DNA from: Brunnivagina elsteri CCALA 953
GTDB lineage: Bacteria > Cyanobacteriota > Cyanobacteriia > Cyanobacteriales > Nostocaceae
Direction: 5' to 3'
Length of the DNA stretch: 40,681 nt
NCBI RefSeq assembly: GCF_002289455.1
Contig: NZ_NTFS01000009.1
Location: forward strand, 1-40,681
Every line of letters starts with the position of its first letter. Within the stretch, counting starts at the first letter, position 1. The position numbers were made by a program, and so were the translations under genes. Shown in pieces: positions 1 through 40,681 of the stretch. Below the pieces are notes generated by a model, which did no database searches, was not told the origin of the DNA, and saw only the letters and a list, made by a program, of their open reading frames with translations.

Positions 1-94
1 AAGTTACCACTGAGTAATGTTAGAGTTAATATTCAATCAGAGTAAGTCAGCCTAATTCAAAAACTTTAATTGCTTAATGACTGTAAATGCAATT

Positions 95-290
95 AAGTTG
101 CTGGAACGGAGGAACCAAATTTTGGGGCATATCTCTTGGTAGATGAGGAATTAAGAGTTGTAAATTTAACATTTATCTATGAATAGTTTAAGTACAACAT
201 CTAACTCATTATCTATCAATTTTTAGAGAAGGACATCTCTCAGTCCTAGCCCGTCAGCTAACTTCGTAGGCATTGAGAGGAAACTGAAAA
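95..290 (+). ncRNA. Cyclic di-AMP riboswitch (ydaO/yuaA class)
   Basis: Seen: a purine-rich block with GGAGG followed by AACCA and UUUUGGGG at 107-126, then a long variable arm. After that come GGACAUCUCUC at 231-241 and the block cagctaacttcgtaggc at 255-271, immediately followed by tgagagg at 274-280. The segment ctctca (237-242) pairs perfectly with tgagag (274-279) and encloses the conserved block. Known: CCGUCAGCUAACYUCGUAGGC flanked by UCUC/GAGAGG is the hallmark 3' half of the ydaO riboswitch, and GGRGGAMCCA...UUGGGG is its 5' half. Inferred: it controlled the permease gene beginning at 387. A T-run at 298-303 lies just downstream and could belong to an expression platform. The exact 5' boundary is uncertain because an additional hairpin (67-73 with 89-95) precedes the core. 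Confidence 0.88.
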
Positions 291-386
291 GAGAGCATTT
301 TTTAATGTTGCAATCTTGTTTAGTATCCTTGTGTATTGCTGCTTAGATATTTATAACTGCAATGAAACACTATTGAGGTTGCATCA

Positions 387-629
387 ATGATATTTCAGTT
401 GAATTTAGCAGCTGTTGCTACAGCTGCTAGTCAAACAATTTGGCGACATGCTAAACCGATATTTCTGCGCGATCGCTTTTTACTACCTTGCGCGGGATTT
501 TTGGGTGTAATTTTACTGTGGTGGATAATTGCGATCGCAAACCACGAATTGATGCCAACCCCCGCAGAAGAACTCATCGCCAATCTTGACTATATCCTCC
601 ATCCTTTCTTCCAACGCGGGGGAACTTAG
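387..629 (+). pseudogene. Truncated NrtB-like ABC transporter permease (5' remnant)
   Basis: This 80-codon ORF has one hydrophobic segment (about residues 33-53, FLLPCAGFLGVILLWWIIAI). It ends in the phrase MPTPAEELIANLDYILHPFF followed by QRGGT. That matches the N-terminal end of the NrtB/CmpB type of NitT/TauT-family ABC permeases, where a proline-rich loop and an NPFFxxGGTxxG phrase precede the transmembrane core. Full-length proteins are around 250-290 residues, so everything after the first membrane helix is missing and the product cannot be a working permease. It lies about 100 bases downstream of the riboswitch, which suggests the intact gene was riboswitch-controlled. The alternative, a genuine small membrane protein, is less likely given where it stops. 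No NrtA, NrtC or NrtD partner is in the window. Confidence 0.7.
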
Positions 630-739
630 GAATGGGCTAGTTATTACTAGTACACAACGGCGGAAATAAGCGTACCATTTTAAATGACTTTGACCGTCAT
701 GGATTTCTCAATTTAAGTGTAAAATCAATTTTTGATTAG
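630..739 (+). pseudogene. Unidentified coding remnant, frameshifted, fused behind the NrtB-like fragment
   Basis: Seen: reading the frame through 636-659 gives a stretch like NGLVITSTQRR. Shifting by one base at about 660 continues as GNKRTILNDFDRHGFLNLSV and ends at a TAG at 737-739. The two pieces join naturally only with an indel. The composition looks like protein (charged and hydrophobic residues alternate, with a DFDRHG motif), but I do not recognise the family. Inference: this is the 3' end of a second decayed gene, left next to the permease remnant by a deletion. It ends eight bases before the start of the intact permease gene at 748, so the deletion brought that gene close to the riboswitch leader. 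Confidence 0.3.
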
Positions 740-747
740 GGTTTTCA

Positions 748-2085
748 ATGGAAAATTGGCAAGCACTGGTTAGCATCACCACATTTATCTGTGTCATTTT
801 TCTAATTATGACTGAATGGGTACATTTAACAATTGCAACTTTATTGGGTGCATTGTTACTTGTATTTACGAATGTCATGACTTTGCAAGACGCAGTTGGC
901 TATATTGGTAAGAGTCACGGAACTTTGGCATTATTTTTTGGAGTCATGGTTTTAGTTCGAGCATTTGAACCAACTAAAATTTTTGATTATTTAGCAACAC
1001 AATTAGTCATTTTAGCCAAAGGTGAAGGCAAGCATTTGTTATTAGGTATTGTAGCGATTACAACCCCTATTTGTGCCGTTTTGCCTAATGCAACCACAGT
1101 GATGCTAATAGCACCCCTAATTCCCCCGATGGCAGAAGAATTAGGGGTAAATTTTGTCCCATTATTAATATTGTTAGTTTTTGTTGCTAATAGTGCGGGC
1201 TTATTGACAATTGTCGGCGACCCTGCAACTTTTATTGTTGGTGATGCTATTAATTTAAGCTTCACTGATTACCTGATGCGTTTGAGTTTGGGTGGTGCGA
1301 TCGCAGTTATTACAGTTGTTGCTATCTTACCAATTTTATTTCGGAAAATCTGGAATACAAAACTTGAAAGTCTGGATGAATTACCCCATCCCCAAATTAA
1401 TCATCCGCGAGTTTTAGGATTAGGGGCTGTAATTGTCGGTTTCGTTTTGTTATTTTTCGTAATAGGTGAACAATTACCTGTACCAGTTTCACCTGCGGCT
1501 GTTGCTCTTTTAGGTGCAGGTTTGGCTATGCTGCTGGCACATCAAAGTCGCATCGATTCAGTTCATAATATTCTCCGCGATATTGACTGGAGTACTCTCA
1601 TCTTTTTTATGAGTATCTTCGTGTTAATTGGAGGATTGGAAAAAACAGGTGTTATTAGTAATTTATCTGGAATTTTATCGGCAGTTTTAGGAAAAAATAT
1701 TGCCTTCGGTTCGATATTTTTAGTATTTTTTGTTGGCATATTATCTAGTGTTGTCCCCAATATCCCCTTAGTAGTGGCAATGGTTCCTCTCCTCAAACAA
1801 TACATCGTTAACGTTGGGTTAGCACCTGCTGACGTTCTCCAAGCTGGTTTTGACGGACAATTCCCTACGGAAGTTTTACCCTTGTTTTATGCAATGATGT
1901 TTGGTGCAACATTAGGAGGTAATGGGACATTAGTTGGTGCATCCTCTAACATTGTCGCTGCTGGAGTATCAGAACAACACGGAAGACGCATTTCTTTCAA
2001 AACTTTTTTACACTACGGTATCCCGGTAATGTTGCTACAACTTACCACTGCTGCGTTATACGTATTTTTCCGGTTTTTAATTTAA
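748..2085 (+). CDS. SLC13/ArsB-type (ion transporter superfamily) permease
   Basis: 445 residues, a usual length for the family, with about ten to twelve hydrophobic helices arranged as two related halves. The family-typical phrase PNATTVMLIAPLIPPMAEEL (about residues 113-132), followed by ANSAGLLTIVGDPATFIVGD, marks the first re-entrant substrate-site region. The second half has VPNIPLVVAMVPLL and GNGTLVGASSNIVAAG. Known: this fold covers ArsB, NhaD, CitMHS and the P-protein group, which move anions such as arsenite, dicarboxylates or sulfate, or exchange Na+/H+. The sequence alone does not settle the substrate. The ATG at 748 is the first residue of a hydrophobic helix and has a modest purine stretch upstream. 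It is now the first intact gene after the cyclic di-AMP riboswitch, so it could be under that control. Confidence 0.85.
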   Translation: MENWQALVSITTFICVIFLIMTEWVHLTIATLLGALLLVFTNVMTLQDAVGYIGKSHGTLALFFGVMVLVRAFEPTKIFDYLATQLVILAKGEGKHLLLGIVAITTPICAVLPNATTVMLIAPLIPPMAEELGVNFVPLLILLVFVANSAGLLTIVGDPATFIVGDAINLSFTDYLMRLSLGGAIAVITVVAILPILFRKIWNTKLESLDELPHPQINHPRVLGLGAVIVGFVLLFFVIGEQLPVPVSPAAVALLGAGLAMLLAHQSRIDSVHNILRDIDWSTLIFFMSIFVLIGGLEKTGVISNLSGILSAVLGKNIAFGSIFLVFFVGILSSVVPNIPLVVAMVPLLKQYIVNVGLAPADVLQAGFDGQFPTEVLPLFYAMMFGATLGGNGTLVGASSNIVAAGVSEQHGRRISFKTFLHYGIPVMLLQLTTAALYVFFRFLI

Positions 2086-2145
2086 ATTTTGTATCATAAT
2101 TGTAAGCATGGGGATATTTAAATACAGTTTGCGATTGAGAATACT

Positions 2146-2172
2146 GTAGGGGAACCCACGGTTGTTTGCCCT
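2146..2172. repeat. 27-bp dispersed intergenic repeat, copy 1
   Basis: The 27 bases starting gtaggggaacccacgg and ending in ttgccct are identical to 23361-23387. Both copies lie just after the 3' end of a plus-strand gene. The sequence belongs to the same loose family as the gggcaaac/gtttgccc hairpins at 9589 and 26904. Confidence 0.85.
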
Positions 2173-2254
2173 ATCCTATGTTTGCTTCGTTATTTTCCTA
2201 TTTGTAACTGAAATTATGGCGTTTACTCATCATCGATATTAGCTACTTGTTTCC

Positions 2255-2363
2255 TATACAGCACTTCCAGCTATTACACAATACAGTTGTTCCCCTCATT
2301 CCCCTTCTAATCATGGCTTTCAGCTTTGAGTATGTACCTCATAGCTGCCGGAAGTGCTGTATA
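2255..2363. mobile_element. MITE-like element with 14-bp perfect terminal inverted repeats
   Basis: The left end tatacagcacttcc (2255-2268) and right end ggaagtgctgtata (2350-2363) are perfect reverse complements. Pairing resumes after a 3-base bulge with agct. The 81-bp interior has no ORF. Size and structure fit a non-autonomous miniature element mobilised by a transposase encoded elsewhere. The outer TA dinucleotides could be the target duplication. No transposase is in the window. Confidence 0.6.
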
Positions 2364-2445
2364 ACAAATAATTAATTATGATGAGGAAATTCCGGATATC
2401 TTTAAATCTTGTTTAACTATTACTTGGGAAAGATGACTATTCTAG

Positions 2446-2467
2446 ATACAAGTGCTAGTACTTGTAT
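2446..2467. promoter_or_regulatory. Palindrome upstream of the GTPase cassette (possible operator)
   Basis: Arms atacaagt (2446-2453) and acttgtat (2460-2467) are perfect reverse complements separated by six bases, a geometry suited to a dimeric regulator. The site ends 112 bases before the start of the coiled-coil gene. No known consensus is matched with confidence. Confidence 0.3.
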
Positions 2468-2579
2468 TTGATATTAATGTATAAAAATTTGGTGTAGGAA
2501 AATACTTAGCTTTTGTTAGGTGTTAAAATCTGTCTGAGTAATCACGTAGATTGACTTTTAAATATACTAGGATTAAATT

Positions 2580-3173
2580 ATGCAGTCGCCAGAAATGGAA
2601 CATGGGAACGATCGCAATGTCATGGATTCAAGTTCAAACCACAGCAGTAAGCTAGGGAATAATGGTTACGACTTAGCTGGAGTAAATAGTCTAGACAAAG
2701 TGAGAGATATTCTTTTTGGTAATCAATTACGAGATGTCGAAAAGAAATTTCCTCGTTTGGAAGAACGCTTGTTTAAGGAATGTGTGAACTCACGGGAAGA
2801 AAACAAAAAACGTTTGGATAGTCTGGAAAGCTATATAAAGCAAGAATTGGAATCCCTATCCAAACAGATGAAACAGGAACAAGGTAGTCATGATGAAACC
2901 TTGCAAAATCTTGCGGAAGAGAATAAGAAAATAACTACAGCTTTAGAAAATAAACTGAACCAATTCGATGAACATGTAAATACTAGTCAAAGGGAAATGC
3001 GGGAGCAAATTCTCAACCAATCGAAAAGTCTACATGACGACATTTTACAGAAATATGAAGAAATATTAGAAATATTACGTCGTGAAGCTGAAGAACTACG
3101 TCATGCAAAAACAGATCGTTCAACTTTAGCAAATTTGTTAAGCGAGTTAGCAATTCGTTTAAACTCTCAGTAA
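2580..3173 (+). CDS. Coiled-coil protein, first gene of the GTPase/OmpA cassette
   Basis: 197 residues with no signal peptide or membrane segment, so probably cytoplasmic. Residues 1-35 are polar and likely disordered. Residues 38-55 carry a motif-like LDKVRDILFGNQLRDVEKKF. Residues 55-185 are almost entirely heptad-patterned coiled coil rich in E, K, Q and L, and the protein ends in a short leucine-rich helix (LANLLSELAIRL). I do not recognise a named family. It is followed after 139 bases by the OmpA-domain gene and then by a Ras-like GTPase. That gene order suggests a scaffold or effector that binds the GTPase or the membrane protein (inference). The LFG motif is echoed in the next protein (ELRTLLLGVEPKKLSQV), so the two may share a short N-terminal recognition module. 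Confidence 0.75.
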   Translation: MQSPEMEHGNDRNVMDSSSNHSSKLGNNGYDLAGVNSLDKVRDILFGNQLRDVEKKFPRLEERLFKECVNSREENKKRLDSLESYIKQELESLSKQMKQEQGSHDETLQNLAEENKKITTALENKLNQFDEHVNTSQREMREQILNQSKSLHDDILQKYEEILEILRREAEELRHAKTDRSTLANLLSELAIRLNSQ

Positions 3174-3312
3174 TCTGGACAATAACTTCAAAAAAAGTAG
3201 TTTCGGATATAGATTCGGTGTGCGACAATCTTTGAATCATCAATAATTGTCTCACACGCAGTATCAAAACAATGAGCTTTAAATCTCACTTGCCAACTGG
3301 GGGATTTAGTCA

Positions 3313-5088
3313 ATGAGTAAATTTTCCACTAATGGATTTTCCAAAGAATTCTCGAACCTAGATAATCAAGAACCAGAAGAATCAATCAAAGACGAACTCA
3401 ATGAACTTCGCACTTTGTTACTGGGAGTTGAACCAAAAAAGCTGAGTCAAGTCTGCGAATATATCGAAACCCAGAAAATTAAACCTGAAGACATTAGTCG
3501 TATACTTCCAGAAGCGGTAATATTGCGATCGCTCCAAGATAAGCAGTTTGTCGAAGCAATGATTCCGACTATCGAACAAGCGGTAGAAACTTCGGTACAG
3601 AGAGACTTAAACATACTTTCCAACGCGATTTTCCCAATTTTGGGACCATCCACAAGAAGAGCGATCGCATCTGCACTGGAGGAAATGCTTCAATCGTTGG
3701 ACAAAACCCTCGAACACGGTTTCTCAATTCAAAGCTTTAAATGGCGACTCGAAGCCAGACAAACAGGTAAAAGTTTTGCGGAAGTGGTGCTGTTGCGTAC
3801 CTTAATTTATCGGGTTGAGCAAGTATTTCTCATCCACAAAAAAACAGGATTATTACTTCAGCATGTTGTAGCATCCCAGGTAGCAGTCCAAGACCCCGAT
3901 TTGGTCTCAGCAATGCTAACAGCCATTCAGGATTTTGTTAAAGACTCATTTAGTGTGGATAATGGGGACAGGTTACATACCCTAAATTTTGGCGAATTAA
4001 CAATTTGGATTGAGGAAGGACCAACAGCAGTTTTAGCCGGGATTATTCGTGGTAATGCACCCCATGAATTGAGACTTGTTTTTCAAGACACAATCGAAAA
4101 AATACACCTCAGATTCGACAATGAGCTTTATAATTTCCAAGGGGAAACAGAACCATTTAATATCAGTCAACCTTACTTAGAAGATTGCCTCAAGGTTCGC
4201 TATCAAACTCCGAAAAAAACAAACTATAGATACGCGTATACATTAATTGGATTAATTATCTTTGGATTATGTATTTGGGGTTCTTTGATAATCCGCGAAC
4301 AAAAGCAATGGAATAACTTTATCCAACGACTCAGTTCCCAACCAGGAATTACAATTACTAAAGTTCAAAAGGAAAATGGCAAGTACCTCATCACAGGTAT
4401 GCGGGACCCTTTAGCAGTAGACGTTGATAAAATCCGCGAAGAACATAATATCAATCCAGAAAAAATCAAAAGTAAATTTGAACCTTATTTATCATTACAA
4501 CCAGAATTTATTACCAAACGTGCTGAAGCATTACTTCAACCACCAAAAACAGTGTTGCTTAAAGTTGAAAGTGATGGGATTCTATATGCGACTGGTTCAG
4601 CACCTGAGAAATGGATATCAGAAACGCGGAAGATGTGGCATTTTATTCCAGGAATTACTCAATTTCAAGAAAAAAATCTCAGCAATATCGATGTTAGTCA
4701 AATCGAAAGATTTCAACAAGAAATAGAAAGGGAAAAACTGTTATTTCAAGAAGGGAAAAATGACTTAATTGCAAGTGAAGTATCCAAGTTAGAAAAGATT
4801 TTTGCCAAGTTACAAAAAATGGTAATTATGGCAAAATCTCTAAATCAAAATGTCAAAATTAAAATTATCGGACATACTAGTGCGACCGGAACAGAACAGT
4901 ATAATTTGCAACTAAGTCAAGCGCGTGCAGAGCAGATTAAATCTTATTTTATATCAAAGGGATTAAGTGAAGAAAATTTTTATACTCAGGGTTTAGGCTC
5001 AAATCAACCTTTAACTTCATCAACAATAAAACAAGATATAGATACTAACCGTCGAGTCGGTTTTAAAGTTGACAGAATCAACAAATAA
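3313..5088 (+). CDS. Inner-membrane protein with cytoplasmic longin/roadblock-like segment and periplasmic OmpA domain
   Basis: 591 residues. There is no N-terminal signal. A single transmembrane helix lies at about 307-327, flanked by K/R on the N-terminal side, which puts residues 1-305 in the cytoplasm and 330-591 in the periplasm. Residues 165-275 contain VEQVFLIHKKTGLLLQHV followed by DPDLVSAMLTAIQDFVKDSF and a run of strands. This layout resembles longin/roadblock-like modules that partner small GTPases (pattern-based inference). Residues 410-455 look like a BON-type alpha/beta segment. Residues 475-588 form an OmpA-like peptidoglycan-binding domain: IIGHTSATGTEQYNLQLSQA, then RAEQIKSYFISKGL, and NRRVGFKV at the end. 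It lies 41 bases before the GTPase gene, so co-expression is likely. Its probable role is to connect the cell wall with a GTPase-controlled event at the inner membrane. Confidence 0.8.
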   Translation: MSKFSTNGFSKEFSNLDNQEPEESIKDELNELRTLLLGVEPKKLSQVCEYIETQKIKPEDISRILPEAVILRSLQDKQFVEAMIPTIEQAVETSVQRDLNILSNAIFPILGPSTRRAIASALEEMLQSLDKTLEHGFSIQSFKWRLEARQTGKSFAEVVLLRTLIYRVEQVFLIHKKTGLLLQHVVASQVAVQDPDLVSAMLTAIQDFVKDSFSVDNGDRLHTLNFGELTIWIEEGPTAVLAGIIRGNAPHELRLVFQDTIEKIHLRFDNELYNFQGETEPFNISQPYLEDCLKVRYQTPKKTNYRYAYTLIGLIIFGLCIWGSLIIREQKQWNNFIQRLSSQPGITITKVQKENGKYLITGMRDPLAVDVDKIREEHNINPEKIKSKFEPYLSLQPEFITKRAEALLQPPKTVLLKVESDGILYATGSAPEKWISETRKMWHFIPGITQFQEKNLSNIDVSQIERFQQEIEREKLLFQEGKNDLIASEVSKLEKIFAKLQKMVIMAKSLNQNVKIKIIGHTSATGTEQYNLQLSQARAEQIKSYFISKGLSEENFYTQGLGSNQPLTSSTIKQDIDTNRRVGFKVDRINK

Positions 5089-5129
5089 GAATATTAATCA
5101 ATTAATAAAGAAAATATTACTCTTTAAAT

Positions 5130-5627
5130 ATGCTTCAAAAAAAGATTTGTATGGTGGGTGCTTTTGCTACAGGGAAAACGAGTTTAGTTGCGAGATTTGT
5201 CCATAGCATATTTTCCGGCAAGTATCAAACAACAGTAGGTGTAAAAATAGACAAAAAAACTGTTAATTGTCATGGAAAGGAACTTAACCTTATCCTTTGG
5301 GATTTATATGGTGAAGATGAATTTCAAAAAGTACGCATGTCCTATTTAAGAGGTTCATCAGCTTATTTATTAGTAGTCGATGGAACCCGACATAATACTC
5401 TCGAAAAAGCTCTCAGCTTGCAAATACGAGTCGAAGAGACGGTTGGAAAAGTTCCATTTATCTTAGTGGTCAATAAATCAGATTTGACTGATGAATGGGA
5501 AATTGAAAAAGTAGAACTAGATAAATTAAAACAGCAAGGATGGAGCATTATTCTAACTAGTGCAAAAACAGGAGAAGGAGTAGAAGAAGTGTTTGAAACT
5601 ATTGCTCAAAAAATTTTGGAGGGGTAG
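5130..5627 (+). CDS. Ras-like small GTPase (Rab-type)
   Basis: 165 residues, exactly one G domain. Visible motifs are G1 GAFATGKTS (10-18), a likely G2 threonine at 34/35 in KYQTTVG, G3 WDLYGEDEF (57-65), G4 NKSD (115-118) and G5 SAK (144-146). Known: such proteins switch between GTP and GDP states. The position of Ras Gln61, straight after the G3 glycine, is Glu62 here, so intrinsic hydrolysis is probably slow and a partner may be needed to stimulate it. There is no C-terminal cysteine for lipidation, as expected in a bacterium. The stop codon is immediately followed by the ATG of the PAS-like gene, so the two are translationally coupled. It sits between an OmpA-domain membrane protein and a histidine kinase. 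Confidence 0.93.
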   Translation: MLQKKICMVGAFATGKTSLVARFVHSIFSGKYQTTVGVKIDKKTVNCHGKELNLILWDLYGEDEFQKVRMSYLRGSSAYLLVVDGTRHNTLEKALSLQIRVEETVGKVPFILVVNKSDLTDEWEIEKVELDKLKQQGWSIILTSAKTGEGVEEVFETIAQKILEG

Positions 5628-6029
5628 ATGTTAAATGTCCCCACATCTGTAATTACTTATGTAATAAATCTGATGCTCGAACATCGTTCGTTGGCTTATC
5701 TTCTTGTCAAAAAAGACGGATGTTTATTATCTTGGGGAGGTAAATTAGCGAATTATGGAGTTAAGAACTTAAAAAAGGGGGAAGATATTGGACAACAAAT
5801 TTTCTTTCTCGAAGGATTATTACCATTAGATAATTCTCCTTTATTTCTTGCTTGTTTGAAAACAGGAGACGGTATTTGTGCGGATATTCATCTGTTTCCC
5901 TCTTCAGAAGGTGATTGGGTATTATTTCTCGATGCCACAGTTGATGAAATGCAATTGTCTTTGATTCAACAACAAGCAAATGAATTTGTTCTCGAGCATG
6001 AAAAGGTGACTCGAATACTCAATCAATAA
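5628..6029 (+). CDS. Small PAS-like sensor protein
   Basis: 133 residues, soluble, no signal. The pattern resembles a compact PAS fold: LAYLLVKKDGCLLSWGGKL (about 22-40), a middle helix region ending LPLDNSPLFLACLKTGDG (about 64-81), the strand pair DIHLFPSSEGDWVLFLDAT, and a C-terminal helix with QLSLIQQQANEF that would continue as a signalling helix. The N-terminal part of the next protein has the same plan, with the strand-helix transition ILIIQLLDKDYIERLSIIQQ, so the two may be paralogous sensor modules. The start ATG abuts the GTPase stop. Fold assignment is by eye and uncertain, and no ligand can be named. Confidence 0.6.
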   Translation: MLNVPTSVITYVINLMLEHRSLAYLLVKKDGCLLSWGGKLANYGVKNLKKGEDIGQQIFFLEGLLPLDNSPLFLACLKTGDGICADIHLFPSSEGDWVLFLDATVDEMQLSLIQQQANEFVLEHEKVTRILNQ

Positions 6030-6092
6030 AGCATTATCAATTATCTCTTATTTATAACCTTTTACTAGAACTGAAAGCGTCATATTACTATA

Positions 6093-7313
6093 ATGAATAA
6101 CTCAATTACCGCAGATATTTTTGCAGCTTTAAATATTCTGATTTTAGAATACATTGATACTGGTCGTTTCCGAATTACAGGAAATATTCCGACTTGGTTA
6201 AAGAGATTTTGTCCTCGAAAAATTAAATCAGGAATGGAAGTTTTGATTCCCGAAGAGGATTTTCCCTTCTTGGAGAATTTTTTAATCGATGCTGAAGAGT
6301 TTTGGCAAAAAGATTTTGAAAATCCTCTGAAATCTGGAATCTGGAGCAATAATGATTTAACTGGGAAAGAATCTCATTTTGAAGCTTCTGCAATTATTGT
6401 CAATCACCAAAAAATATTAATTATTCAATTACTAGATAAAGATTATATTGAAAGACTATCAATTATTCAGCAAGCTCGTGAGAATAAATTAAACCATTAT
6501 CAAGTAGTTAAAGAAAATCAGAAGAAGGAAATTCTGATTCATTGTATTATTCACGATATTGCCGGACAACTAAGTGGTATCAATTGCTGTTTAGCACTAT
6601 TAGAATTTGAAAATTTGACCCCTAAAGGGAAAGAACGTTTAGAAATAGGTCGCAGGCAGTCAATTAAGCAAGAAATGCTGATTCGGGAAGTATTAGATGC
6701 GTTTTCGGCTGAAGTGCGATCGCTTGAATCTTTTGATGTCGATGCTAAAGATGCACCCAATATCTTGAATGCTGCTCAACAAGTTGTGGATTTTTTAACC
6801 CCGACATTTGCACTCAACAAAATGCAGTTAAAATTAGCCCCTGAGATTGATGTAACCCAGGATTGGAGGGTGATTGGTGATAAATCCCGTTTAGAAAGGG
6901 TGATTACGAATTTGACAGAAAATGCCTTTCGTCATAGTCCTAGTGAATCGACTGTTGTGATTGAGTTAATGCAGGATGATGATTCTATTCTTGTGAATAT
7001 TGATGATAAAGGTAGTGGTGTGAAGCCAGAAATGGTTGCCAGTTTGTTTCAAAAATTTTCTCAAGGACAGGGGAAAACAGGTCGAATCGGACTTGGATTA
7101 TATTTTTGTCGCATCACTGTTGAACGTTGGGGTGGTGAAATTGGTTATTCTCCTGTTGCTGATGGTGGTTCTCGTTTCTGGTTTTGTTTACCGAAGCCTA
7201 AGGGGGGATTTAATATGGATTGTGTCGCGCAGAGACGCAGTGAGTCCACTTGGCGGTGTCGGTTTCCGTCCCGCCAAAGTGGCGAACCCGAAGGGAGGCG
7301 CAGAGAGGAATAA
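6093..7313 (+). CDS. Sensor histidine kinase, soluble, with repeat-derived C-terminal tail
   Basis: 406 residues, no membrane segment. Residues 1-145 form a PAS-like sensory part resembling the preceding 133-residue protein. The phosphoacceptor box is IIHDIAGQLSGI with His154. The ATPase domain follows: N box NLTENAFRHSP (273-283), G1 DDKGSGV (304-310) and G2 GLGLYFCR (333-340). The kinase fold should end at about residue 370 (RFWFCLPKPK). The remaining 36 residues are R/S/E-rich and are encoded by a dispersed repeat: 7241-7272 matches 23603-23634 in reverse complement. The tail is therefore acquired, not functional sequence. The start is 63 bases after the PAS-like gene. No response regulator is adjacent, so the phosphotransfer partner must be elsewhere or the kinase acts through the cassette proteins. 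Confidence 0.9.
   Translation: MNNSITADIFAALNILILEYIDTGRFRITGNIPTWLKRFCPRKIKSGMEVLIPEEDFPFLENFLIDAEEFWQKDFENPLKSGIWSNNDLTGKESHFEASAIIVNHQKILIIQLLDKDYIERLSIIQQARENKLNHYQVVKENQKKEILIHCIIHDIAGQLSGINCCLALLEFENLTPKGKERLEIGRRQSIKQEMLIREVLDAFSAEVRSLESFDVDAKDAPNILNAAQQVVDFLTPTFALNKMQLKLAPEIDVTQDWRVIGDKSRLERVITNLTENAFRHSPSESTVVIELMQDDDSILVNIDDKGSGVKPEMVASLFQKFSQGQGKTGRIGLGLYFCRITVERWGGEIGYSPVADGGSRFWFCLPKPKGGFNMDCVAQRRSESTWRCRFPSRQSGEPEGRRREE
7241..7272 (+). repeat. 32-bp dispersed repeat inside the kinase 3' end
   Basis: These 32 bases are the perfect reverse complement of 23603-23634. The surrounding GC-rich stretch (about 7222-7310) differs from the AT-rich kinase gene and resembles the cgca/ggcg-rich mobile repeats common between genes in Nostocales. 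It encodes the extra tail of the kinase. Confidence 0.85.
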
Positions 7314-7428
7314 AAGAGGAATAAAAGGGGAATAAAATAATTTCATTGGAATGTCTATATTTTGGGGAATCGTATTGCTCTCTTCCTTGTTTATAATTAA
7401 GGTCGCTCTGTAATTGTGAATTTTAGCT

Positions 7429-8667
7429 GTGACTACTACACCTATTAACCCCAAGTTTCAAACTACACAACGTCCTGATTCATTCGGACGCTTCGGACGC
7501 TTTGGGGGGAAGTATGTGCCGGAAACTTTGATGCCTGCACTTGCTGAACTCGAAGCTGCTTATTACCAATATCGCAATGAATCAGGTTTTCAAGCTGAGT
7601 TACAACAGTTGTTACGGGATTATGTGGGGCGTGCGACTCCCTTGTATTTTGCTGAACGACTAACCACACATTATGCCCATGCTGATGGCAGTGGAGCGCA
7701 GATTTACTTGAAGCGTGAGGACTTAAATCATACTGGCGCACACAAGATTAATAATGCCCTGGGTCAGGTGTTGTTGGCTAAACGCATGGGCAAAAAGCGG
7801 ATTATTGCGGAAACTGGAGCTGGACAGCATGGTGTGGCAACGGCGACTGTGTGCGCTCGCTTTGGTTTGGAGTGTGTTGTTTATATGGGTGTTCATGATA
7901 TGGAACGCCAATCTTTAAATGTGTTTCGGATGCGCTTGATGGGGACTGAGGTGCGTCCTGTGGAAGCGGGTACTGGTACACTCAAGGATGCGACTTCGGA
8001 AGCAATTCGGGATTGGGTGACGAATGTGGAGACTACACATTATATCCTGGGTTCGGTTGCTGGTCCTCATCCTTATCCGATGATGGTGCGGGATTTTCAT
8101 GCTGTGATTGGTCAGGAAACCCGCGCTCAGGCTATGGAAAAATGGGGGGGGTTGCCAGATATTCTCATGGCTTGTGTTGGTGGTGGCTCGAATGCGATGG
8201 GGTTATTTCACGAGTTTATTAATGAAGCAAGTATTAGAATAATTGGGGTGGAGGCTGCGGGGTTTGGTGTAAATACAGACAAACATGCTGCAACTTTAAC
8301 GAAGGGAAGAGTCGGTGTGCTGCATGGGGCAATGAGTTATTTGTTGCAGGATGGTGAAGGGCAGGTAATTGAACCCCATTCTATTAGTGCGGGTTTAGAT
8401 TATCCTGGTGTTGGTCCCGAACATAGTTTTTTGAAGGATATGGGACGTGCTGAATATTACAGTGTTACCGACCAAGAGGCTTTAGATGCATTCCAACGTT
8501 TATCGGAATTGGAAGGAATTATTCCCGCGTTGGAGACTTCCCATGCGATCGCATATCTGGATACTCTCTGTCCTCAGCTAACCGGAAATCCTCGTATTGT
8601 CATCAACTGTTCTGGACGTGGTGATAAGGATGTGCAGTCTGTTATGAAACATTTAAATTTACAGTAG
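7429..8667 (+). CDS. trpB: Tryptophan synthase beta chain
   Basis: 412 residues, the normal length. It catalyses the PLP-dependent joining of indole and L-serine to give L-tryptophan, in a cytoplasmic complex with the alpha chain. The PLP-binding lysine is K106 in [29 protein letters not shown] and the glycine-rich phosphate-binding loop [12 protein letters not shown] are intact, as are GRGDKD near the C-terminus and the N-terminal [17 protein letters not shown]. The best start is the GTG at 7429, since the peptide from there matches the usual short N-terminal extension and no upstream ATG is in frame close by. It is separated from the kinase gene by 115 bases and lacks other trp genes nearby, as is common in cyanobacteria where trp genes are scattered. 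Confidence 0.97.
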
Positions 8668-8976
8668 GGAATGGGGGATAGGGCATTGGGCATATTTACG
8701 AGTTTTCTTTGTTACCCTTTACTCTTTACTCTTTCCCCTGTATCAGATAATCTACGCAAGCTTTACGGAAACTTATTTAAAATTTTACTATTAGTTTGTA
8801 AATAATTTATCGTTTGAGGATTGTAATTCTGTGATGTTGACGGGAGAATAAGATTCTGAAAAGATTTTGTACATTCCGGAATTACTGTCCGTACACACGT
8901 ATATCGAAAAAATAACCAATTCAAATAATTAACCGTAATTGACTTCCTTTTACCTTTTACATTTAACTAAATTTCC
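8668..8976. other. Intergenic region, no gene seen
   Basis: This is AT-rich sequence with small pyrimidine repeats (ttactcttt repeated near 8715-8735). No ORF, clear terminator or RNA motif was found. It should contain the promoter of the first CAP-domain gene. Confidence 0.5.
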
Positions 8977-9510
8977 ATGATTCGACAAACTGCTTTTGGC
9001 ATTGCTATGAGTACGATTGTCCTTGTGAGTGGATTCACGTCTAGTCATAATTCCAGTAAGAACCTGATTTCCAAACAGCCTATACCAATTTCATCTAATC
9101 GAGTAGCAACATCTACAAGTTTTAAAACCAGTGAATTGGAAAAATCTGTTTTTGAACAAATTAATCAATATCGGGCTGCTAGACGTTTACCAAAACTAAA
9201 CTTGGATGCAAAAATTTCCAAGCAGGCAAGGATTCATAGTCAAAATATGGCTAGGGGTAAAGTTCCCTTCAGCCACAAGGGGTTTGAAAAGCGCGTGAAT
9301 ATAATTCCGATTCGTTACCAAAGTGCTGCTGAAAATGTGGCGTTTAATCAAGGTTATGATAATCCCGCAGCAGAAGCTGTTAGAGGTTGGATCAAAAGTC
9401 CTGGACATTTGGTTAATCTCAAGGGGAATTATAATCTTACTGGGATTGGTGTGGCTACAAATCAAGATGGTGAGGTTTATTTAACACAAATTTTTATTCG
9501 TAGTCGGTAG
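8977..9510 (+). CDS. Secreted CAP/SCP-domain protein
   Basis: 177 residues. An N-terminal hydrophobic signal segment (residues 3-20, QTAFGIAMSTIVLVSGFT) suggests export or membrane tethering. Residues 50-175 are a CAP (PR-1/SCP, CAP family) domain: FEQINQYRAARRLPKLNLDA, then HSQNMARGKVPFSH, AAENVAFNQGY and GWIKSPGHLVNL, ending TGIGVATNQDGEVYLTQIF. The typical His (in PFSHKGF and SPGHLVN) and Glu (AAENVA) positions of the cavity are retained. The biochemical role of bacterial CAP proteins is mostly unknown; proposed roles are extracellular binding or proteolysis-like functions. A paralogue follows 329 bases downstream on the same strand, so the pair arose by tandem duplication. Confidence 0.9.
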   Translation: MIRQTAFGIAMSTIVLVSGFTSSHNSSKNLISKQPIPISSNRVATSTSFKTSELEKSVFEQINQYRAARRLPKLNLDAKISKQARIHSQNMARGKVPFSHKGFEKRVNIIPIRYQSAAENVAFNQGYDNPAAEAVRGWIKSPGHLVNLKGNYNLTGIGVATNQDGEVYLTQIFIRSR

Positions 9511-9839
9511 GTTTGTTTGCAACTGCTATATCGCGAACCGTTTGGATGTCGTACAATTTAGGGCAAATTAATTAAGGCGAACTAATTAGGGCAAACGGTT
9601 GTTTGCCCCTACTTTGTTCTCGCAAACTGCATTTAATTTGACTGAAAACCTCTGTATCTTTACGATTTTGCGATCGCGTCACGTTTTACATTCTTTAAAA
9701 TAATTTTATTCAGTATATTTATTTAATTTAAAAAATATTGTGTCAATTTAATAACTGTCCTCATAAGCTCTTTTTTGTAATCATAAAATAATTTGGCGGT
9801 GTAAATTAGAACTGTATGTTTCTGATTGGTTGAAAACGA
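9511..9839. other. Intergenic region between the CAP genes with palindromic hairpin repeat
   Basis: A perfect hairpin (9589-9608) lies after the first CAP gene, and an AT-rich stretch precedes the second. No ORF was seen. The sequence around 9550-9610 repeats the words gggcaaa and gcgaac, typical of the dispersed repeat family noted elsewhere in the window. Confidence 0.5.
9589..9608. repeat. Palindromic repeat hairpin
   Basis: gggcaaac (9589-9596) pairs perfectly with gtttgccc (9601-9608) around a ggtt loop. The same hairpin with one loop change occurs at 26904-26923. It has no adjacent T-run in either orientation, so it is more likely a REP-like repeat than a terminator. Confidence 0.7.
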
Positions 9840-10382
9840 ATGAACCAAAAAAGCTATTTTGGTATTGCTTTCAGTACTTTATTGTCGGCTAGTTACTTAG
9901 TCTCTCTACCTACAAGTACGTCTGCGAATACATTATCTTCAAGTAATCGACAGTTATCAAAATCAGTAATTGAAGTTGCACAAGCTACCAACGTCGATAC
10001 TAATGGGGTGGAGCGGTCAATTTTTGAGCAGATAAATCAATATCGAGCTTCTAAAGGATTATCACCATTTACCCGCAATTCCAAAATCGATAGTCAAGCC
10101 AAAAATCACAGCCAAAATATCGCTAGTGGAAAAGCTGGATTTGGTCATGGAGGTTTTAGCGAACGCATCAAAGCAACGGGTATTAGTTACAGAGGGGCAG
10201 CAGAAAATGTAGCCTACAATCAAGGTTACAAAGATTCAGCTACGCAAGCTGTTCAAGGTTGGATCAAAAGTCCCGGTCATCGGGGTAATATTGAGGGGAA
10301 ATTCAGTCAAACTGGTATTGGTGTTGCGACTAATGGCAAGGGAGAAATCTACTTTACGCAAATTTTCCTGAATAATAGGTAG
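9840..10382 (+). CDS. Secreted CAP/SCP-domain protein, paralogue
   Basis: 180 residues. The signal peptide covers about residues 5-29, with a plausible cleavage after STSA (SLPTSTSANT). The CAP domain spans residues 58-178: FEQINQYRASKGLSPFTRNS, then HSQNIASGKAGFGHGGF, AAENVAYNQGY and GWIKSPGHRGNIEG, ending TGIGVATNGKGEIYFTQIF. It is clearly related to the protein at 8977-9510, with the same length and same motif order, and the QYRA, AAENVA and GWIKSPGH blocks nearly identical. The main difference is a longer low-complexity linker after the signal peptide. Extracellular or periplasmic location is likely. No specific function can be assigned from sequence. Confidence 0.92.
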   Translation: MNQKSYFGIAFSTLLSASYLVSLPTSTSANTLSSSNRQLSKSVIEVAQATNVDTNGVERSIFEQINQYRASKGLSPFTRNSKIDSQAKNHSQNIASGKAGFGHGGFSERIKATGISYRGAAENVAYNQGYKDSATQAVQGWIKSPGHRGNIEGKFSQTGIGVATNGKGEIYFTQIFLNNR

Positions 10383-10438
10383 TAATTCTCTCTGTAATTG
10401 TTAAACAGGTAGTTCCCATCACAGTTTTCTTGCACAAT

Positions 10439-10499
10439 AATGTAGTGCTAGGTTAATTTTGGTGATTTTTTCTAATTACCAATGCTGATGCACTACATT
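10439..10499. repeat. 61-bp inverted-repeat element upstream of the RNase D gene
   Basis: Arms aatgtagtgc (10439-10448) and gcactacatt (10490-10499) are perfect 10-bp inverted repeats. Inside them ggttaatt and aattacc pair imperfectly, giving a long hairpin. It ends 15 bases before the ATG at 10515, so it could be a MITE relic or a structure covering the start region of that mRNA. Confidence 0.55.
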
Positions 10500-10514
10500 T
10501 ACTTGATGTGAATT

Positions 10515-11144
10515 ATGACACTACCAGATTTTCAGGTTTGCGATCGCGATATTAATCAGGAAACTTTATCTACTTATTTGCAAAGCGATGCGCTAGCTGT
10601 AGATACGGAAACAATGGGATTAATTCCCCACAGGGATAGACTTTGTTTGGTGCAATTATGTGATAATGCTGGTAAAGTGACGGCAATTCGGATTATTCGC
10701 GGACAAACTGAAGCTCCGAATTTGCAAAATTTGCTGGAAGCTGCCAATGTCACCAAAATATTCCATTTTGCCCGGTTTGACATCGCTACCCTTCGCTACT
10801 ATCTCGGTATCAATGTCAATCCTGTGTTTTGTACCAAAATTGCCAGTAAGTTAGCTCGGACATATACTAATCGTCATGGACTCAAAGATTTAATTTTGGA
10901 ACTGGAAAAAACTGAACTTGATAAAAGCGCTCAAAGTTCCGATTGGGGAAATGCAGCACATCTAACTGAAGCACAATTAAGTTATGCTGCAAATGATGTT
11001 CGTTATTTAATTAGTGCTAGACAAAAGTTGATAAGTATGCTTCAGCGTGAAGAAAGGTACGAATTAGCGGAACAGTGTTTTCAGTGTCTATATGCGATCG
11101 TAACCTTAGATTTAATGCAGTTTAAAGATTTGTTTGAACATTAA
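10515..11144 (+). CDS. RNase D-like 3'-5' exonuclease
   Basis: 209 residues, a single DEDD-type exonuclease domain without the HRDC domains of E. coli RNase D, as in many cyanobacteria. Motif ExoI is AVDTETMGLIPHRDRLCLVQ (DxE, about residues 29-33). ExoII is HFARFDIATLRYYLG. ExoIII is LSYAANDVRYLISARQKL, containing the YxxxD signature of the DEDDy subgroup. Expected role: metal-dependent trimming of RNA 3' ends, such as tRNA precursors, in the cytoplasm. The start ATG is closely preceded by a stem-loop (10439-10499). The gene is convergent with the rhodanese-like gene. Confidence 0.9.
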   Translation: MTLPDFQVCDRDINQETLSTYLQSDALAVDTETMGLIPHRDRLCLVQLCDNAGKVTAIRIIRGQTEAPNLQNLLEAANVTKIFHFARFDIATLRYYLGINVNPVFCTKIASKLARTYTNRHGLKDLILELEKTELDKSAQSSDWGNAAHLTEAQLSYAANDVRYLISARQKLISMLQREERYELAEQCFQCLYAIVTLDLMQFKDLFEH

Positions 11145-11230
11145 AAAGGGGTGAAATGGTCATTTGTCGTTTGTTATACTCCAAGCGGTTAACTATTAGC
11201 TATGTTTAAGAAGTCTAATTTTTAACCGTT

Positions 11231-11270
11231 ATTAGTATATTAGTTTTTTGGATTTTACTAATATACTAAT
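11231..11270. terminator. 13-bp perfect inverted repeat between convergent genes (possible bidirectional terminator)
   Basis: attagtatattag (11231-11243) and ctaatatactaat (11258-11270) are perfect complements with a 14-base T-rich loop. It lies 86 bases after the RNase D stop and 23 bases before the rhodanese gene end, the place expected for a shared terminator. The stem is AT-only and lacks a downstream T-run, so it could instead be a repeat. Confidence 0.35.
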
Positions 11271-11293
11271 TACGAATGACCAATGACCAATTC

Positions 11294-11770
11294 TTAAACT
11301 TCTTTTTGCTGGGTTTCCAAGTGATTTTTGATACGGGAAACTACATTATAATCATCAGCACCAGGAGGAGTCATAGTGTGAGTTCCCTCTACTGGACCAG
11401 CAATTGCTTTCCAAGCGGCTAAACCACCTCTTAAGTTTGATACATTTGTAAAACCAGTATTTCTAAGCATTTGTGCAGCTTGGTTAGCTTGCTGGTCATT
11501 TTCCGCATATACATAAATATCGCGGTTTTTTTGGAGGGAAGATTGAGCCAAATCGACTAATTCATCAATTGGCATTGGCATCGCACCCATGATATGACAT
11601 TGATTATAGGCTTTGTGAGTTTCTAAAACAGAAGTTCCGCTACTACGTACATCTAAAATGGTAAAAGCGGGTTCACCCCATTCCAGACGTGATTTGACAG
11701 TGTGAGCGTCAGATTGTGCATGTACTGGTGGTTCTTTGGGGATAATACCATCAAAAAGTTTGTTACTCAT
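11294..11770 (-). CDS. Rhodanese-fold protein lacking the catalytic cysteine
   Basis: 158 residues. The rhodanese domain spans about residues 20-125: FTILDVRSSG (CH2A-like motif with Asp40), CHIMGAMPMPIDEL, and the C-terminal AAQMLRNTGFTNVSNLRGGL followed by AAWKAIAGPV. The active-site loop, normally YCxxGxRS, reads YAENDQQAN here, so the sulfur-carrying Cys is replaced by Ala89. Sulfurtransferase activity is therefore not expected; such proteins usually bind partners or small ligands. There is no signal or membrane segment. It is transcribed toward the RNase D gene, and its promoter lies in the 150 bases separating it from the Hlip gene. Confidence 0.88.
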   Translation of the reverse strand: MSNKLFDGIIPKEPPVHAQSDAHTVKSRLEWGEPAFTILDVRSSGTSVLETHKAYNQCHIMGAMPMPIDELVDLAQSSLQKNRDIYVYAENDQQANQAAQMLRNTGFTNVSNLRGGLAAWKAIAGPVEGTHTMTPPGADDYNVVSRIKNHLETQQKEV

Positions 11771-11920
11771 AATCCTGATCCTGATTGTAGTGCGATACGC
11801 CCTTGACGTTAAGCTGTGCGATCGCTTTTACTTAGCTTAATTTTTGCAGTAAAGATTTTGTGGATGAGACTGCTTTGTAGTCTCATCCTCGGTTGTCGGT
11901 AATATCGGAAAGGGTTGTAA

Positions 11921-12133
11921 TTAATAACCAACAAAATGCAGTACATCACGTAAAACGCTGTAACCTGCTAAATCCCATAGTAAGTAAGCTAAAAATCCAA
12001 TCATTGCTAAACGTCCATTCCATAATTCAGCTTGGGGATTAAAGCCGAATATGAAGGAGTTGCGGTCTATTCCGTTATAAGCTTTAGCAACGGAAGCTAA
12101 ATCTGTAGAAGGACGATTTTCGCGAGTTTCCAT
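11921..12133 (-). CDS. High-light-inducible protein (Hlip/SCP), copy A
   Basis: 70 residues with one transmembrane helix carrying the Hlip chlorophyll-binding motif: ELWNGRLAMIGFLAYLLWDL, which contains ExxNxRxAMxGF. Known: Hlips are thylakoid proteins that bind chlorophyll and carotenoids and dissipate excess energy or serve chlorophyll delivery during stress. The N-terminus (METRENRPSTDLASVAKAYN) is soluble and stromal. A paralogue lies 180 bases upstream on the same strand. The last 42 residues are identical between the two apart from one Val/Ile, while the N-termini differ. High-light control is likely by family, but I could not place a promoter motif with confidence. AGGAG (RBS) is seen just ahead of the ATG. 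Confidence 0.95.
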   Translation of the reverse strand: METRENRPSTDLASVAKAYNGIDRNSFIFGFNPQAELWNGRLAMIGFLAYLLWDLAGYSVLRDVLHFVGY

Positions 12134-12171
12134 TTTTTTCTCCTAAAGAAAGTGAATAATTTATAGATATT

Positions 12172-12320
12172 GGTTAAGGGTTAATTTTGGCTGGGTAAGA
12201 GTTATTGATTATTGACTATTGGTTAAGGGTTAATTGTGACTCTTAAGAGTTATCGGTTACTAACTCCTAATTCCTAACTAATAACTCCTAATTCCTAACT
12301 CCTAATTCCTAACTAATAAC
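12172..12320. repeat. Short tandem repeats between the Hlip genes (STRR-like)
   Basis: Two copies of ggttaagggttaatt (12172-12186 and 12221-12235) are followed by tandem units of the form taactcctaattcc and aactaataac (12259-12320). Heterocyst-forming cyanobacteria are known for such short tandemly repeated sequences. The same word family recurs at 38361-38415 and 38491-38524. Confidence 0.75.
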
Positions 12321-12516
12321 CAACAAAATGCAATATATCACGCAGAACGCTGTAACCTGCTAAGTCCCATAGCAAGTAAGCTAGAAATCCAATCATTGCT
12401 AAACGTCCATTCCATAATTCAGCTTGGGGATTAAAGCCAAATAGAAACGCATTACGGTCTTTACCGTTATATTCAGTTGCAATTGGTGGTAAATCGGTGC
12501 TAGGACGAGTTTGCAT
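12313..12516 (-). CDS. High-light-inducible protein (Hlip/SCP), copy B
   Basis: 67 residues. It has the same helix and motif as copy A (ELWNGRLAMIGFLAYLLWDL, then AGYSVLRDILHFVGY). The N-terminus MQTRPSTDLPPIATEYNGKD is related but shorter. The DNA of the two genes is nearly identical across the helix-coding part, including about 50 bases without a mismatch, so duplication is recent or maintained by gene conversion. Same role as copy A: thylakoid photoprotection or pigment handling. It lies divergent from the large repeat protein gene at 13070, with a 553-base spacer that must contain both promoters. Confidence 0.95.
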   Translation of the reverse strand: MQTRPSTDLPPIATEYNGKDRNAFLFGFNPQAELWNGRLAMIGFLAYLLWDLAGYSVLRDILHFVGY

Positions 12517-13069
12517 TTATTTTTCCCAAAATTGATTACTTGAATCTAATTTAGCGAGTAATAATTTATTTTTTTTCTACCTATAGATACAACATATATG
12601 CATAGTTATGATTTATTTTCCTCTAGAAATATCCATCTGTAGGAAGTTATCAAAATTTTGAGTATAAAAAATTATTGCAAAGTTTGTATTTGCTTAGATT
12701 TCAATATTACCGAGTTAAAAATTAGGGATAAAAATGCCCTGTAGAGACATAATTGGAGGTTCTGCGGTCAAATTAGGCTAATGTCTCTTGAAAACAAATT
12801 CTTACTCAATATTTCCGTTAATTTTGCAGTTTAATGCTATACAAACTCTAGTTAGGAAAAGAAGGCTTTTGTAGAAGCTATGTTTTCTTCCAAACTTCTA
12901 CCTATTGCTAGAGGGAAGCTTCAAACCAAGGAGAGATGCTGGATGGAGTCGATTTGCTGGATTCTAATACTTAAGAGTTGGGTAGTTGCAATTAAATTAA
13001 ATAAAATTCTTAGCTATGGTATAGTTTTTATCCCTGCCGATTTAAGTAACTAATTAGGAAATAAATACA
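12517..13069. other. Divergent promoter region between Hlip B and the repeat protein
   Basis: No ORF is supported. A pair of 8-bp inverted repeats, agagacat (12743-12750) and atgtctct (12781-12788), flanks a 30-base spacer. The rest is AT-rich. I cannot assign a high-light regulatory motif here. Confidence 0.5.
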
Positions 13070-16000
13070 ATGTTTCAGAGTCTAGAAATCATACTGGGAC
13101 TAATAAAACCGCAAATGTGGTTTTTGCAAATTCCAGCAGATACTTCTCAAATTTCACCCACGCAAGTTTCGCTAGCTACTTCCGAACCTCGATTTTTTGT
13201 AACTTTAATTGCTGGTGTGATTCTGGCTTTTGCTATTCAGTTGGTTTTAACTAATCTCTCAGTGGCTGCTGGTATTTCCTATTTAGGACATACTTCTGAT
13301 TCAGATTCGGGTCATGGAGGAAGTAGTGTTGGTGGTACAATCCGTAAAATCGGTACTGCTGTCGGGTTATGGACTGTAATCACTGTGACGATCGCACTTG
13401 CTGTTGCCTGTTTTTTGGCTGTTAAACTGAGTTTGTTGGTACTTAGTCCAGCTTTGGGTGCGATTTTAGGTTTGGTAATTTGGGGTGCTTATTTTTTGCT
13501 GTTGGTGTGGGTAAGTTCGACTACGGTGGGTTCTTTGATTGGGAATGTGGTGAATACTGCGACTTCGGGTTTCCAGGCAATTATGGGAACAGCTACCGCA
13601 GCAATTGGTGCTAAAGCTTTAAATAATCAAGTGGTTGCGACTGCGGAAGCTGCTGCTGCGGCATTGCGTCGGGAATTAGGGAGTGGGATTGACCCTAGTA
13701 GCATTCGAGATAATGTGGAAGATTATTTGGAAAAGCTACGTCCGCAGCAACTAGATTTAAAGAAGATGCGGACTGAGTTTGAGAATATATTTAATGACCC
13801 TCAACTTAAAGCTGTTGTTGGTAGTGCTGATTTGCATAGTCAAATCAATCGCGATCGCTTTGTGAGTTTGGTGAGTGATCGCACGGATTTATCGAAACGT
13901 GATGTTAATCGGATTGCGGATACATTATATAGTACTTGGCAGCAAGTTGTTAATCAACAATCCCATCAACAATCGGGACAAGACCGGATGGGTGAGTTAA
14001 TTGATTATCTCCGGAATTTAAAGCCGGGGGAAACGAAGACTGATGAACTCAATGGGAAATTAGAGCGGTTGATTTCCGAAATGGGAGATTCTAGAGGTGT
14101 GACTGGGGGGAATGCGATCGCGACTAATACTCCTGGTTTAATTCAAAGCAGTTTGCAACAGGGAATTTCAGCTCTCACTGGTATTGTATTGGGTAAGACG
14201 GATTTATCTGACTTTGATGTTGAAAAAATTCTGGGTACTTTAACTCAAGCAAAGGATAAAGTTACTGAACAAGCTTATAAGTTAGGAATTCCTACGGGTA
14301 CTTTAACTTCGACACAACCCTATAGTGTTATTCGTGCTGATGTCGAAAATTATTTGCTCAATGCCCACTCTTGGCAGCTAAATCGCGAAAAAATCTCTCA
14401 AGAATTTCCTGATGTCATTTTCGATCCCGCAGCTGATCCAGGAAAGGTACGTCAAGAACTTGAACGGCTTTCTCCGCCAGATTTTACCAATATTCTCCAA
14501 CAACGTGGATTATTTACACTTGATGAAATTCAACGCATCACTGACCAACTTGAGGCAATCCGTCAAGAGGTTTTGCTAACTACCATTGCTGCCCAAGAGC
14601 GGGAAATTAACAAGGATTTACAGCTTCGGGTTGAAAGCTATTTATTGGTTACTCCTAAATCCTTACTAACTGAGGAAGGAATCCAGAAAAATTTTAAACC
14701 TTTGTTGGAGAACCAAGAAGCAGATTACGAAACTCTCGCACGACGGTTAGCTATATTTGAACGTCAGGAAATGCGGGATGTATTACTTGGACGTAACGAC
14801 ATTCAACCGGAAGAAGTTGACGCTATTCTTGATCGCTTGGAACAACAACGCGATCGCGTTTTACTTGAGTCGAAAGGTTTGGCTGAACAGGCAAAATACC
14901 AAGCTGAGACGTTGTGGTTGAATTTAGAATCCTATCTGCGGAATACAGGTAAAGCTGAACTCAACCCCGATGGGATTCGTGCTGATATCAAACGGTTACT
15001 CGATGATCCTCAAGCTGGAATCACCGCAATTCAAGCTAGATTATCTCGTTTTGATCGGGATACTTTAGTTAAATTACTCAGCCAACGTCAAGATTTGAGC
15101 GAAGAAACAGCGAATCAAATTCTCGATGTTGTCGAGCATTCCTGGTATAACTTCAAAAACTCACCTCAAGCTGTAGTCGATAAAGCAAAGGAACAATACG
15201 ATACAGTCACAACCACACTTGCTGACTATTTGCGGAACACTGGTCAAGAAGAATTAAACCCCGAAGCGATTCAAAAGGATTTAAATCGACTTTTCCAGAA
15301 TCCCAGGGAAGGAGTAATTGCTCTACGTCGTCGTTTATCCCAATTCGATCGAGATACATTAGTTAAATTATTGAGTCAGCGAAAAGATTTAAACGAAGAA
15401 CAAGTCAATCAAATCATTAACTCGGTACAAAGCTCAATTTACAATATCATCCAAACACCCCGTAGAGTCGCAGTTCGTACCCAGGAAAGAGTCCAAACCT
15501 TCCAAGCATATTTACAAGAGTATTTACGGGGAACTGGCAAAGAAGAATTGAACCCAGAAGGAATTAAACGTGATATTAATCTCCTTCTACACGACCCCAG
15601 AGTCGGAATGGAAAGCTTGAACGAACGACTTTCCCACTTCGACCGAAACACAATTATCGCCCTGCTGAAAATTCGCGAAGATATTACCGACACCGAAGCC
15701 GAGCAAATCGCAGATAACATCATCTCAGTACGGGAACAGTTTGTCGAGCAAGTTCGTAACATCCAACGACGGGTTCAATACGCAATTGATGGAGTTTTCA
15801 CCCAGATTCGTAATTACCTCAACTCCTTAGACCGTCCCGAATTGAATTACGACGACATTCGCCGCGAAGTTCGTCAATTATTCGATGACCCCCAAGCTGG
15901 TTTTGATGCTTTACGCGATCGCCTTTATTCCTTCAACCGCGAAACCCTGGTTGCGATTGTTAGTTCCCGTGAGGATATTTCCCCCGATGATGCGAATCGA

Positions 16001-16219
16001 CTCATCGACCAGATTGAAGGCGCACGGAATAATGTTCTCCAAAGGGCAGAACGCATTCAACAGGAAGCACAGCGACGTTTAGAAGAAGTCAAACACCAAG
16101 CCCAACGACAAGCCGAAGAAACCCGCAAAGCTGCTGCTAGTGCCGCTTGGTGGTTGTTCATAACTGCTGTTGTTTCGGGAATTTTTGCTGCGATCGCTGG
16201 TGCTGTTGCGGTTGTCTAG
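13070..16219 (+). CDS. Large membrane protein with about eight repeats of a ~100-residue helical module
   Basis: 1049 residues. The N-terminal membrane part has helices at about 43-70, 97-120 and 122-160. A last helix at about 1023-1047 (AAWWLFITAVVSGIFAAIAG) ends the protein. Between them, residues 212-1000 consist of about eight repeats. The best conserved have the form YLRNTGxxELNPxxIxxDIx, RLLxDPxxGxxALxxRLSxF, DRDTLVKLLSQRxDLxEExx and NQIIDxVE; copies 5 to 8 are clean and 1 to 4 are diverged. A basic, Q/E-rich coiled coil (about 985-1020) precedes the last helix. I know no named function. The layout suggests a membrane-anchored, elongated soluble rod looped back to the membrane, perhaps a scaffold or tether. 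It is a stand-alone gene with its own promoter. Confidence 0.85.
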   Translation: MFQSLEIILGLIKPQMWFLQIPADTSQISPTQVSLATSEPRFFVTLIAGVILAFAIQLVLTNLSVAAGISYLGHTSDSDSGHGGSSVGGTIRKIGTAVGLWTVITVTIALAVACFLAVKLSLLVLSPALGAILGLVIWGAYFLLLVWVSSTTVGSLIGNVVNTATSGFQAIMGTATAAIGAKALNNQVVATAEAAAAALRRELGSGIDPSSIRDNVEDYLEKLRPQQLDLKKMRTEFENIFNDPQLKAVVGSADLHSQINRDRFVSLVSDRTDLSKRDVNRIADTLYSTWQQVVNQQSHQQSGQDRMGELIDYLRNLKPGETKTDELNGKLERLISEMGDSRGVTGGNAIATNTPGLIQSSLQQGISALTGIVLGKTDLSDFDVEKILGTLTQAKDKVTEQAYKLGIPTGTLTSTQPYSVIRADVENYLLNAHSWQLNREKISQEFPDVIFDPAADPGKVRQELERLSPPDFTNILQQRGLFTLDEIQRITDQLEAIRQEVLLTTIAAQEREINKDLQLRVESYLLVTPKSLLTEEGIQKNFKPLLENQEADYETLARRLAIFERQEMRDVLLGRNDIQPEEVDAILDRLEQQRDRVLLESKGLAEQAKYQAETLWLNLESYLRNTGKAELNPDGIRADIKRLLDDPQAGITAIQARLSRFDRDTLVKLLSQRQDLSEETANQILDVVEHSWYNFKNSPQAVVDKAKEQYDTVTTTLADYLRNTGQEELNPEAIQKDLNRLFQNPREGVIALRRRLSQFDRDTLVKLLSQRKDLNEEQVNQIINSVQSSIYNIIQTPRRVAVRTQERVQTFQAYLQEYLRGTGKEELNPEGIKRDINLLLHDPRVGMESLNERLSHFDRNTIIALLKIREDITDTEAEQIADNIISVREQFVEQVRNIQRRVQYAIDGVFTQIRNYLNSLDRPELNYDDIRREVRQLFDDPQAGFDALRDRLYSFNRETLVAIVSSREDISPDDANRLIDQIEGARNNVLQRAERIQQEAQRRLEEVKHQAQRQAEETRKAAASAAWWLFITAVVSGIFAAIAGAVAVV

Positions 16220-17141
16220 GAAAGGTAGCAGGGAAATAAAATATCCTAATTATCATTTGTAGGGGTTGGGTATCCCAGCCCTTATATATTGGGACTATTT
16301 ATTTCTTGGTGTTCTTTCTGAAATTCCCGCTTGGAAAACATTACTGCTCATCGTTCATAATCCAATATTCGATTCTTACACCAAATTTAGCAGAGGTTTC
16401 GTAAAACATTTCCTAAAAGGTTCTAATTCCTATTTTTTATTTGTATCTTTACCATAAATCGGGAGTCATTTATATCTTTTCTGGTCATACATCAGCTAAT
16501 TTTATAGAATTCCGAATCTAGCTTGCTTTTTATGAATTACAAAAATTTACTTTTCAATTTACACTTTGTTACATTCTCCATCTTATTGACATACTTCTCA
16601 ACTATTTACGAATTGACAAGGGTTTCAAACCAAGGTATAGTAATTTAGTCTCTTCAGCGACCTGTGTCAATTTTTAAGAAACGCCTATTTTAGGTAAGCT
16701 GTAATGCTTGATATATCGTATAAAAAACTTGTAAATTAACGTATCTCAATAATTTGATGATTTTATCAACGTAAATATTTGTATCAAAAAATCGGTAAAA
16801 TTTACTCAACTTAACAATCAAATTTGACATTTTTAACCTGATGTGAAGTCAAAAAAATGGTCAACTAAATTTTAACCATCTGAGAATTCTAGTGATTTTC
16901 CTTTGCACGTAATACACACGTAAGACAAATTAGGGAAAATAAGCGTTTACTCCTACGTAATAGAATAAAATAGGGTAAGAGTTTACCCCTACAGGAATCT
17001 GGAACGCTGATTATATTTAACTTTCGGACAACGCATAATTAAATTCGGTCTATTTATAGGAATATACGTTGCGTAAAACTCAGTCCCTTTAGGGCTGATA
17101 TATAAGCTACACGGGCGATTTTCATGTTGAGATAAAGCGAT
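16220..17141. other. Long noncoding gap between convergent genes
   Basis: 922 bases lie between two gene 3' ends. Seen: a G/C hairpin related to the intergenic repeat family at about 16263-16281, and an 18-base word (16297-16314) repeated at 23659-23676. A perfect hairpin gggtaa/ttaccc lies at 16973-16988, and a small hairpin at 17082-17096 may help end the hydrolase transcript. A 63-codon ORF at 16266 starts inside the repeat and has no family look, so I do not call it. The rest is AT-rich without visible gene remnants. Confidence 0.5.
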
Positions 17142-18053
17142 TCAAACTAAATTTGTACGAATCCAATTTAAAATTAACGGATTTACCTCAACAGGACTTT
17201 CATCGTGGGGACAATGACCAACATTATCTAGATTGAGTATTTCTAATTTAGTATTGTACTGGGCGAACATCGGAGCTAATGAAGGTGGGACAAACCTGTC
17301 TTTATTACCCCAAATCAATAACATCGGTACATCTAAATGGGGAAGGATAGCTTTGACACTGGGACTAAAATTTGCTCCAATACTAGCTTTGAATAGAGCC
17401 GTAAAAGCACGTACCGAACCCCTATCCTGTGCCGGAACAGCAAATATATCGACGAGTTCGTCAGTGATAGCTTCCGGATTTGCATATGCGATCGCAGCCC
17501 AACGACGCAAGACTCCTGGTTGTCGCAAAAAGTAAAAGAGGGGTTTGAGGAATAATGGTGAAGCGACGAAATTCTTGATTGTGAGTACAGCAGGACGCAA
17601 AAATGGGGGTATGGCTTCTTGTTCTAAGGATGGATCGGGTAAACTCATCATCACTAATCCTCGTACCATTTCGGGATGGGAGAAAGCTGCTGTCAGGGAA
17701 ACCAAGGAACCGAGGGAATTTCCAATAATAACTACTGGTTTACGAATGAATGTTTTCCAAAAGTCGTATACTTGTTCTGCCCATAGATGAACGCTGTAAT
17801 TCACTGGGGCTTTTTCAGATGCACCCCACCCCAACATGTCCAATGCATAAACTGTATGATGTTCGCTAAACACTTCGAGATTGTGTCGCCAATGTCCAAT
17901 CGAAGCGCCAAAACCATGCAATAAGATTATTGGGATTGTATCTGTATCTTCATTCAGAATATTTTGATTCCGAATATAGGTGTAGCGAGTTTTCCACCCT
18001 CGCCAAACCCAATCCCTTTGATTTCCAACCCTTTCCTGCCACTCTAAAATCAT
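17142..18053 (-). CDS. Alpha/beta hydrolase
   Basis: 303 residues, typical for a single alpha/beta hydrolase fold. The oxyanion-hole loop is IILLHGFGASIGHW (about 42-55). The nucleophile elbow GNSLGS places Ser113 as catalytic. The acid lies in LLIWGNKDRFVPPS, and the histidine in NVGHCPHDE near residue 282. Known relatives include haloalkane dehalogenase-like and epoxide hydrolase-like proteins and many esterases. In cyanobacteria and plants such proteins also act near chlorophyll metabolism, but nothing here selects a substrate. There is no signal peptide, so it is cytoplasmic. It is transcribed alone, convergent with the repeat protein gene. Confidence 0.92.
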   Translation of the reverse strand: MILEWQERVGNQRDWVWRGWKTRYTYIRNQNILNEDTDTIPIILLHGFGASIGHWRHNLEVFSEHHTVYALDMLGWGASEKAPVNYSVHLWAEQVYDFWKTFIRKPVVIIGNSLGSLVSLTAAFSHPEMVRGLVMMSLPDPSLEQEAIPPFLRPAVLTIKNFVASPLFLKPLFYFLRQPGVLRRWAAIAYANPEAITDELVDIFAVPAQDRGSVRAFTALFKASIGANFSPSVKAILPHLDVPMLLIWGNKDRFVPPSLAPMFAQYNTKLEILNLDNVGHCPHDESPVEVNPLILNWIRTNLV

Positions 18054-18228
18054 TATTTTCCTAATAAATCTAAAATTTGCCCATCTAAGCCATAGCTATA
18101 ATTTTTACCGATATTTTATTTTAACTAATTCGCCGCTTCTACCACTTTCGTACTTAATGTTATCTGTATAAATAAAGTCAATTATTAATTATGTATTTGA
18201 AAAATGGAAATTCATTTTAATGAAAAGG

Positions 18229-18350
18229 AGTCAGAATACCCCAAGCAGTCAAGTCAGGGGTTTCAAGCAAGGAACAAATTGTTTATCTCCACGATTGAAA
18301 TCGGGGGCTTTTAACCACGATTCATCTGCCACTCGTACAGAATTCTGACT
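18229..18350. repeat. Element bordered by agtcagaat/attctgact inverted repeats
   Basis: agtcagaat (18229-18237) and attctgact (18342-18350) are perfect reverse complements 122 bases apart end to end. The interior has GC-rich words (ccccaag, tcagggg, atcgggggc) unlike the AT-rich flanks and no ORF. It could be a miniature mobile element; the right border merges into the tandem ttctgact repeat. Confidence 0.35.
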
Positions 18351-18372
18351 TCTGACTTCTGACTTCTGAATT
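18341..18372. repeat. Tandem ttctgact repeat
   Basis: About three 8-base units of the form ttctgact lie between two gaattc palindromes. It is a short tandem repeat typical of intergenic DNA in Nostocales. Confidence 0.75.
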
Positions 18373-18385
18373 CTTCTTCGGTAAA

Positions 18386-18550
18386 TTATTGTAACAATTG
18401 AGTTTCATCTAACATGGCTACATATTTTGTCTCAGTATTCTTATCTGCAAATACCTTTTGAATGTACCTCATTATCAGATACTAGAGTTATTTGTTTAGA
18501 TTTAGTTTTATAAAGTACAAATGCTTCAGTATTCTTACTGATTAAATATC
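18386..18550 (-). pseudogene. Frameshifted coding remnant, family unknown
   Basis: On the minus strand the peptide KNTEAFVLYKTKSKQITLVS continues as DNEVHSK. After a one-base shift near 18440 it continues as VFADKNTETKYVAMLDETQL and ends LQ with a TAA at 18386-18388. The two pieces join smoothly and look protein-like. There is no start codon or recognisable domain. I read it as the decayed 3' end of an unidentified gene. Confidence 0.3.
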
Positions 18551-18725
18551 AGAAAGAGGATAGTAATACTTGTTACAATTATTAAATAATGTCACTGTTG
18601 TGTAATTTAGATTAACGATTTGGCAGAAAAAATCTGAGAGTGATTAGAATAGTAGGTAAGAGCGATCGCAATATTTATTTTGTAGATTAGCTATCTGAGA
18701 TTTAGCTGAAGCTTTACTGAAGCGG

Positions 18726-18854
18726 ATGGCTAAGGATTTAGAGCTAGTGGGTGAGATGGAAATTTTTTCCGAAACAATCGGTACGGAATGCGATCGCACT
18801 TATCTGTCCGAGGAAATAATCAAGAAACCGAATATGATGGTTTTTAGAGACTAG
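18726..18854 (+). CDS. Possible 42-codon ORF in the infC leader
   Basis: An ATG at 18726 opens a 42-residue acidic peptide beginning MAKDLELVGEMEIFSETIGT and ending at TAG 18852-18854. It lies 186 bases before infC. A weak purine stretch (gaagcgg) precedes the ATG. No domain is recognised. It may be a leader peptide, a gene remnant or chance; its position in the leader of a translation factor gene is the only reason to list it. Confidence 0.25.
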   Translation: MAKDLELVGEMEIFSETIGTECDRTYLSEEIIKKPNMMVFRD

Positions 18855-19040
18855 CTGAATTAAATAATGTACCATTAAACTATTGAGAAGAAAGAGTTTT
18901 CTCGCTTGAAGGGTCATCATAGCTTTTCTAGCTAGTCCTTAATCTCTCTGAATAGATAATCGAGAAACAGAATAAATCGATCCAATTTTAAGTAGTAAGT
19001 CCAAAAATTTAACCCTAACTAAGAGTTTACACCAATAAGA

Positions 19041-19574
19041 ATGCCTGTGATTGAGAAAAAACGAAGCCGCGACCTACCCCAAATCAACGAACGTATTCGC
19101 TTTCCGGCGATTAGGCTCATTGATTCCGATAAAACCCAGTTGGGGATTATGCCTCCCCAAGAAGCGCTAAGTATCGCTGAGGAGAAAGGTCTGGATTTGG
19201 TGCTGCTGACTGATAAGGCTGACCCTCCGGTTTGTCAAATTATCAACTATGGGAAATATAAATACGAACAAGAGAAGAAAGCGCGAGAAGATCGCAAAGG
19301 GCAAAAAACCCAAGATGTGAAAGAAGTTAAGATGCGTTACAAAATAGAAGAACATGACTATAATGTGCGTGTCAAGAATGCCGAGCGGTTTTTGAACGAT
19401 AACGATAAGGTAAAAATTACTGTCATGTTCCGGGGTAGGGAAATTCAACATAGCCATTTGGCAGAAATTCTGCTGAAACGAATGGCTGCTGATTTGGAGC
19501 CTTTTGGTGAGGTGCAGCAGGCACCTAAGAAGGAAGGACGGAATATGATGATGCTGATTGCACCAAAGAAATAA
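19041..19574 (+). CDS. infC: Translation initiation factor IF-3
   Basis: 177 residues, the usual bacterial length. IF-3 binds the 30S subunit, checks start codon and initiator tRNA pairing, and keeps subunits apart. The N-terminal domain shows [20 protein letters not shown] then [20 protein letters not shown], the helical linker is [20 protein letters not shown], and the C-terminal domain shows [20 protein letters not shown] then [15 protein letters not shown]. The start ATG at 19041 matches the cyanobacterial [19 protein letters not shown] form. It is not the rare AUU/AUC start used for autoregulation in enterobacteria. It is followed by a strong terminator, so it is transcribed alone. Other cyanobacterial IF-3 genes (Fremyella) have been linked to light-colour regulation, which makes the long leader noteworthy. 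Confidence 0.97.
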
Positions 19575-19588
19575 GATTTGGTAATTTC

Positions 19589-19622
19589 AATAAAGACGAC
19601 CCATAGGGTCGTCTTTATTTGT
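19589..19622 (+). terminator. Rho-independent terminator of infC
   Basis: A perfect 14-bp stem (19589-19602 with 19606-19619) with a three-base ata loop begins 15 bases after the infC stop. Its core is agacgaccc/gggtcgtct, and the 3' side runs into tttatttgtt. This is the clearest terminator in the window. Confidence 0.93.
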
Positions 19623-19673
19623 TAAAGGTTTACCTAAGTAACCAATAACAAGAAATTTAGTAAAAAATGATAT

Positions 19674-19722
19674 TCCTGAGCGCTAAGTGGGAAAAATAAT
19701 ACTCAGTTGCTCAGGATTTTTT
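19674..19722 (+). terminator. Second terminator-like hairpin downstream of infC
   Basis: tcctgagc (19674-19681) pairs with gctcagga (19709-19716) and is followed directly by six T (19717-19722). The loop is long (27 bases) with weak internal pairing. It may be a backup terminator, or the end of a short transcript starting between the two hairpins. Confidence 0.5.
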
Positions 19723-19840
19723 ATGGCTAGGTGATGGGGAATTTGGAGTTAGGAGTTAATAATTTCCACCTTTTCCCTCTTCCTTACCTTTTCTTCCTTT
19801 GCTTCTTGGATCGGGTGACTACACCAGAAAGTACAGTGGC

Positions 19841-22800
19841 ATGGAAATAAAAAATAACTGGTTGGGTTTATATAAAGGCGTTTTTGCGCGATTACTGCAA
19901 TGGGTAAATCTTCGTCCAGAGGAGAGCGATCGCACTTGGTTGATGTTTGCTTTTTACACTACTACTTCTGTGGGGTTGAGGTGGACTGAGGATAGTACGG
20001 TGGCTTTGTTTCTGGATAAATATGGAGCGAATTGGCTGCCTTTTATTTATATTGCCAGTTCCTTCATGGGAACCCTGTTGGTTTTTTTTTACTCCTGGTT
20101 GCAAAAGGTTTTGCCGTTGCGTTGGGTAGTAGCTGCACTTGCTCCTTGTATGTTTATTCCGTTGTTCTTGCTGCGTTTGGGTTTAGAAGTGCCTGGGTTG
20201 GCTGTGGGGGTGGTATTTCTGTTGCGGTTATGGGTTGATGCGTTTTATGTTCTTAATGACCTAAATACTTCAATTGCGGCGAATCAAGTTTTTAATATCC
20301 GCGAAATTAAGCGTACTTATCCAATTGTCAGTAGTGGGTTGCTAGTGGCGGATATTATCAGTGGTTTTAGTTTGCCGTTGTTGGTGATGTTTGTTGGATT
20401 GAAGAATATTATTATTCCGATTTCGGCAATTTTCATTATTTTAGGTGCGGGGATTTTGCGTTATCTGAGTCATCGTTACAAATCTGCTTTCCCTGATAAT
20501 TCCGTTAGACAAGCTGCGATCGCACAAATTAAAGCTAGACCAGTTTTGTCTGGTCAGTTAAAGAAATATTCCCTATTGTTGTTTGCTTTTTTTGGACTAT
20601 TACAAATTATTGGTGTATTAATCGATTTTCAATATCTTACCCAAATCGAGATTAACTATAGCGATACGGAAATAGCTAGTTTTTTGGGGATATTTGGTGG
20701 GATTACTGGATTATGCGAACTTTTAATGCAGTTGTTTGTCTCCAGTCGAGTTTTAGAAAAATTTGGAGTTTTTTTTACATCGGCTAGTTTACCGATTTGC
20801 ATTGCGATTTTATTACCCTCATCGATTGTACTGCTGGGTTTGTTACCCATTACCCAGGGACATAGCTTTTTTTGGGGTTTGGTGATTATGAAATTTATCG
20901 ATGAATTGCTGCGTTATACCTTTGTTGTCAGTGGCAATCCGTTGTTGTTTCAACCTATACCCGATAAATTCCGCAGCTCTGTACAAACTTTGTCTGGAGG
21001 AATTGCTGAAGCTTGGGGTACTGGGATTGCGGGTATTATTGTTTTGATGACTATATGGATTGGGACATTAGGGATTCCCATACCTTTTGATAAAAATTGG
21101 GTATTAATTATAGAGACAACAATTGTCGCTATTTTATGTTTGGGAATACTTTGGGTATTGCGATCGCGTTATGTTGATTTACTAGTTTTAAGTGCGGGAA
21201 GGGGACAACTCACTGGTTTGGATGTGGATGTGCGAACTTTCAAACAAGCTGTCGCGAAAACTTTGAGGGAAAGTGGTTCGACTGCTGATAAAAGCTCTTG
21301 TATTGATTTGCTTACCGAAATCGATCCCCCAGGAGCTGCCGAAATTCTTGCTCCGTTATTAACTAAGCTACCTCCAGAATTACAAACTTCTAGTTTGGAG
21401 GCAATGCTGACAGCAGGGGCAAATTCTATCTATTTACCTGATGTTAAACCCTTGCTGCAACTCCCAAAAACAGAAATTACACCGGAAGTTTTTGCACTGG
21501 CTTTGCGTTATGTCTGGCTTGCGGAGGAAAATCCGAATTTAACTAAGCTTGAACAATTCCTTCACATGGAACAACATTCGCTGATTCGTGCCACTGCGGC
21601 AACATTACTGCTGCGTCAAGGAACAACTCAACAAAAAGTCGCTGCTACCCGAACTTTGAAAACAATGCTTACCCATTCCCAAGAGCAGGAACGGATAAAT
21701 GCACTCAGAGCATTAAGTGGATCTGTTTATTTGCAAACCTTGCGGTTGTTAATTCCCAGTTTGTTGCAGGATAAATCGTTACGGGTTCGTTGTGCTGTTT
21801 TGGAGATGATTGCAGCGACACATTTAGAAGATTATTACTCGGCACTTGTAGCTGGTTTGTATTATAAATCAACTCGTTCCACTGCTATACGGTCGATTGT
21901 TAAACTCGAAAATGAAGCATTACCAATGCTTTTAGAGATAGCGACAAATCGTTATAAACCGGAGGTAGTAAGGGCTTATACATGGAGAGCGATTGGTCAA
22001 ATTCCCACATTAGAGGCAATTGATGTGTTGTGGGAAAATTTAGAAACATCCCAGGGTACAAATCGCGATCGCATTTTACGCTGTTTGTTAAAACGCAGGC
22101 AACAGGATGGGATTTCTAGCTTGTTGGATAAATCCTATGAGGTGACGGTAGAAAGATTAATTGAGGAAGAATTGAAATTTTTAGGCGAAATTTATGCAGG
22201 TTATGTTGACTTCAAAACACAAGGGGAAGTGTATGCTAATTATTTAGAGTATAAAAATCGCAATTTTACTGAAAGCAGTTTAGAGAGTCAGAAGGTAACG
22301 TCGATTTGTCAGTTATTACAAAAAGCTCTACTGGATTTAGAAATTGACACCAAAGAACGCTTGTTACTGCTTCTGAGGTTGCTGTATTCCCACGATAAAA
22401 TCCAAGCAGCCAAATTTAACCTCCTATCGGCATCAGCAGCAAATCTAGCACGAGGCTTAGAAATTCTCGAACATACAATCACATTGCCCAATAAATCCCT
22501 ACTACTTGATATTCTAGACCAGCGTGAACCCCAAGAAAAATTACAAATTCTCGTAGATGCCAAAATTATCAAGTACGAACAAATGATAATTAGCGATCGC
22601 ACTCGTCAATTACTAAAAGAGGAAAATTCCCTTTCCGATTGGTGCTTGGCATGTTGTTTCCACTTTGCCGCGATCGCACGGATTGGTTTGACTATTCCCC
22701 AAATTACCAATAATTTGCGCCATCCCACAAGTTTCGTCCGCGAAGCTGCCATCTCCTATTTGAGTATAGCTTCCCGTGGAGTTCTAATTGAATTACTACC

Positions 22801-22867
22801 CCAATTACAAAAAGACCCACATCCACTAATCGCATCACTGGTAAAAGAATTAACTAACAGAATCTAA
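19841..22867 (+). CDS. NTT/MFS-like membrane transporter with C-terminal HEAT-repeat domain
   Basis: 1008 residues from the ATG at 19841. A TTG at 19799 would add 14 polar residues with no family look, so I prefer the ATG. Residues 1-455 carry about eleven transmembrane helices in the style of ATP/ADP-carrier (NTT) or MFS proteins, opening with RPEESDRTWLMFAFYTTTSV and TVALFLDKYGANWLPFIYIA. Residues 470-1008 are soluble, leucine-rich helical pairs, read as HEAT-like repeats (for example SLIRATAATLLLRQGTTQQK, VRCAVLEMIAATHLEDYYSA and TSFVREAAISYLSIASRG). Substrate unknown. It is followed after 33 bases by a cyclic-nucleotide-binding domain gene, so the two are probably one operon. The HEAT tail plausibly docks that regulatory protein (inference). 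Confidence 0.85.
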   Translation: MEIKNNWLGLYKGVFARLLQWVNLRPEESDRTWLMFAFYTTTSVGLRWTEDSTVALFLDKYGANWLPFIYIASSFMGTLLVFFYSWLQKVLPLRWVVAALAPCMFIPLFLLRLGLEVPGLAVGVVFLLRLWVDAFYVLNDLNTSIAANQVFNIREIKRTYPIVSSGLLVADIISGFSLPLLVMFVGLKNIIIPISAIFIILGAGILRYLSHRYKSAFPDNSVRQAAIAQIKARPVLSGQLKKYSLLLFAFFGLLQIIGVLIDFQYLTQIEINYSDTEIASFLGIFGGITGLCELLMQLFVSSRVLEKFGVFFTSASLPICIAILLPSSIVLLGLLPITQGHSFFWGLVIMKFIDELLRYTFVVSGNPLLFQPIPDKFRSSVQTLSGGIAEAWGTGIAGIIVLMTIWIGTLGIPIPFDKNWVLIIETTIVAILCLGILWVLRSRYVDLLVLSAGRGQLTGLDVDVRTFKQAVAKTLRESGSTADKSSCIDLLTEIDPPGAAEILAPLLTKLPPELQTSSLEAMLTAGANSIYLPDVKPLLQLPKTEITPEVFALALRYVWLAEENPNLTKLEQFLHMEQHSLIRATAATLLLRQGTTQQKVAATRTLKTMLTHSQEQERINALRALSGSVYLQTLRLLIPSLLQDKSLRVRCAVLEMIAATHLEDYYSALVAGLYYKSTRSTAIRSIVKLENEALPMLLEIATNRYKPEVVRAYTWRAIGQIPTLEAIDVLWENLETSQGTNRDRILRCLLKRRQQDGISSLLDKSYEVTVERLIEEELKFLGEIYAGYVDFKTQGEVYANYLEYKNRNFTESSLESQKVTSICQLLQKALLDLEIDTKERLLLLLRLLYSHDKIQAAKFNLLSASAANLARGLEILEHTITLPNKSLLLDILDQREPQEKLQILVDAKIIKYEQMIISDRTRQLLKEENSLSDWCLACCFHFAAIARIGLTIPQITNNLRHPTSFVREAAISYLSIASRGVLIELLPQLQKDPHPLIASLVKELTNRI

Positions 22868-22900
22868 GTAAAAACTTTTAACTATTATCCACTACCAAAA

Positions 22901-23341
22901 ATGTTAACCAGCGTTGACCGTTTATTATTTGTGCGTCGTGTCCCCATATTCCAAGAACTACGGGACGATTTTATAGTCCGTCTTGCCTCCGTCATGGATG
23001 AACTGACATTTCCTAATAATCATGCCATGTTTCGACAAGGAGAAGAAGGGCGATCGCTTTATGTTGTAATTTCAGGTCGCATCAAAATTCATGTCGCCGA
23101 TCGACAGTTAGCAGTTTTCTCCAAAGGTGAATCCTTCGGTGAAATGGCAATCTTCGACACTCAACCACGTTCTGCTACCGCTACAACCCTCGAACCATGC
23201 GAATGTTTGGAATTAACCCAAGAACAACTCTACGACGCAATTGAAGAAACACCCGAAATTTCCCTGAATATTATCCGTACTCTCTCCCGTCGTATCCGTA
23301 ATTTAAATCAGTTAATTAATGAGTTTGGAACAAATGAATAG
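22901..23341 (+). CDS. Stand-alone cyclic-nucleotide-binding domain protein
   Basis: 146 residues, one Crp/PKA-type cNMP-binding beta-roll. There is no DNA-binding helix-turn-helix after it. MFRQGEEGRSLYVVISGRIK leads into the phosphate-binding cassette FGEMAIFDTQPRSATATT (79-96). The cassette keeps the Gly-Glu (80-81) and Arg-Ser/Thr-Ala (90-92) residues that hold ribose and phosphate in CRP and PKA, so cAMP or cGMP binding is plausible. The C-terminal helix is ISLNIIRTLSRRIRNLNQLI. Coupled with the transporter gene 33 bases upstream, it is most simply read as its regulatory subunit. Confidence 0.92.
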   Translation: MLTSVDRLLFVRRVPIFQELRDDFIVRLASVMDELTFPNNHAMFRQGEEGRSLYVVISGRIKIHVADRQLAVFSKGESFGEMAIFDTQPRSATATTLEPCECLELTQEQLYDAIEETPEISLNIIRTLSRRIRNLNQLINEFGTNE

Positions 23342-23360
23342 TGCATTGCTTTTATCCACA

Positions 23361-23387
23361 GTAGGGGAACCCACGGTTGTTTGCCCT
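23361..23387. repeat. 27-bp dispersed intergenic repeat, copy 2
   Basis: Identical to 2146-2172 over 27 bases. It lies 20 bases after the cNMP-domain gene stop. Confidence 0.85.
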
Positions 23388-23511
23388 TAAAATATCTTGG
23401 ACAAAACCTTACTCTTAAAATATTTCAAACAAAACCTTAGAGACTTCCAAAAAATAAAATCTCAAAATCATATACTACTTCCCAACACTATCATGCGAAG
23501 GGTGGGGAGAC

Positions 23512-23640
23512 CTTTCAGGTAAGCGCAAAGCGCAGGCTTCGCCAACGCCACTTTGACGAAGAGAAGTTGCGTGCGCGGGTTCCCCGCGTTGAGCAAACTT
23601 CGGGGACGGAAACCGACACCGCCAAGTGGACTCACCCCAC
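23512..23640. repeat. GC-rich cyanobacterial interspersed repeat
   Basis: A GC-rich block with words such as gcgcaaagcgc and gcgcgggttccccgcg stands out from the AT-rich surroundings. Positions 23603-23634 are the reverse complement of 7241-7272 in the kinase gene. It separates the cNMP gene from the HAF remnant and carries no ORF of its own. Confidence 0.7.
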
Positions 23641-23952
23641 CCCTACAATGAAAGGAGGATTTATTTCTTGGTGTTCCCTCAGCGTTGCTTGTTCTGCTCC
23701 AAAAGTGCCCAGGTTTTTAACTTGATAATTACCTGTACCATCTTTTTCCCAAATCACAGCCGTATTTACAAACTTGTCATTGAGAGTGCGATCGCTATCT
23801 ACATAACCGACAATCTGACCATGATTATTGATACTCCGTGCAGTACCCCCATCACCACCAGATGCTGCGAGTTCCTTGACCACCATTCGAGTACTTGTGT
23901 GTAGACTGTAGCCTTGTAAAGGGGGGATTAAGAAGGTAATTCTGGGATGCAA
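23632..23952 (-). pseudogene. Remnant of a HAF-repeat (extracellular) protein
   Basis: The readable part, GGTARSINNHGQIVGYVDSD followed by AVIWEKDG and NLGTFG, is one to one-and-a-half HAF-type repeats. These are known from secreted cyanobacterial and actinobacterial proteins with many tandem copies, usually several hundred residues long. Only 106 codons remain. There is no signal peptide, and the last 14 codons run into repeat DNA. An 18-base word near its 3' end (23659-23676) is shared with 16297-16314. I read this as a gene fragment stranded between repeats; expression is unlikely to matter. Confidence 0.65.
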
Positions 23953-23977
23953 AGGGAATTGTAGTCTTGGTAAGGAT

Positions 23978-24184
23978 TTAAGGTTTCTGCACTGGTGTGA
24001 CTGGCTTTGAGGGTTTATATTCAGGAGTTAGTGACTTGAGATGGGAGTTGTATGGATCAAACTTCTTTTCTTGACTAACTCGCAAGAATGACACTGGGTA
24101 AGAAACCACAATGAGCATAAATGCACCCAGCATCAAAAAGATGTATTTGTGCATATCTTGCGATCGCGTTGATTTCGTCTGCAT
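23978..24184 (-). CDS. Small single-helix membrane protein
   Basis: 68 residues. A transmembrane segment lies at about 13-31 (YIFLMLGAFMLIVVSYPVSF), preceded by a short basic N-terminus and followed by a proline-rich tail with PEYKPSKPVTPVQKP. There is no recognised domain. It lies 16 bases after the 159-residue membrane protein gene and is probably the last gene of that three-gene unit. The size and layout suggest a small accessory subunit of a membrane complex (inference). Confidence 0.65.
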   Translation of the reverse strand: MQTKSTRSQDMHKYIFLMLGAFMLIVVSYPVSFLRVSQEKKFDPYNSHLKSLTPEYKPSKPVTPVQKP

Positions 24185-24200
24185 GGCTTTTGCTTTTTAA

Positions 24201-24680
24201 TTAGGTTAATGGTAGATAAGGAAAAATGGGATGCCAAGACATAACAGTGGCTGCAATGAATAAGACAAACATCCAGAAAAATATTGTGCGTGATTTAATC
24301 TGTTTGTTTTTCCACAACTGAGATAGAACTAGCCAACTACTTAACCATCCAATCAGTAGCATGGTTTCTTTCCCTGAATAGCTACCGATGTTTCCCCAGA
24401 GTTTACTGGGGTTATGACTGCCAGGTATCCAACTCCCAAGAGTCCAGAGCAAATTCTCTACTGTTTTAGACTTATCTCCATCAGAAAAATGATGGGAAAT
24501 CATCATTGTGACGCAACCAATCCCAGCGCTGATTAATGCTGCGGCTGCAGAACCTGATGTAGTCGGAGGATTTTTTGAACCTTCCGCTAAACCACTTGGG
24601 AAAGATTTGAGTTGATTCCAAGTTCGACTATAGAAAGGTTCTGATGTCTGTTCTTTTAGAGGTGATATTTGTCTTGCCAT
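24201..24680 (-). CDS. Membrane protein of unknown function
   Basis: 159 residues with three hydrophobic segments, about 46-64, 104-123 and 132-149. Conserved-looking features are SHHFSD (62-67), the glycine-rich GSWIPGSHNPSKLWGNIGSY loop (82-101), and a C-terminal SWHPIFPYLPL. The histidines H63, H64, H89 and H150 lie at the ends of helices, where metal or heme ligands are often found. I do not recognise a named family. It is second in a minus-strand run of three membrane proteins with gaps of 87 and 16 bases. Confidence 0.75.
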   Translation of the reverse strand: MARQISPLKEQTSEPFYSRTWNQLKSFPSGLAEGSKNPPTTSGSAAAALISAGIGCVTMMISHHFSDGDKSKTVENLLWTLGSWIPGSHNPSKLWGNIGSYSGKETMLLIGWLSSWLVLSQLWKNKQIKSRTIFFWMFVLFIAATVMSWHPIFPYLPLT

Positions 24681-24767
24681 TTTTTGAGTGGTTAATTCTT
24701 AATTGCTAATGGTTAATTCCTAAGACAACCCGGTGGGTTGTCTCTACACCTAATTCCTTCCTAACCC

Positions 24768-25418
24768 CTACAAAGCATGAATTTTGGCAATTCCGAGTCC
24801 AGTGACTAAACCACCCATTGCAAAGAACATCATTGCCATCAATGCAACACAGCTTGCTGCCAATACTGGACGGTTTTCTTTTTCTAAAATTGAGTCCCCA
24901 TATTTCCACAAAATCCAAGTGCAAGCAACTCCAATTGGCAGGGTAAATAAGACGCTAAATTCGTGATATTCCATTAAAACGTACTGTCCTAATGGTGTAT
25001 TTTCTTTCAACCAAGCACGGGCACCACCAAATTCTATACCTGCCCGGTAGCGCATGTATGCAAGGTTGCCTGTAGCTATCCCCAGAAATGCGATCGCACT
25101 AGACCAAAATGTCAGGGTACGCATTTGCGGTAATATCTTGCCTACACCCCGCAGTAAGGGAAACGCTAGATGTCCTGTGTAGACTGCAACTACTGTCGCT
25201 AGTAATGAGCCAAAGCCATGAATCGTTCCGAGCGATCGCTGCCAAGGGCTAGGATGCAACAGGTTAAAGAATGGCAAGAACAAAAATAAGGCTGCGGACA
25301 GAATACTCAAGCCGTATACGCTAATTTTGGCGATGTCAAGCTGTCTAGGAAACGTACTTGAACTACTATCGGTATATTCTTCTTGTATCACGGGTAATTC
25401 TCCAGCAGCTAAAGTCAA
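24768..25418 (-). CDS. Multi-spanning membrane protein with helix-located histidines (possible b-type cytochrome)
   Basis: 216 residues, five to six helices, about 33-53, 64-90, 103-122, 150-172 and 186-208. Histidines H67 (GTIHGFG), H83 (YTGHLAFPLL) and H152 (MEYHEF) are within or next to helices, the placement seen in membrane b-type cytochromes, though pairing cannot be proven from sequence. The N-terminal 30 residues are soluble, acidic and serine-rich. First gene of the three-gene membrane unit; its promoter lies in the 588-base gap upstream. No named family recognised. Confidence 0.75.
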   Translation of the reverse strand: MTLAAGELPVIQEEYTDSSSSTFPRQLDIAKISVYGLSILSAALFLFLPFFNLLHPSPWQRSLGTIHGFGSLLATVVAVYTGHLAFPLLRGVGKILPQMRTLTFWSSAIAFLGIATGNLAYMRYRAGIEFGGARAWLKENTPLGQYVLMEYHEFSVLFTLPIGVACTWILWKYGDSILEKENRPVLAASCVALMAMMFFAMGGLVTGLGIAKIHAL

Positions 25419-26006
25419 GATTTGAATACTTATTAAGAAATATTTGTATTAGTTTTAGTTCATATAACCATGCAAATATTCCTCAAAATTGAGATAAATA
25501 GTCAACTATTTGCGAGATATGGCAAATAAAATTTGTCGCTTTGCAAATTACGGCAAAATCAACCCAATATTTCAATTAATTCACTATTCGCGTTACTGCT
25601 TGCTTCAATAAATTACATCCCAGAAAATTACTGTAATATAACTGCTATGCATGACAACCTTCACGACTAAGCCGCAAGAAGTGGAGAAAATGCGATAACT
25701 TCATTTGAGCTTTGCTAACGCACGACTATTTCCTAAGTGAGGTATTAGATTGCCCTAAGTACTTACAATACTGATAATATATTCGAATAAGCTTGTTGTT
25801 AATTAATATCATTAATATTAAAAGTATTTCTTAATATTGTTCCAATATAAGGGTGTATTATCAGGTTATTTGCAGGTGATAATAGTTACGAAAATAATAC
25901 TCATTACTTAAAGGGCTTCCCAAAAATAAATTATCCAACAACAAAAAGACGCGCGGGGAATACCAGCACGTCTACAAATTGTGTTCGATTATAGGAATCC
26001 CGACAA
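25419..26006. other. Intergenic region upstream of the three-membrane-protein unit
   Basis: 588 bases, very AT-rich, with direct copies of attaatat near 25805-25835. No ORF was found. The terminator of the COP23-like gene lies at its far end (25942-25973). The promoter of the 25418 gene should lie in the first 200 bases. No known regulator site is clear. Confidence 0.5.
25942..25973 (-). terminator. Rho-independent terminator of the COP23-like gene
   Basis: Read on the minus strand, agacgtgc pairs with gcgcgtct (eight pairs, one G-T) around an 11-base loop. It is followed by tttttgttg. It lies 33 bases after the stop of the gene at 26007. Confidence 0.75.
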
Positions 26007-26813
26007 TTAGCGGAATTTGCCAGGATTAAGACGAGAGCCAGTTTGATTTTTTCCTGGCTGACGGCGAATACTAACTCCATTTCTGAGACTGTTGCCAGTA
26101 CCTCTATCCGCTTTATCTAGGAAAGGTTTGAGGCTTATCGGTGCTTTTGAAGAGGAGCGATTGCTTCTACCTGTGACGGTGTTATAAATTTGTTCAACTT
26201 CATTACCACCTCTGCTACGACTGGTATATGTGTTGACAGCAGAGGTTTGCTCACCATTGTCTGCTGCTGCGAGGTTTTGGAAGACGCTGTTACGGACAAT
26301 GTAAGCGTCTTTTTCTGGGGGAACAGTGAAAACAATGCGACAAGCTGGGTTAGCTTCAGTGGTGACGCAAACGATATTTTGTCCATTTGCAAAACCTGTT
26401 TGCAATTCGAGTAAACCATCGCGACGATAGGATTCTAAACGTTGAGCGATCGTATTACAGCGACGTATCATATCCCAACCACCACCCATACTGCGGGGAT
26501 TAGCCCAAGCAAATCCTTGTCCGGGTCGGCTTTGGGGTTGATACATTACAGTATACTGACCGTTGTTATCTTGCTGGCATCCAAACCGCGCATTCCCATC
26601 AGATGAAGAAACTCCGGATGGATATCTGTTGCCAGAGGATACTGTGGAGTCGGTAGAACCACGATTTGAACCGCCATTTGATGTTGTGGGTACTACCACA
26701 TCGTCGCCGTTTCTGGAGGTATACTGGGCATGGGCGACAGAATTACCCAACAAAGATAGACCAAGGCTGGCGAATAGTAGTAAATTAATTGGGCGCATAG
26801 AAAGCGATCGCAT
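26007..26813 (-). CDS. COP23-like secreted protein
   Basis: 268 residues. The signal peptide spans about residues 8-29 and ends NSVAHAQ, a good cleavage site. A serine/glycine-rich linker is followed by the COP23-type domain (about 78-175): FGCQQDNNGQYTVMYQPQSR, then FAWANPRSMGGGWDMIRRC, IAQRLESYRRDGLLELQTG, and CVTTEANPACRIVFTVPP, with cysteines placed for disulfides. COP23 was described as a circadian-oscillating, membrane-associated protein in unicellular cyanobacteria; its biochemical role is unclear. The C-terminal third (QIYNTVTGRSNRSSSKAPIS onward) is basic and disordered. A GCGATCGC site sits immediately before the start. Confidence 0.88.
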   Translation of the reverse strand: MRSLSMRPINLLLFASLGLSLLGNSVAHAQYTSRNGDDVVVPTTSNGGSNRGSTDSTVSSGNRYPSGVSSSDGNARFGCQQDNNGQYTVMYQPQSRPGQGFAWANPRSMGGGWDMIRRCNTIAQRLESYRRDGLLELQTGFANGQNIVCVTTEANPACRIVFTVPPEKDAYIVRNSVFQNLAAADNGEQTSAVNTYTSRSRGGNEVEQIYNTVTGRSNRSSSKAPISLKPFLDKADRGTGNSLRNGVSIRRQPGKNQTGSRLNPGKFR

Positions 26814-26903
26814 AAATTATCCTCTCTGGGATATCACTAGGAAGTCGATACTTGTTGTGACGGATTATTTTCTATTTTGATTCTGGTTTTTTGAATTTGG
26901 TAG

Positions 26904-26923
26904 GGGCAAACGGCTGTTTGCCC
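26904..26923. repeat. Palindromic repeat hairpin
   Basis: gggcaaac (26904-26911) pairs perfectly with gtttgccc (26916-26923) around ggct. Same family as 9589-9608. Confidence 0.7.
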
Positions 26924-26980
26924 TCGTGATATTGATATTTACCGTAATAAACGGATTGGACGAACAACCGATATTTCAAT

Positions 26981-27030
26981 TGGGCGAACAACCGTACTCC
27001 GAAACGGAGAAGCAAGCTACGCCCCTACGG
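26981..27030. repeat. 50-bp dispersed intergenic repeat
   Basis: This contains cgtactccgaaacggag followed by agcaagctacgcccct. A diverged copy with the same word order is at 34742-34791. Both copies lie between minus-strand genes. Confidence 0.75.
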
Positions 27031-27087
27031 GGATTGGACTAATATTTTAATGGGACGAACAATCGTTTGTCTTTTTCAGGAATACCA

Positions 27088-28905
27088 TTATTTCTTAGGT
27101 TGTTCGGGTTTCTTCTCTTCAGGGCATTTTTTCTTATCTTCACGACATTCTTTAGCAACTTTAATTATTGCTTTGGCTTTTTCGCGCATTTCTTGGTGCT
27201 TGGCGACTCCTTCGTAAGCATAGCGGTTGTAACCTCCACGGGAAATTAAATTTTCAAGATAACTTACCCGTTCCTTGCCTCCTGGATGGGATGATGCCCA
27301 GGTTGGAGGAGCGTTTTTCTGCTGCTGTTTGAGTGTCACCATCAGGTTTCTCAATCCATCGGCTGCATATCCTGATGCTACAAGAATGCGAGTACCTAAT
27401 ACGTCGGCTTGTCGCTCCATATCCCGACTATAGCTGAGTCCAAACAATTGTCCAATGGTTCCCCCTAAGGGTAAATACTGAGTTACGTTAGAAATCAAAT
27501 TACCTTGAGTGACTAATTGAAAACCATGTGACAGCACCACATGGGATAGTTCATGTCCAATTAATCCAGCAAGTTCGGCTTCAGACTTGGCTTTTTCAAT
27601 TGCACCAGCGTTAATAAATACTTTACCACCAGGAAGAGCAAAAGCATTTAAATCGGCTTCGGGAATGACAAAAAACTCGTATTTAAATTCGTTACGTCCA
27701 CCAACTTTAGCGAGTTTCTGCCCGATATCATTAACATAGGCATTAAGTTGTTCGTCTTTACCTAAATCAAGTTGTTTTCTCGCTTGTTTCGCTACCGATT
27801 CACCAATAGATTCTTCACCTTGTAATAGTAAGATGGTGGAATCCAATGCGGAGAATGGTCCAAGTAGACTACCAGTGACAGCATAACCCAAAGCTCCCGT
27901 GATAATATTTGCGATCGCATTGCCGCGAATCTCTCCTCTGATGTAGGATTTATAGCGTTTGAGGTTCTCTTCTGCTAGTTTGGTAAATTCTGGTGCGAGG
28001 GAGTCGTTTTGATTCAGCATGGCATATTGACGGGCTGCTAGGGAAGCTTCCATAAACTTCTTCTCATCAGCTAAAGCTGTCACCCTCGCCTTAACTAAAT
28101 CTGGTTGATTGGGGTATAATCCGGTTCCCCGTTCTAATACCTGTAACGCTTCTTTCGTGCGATCGCGTTTTTTTAGTTCTTCTGCGTATTTGATATGTCC
28201 CGGTATAAATTCGGGAACTTGCTGTACTAATAATTCTAAAGGTACTAAGGTTCGGGTTTCTAAATTAGCAATAATTCCTGCTTCTGCTTCTCGCCAGTAT
28301 ACTTTACCTGCTGGGGTTAACTGTGATGCATCACTAATTGCAGGTTTGCGCTGTTCGCTATTGTTATCAGTATTATTACTGGTAGTGGCTTGTTTAAAAG
28401 GTTCTTTTGCTTCGCGGTAAATTTTCTCAGCTTCGGCAATATTTCCTGCCAAATATAGTTTATCACCCTCTATCAATTTTTGTTGACGGGCGATTTCCTC
28501 AGGTGTCGGAACAGGTTCTTCGGCTTTTTCATCGGGTTTTTTATTATTAGTATTAACATCAGGTTTCTTAATATCTTCGTTTACAGGAGCTTTATTTGAT
28601 TCTTCTGGCTTTTTAGTATCTTTTGATTTGATTATTTTTAAATCACTTGATGTCTTGAGAATTGCTTTTTCTGGTTTACTGTTTTTTTGCGTATCATAAA
28701 TTGATGTAAAAGCATCCTGGGGATTTGTTTCTGTAAAAACCGGATTAAAAGTGTTTTCCTGGGAAGGAAATTCAGCAGATGAGACAGATGGTTGCTGTGC
28801 TGGGGAAATCAAAGGTTGTGTGAGAATAATGAAAATAGATGTTCCAAACGAGAGTAAAAACCAGCTAACAGTTAAAAATGCGGGTTTCCAACGTCTTCCA
28901 TTCAT
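27088..28905 (-). CDS. M48-family zinc metalloprotease with N-terminal anchor and TPR-like region
   Basis: 605 residues. A signal-anchor lies at about 9-30, followed by a K/E/P-rich low-complexity linker (70-135). TPR-like helices follow (about 145-320; KLYLAGNIAEAEKIYREAKE, TKEALQVLERGTGLYPNQPD). The M48 catalytic domain occupies 370-570: HELSH (451-455) supplies two zinc ligands and the catalytic Glu, and ERQAD (497-501) supplies the third ligand. ALPGGKVFINAGAIEKAKSE is the usual preceding motif. Known relatives (BepA/YfgC, HtpX/Oma1 types) act in envelope protein quality control. The domain order, protease plus TPR, is as in BepA but with the TPRs N-terminal. Probable location: periplasm, tethered to the inner membrane. 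Confidence 0.92.
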   Translation of the reverse strand: MNGRRWKPAFLTVSWFLLSFGTSIFIILTQPLISPAQQPSVSSAEFPSQENTFNPVFTETNPQDAFTSIYDTQKNSKPEKAILKTSSDLKIIKSKDTKKPEESNKAPVNEDIKKPDVNTNNKKPDEKAEEPVPTPEEIARQQKLIEGDKLYLAGNIAEAEKIYREAKEPFKQATTSNNTDNNSEQRKPAISDASQLTPAGKVYWREAEAGIIANLETRTLVPLELLVQQVPEFIPGHIKYAEELKKRDRTKEALQVLERGTGLYPNQPDLVKARVTALADEKKFMEASLAARQYAMLNQNDSLAPEFTKLAEENLKRYKSYIRGEIRGNAIANIITGALGYAVTGSLLGPFSALDSTILLLQGEESIGESVAKQARKQLDLGKDEQLNAYVNDIGQKLAKVGGRNEFKYEFFVIPEADLNAFALPGGKVFINAGAIEKAKSEAELAGLIGHELSHVVLSHGFQLVTQGNLISNVTQYLPLGGTIGQLFGLSYSRDMERQADVLGTRILVASGYAADGLRNLMVTLKQQQKNAPPTWASSHPGGKERVSYLENLISRGGYNRYAYEGVAKHQEMREKAKAIIKVAKECREDKKKCPEEKKPEQPKK

Positions 28906-29058
28906 AGAGATATTTCCTCTACACTCATACTATTTTTACACTTTATGCCGATAAAGGTATCTTTGCTCATTTCCTACAAAAATTTTATATGAAGTTTGGT
29001 TTATATCAAGTTTAGAAAGAGAAAATAGGGAAAAAGATATATTTTTGTTGAAGTTATT

Positions 29059-29565
29059 ATGGTTGAAGTCGTTAGGGGGAAAGATAAATTAGTGTTTTCT
29101 AGATTGAGCATAATGGATTTAGCAAATGTAGTTACAGCAGTTTCTTTAGAAAATATCGGCAATCAACCAAAGTCGAAGATATGGACAAAATTAGTCTCGT
29201 CTAGAAATAAAGATAAGGGTTGGGAATATAGCAATGTCAATTTTTATTTTTCACGTATTTTTCTTTTAAATTGGAAGCGGACATATCAAGAAAATGCCTG
29301 TCAGCCAAAAGCTGGAGATTTGATTATCTTAAGACAATATGGATGTGTGAGTCATATTGTCAAAATCATGAATGACATACTCTATGATGACGAAATGTAT
29401 GGAGAGCATGAGTATAATATTTCGCGTTTAGTTCAATTAGTTTGGATTACAGATTGGAATCGATTAACAACAAATAAAGAGTTTTTTGGATGCAAAATTA
29501 CCTTTTCACGAAATGGTAAAGTTTATTCAATGAAAAAATTTAGTTGTTTTCAAGATTTTCCATAA
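29059..29565 (+). CDS. Hypothetical protein, EVE/PUA-like pattern
   Basis: 168 residues, no signal or membrane helix. The central part, KAGDLIILRQYGCVSHIVKI then NISRLVQLVWITDWNR, has the short-strand pattern of EVE/PUA-like small-domain folds (GDLIIL followed by SHIVKI), but the resemblance is weak. Residues 1-60 are unlike anything I recognise. It is the first of three small plus-strand genes (29059-30356) and is divergent from the M48 protease. Spacing to the next gene is 74 bases, so co-transcription is possible. Confidence 0.55.
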   Translation: MVEVVRGKDKLVFSRLSIMDLANVVTAVSLENIGNQPKSKIWTKLVSSRNKDKGWEYSNVNFYFSRIFLLNWKRTYQENACQPKAGDLIILRQYGCVSHIVKIMNDILYDDEMYGEHEYNISRLVQLVWITDWNRLTTNKEFFGCKITFSRNGKVYSMKKFSCFQDFP

Positions 29566-29639
29566 AATTTATCTCAAATCCTCACTGAGTATGGAAAACA
29601 TTTACCTGTACTTATGCAAAAAAGTATTATTTAACCAAT

Positions 29640-29969
29640 ATGAAAAAGCTTTTATTTATATGCAGTCAAAATAAATTACGAAGTCCAACAGCAGAGGCAA
29701 TCTTCTCTGAATATGAAGATTTGGAAGCTGAATCTGCGGGTTTAAATAATGATGCGGAAGTAGCTATTTCTATCGAAGCAATTAAATGGGCTGATATTAT
29801 TTTTGTGATGGAACAAGTTCATCGTCGTAAATTATCTCAGAAATTTCAGCCATTTCTCAAGGGAAAGCGGGTTATTTGTTTGGATATTCGCGATGAATAT
29901 GAATATATGGATGCTGATTTGATTCAAGTTTTGAAAAGTAAGGTATTGCCGATTTTAGGAATTTATTAA
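29640..29969 (+). CDS. Short low-molecular-weight tyrosine phosphatase-like protein
   Basis: 109 residues. The P-loop FICSQNKLRSPTAE has the CX5R signature (Cys8, Arg14) followed by Ser15, as in LMW phosphatases and related arsenate reductases. SAGLNNDAEV is the usual strand after helix 1, ADIIFVMEQVHRRKL follows, and the DIRDEYEYMD loop supplies acidic residues where the general-acid Asp is expected. It is shorter than classic LMW-PTPs (about 150) but matches the compact bacterial subgroup of about 105-110 residues. Substrate unknown. It is flanked by two small hypothetical genes. Confidence 0.85.
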   Translation: MKKLLFICSQNKLRSPTAEAIFSEYEDLEAESAGLNNDAEVAISIEAIKWADIIFVMEQVHRRKLSQKFQPFLKGKRVICLDIRDEYEYMDADLIQVLKSKVLPILGIY

Positions 29970-29987
29970 GTTCATTGATACATAAAA

Positions 29988-30356
29988 ATGCTACACAAAT
30001 TCAAGCGAAGAATTCTCATATTTTTATTTACAGTCTTATTATTAATGATTGCCTATCGATACATTTATGTATTAACCGGAAATATTTGTACAGGAGAATA
30101 CCGCAAGTCACCTAATGCAGTATATCAAGCTGATGTAATGGATTGTTATAGCGAAAGTTTTTTTGGGCAAAAAAAGCAATGGTTTGAGTTTAAAGTCATA
30201 GGGAATAATCAAACTCAAAAATTTACTACTAGTCCAATTACTAAGATATTTTTTGGTTCACGTGCTGGAAATCAAGTAATTTATTGGCAACCTGATTCCT
30301 CAGCAGTGAAATTTGTGTTCCCGGAAATGGAAATTAGGGTTAAGGTACAGAAATAA
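29988..30356 (+). CDS. Small membrane-anchored or secreted protein, unknown
   Basis: 122 residues. A basic start (MLHKFKRR) and a hydrophobic helix (9-31) act as signal or anchor. The rest is a small beta-rich domain with two cysteines (about 33 and 53; GNICTGEY and MDCYSESF) likely to pair in an exported protein. No family recognised. It starts 18 bases after the phosphatase gene, so it is probably co-transcribed. Confidence 0.65.
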   Translation: MLHKFKRRILIFLFTVLLLMIAYRYIYVLTGNICTGEYRKSPNAVYQADVMDCYSESFFGQKKQWFEFKVIGNNQTQKFTTSPITKIFFGSRAGNQVIYWQPDSSAVKFVFPEMEIRVKVQK

Positions 30357-30380
30357 AATATGGATTTGTTTCAAAATCTT

Positions 30381-31424
30381 TTAATTTCGCATTACTGCAT
30401 CCAATAACTTATTTGCTCCAAATCTAACTACATCTGTACAAGGTAAACCTGTCTTATCCTCAACCTTGATAATCTCCTCTTTTGCTGTCACTTCATCTAA
30501 AGTACTAGTGTTTAAAGATATCGCTACAACTGGTACATTTGCGAATGCTCCAGCACCACGCGCGACTATCTCGTACATCGCTATAACATCGGTCAATGGA
30601 GGTATTTGCACACCTTCCATCACCTCAGTTTGCCCAGCCCGATGTACCAAAACCATTTGTGTCGGCTGGGAACCTCGTATTAAAGGTAACGTTGCTGTCG
30701 ATGCTGGATGCAATAACGAACCTTGTCCTTCAATGTGTAAAATGTCATAATTCTTCCCATACCGCAGCACCATCGCTTCCACTGCCCCTGCTGCGTAGTC
30801 TACACGGATGGCATCCAAGGGTACACCATCACCTTCTAACATTAAACCAGTTTGTCCTGTCGCTAAAAACTTAGAACGCCATCCCTTTAAACGTGATGCA
30901 TGATGTAACTCTAAGCTAGTGGACATTTTCCCCACTGACATATCAGTACCTACCGTCAACACACGACGACAATTAAGACTACGTGCTAGTGCTTTTGCGA
31001 TTCCTATATTTGCTGGTTCCTTACGCACATCCCAAATTACCTGTTCCGGTTTGACGAGGAGCGATCGCAATTCTGGTATACTCGCTAAAGGTGTATGCAA
31101 ACCATTGACAATCGACATTCCCGATTTCAAGGCATCCTTGATTTCGTGCCAGTAATCATCTGGTAATGTACCACCTTTGGGTGCAATCCCAATTACCAAA
31201 ACTTGGGGTTGAAATTTCATCGCTTCCATAAACGATGACACAATTGGCACATTGCGCTTGATTCCCGTTAGTTCTGTTAGAGATTTTCCCCCACATTCTC
31301 GATCGATTACTGCAACAATTGGAGCTTCGCTGTAACGTAATAGCGATAACCCTGTTTTGCCAGATTTACCTTCAATACCCCCGTGTAAGAGGATTGCAAC
31401 CCTTTGATTAAGCGCTAACCGCAC
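30381..31424 (-). CDS. dgcN: DUF1611/DgcN-type protein (probable D-glutamate N-acyltransferase)
   Basis: 347 residues, the length of the DUF1611 family. An N-terminal Rossmann-like part contains PIVAVIDRECGGKSLTELTG and VLVIGIAPKGGTLPDDYW. The C-terminal part begins with a P-loop-like GTDMSVGKMSTS (159-170) and continues with IEGQGSLLHPAST and MVLVHRAGQTEV. Known: DUF1611 proteins include DgcN, which acetylates D-glutamate and works with an enolase-superfamily racemase (DgcA) in marine bacteria. The gene here overlaps such an enolase-type gene by 17 bases, the same partnership. Inferred role: D-glutamate or D-Glu-containing peptide catabolism or recycling from peptidoglycan. Confidence 0.8.
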   Translation of the reverse strand: MRLALNQRVAILLHGGIEGKSGKTGLSLLRYSEAPIVAVIDRECGGKSLTELTGIKRNVPIVSSFMEAMKFQPQVLVIGIAPKGGTLPDDYWHEIKDALKSGMSIVNGLHTPLASIPELRSLLVKPEQVIWDVRKEPANIGIAKALARSLNCRRVLTVGTDMSVGKMSTSLELHHASRLKGWRSKFLATGQTGLMLEGDGVPLDAIRVDYAAGAVEAMVLRYGKNYDILHIEGQGSLLHPASTATLPLIRGSQPTQMVLVHRAGQTEVMEGVQIPPLTDVIAMYEIVARGAGAFANVPVVAISLNTSTLDEVTAKEEIIKVEDKTGLPCTDVVRFGANKLLDAVMRN

Positions 31425-32460
31425 GATATTCTACCCCTAAACCTGGTAAGTCATTTGGACACAAACATCCCTCGTGCAGAATTGCTCCACAAAAGGGGTC
31501 ATTAATTAGATTAAGATGACTGTCTAAATCTAGATAGTCTGCGAGTGGAGAAAGTTGTGCTGCTGCTGTATTGGTTAATACACTATCCGAGTAGCAACCA
31601 AACATTACTTGTAAACCACACGCACGGGCTGTATGTATCATCCGCATGGCTTCGGTTAAACCACCGGATTTCATTAGCTTGATATTAACACCATCTACGT
31701 AATTTCTGAGTTTGGGAATATCAATACTATGAAAGCAACTTTCGTCAACAAATATTGGTAATGGTTGCTGTTGTTTTAATTCTAATAATTCTGTTTCCCG
31801 TCCTTTTGCTAAGGGTTGTTCGATATATTTGATACCCATTCCCCCCAACCAATTACCCATTTTTATCGCATCAGCAAGACTCCAACCACCATTGGCATCA
31901 ACAAACACCTCCTGTACTGATGCTTCTTCTATCACAGCTAAAAACATTTTTTTGTCAGCTTCGATACCTTCTGGACTTCCGAGTTTCACCTTCAATACTT
32001 TAATGTCAGCATATTCCAGCCATTTTCGCACACGTTGTTTTGCAGCCTCAGGGGTATTAATGCCAATTGTGACAGAAGTTGGTGCGATCGCATTTTTATT
32101 TAATCCCCACATTTGCCATAGGGGTAAACCAACCCGCTTTCCCAACCAATCATGCAAAGCGATATCAATGGCGGCTTGTGTGGAGGAGGGGAGATTTGCT
32201 TTAATTAAAATTTGCTCTATTTCTTGCCTTTGAGATGGGTGAAATTTTTCTAAGGTAGGGGCAATTTTTTGTAAAGATTCTTGGATTATTTCTGTAGTCT
32301 GTGGGTTTCCCCCAGCACTAAATGGTGATGCTTCCCCCCAACCTTCGATACCATCTTCGGAAATTTTCACCCATACATTGGTTGTTTGTGTCGTTGTTCC
32401 GTAACTAATGGTTAATGGAAATCGTTTTTTGACAGTAAATAGTTCAACATCTATTTGCAT
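31408..32460 (-). CDS. dgcA: Enolase-superfamily epimerase/racemase (dipeptide epimerase or N-acyl-D-Glu racemase)
   Basis: 350 residues. Muconate-lactonising-enzyme/AEE subgroup. The catalytic KxK pair is K157/K159 (VLKVKLGSPEG). Metal ligands are D188 (VFVDANGGWS), E214 (YIEQPLAKG) and D239 (IFVDESCF); the opposing lysine is K261 (NIKLMKSGG). All are intact. Known functions of close subgroups are L-Ala-D/L-Glu epimerase and N-acetyl-D-glutamate racemase. Genomic partnership with a DgcN-type gene, with overlapping ends, points toward the D-glutamate pathway but a dipeptide substrate is possible. It starts two bases after the DUF2993 gene, so the three genes form one minus-strand operon. Confidence 0.88.
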   Translation of the reverse strand: MQIDVELFTVKKRFPLTISYGTTTQTTNVWVKISEDGIEGWGEASPFSAGGNPQTTEIIQESLQKIAPTLEKFHPSQRQEIEQILIKANLPSSTQAAIDIALHDWLGKRVGLPLWQMWGLNKNAIAPTSVTIGINTPEAAKQRVRKWLEYADIKVLKVKLGSPEGIEADKKMFLAVIEEASVQEVFVDANGGWSLADAIKMGNWLGGMGIKYIEQPLAKGRETELLELKQQQPLPIFVDESCFHSIDIPKLRNYVDGVNIKLMKSGGLTEAMRMIHTARACGLQVMFGCYSDSVLTNTAAAQLSPLADYLDLDSHLNLINDPFCGAILHEGCLCPNDLPGLGVEYRAVSA

Positions 32461-32462
32461 TT

Positions 32463-33197
32463 TTAGGTTGCAGGTATTTTTTTGAGCAGCACTTGGATTA
32501 GCATTGTTATCCTACCTTTTTCTACCACCATTTTTTTAATCCGAAAAGTAAAATCTTCTAACTTTAAATAAGGTAATTGCATTAAGTCTTCAATTTTTTG
32601 CATAAATGCTGCAATTAAATCGAGTGAGAACCCTTCACCTTCGGTGCAAACAAACCTTTCGATAATAATTGGTTTTTCTTCACTACGGGGATGTACAACT
32701 GCTTCAAAACCGATGAGACTGGTATTATGTTGTTGTATTTGTACTTTTCCGGTAACTTTTAATTTACCGTTTTCAGGAAAATAGATTTGGATAGATTCTA
32801 GTTTTAAAGCTGTAATATTGCCATTAACATTTAAGTCAAGTTTGGAAAATTTTTGACGAAATAGAGTAGAATTAGCTGCTTGATTAATATCAGCTTCAGT
32901 AAACACCACACGAGCATTTGCATTCACTGGATGATTGAGTTCTACTTTGCCAAAAATTGCGCTCAGGGGATTAATTTCGACATTATCAGTTTGTAATTCT
33001 AGTTTTTCTACGCGAACATCCTGCATTACTAAACCTTCTCCTTCCAAGGAAATTCCTTCTGCTTGCCCTTGAAAAAGTTTAAATAAATCGGTTTGAATAT
33101 CTATATTAATTTCTTCGACATTATCAAGCTGATTACTTACTGTTGTTTCGATTGCTTGGGATAATAATTGTTCTTCTATCTTTTTTTCATTAGACAT
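32463..33197 (-). CDS. DUF2993 domain protein (LmeA-like)
   Basis: 244 residues. The start, QAIETTVSNQLDNVEEINID followed by FQGQAEGISLEGEGLVM, and repeated short beta strands ending in RFVCTEGEGFSLDLIAAFMQ match the DUF2993 pattern. Known: DUF2993 members include mycobacterial LmeA, a lipid-binding or mannosyltransferase-associated envelope protein, and are abundant in cyanobacteria without known roles. This copy has no signal peptide, so it may be cytoplasmic or peripheral. It is the first gene of an operon with dgcA and dgcN, with only two bases between stop and next start. Confidence 0.75.
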   Translation of the reverse strand: MSNEKKIEEQLLSQAIETTVSNQLDNVEEINIDIQTDLFKLFQGQAEGISLEGEGLVMQDVRVEKLELQTDNVEINPLSAIFGKVELNHPVNANARVVFTEADINQAANSTLFRQKFSKLDLNVNGNITALKLESIQIYFPENGKLKVTGKVQIQQHNTSLIGFEAVVHPRSEEKPIIIERFVCTEGEGFSLDLIAAFMQKIEDLMQLPYLKLEDFTFRIKKMVVEKGRITMLIQVLLKKIPAT

Positions 33198-33325
33198 GAT
33201 TTCTTATTTCCTAAATTTACTTATGCAGATTTATACACCCGACTTTTTTAAAGTCGAGAATATGGGGATTACTATTGCTTAATTTAAATGTTAGAGAAAC
33301 AAACTAAATCTGTACTTGGGTATAT

Positions 33326-34648
33326 TTATGTTTTTTGGGTGATTTTCATTGACACTCCACCATCAGGAACAATTGTAATACCACGACGTAGTGGTTTTGC
33401 TGGACGACTATTAACTAATTCAAGTTGAAATTTCGATAAAATACTTGCTAAAACTAGCTTCATCTCATACATTGAAAAAGCTGAACCAATGCATCCTCGA
33501 TAACCAGCTCCAAAGGGTAAATATTCAGTTGGAGAATATTTTTGATTTAAGAATCGTTCGGGGAGAAAATTTTCTGGTTCTCTGTATACTTGACTGCGAC
33601 GATGTGCAAGATAAATACAGGGAACGAAAATAGTTCCAGATGCATATTCATAACCCGATATTTCTAATTGTTCTTTTGCCATTCGTGGTGTACAAATTAA
33701 AGCGATGGGATGAATTCGCATTGTTTCTTGACAGACAGCAGAGAGATATGGCATCTGGGTAATTTCTGCTGGTTGGGGATTCTTTCCTAAACAATTTAAT
33801 TCACCAATAATTTTTTCTTTGACTTGTGGATGGGAGTGAATTAAATAAAACAACCAAGATAAAACACCTGCGGTTGTTTCATAACCTAATAGCAAAAGGG
33901 AAATTAATTGGTCTTTTAATTCAGCATCGTTCATTCCTTGCCCATTTTCATCTTTTGCTGACATTAATAGGCTGAGAATATCAGTTCGCAAAATATCATT
34001 TGCCAATCGTCTTTCGGCAATTTCTGCATATACTAATTCATCAATTTGTTGCTTTCTCTGGAGATAATTCCCCCAAAGACTCCATCTACCCCAATCTTGC
34101 TGCAATGGGGGGAAAAAGAACAAGCTAGAATACAAAGGTGTTGTAATATCATCGAGTAACTTGCTGAGTAATTTTTTCAATTTTTGATATCGTTCACCAG
34201 GAGTAATTCCAAATACCACTTGGAGAATAATTTGTAATGTAATATCTGGCATTACTTCCTGCATAGAAATAATTTTTCCCACTTGCCAATCTTTTGTAAC
34301 CTCTTGGGTAATTTGGCAAATAGTATCACCATAAGACTTCATTCTATCCCCGTGAAAAGTCGGCATTAATAAACTGCGATCGCGGTTATGTTTTTGCCTT
34401 TCTTGGAGAACGATAGAATTATCACCAAATATTGGTTTGAATACGTGAGTTGCTTTTTTAAAATCTAATTTTTGTGCAGGAATTGCAAAGCATTCTGCTA
34501 TCGCTTCGGGATTACTAAAAAAGACAACTGGTGGTGAGTTTATTCCCAATACTCGCATTGTAAATATATCGCCATAATTCTTGGCACAATTGTCAAGAAA
34601 TTTGGTGGGGTTAGCAATTAATTGCAGCGTTTGGATTAAAGATTTCAT
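33326..34648 (-). CDS. Cytochrome P450 (CYP110-like), copy 1
   Basis: 440 residues from the ATG at 34648. A TTG nine bases upstream is also in frame. The heme-ligand loop is FGAGYRGCIGSAF, with Cys coordinating iron. ExxR is present as QETMRIHP, and the I-helix shows LLLGYETTAG, where the common AGHET is GYET. Other family motifs: RSLLMPTFHGDRM, and FLPERFLNQKYSPTEYLPF. It lacks the proline-rich N-terminus of copy 2 by about eight residues. Bacterial P450s oxidise fatty acids, terpenes or alkaloid-like compounds with electrons from ferredoxin; substrate unknown. It lies beside another P450 on the same strand, 1530 bases apart by start, so the pair is probably a tandem duplication. Confidence 0.92.
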   Translation of the reverse strand: MKSLIQTLQLIANPTKFLDNCAKNYGDIFTMRVLGINSPPVVFFSNPEAIAECFAIPAQKLDFKKATHVFKPIFGDNSIVLQERQKHNRDRSLLMPTFHGDRMKSYGDTICQITQEVTKDWQVGKIISMQEVMPDITLQIILQVVFGITPGERYQKLKKLLSKLLDDITTPLYSSLFFFPPLQQDWGRWSLWGNYLQRKQQIDELVYAEIAERRLANDILRTDILSLLMSAKDENGQGMNDAELKDQLISLLLLGYETTAGVLSWLFYLIHSHPQVKEKIIGELNCLGKNPQPAEITQMPYLSAVCQETMRIHPIALICTPRMAKEQLEISGYEYASGTIFVPCIYLAHRRSQVYREPENFLPERFLNQKYSPTEYLPFGAGYRGCIGSAFSMYEMKLVLASILSKFQLELVNSRPAKPLRRGITIVPDGGVSMKITQKT

Positions 34649-34741
34649 TAACAGCAATAAAAATAAATTATCCGTAGTAAGGGCAAATGGTTATTCGCCC
34701 TCCATATTCAATTATATTATTCAAATGAACATATATATATT

Positions 34742-34791
34742 CAGGGTGAACAGCGTACTCCGAAGCAGAGAAGCAAGCTACACCCCTAATA
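34742..34791. repeat. 50-bp dispersed intergenic repeat, diverged copy
   Basis: Contains cgtactccgaagcagag followed by agcaagctacacccct and resembles 26981-27030. It lies between the two P450 genes, and its last bases overlap the end of the second P450 gene (34778). Confidence 0.65.
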
Positions 34792-36178
34792 GAATACCTG
34801 AATTGATTGAATTCCGACTTTTTACTAACATCTGAATTGTCCTATTTTGCCCAGATACTAAACCGCGACGTACGGGGAAAACTTTACCCTTAGTAACTAA
34901 TTCCAAGTCTACCGATGCCAGAATTTTCGCTAACACAAGCTTCATTTCAAATTGAGCAAATGCGAGTCCAATACAACGTCTAACCCCTCCACCAAATGGT
35001 AAAAATTCAAAGGATGAAAATTGTTTTTCTAGGAATCTTTCGGGTTTAAATTCGTCAGGATTGGGGTACAAATCTGGACGACGGTGGCTTAGGTAAATTG
35101 AGCCGTATATCACCGTACCAGCTTCCAAATCGTAACCACATAACGACACGGGTACTTCTACCTTTCGAGGAAAAGTAAGCATTGCTACTGGGTGAATACG
35201 TAGGGTTTCGTTGCAAACCGCATTTAAGTATGGCAGCTTAAAAATTACATTTGAATCAGGATTGTCACCAGCAGTCGCTAATTCTGTAAGTAAATGAGAT
35301 TTAATGTGGGGATACTTGTGAATGTAGTAAATTGCCCATGCGATCGCAGTTGCAGTTGTCTCGTGTCCAGCAACTAGTAATGTAATCAATTCATCCCGCA
35401 ATTCCACATCCGTCATCGGGTTGCCATATTCATCCTCAGCTGCCATCAACAAACTCAGGATATCTGAACGTGATGCATCAGGATTTTGTCTGCGATATGC
35501 CTCCGGCATTAAGCTCCGCTTATCGCGAATTTCTTCGTACAACAAATTATCTGCTTCCTGCTGCCAATCGAGTGCATGACGAGCAGGATGAAATGGAGTT
35601 ATTATCCGTCCTAAAATAGGAAAATAAGTAACTGCCATCATTAGTGGCGAACTCGTAGCATCTAGAATATCTCCCAGCAATTTTTCAATTCTGCGGGCAC
35701 GAGGACTATCAAAAAGCCCAAACACAGCTTGCATCATTACTTGTAGCGTAATAGTTTGGGTGACATTCCGCAAACTGAAGGATTTACCAAGTTGCTGGTT
35801 TTGAATGACCTTGCTAGTAATATTCTCGATTATTTCCCCATACGATCGCATTCTTTCCCCATGCAAAGGAGGCATTAATAACTGTCGTTGTCGTTGATGT
35901 TCTTTACCGCTTATAGTAATTAAAGAATGTTTGCCAAATAAAGGCTCAAAAGCGTTATTGAGTTCCCCTGGTGCAGAAAAATCCTTCGTATCGTTTGTGA
36001 GGATTGTTTGTATCGCATCGGGGTTACTTGTAAAGACTAGCGAAATATCTTTTCCCAACTGTAAGCGAAACATGTCGCCATGTTTCTGAGCGCATTCATC
36101 CATGTAAGACATTGGACTCAAAGCCCAACGTAGTTGTTGTATTCTCATGGAAGCTGAAGGTTTTGGTGGTAATTGCAT
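34778..36178 (-). CDS. Cytochrome P450 (CYP110-like), copy 2
   Basis: 466 residues from the ATG at 36178. The frame stays open upstream to 36328, but those 50 codons overlap the 3' end of the DUF177 gene and lack P450 character, while MQLPPKPSASMRIQQLRWAL is the expected CYP110-like N-terminus. The heme loop is FGGGVRRCIGLAF, ExxR is NETLRIHP, the I-helix is VAGHETTATAIAW, and FKPERFLEKQFSSFEFLPF is present. Known: CYP110 is the P450 family widespread in Nostocales, with fatty acid, alkane or sesquiterpene substrates in different members. It may be co-transcribed with copy 1. The region between the P450s holds an intergenic repeat. Confidence 0.93.
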   Translation of the reverse strand: MQLPPKPSASMRIQQLRWALSPMSYMDECAQKHGDMFRLQLGKDISLVFTSNPDAIQTILTNDTKDFSAPGELNNAFEPLFGKHSLITISGKEHQRQRQLLMPPLHGERMRSYGEIIENITSKVIQNQQLGKSFSLRNVTQTITLQVMMQAVFGLFDSPRARRIEKLLGDILDATSSPLMMAVTYFPILGRIITPFHPARHALDWQQEADNLLYEEIRDKRSLMPEAYRRQNPDASRSDILSLLMAAEDEYGNPMTDVELRDELITLLVAGHETTATAIAWAIYYIHKYPHIKSHLLTELATAGDNPDSNVIFKLPYLNAVCNETLRIHPVAMLTFPRKVEVPVSLCGYDLEAGTVIYGSIYLSHRRPDLYPNPDEFKPERFLEKQFSSFEFLPFGGGVRRCIGLAFAQFEMKLVLAKILASVDLELVTKGKVFPVRRGLVSGQNRTIQMLVKSRNSINSGILLGV

Positions 36179-36285
36179 CCTGTTTTTATCATCACAACTA
36201 CATTTATTCTTGCAGAGTCTGACAACATGTTGCAATTTTTCAGCAGAAAACCCAAGAGTCACTAAATTCCGAACTTTTAACTGTT

Positions 36286-36801
36286 CTAACTTGGTAATTG
36301 CTTCTTCAATGCCTCTAAAGAAGCCCAACGCTTATCAACCTTTTTCTCCGCAGACGAATTTGATTTATTAGTAGTAGTTGTAATTCCTTGACAATTGCGA
36401 TCGCACAATTGTCTTAAGGGAATTGCCAAACACATCTGCTCATACAACCACTCACTAGGATGAAAATACCCTTCTGGCACTAAGGATTCAACCAAATCTT
36501 CTAACGGCACTTCCCGTTCCAAAGGTAAATCATCAACCTGATTCGCTGCTTCATCTAACCAAATAATTTCCGAAGTCTCAATAGCCAAACGATGATTAAA
36601 TTGTTGCAAACAACGGTTACAACTACAAGTAATAATTGCTTCCGCATTCGCAACTACTTCCAAGTAACTACCACAATGCCGCACTCGAATTATCCCACGC
36701 ACGGGTGTTAGCGTATCCAATCCGGGCAGAAACTCTTGAACCTGAATTTCTTCTGTCCGCTCAGGTGCTTTAGCTAGCTGCGGAATGAAAATTGCTTCCA
36801 T
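36286..36801 (-). CDS. YceD/DUF177 family protein
   Basis: 171 residues. The family-typical pattern is visible: a strand-rich core with VRGIIRVRHCGSYLEVVANA and the cysteine block CSCNRCLQQF (59-68), then REVPLEDLVESLVPEG and CLAIPLRQLCDRNCQG, with further cysteines. DUF177 proteins are often encoded beside rpmF (ribosomal protein L32) and affect 23S rRNA or ribosome accumulation in plants and bacteria. No rpmF is visible here. It is on the minus strand upstream of the P450 pair, ending 107 bases before the preferred P450 start. Confidence 0.85.
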   Translation of the reverse strand: MEAIFIPQLAKAPERTEEIQVQEFLPGLDTLTPVRGIIRVRHCGSYLEVVANAEAIITCSCNRCLQQFNHRLAIETSEIIWLDEAANQVDDLPLEREVPLEDLVESLVPEGYFHPSEWLYEQMCLAIPLRQLCDRNCQGITTTTNKSNSSAEKKVDKRWASLEALKKQLPS

Positions 36802-37017
36802 AGAACTTAGTGAGCTACCTCACTTCAAAAATTGGCAGTATCGTTAATTATCTTGCCTTTTTCGGCAAAATTCAAAATTAACATTATTATCTAGCTTACC
36901 GATTATATAACAGTCCTAAATGATTGATAACTTTTTTTCTTCTTCTCTTCTTCTCTTCTTGGCGACTACCCTGCGGGTAGGCACGGAGTGACTTCCGAAG
37001 GTAGCTGCTCCGCATCT

Positions 37018-38340
37018 ATGGCGACTTGGCGGTTATATAATATTCATATTCCACCTTATTTCATGGAAAATTTCAAAAGATTATTAGCGCTTGAAGATTC
37101 CCGTCTTGCTTGGATATTACGCTTAGGATTACAAGGCTTACAAGTCCAACTAGAACAAGCACTTCAATCCGAAAATTCTGACTTAGGCACAATCATTTGC
37201 CAAGAATTAATCGAAGAATTAGACTCACTACTATCTTCTAAAAATCTAGGTAAAAATTCATATTCTGGAGATAAAATAAATTATCCAGAACATAATCCAA
37301 ATGATAATTTAAATGAAATAAATATAAGTGACATTAATGAAATAAATCACCCAGACACAATAGTATATTCCGTTTCCACATGGGAAGATGCACTTGAACC
37401 CATCATCGAAAATACTAAAAAAGAAACTATTGATAAATTCCAACTACAAAATATTATCGAAGCATTACAAACAGACAAAGAACTATCCCAATACATCGGG
37501 GAATACAAATTTCATAGCAGTAGCGACGAAGAACTATGGAACGAAATCCAACGCTTACTACTCAGAATACCCGAAAAACAAGCTCAAATTTGGCGCGATC
37601 GCACTTTAAAATTAGCTGCCGAACTTGGTGCGATCGCAGACCATAAAGTGTATAAACAACTACCATTTAATCGCTGTGAAATTATGTATCCTGGTTTGAT
37701 AGGAACCATCAACAGCACAGGATTATGCTTATCAGACCGCATACCCATCTCATCACAACTAGTAACAGAAAATACACCCGAAGAACTCAAATTTCTCGCA
37801 GGAGTTGTATCAACTTGCATAAAATTTATTCACATTGACACATCCCTACATCATGCCCTCAAAAGCGTCGATAGATTTGGTGTAAGGTCATTAAACAGTG
37901 ATTCCGAACGCTCAAAATACGCGACTGCACTACTAGAAAGATTTCATCGCGTCCAAATTACAACCAACCAAGTAACTACTAACCAAATTACAACTAACCA
38001 AGCCGATCCAATTGCAGCGCTTCGTGCCAGACTTGACTTAGACGAAGCCATCCACTCATTAGTCTACCTACCACCATGCGATCGCTATTCATGGTGGGGT
38101 AAATTGCAACAAGAATCCCGACGAACTTTAGATATAGCCATAGAACGAGTTCGCAATACTGGAAATCAAATTCAAATTCGTCCTTTATGGGGTACTTACG
38201 CAGATATTTACGCCTATTCAAAGGATGATTTATTACTAGATGTTGGCGGAATACCCGGAGAAGTATCAGCTTGTTTGCGCGTATATGCAAAAATTAACGA
38301 TGAAGTACTGCCAGGACGAGTATTATTTCGCTCATCATGA
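37018..38340 (+). CDS. Conserved-looking protein of unknown function
   Basis: 440 residues from the ATG at 37018. A GTG at 36988 would add 10 residues from repeat-like DNA, and an ATG at 37063 is also possible. Soluble. The N-terminal helix region LYNIHIPPYFMENFKRLLAL then EDSRLAWILRLGLQGLQVQL is followed by an N/D/E/I-rich low-complexity linker (about 85-135). A helical part holds QLQNIIEALQTDKELSQYIG, and a C-terminal domain holds LPPCDRYSWWGKLQQESRRT and LLLDVGGIPGEVSACLRVYA. A triplicated TTNQ unit lies at about residues 316-330. I do not recognise a family. The gene is convergent with the LabA-like gene, separated by short tandem repeats. Confidence 0.7.
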   Translation: MATWRLYNIHIPPYFMENFKRLLALEDSRLAWILRLGLQGLQVQLEQALQSENSDLGTIICQELIEELDSLLSSKNLGKNSYSGDKINYPEHNPNDNLNEINISDINEINHPDTIVYSVSTWEDALEPIIENTKKETIDKFQLQNIIEALQTDKELSQYIGEYKFHSSSDEELWNEIQRLLLRIPEKQAQIWRDRTLKLAAELGAIADHKVYKQLPFNRCEIMYPGLIGTINSTGLCLSDRIPISSQLVTENTPEELKFLAGVVSTCIKFIHIDTSLHHALKSVDRFGVRSLNSDSERSKYATALLERFHRVQITTNQVTTNQITTNQADPIAALRARLDLDEAIHSLVYLPPCDRYSWWGKLQQESRRTLDIAIERVRNTGNQIQIRPLWGTYADIYAYSKDDLLLDVGGIPGEVSACLRVYAKINDEVLPGRVLFRSS

Positions 38341-38360
38341 AAAAACCATGAATTAGGAAT

Positions 38361-38415
38361 GATGAATTAGGAGTTATGAATTAGGAGTTATGAATTAGGA
38401 GTTATGAAGTTAGGA
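38361..38415. repeat. Tandem repeat of gaattaggagttat units
   Basis: About three and a half copies of a 14-base unit (gaattaggagttat) follow directly after the stop of the 37018-38340 gene. The sense is complementary to the taactcctaattc words at 12259-12320. Confidence 0.8.
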
Positions 38416-38490
38416 ACTTTCATAAAATAAAATATCCCAATTTATAGATTTATCAATCGCATTATTCGTGACTAAAAATGGGGTAAATTT

Positions 38491-38524
38491 TCAACTACTA
38501 ACTACTAACTACTAACTCCTAACT
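38491..38524. repeat. Tandem repeat of actacta units
   Basis: Repeated aactacta words end in ctaactcctaac, just before the end of the LabA-like gene. Part of the same STRR word family. Confidence 0.75.
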
Positions 38525-38530
38525 ATTCAC

Positions 38531-39160
38531 TTATTCCTTCTTTCTTTGAATTTCTTCCTTAATTTCGACCAAATCGGTGTAAGAATCAACAACATTAATC
38601 AAGCTATCGCTAGTCATGGAACTCAGACTCACAACTTCTACTTGCACACCTTGATAAGCAATTGAATTTACAGCATAAGCAAGGTCCCCGTCACCACTGA
38701 GAAGCACAATAGTATCGCAATGCCGAGCTAATGTCAGCATATCTACAGCTATCTCAATGTCTAGATTGGCTTTTTTTGAACCATCAGGAAATTGAATTAA
38801 TTCTTTTGTTATAACTCGATAACCATTACGACTCATCCACAGCAAAAAGCCTTGTTGTTTGTCATTACCGCTATCGCAGGCTGTATAAAAATAAGCTCTA
38901 ATTAGTTGACGGTCTTTAGTTAGACAGCGTAACAATTTAGCATAATCAATTTCAACATTTAGCTGCATTGCTGCATAAAACAGGTTAGCACCATCAATAA
39001 AAATAGCAACCCGATTACGTTCTTCCTGAGACTGTCGTCGCTTGCCTCGTGAAGACTCAGGTTGTCTGGGAACCTGCATATATGGGGGTTTATTTGACTG
39101 CTCAGAATCTAATTCCACCCGTGGCTGATGATTCATCTGAGGTCGTGGAAGTAACTGCAT
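38531..39160 (-). CDS. NYN-domain protein, LabA/DUF88 family
   Basis: 209 residues. Residues 1-48 are polar and likely disordered. The NYN (PIN-like) nuclease domain runs from 50 to 200: RVAIFIDGANLFYA (Asp56), then KANLDIEIAVDM (D134, D140) and LLSGDGDLAYAV (D157, D159). The conserved Asp cluster would hold a metal ion. Known: LabA in Synechococcus is a negative-feedback component of circadian output acting on KaiC-driven expression, and the family is widespread in bacteria, with LabA-like and RNase roles proposed. The tail EIKEEIQRKKE is basic/acidic coil. A perfect 8-2-8 palindrome lies 81 to 98 bases upstream of the start (39241-39258). Confidence 0.9.
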   Translation of the reverse strand: MQLLPRPQMNHQPRVELDSEQSNKPPYMQVPRQPESSRGKRRQSQEERNRVAIFIDGANLFYAAMQLNVEIDYAKLLRCLTKDRQLIRAYFYTACDSGNDKQQGFLLWMSRNGYRVITKELIQFPDGSKKANLDIEIAVDMLTLARHCDTIVLLSGDGDLAYAVNSIAYQGVQVEVVSLSSMTSDSLINVVDSYTDLVEIKEEIQRKKE

Positions 39161-39667
39161 ATTAAATATGTCTCCTAAATTAAGTAATTATTATTACATT
39201 GAAATGTTGATTTAGTTCTGCTAAGTACATGAATACTAGTAAATGTAAGTTTACATTTAGTTGTGCCCAGTTTAAAAATGTGCGATAAGTGAAGGCTGTC
39301 CCATTCAGAAATCCCATTCAGAAACTATTGGTAAATTTATAGATATCCTGCATTACTGTACAAACCAAATTTAATATTTATTTTAAACACCCCCTTAGAC
39401 CAGAGAATAAGGAAGAACGGACACAGGGGCATGAGAAATATTTAACTTCTCAACATTCCTGTCTCTCCTATCCTATACACTTCTTAACTTTTTGGTGGAA
39501 ACTTTTTTTAATATTTTCTTAAGACTAAGTAGAAAGGAGCAAACAGCAAAATATGTAACGAAAATTAAAATTCCCCACAACCCTCTTCCCTTCTGACTTG
39601 AAAGTAGTCAGTACAGTATATTTTTTGGGAAAAGGGAAAAATTAAATTAATCTTTCCCTTTCAGCAC
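39161..39667. other. Intergenic region between the LabA-like gene and cysK
   Basis: 507 bases. It holds the palindrome 39241-39258 and AT-rich sequence, plus a 9-bp hairpin (aaagggaaa 39631-39639, tttcccttt 39653-39661) right after the cysK stop, which may help stop the cysK transcript although no T-run follows it. No gene found. Confidence 0.5.
39241..39258. promoter_or_regulatory. Perfect palindrome upstream of the LabA-like gene
   Basis: aaatgtaa (39241-39248) and ttacattt (39251-39258) are perfect reverse complements with a two-base spacer. Such a site is compatible with a dimeric transcription factor. It is 81 bases upstream of the LabA-like start. No regulator is identified. Confidence 0.4.
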
Positions 39668-40603
39668 TCATACGTCTTGAAACATGGCACTACTCAAATA
39701 GCGTTCTCCAAAGGAAGGTTGAATCGCGACAATTAACTTCCCTGCATTTTCGGGACGCTTACCTACTTGTATAGCTGCACACAGGTTTGCACCAGAAGAT
39801 ATTCCCGATAATAAACCTTCCTCCCGTGCAAGTCTTCGTCCATAAATCATTGCATCTTCATCGCTGACCTTGATTACTTCATCAATCAAATCAGTACGGA
39901 GAACTTCCGGGATAAATCCAGCACCTATCCCTTGAATTTTATGTGCCCCTGGATTGCCTCCAGAAAGCACAGAACTATTGACCGGTTCAACTGCGATCGC
40001 GCAAAAACTGGGTTTACGTTGCTTAATAATTTCCGCAATCCCAGTAATAGTACCTCCCGTACCAACTCCTGCGACAACAAAATCAACTTGCCCATCGGTA
40101 TCAGCCCAAATTTCCTCAGCTGTGGTTTGACGATGTATTTGCGGGTTTGCGGGATTGCGAAACTGTTGTAACATATATGCATTCGGTGTCGAAGCAGCTA
40201 TCTCCTCAGCACGACGAATTGCTCCCCCCATTCCTTCCGTACCTGGGGTTAGTATCAAAGAAGCACCATAAGCACGCAGCATTGCCCGACGTTCTAAACT
40301 CATCGTTTCTGGCATAGTCAAAACCAGTTGATAACCCTTTGCTGCTGCTACCATCGCTAGGGCAATTCCGGTATTTCCTGATGTTGGCTCTACCAAAACC
40401 GTTTTCCCCGGTTGAATCAATCCATCTTCCTCTGCCGCTTGAATCATGCTTGCACCAATTCTGTCTTTGACTGAAGCTGCTGGGTTCATCCCTTCCAATT
40501 TGAAAATTATTGTGCTAACACATCCTTCTGATTGGGGAATTTTGTTGAGTTTAATCAGAGGAGTTCCCCCAATCAATTCTGTAACATCATTAGCAATCCG
40601 CAT
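39668..40603 (-). CDS. cysK: Cysteine synthase (O-acetylserine sulfhydrylase)
   Basis: 311 residues, the usual length. It makes L-cysteine from O-acetyl-L-serine and sulfide with PLP. K46 in [11 protein letters not shown] binds [20 protein letters not shown] is the substrate/anion loop; [18 protein letters not shown] binds the phosphate of [20 protein letters not shown] and [20 protein letters not shown] complete the C-terminal domain. The start ATG fits the family N-terminus [21 protein letters not shown] purine-rich AGGAG lies just upstream on the minus strand. It is the last gene of the window and is not in an obvious operon here. Confidence 0.97.
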
Positions 40604-40681
40604 TAATTTGCTCCTAAAATACTAAATTTATCCTAAAAGTCTGTTAAAAATACATATTTTCATCACCAAAAACTGAAATTC

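Follow-up and report, generated by a model that had tools for sequence, protein, structure and literature searches.

Background

Wuichet and Sogaard-Andersen have described the Group 1 Rup GTPase systems (PMC4316618), and these are the closest known counterparts of the operon we discuss here. As far as the accessible portion of their paper goes, such a system has a coiled-coil gene, a protein that joins a conserved domain to a transmembrane helix and an OmpA domain, a Rup GTPase without the G3 glutamine, and, as its output, a kinase or cyclase/phosphodiesterase in which one glutamine is invariant. Our operon has all of these in common with it, and the operon type is therefore already published. 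The conserved domain is a domain of unknown function in that same portion of the paper, whereas we assign it the longin fold. This assignment is new within the literature searched: our searches returned no report of this domain as a longin, and subscription literature was mostly outside their scope. 'Longin/Roadblock' is listed jointly as present in bacteria in the available part of PMC4917890. The available parts of PMC4316618 and PMC4915359, both of which predate most Asgard data, describe Rup as the prokaryotic group closest to Rab, Ras, Rho and Ran and say that no Rup protein has been characterized.

The longins of Rab regulators, namely FUZ/MON1/HPS1 (PF19036), TRAPP, Mon1-Ccz1 and Fuzzy-Inturned, have several things in common with our domain: the predicted fold with its order of strands and helices, a weak sequence similarity found in four relatives, and a Rab/Ras-like partner GTPase gene. 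Our protein, which we call the receptor for short, differs from them in being bacterial and joined to a transmembrane helix and a periplasmic OmpA domain, and its activity is undetermined. In the MglB-MglA pair of Myxococcus and Thermus, too, a small GTPase has a partner of related fold whose gene adjoins its own. MglB differs in being a roadblock domain, which is permuted, and in working with an MglA-family GTPase; it is not known to be fused to a cell-wall domain. The longin and roadblock-longin proteins of Asgard archaea share with our system a prokaryotic longin fold and Rab-like GTPases, according to what is accessible of PMC10933270. They are archaeal, and the same text places the GTPase genes of MK-D1 generally outside the longin operons, whereas here the GTPase gene lies inside.

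The operon and its receptor

The window, by which we mean the whole stretch of DNA analyzed, is 40,681 nt from Brunnivagina elsteri CCALA 953 (GCF_002289455.1, contig NZ_NTFS01000009.1, forward strand, 1-40,681). The operon reads, all on the + strand, coiled-coil-type protein, 591-aa OmpA-domain protein, Ras-family GTPase, 133-aa protein and histidine kinase. The first gene (2580..3173) is a conserved upstream gene, and its product is judged to be the coiled-coil protein of a Rup operon from sequence and the published operon, without a predictor program. It stands side by side with the receptor gene (3313..5088), as in Group 1 Rup systems. The motif L..lR.lLfG opens both the coiled-coil protein (2680-2760) and the receptor (3385-3460). 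Aligned with hhalign, the two N-termini reach a probability of 67.6 over 31 columns and only 5.5 when whole regions are compared.

The original prediction concerned positions 3805-4140, which are residues 165-276 of the 591-aa frame at 3313-5088, and the segments it quoted are present there. It said that this segment adjoins a small-GTPase gene, precedes a transmembrane helix and shares its protein with a cell-wall-binding domain, and all of this holds. The next gene (5130..5627) encodes a 165-aa Rup-type, that is Ras/Rab-like, GTPase of the Ras family (PF00071, E 4.2e-33). The receptor begins with a helical N-terminal region (residues 25-159, 3385..3789, +) whose helices AF2 predicts at low confidence. 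The predicted longin domain follows (residues 160-292, 3790..4188, +), assigned from AF2 topology and structure matches, and then the transmembrane helix (residues 309-327, 4237..4293, +). That helix has the highest hydropathy of the receptor, 2.24; of 80 aligned proteins, 77, the window's included, have their maximum at 311-319. A periplasmic region without a family match in this protein (residues 328-477, 4294..4743, +) leads to the OmpA-type peptidoglycan-binding domain (residues 478-580, 4744..5052, +; PF00691, E 2.3e-17). OmpA is the sole domain that Pfam recognizes in the 591 residues, and the best 25 of 38 NCBIfam matches are all OmpA-type families.

We believe it is probable, on the strength of a structural model, that residues ~160-292 form a cytoplasmic longin domain which is linked through the membrane to OmpA and most likely binds the Rup GTPase. 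The architecture is computed; the binding is inferred.

The predicted fold

Residues 25-305 were modeled with AF2 from an 80-sequence alignment (protein numbering is model numbering +24). Strands are predicted at 164-175 and 181-186, then a helix at 195-212, strands at 223-226, 229-235 and 239-247, a helix at 251-267, a short helix at 269-273 and a helix at 280-290. DSSP reads residues 164-290 of the model in the longin order bb-a-bbb-a-a, which is of course a prediction and not a solved structure. The prediction extends the domain by about 20 residues over the interval first proposed. Mean pLDDT is 65.6 overall because the helical region ahead of the domain is poor; the stretch 87-137 falls below 50. 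Averaged in successive blocks of ten across model residues 141-270, pLDDT is 87, 88, 67, 75, 68, 54, 81, 88, 81, 88, 88, 89 and 87, so nine of the 13 exceed 80 in a range of 54-89. The weaker values include those of the first helix, where the GTPase is supposed to dock (75 and 68), and of the loop that follows (54).

The best VIA-align match of the model is the longin of Sec22b, with Z 13.3 and rmsd 2.9 over 124 of 128 residues (model 141-272). Ykt6 (12.8), chain A of Rab23-Fuzzy-Inturned (12.7) and VAMP7 (12.7) are close behind; TRAPPIII-Ypt1 chain K (11.4) and the Asgard longin 8yqg_A (11.2) come lower, and 198 of the 991 aligned chains have Z >= 8. We take the first 38 rows to be longin-fold chains. 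In Foldseek against the PDB an AP-1 sigma 3 chain has the best E, 1.3e-4, and target-normalized TM scores go up to 0.68. AP sigma, TRAPP, Mon1-Ccz1 and Fuzzy/CPLANE rows have probability 1.00; COPI and Sec22b are listed as well, and MglB from rank 13. A longin/roadblock-type layout had been proposed, to be refuted if modeling confidently gave a different fold or if no longin or roadblock matched. The AlphaFold check gave neither outcome. Longins do match, and the bb-a-bbb-a-a order together with the Sec22b match favors a longin over a roadblock.

Relatives of the receptor

Residues 1-326 are matched in 34 of 60 genomes related to the window's and in 34 of 292 in a sample of the phylum. There are two types. 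Type A, to which the window's protein belongs, has about 600 aa and 55-90% identity; type B paralogues have about 25% identity over residues 61-290 and open frames of roughly 650-1270 codons. The type A and type B domains are linked by an hhalign probability of 99.7, against only 9.6 for their periplasmic regions. In all four full-length type B proteins that were scanned, one or two BON stretches lie between the transmembrane helix and OmpA. A BON domain in the periplasmic region of the window's type was considered and is not claimed, since a single relative out of 47 matched it, at E 0.12. The N-terminal halves of type B proteins (L088, L094, L180) contain repeated-looking helical units before the longin, for example AIAP.I..AI.

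A pattern scan of named genomes confirmed at least 541 relatives, and the best 80 were taken. Among these are 79 relatives, from records of several phyla, with 42-91% identity over residues 25-305. A laboratory strain with the operon is Fischerella thermalis PCC 7521. The non-cyanobacterial records are Acidobacteriota, Verrucomicrobia, Desulfobacterota-type groups, Nitrospira, Latescibacterota, Coatesbacteria and Rhodothermales, every one of them labeled a MAG. This spread argues that type A is not a cyanobacterial oddity, and the conservation in relatives along with the paralogous family argues that the domain is not a product of chance. One contig labeled as a Klebsiella pneumoniae MAG (L164) has a receptor of 38% identity, and a coiled-coil gene, a GTPase and a kinase lie nearby; it is probably a mislabeled bin.

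It is important to realize that the pattern scan used two peptide patterns from the domain, so motif conservation among its relatives is partly selected. The 40 sequences found by similarity to residues 1-326, the window included, have F172-I174 and M201-I205 invariant throughout, and the longest invariant run (M201-I205) sits in the first helix. Position 207 splits the types: all 88 type A sequences have D there, and all 30 of type B have S. These rows were preselected by motif, so in these helix counts the motif's own invariance is by construction. L144, L148, L168, L173, L174 and L184, which are without the search motif, were left out of the identity matrices and helix counts, and L143 was dropped for a frame break in the receptor gene.

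The receptor and its GTPase

The G3 motif of the GTPase is WDLYGED, without the catalytic Gln, and the E after its G is present in at least 90% of 73 aligned GTPases. We assign the GTPase to Group 1 Rup by motif and operon, and not by a tree with reference Rup sequences. Ras matches over the cut-off occur at five places in the window's genome, and this gene is the best of them (E 2.1e-32, the next being 1.1e-6).

The GTPase gene lies directly after the receptor on the same strand in 123 of 137 loci, or 116 of 130 distinct proteins, since seven loci hold a protein already counted. Adjacency here allows from 150 nt of overlap to 600 nt downstream; the median gap is 14 nt. Six genomes have one cassette of each type, and in all of them receptor and GTPase stay with their own type: the type A GTPases average 67-71% identity to other type A GTPases and 33-40% to the type B GTPase of the same genome. 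Divergence of receptor and GTPase is correlated (r 0.96 overall, 0.88 within A, 0.70 within B), uncorrected for phylogeny. Conserved gene order and co-inheritance are thus computed results. Direct binding is proposed by analogy with the longins of TRAPP, Mon1-Ccz1 and Fuzzy-Inturned, which bind Rab GTPases, and we presume that the first helix of the longin lies on the GTPase side.

One objection is that longins also work without GTPases, in SNAREs and adaptors. The domain could have the longin fold and yet be a protein-protein or dimerization module that never contacts the GTPase, which would be regulated by the coiled-coil or output protein instead. We consider this possible, if rather unlikely. 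The adjacent GTPase is missing in the remaining 14 of 137 loci, a count that takes no account of contig ends and includes the four loci that match Fuz_longin_1. Four type B proteins of 1202-1213 aa under one genus label (L092, L180, L181, L182) have no adjacent GTPase, and they have S for the Y of other type B domains read (AGSCYLAV for AGYCYLAV). The objection also draws on Gln126 of the output domain, which is invariant in 65 of 65 aligned proteins. An invariant Gln is likewise present in the systems of PMC4316618, whose accessible portion raises the idea that it is supplied in trans to the GTPase. Against it we would set the tight pairing of receptor and GTPase across the records of several phyla and across paralogues. 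Longin and roadblock domains are moreover reported to resemble each other in how they bind GTPases and to share the orientation (PMC10933270, PMC3521125, each as far as available). The two ideas are not exclusive, and both can hold.

Longin, roadblock or another fold

The domain could instead be a roadblock like MglB, which would make the receptor and its GTPase a membrane-anchored form of an MglA/MglB-like pair. Foldseek does return roadblocks (MglB 3t12 at E 1.7e-3, Asgard Roadblock3 at 7.7e-3), and the AF2 model has an additional helix ahead of the first strand. Robl_LC7 (PF03259) matches 2 of 80 type A members at E <= 1, best 0.022. We nevertheless think a roadblock improbable, because the longin matches also cover the helices after the last strand, as Sec22b does (141-272). 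A roadblock has a permuted order and lacks the second C-terminal helix. The first roadblock-type VIA-align row is Ego3, only at rank 39, with Z 10.3 and covering just 140-252. MglB chains are absent from the best 50 rows, which carries no weight against MglB. The Rup family is also described as uncoupled from MglB in the available part of PMC4316618. The window's genome meets that feature of Group 1 Rup: PF03259 has no match in it at E <= 0.001, in a search that does find matches in 3 of 14 control genomes.

The sequence support for a longin is modest and weaker than the structural support. The window's own domain has no Pfam longin match, PHROGs gave it one chance row (E 0.3), and PDB sequence searches with it and with a type B profile found nothing relevant. 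PF13774 (Longin) is not matched in the window's genome, but it is not matched in the control genomes either, so that search is uninformative. The exception is PF19036, Fuz_longin_1, titled 'First Longin domain of FUZ, MON1 and HPS1', which matches four of ten type B domains scanned (E 2.6e-5, 5.9e-4, 8.5e-4 and 8e-3). The four matches run from the first strand over profile positions 2-99 of 125. None reaches the curated cut-off, the best scoring 24.9 bits against 26.1, and the matching relatives (1202-1213 aa) all come from genomes under one genus label, g35. The other six proteins in that scan are unmatched, L183 (1263 aa) among them, and L079 (1164 aa) has no match either.

Matches to PF19036 are rare in ordinary members, with 3 of 80 type A (best 0.082) and 2 of 20 type B. 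We also searched 148 genomes with this profile, and the best-scoring place is the longin domain of a receptor in genome G143 (E 1.3e-4, identity checked). Two genomes of the same subtype, G036 and G242, gave no PF19036 listing in this search. Some match at E <= 10 occurs in 56 of the genomes, chance matches occur in 3 control genomes, and among the 30 loci fetched only the best one belongs to the receptor family. A Pfam scan of the 80 type A members gave 59 families at E <= 1. DUF2884 is the commonest among the best 25 of these (18 of 80 members, best 1e-4), and in 4 of 20 members rescanned it maps to the helical region before the longin (fragment residues 3-135). Random families reach E 0.004 in such a scan, so the PF19036 match at 2.6e-5 stands out, yet it is no proof. 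The Fuz_longin_1 and Robl_LC7 rows of the 80-member scan are no evidence by themselves.

We give hardly any credence to another profilin-like sensor fold (PAS, GAF) that would sense small molecules, since even though PAS, GAF, longin and roadblock have a common core (stated for PAS and longin in the accessible part of PMC3521125) and no curated Pfam family was reached, longin Z values go to 13.3 across the whole domain against a best PAS Z of 8.3 for the kinase N-terminus, and Fuz_longin_1 matches four relatives. That kinase N-terminus, from the same operon and modeled with 65 sequences, is the one domain used as a control for the fold pipeline. Its mean pLDDT is 84.8, and the best 50 VIA-align rows are PAS, LOV and PYP only, the top Z being near the level that VIA-align calls ordinary; Foldseek listed PilB/EpsE chains too. 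The control came out PAS-like, so in this case the pipeline did not return a longin for a related sheet.

The output proteins

The histidine kinase (6093..7313, +) is the output module of the window's operon. Its residues 1 to ~115 are PAS-like and lead into a helix with the invariant Gln126. The 65 output proteins aligned come from the window and from those pattern-scan loci that have a similar output protein of 330-1000 aa. Other kinases and a sigma-54 activator are among the output proteins elsewhere. We considered the kinase N-terminus as a second longin and rejected this given its PAS-like model. At 406 aa the kinase is longer than its intact Nostocaceae relatives, which have about 370-390. 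A 33-bp stretch close to the 3' end of its gene, 7240-7272, recurs exactly, in inverted orientation, at 23603-23635, as if a repeat ran into the end of the gene.

The 133-aa protein (5628..6029, +) stands alone here, and its counterpart in other genomes forms the N-terminus of a cyclase or of a PAS protein. Pfam shows a relative joined to a class III cyclase domain in locus L132 and to a PAS domain in L145, and relatives in several more loci have similar-looking fusions by eye. It was also tried as a second longin/roadblock and rejected, with an hhalign probability of 0.4 against the longin; its likeness to PAS rests on inspection by eye alone. Nor does hhalign link it to the kinase N-terminus (probability 1.1).

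A possible mechanism and its meaning

The reading we prefer remains a longin domain, anchored to the membrane, at which the Rab-like GTPase most likely docks or is regulated, though there are no binding data. In such a scheme the OmpA domain would grip the peptidoglycan or wall on the periplasmic side, and the single transmembrane helix would relay a positional or mechanical state inward. The longin domain would keep the Rup GTPase at the inner membrane, and the face that carries its first helix is the probable contact. Depending on the envelope's state, the receptor might then change the nucleotide state of the GTPase, by exchange or hydrolysis, and the GTPase would act in turn on the PAS-like domain of the histidine kinase, which is the output protein in this operon. 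A GEF, GAP or receptor role, any dimerization and the signal itself are inferred. Naming the domain a longin gives the Rup system a testable partner, docking face and mechanism. Gene adjacency and predicted fold suggest a longin-GTPase partnership for signaling across the bacterial membrane.

A larger claim would see in the Group 1 Rup operons a longin-GTPase pair that is widespread in bacteria and homologous to the eukaryotic longin-Rab pair of FUZ/MON1 type. We regard this as doubtful for now, and rate it lower still because the Pfam longin matches stem from one genus. If it were true, the Rab-longin unit would have existed in bacteria as a wall-to-cytoplasm receptor before or beside the endomembrane system. 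The longin is usually discussed for eukaryotes and Asgard archaea, and it now appears, as a predicted fold, beside Rab-like GTPases in the records of several bacterial phyla. A bacterial longin beside a Rab-like GTPase would make the origin of longin-Rab regulation directly testable.
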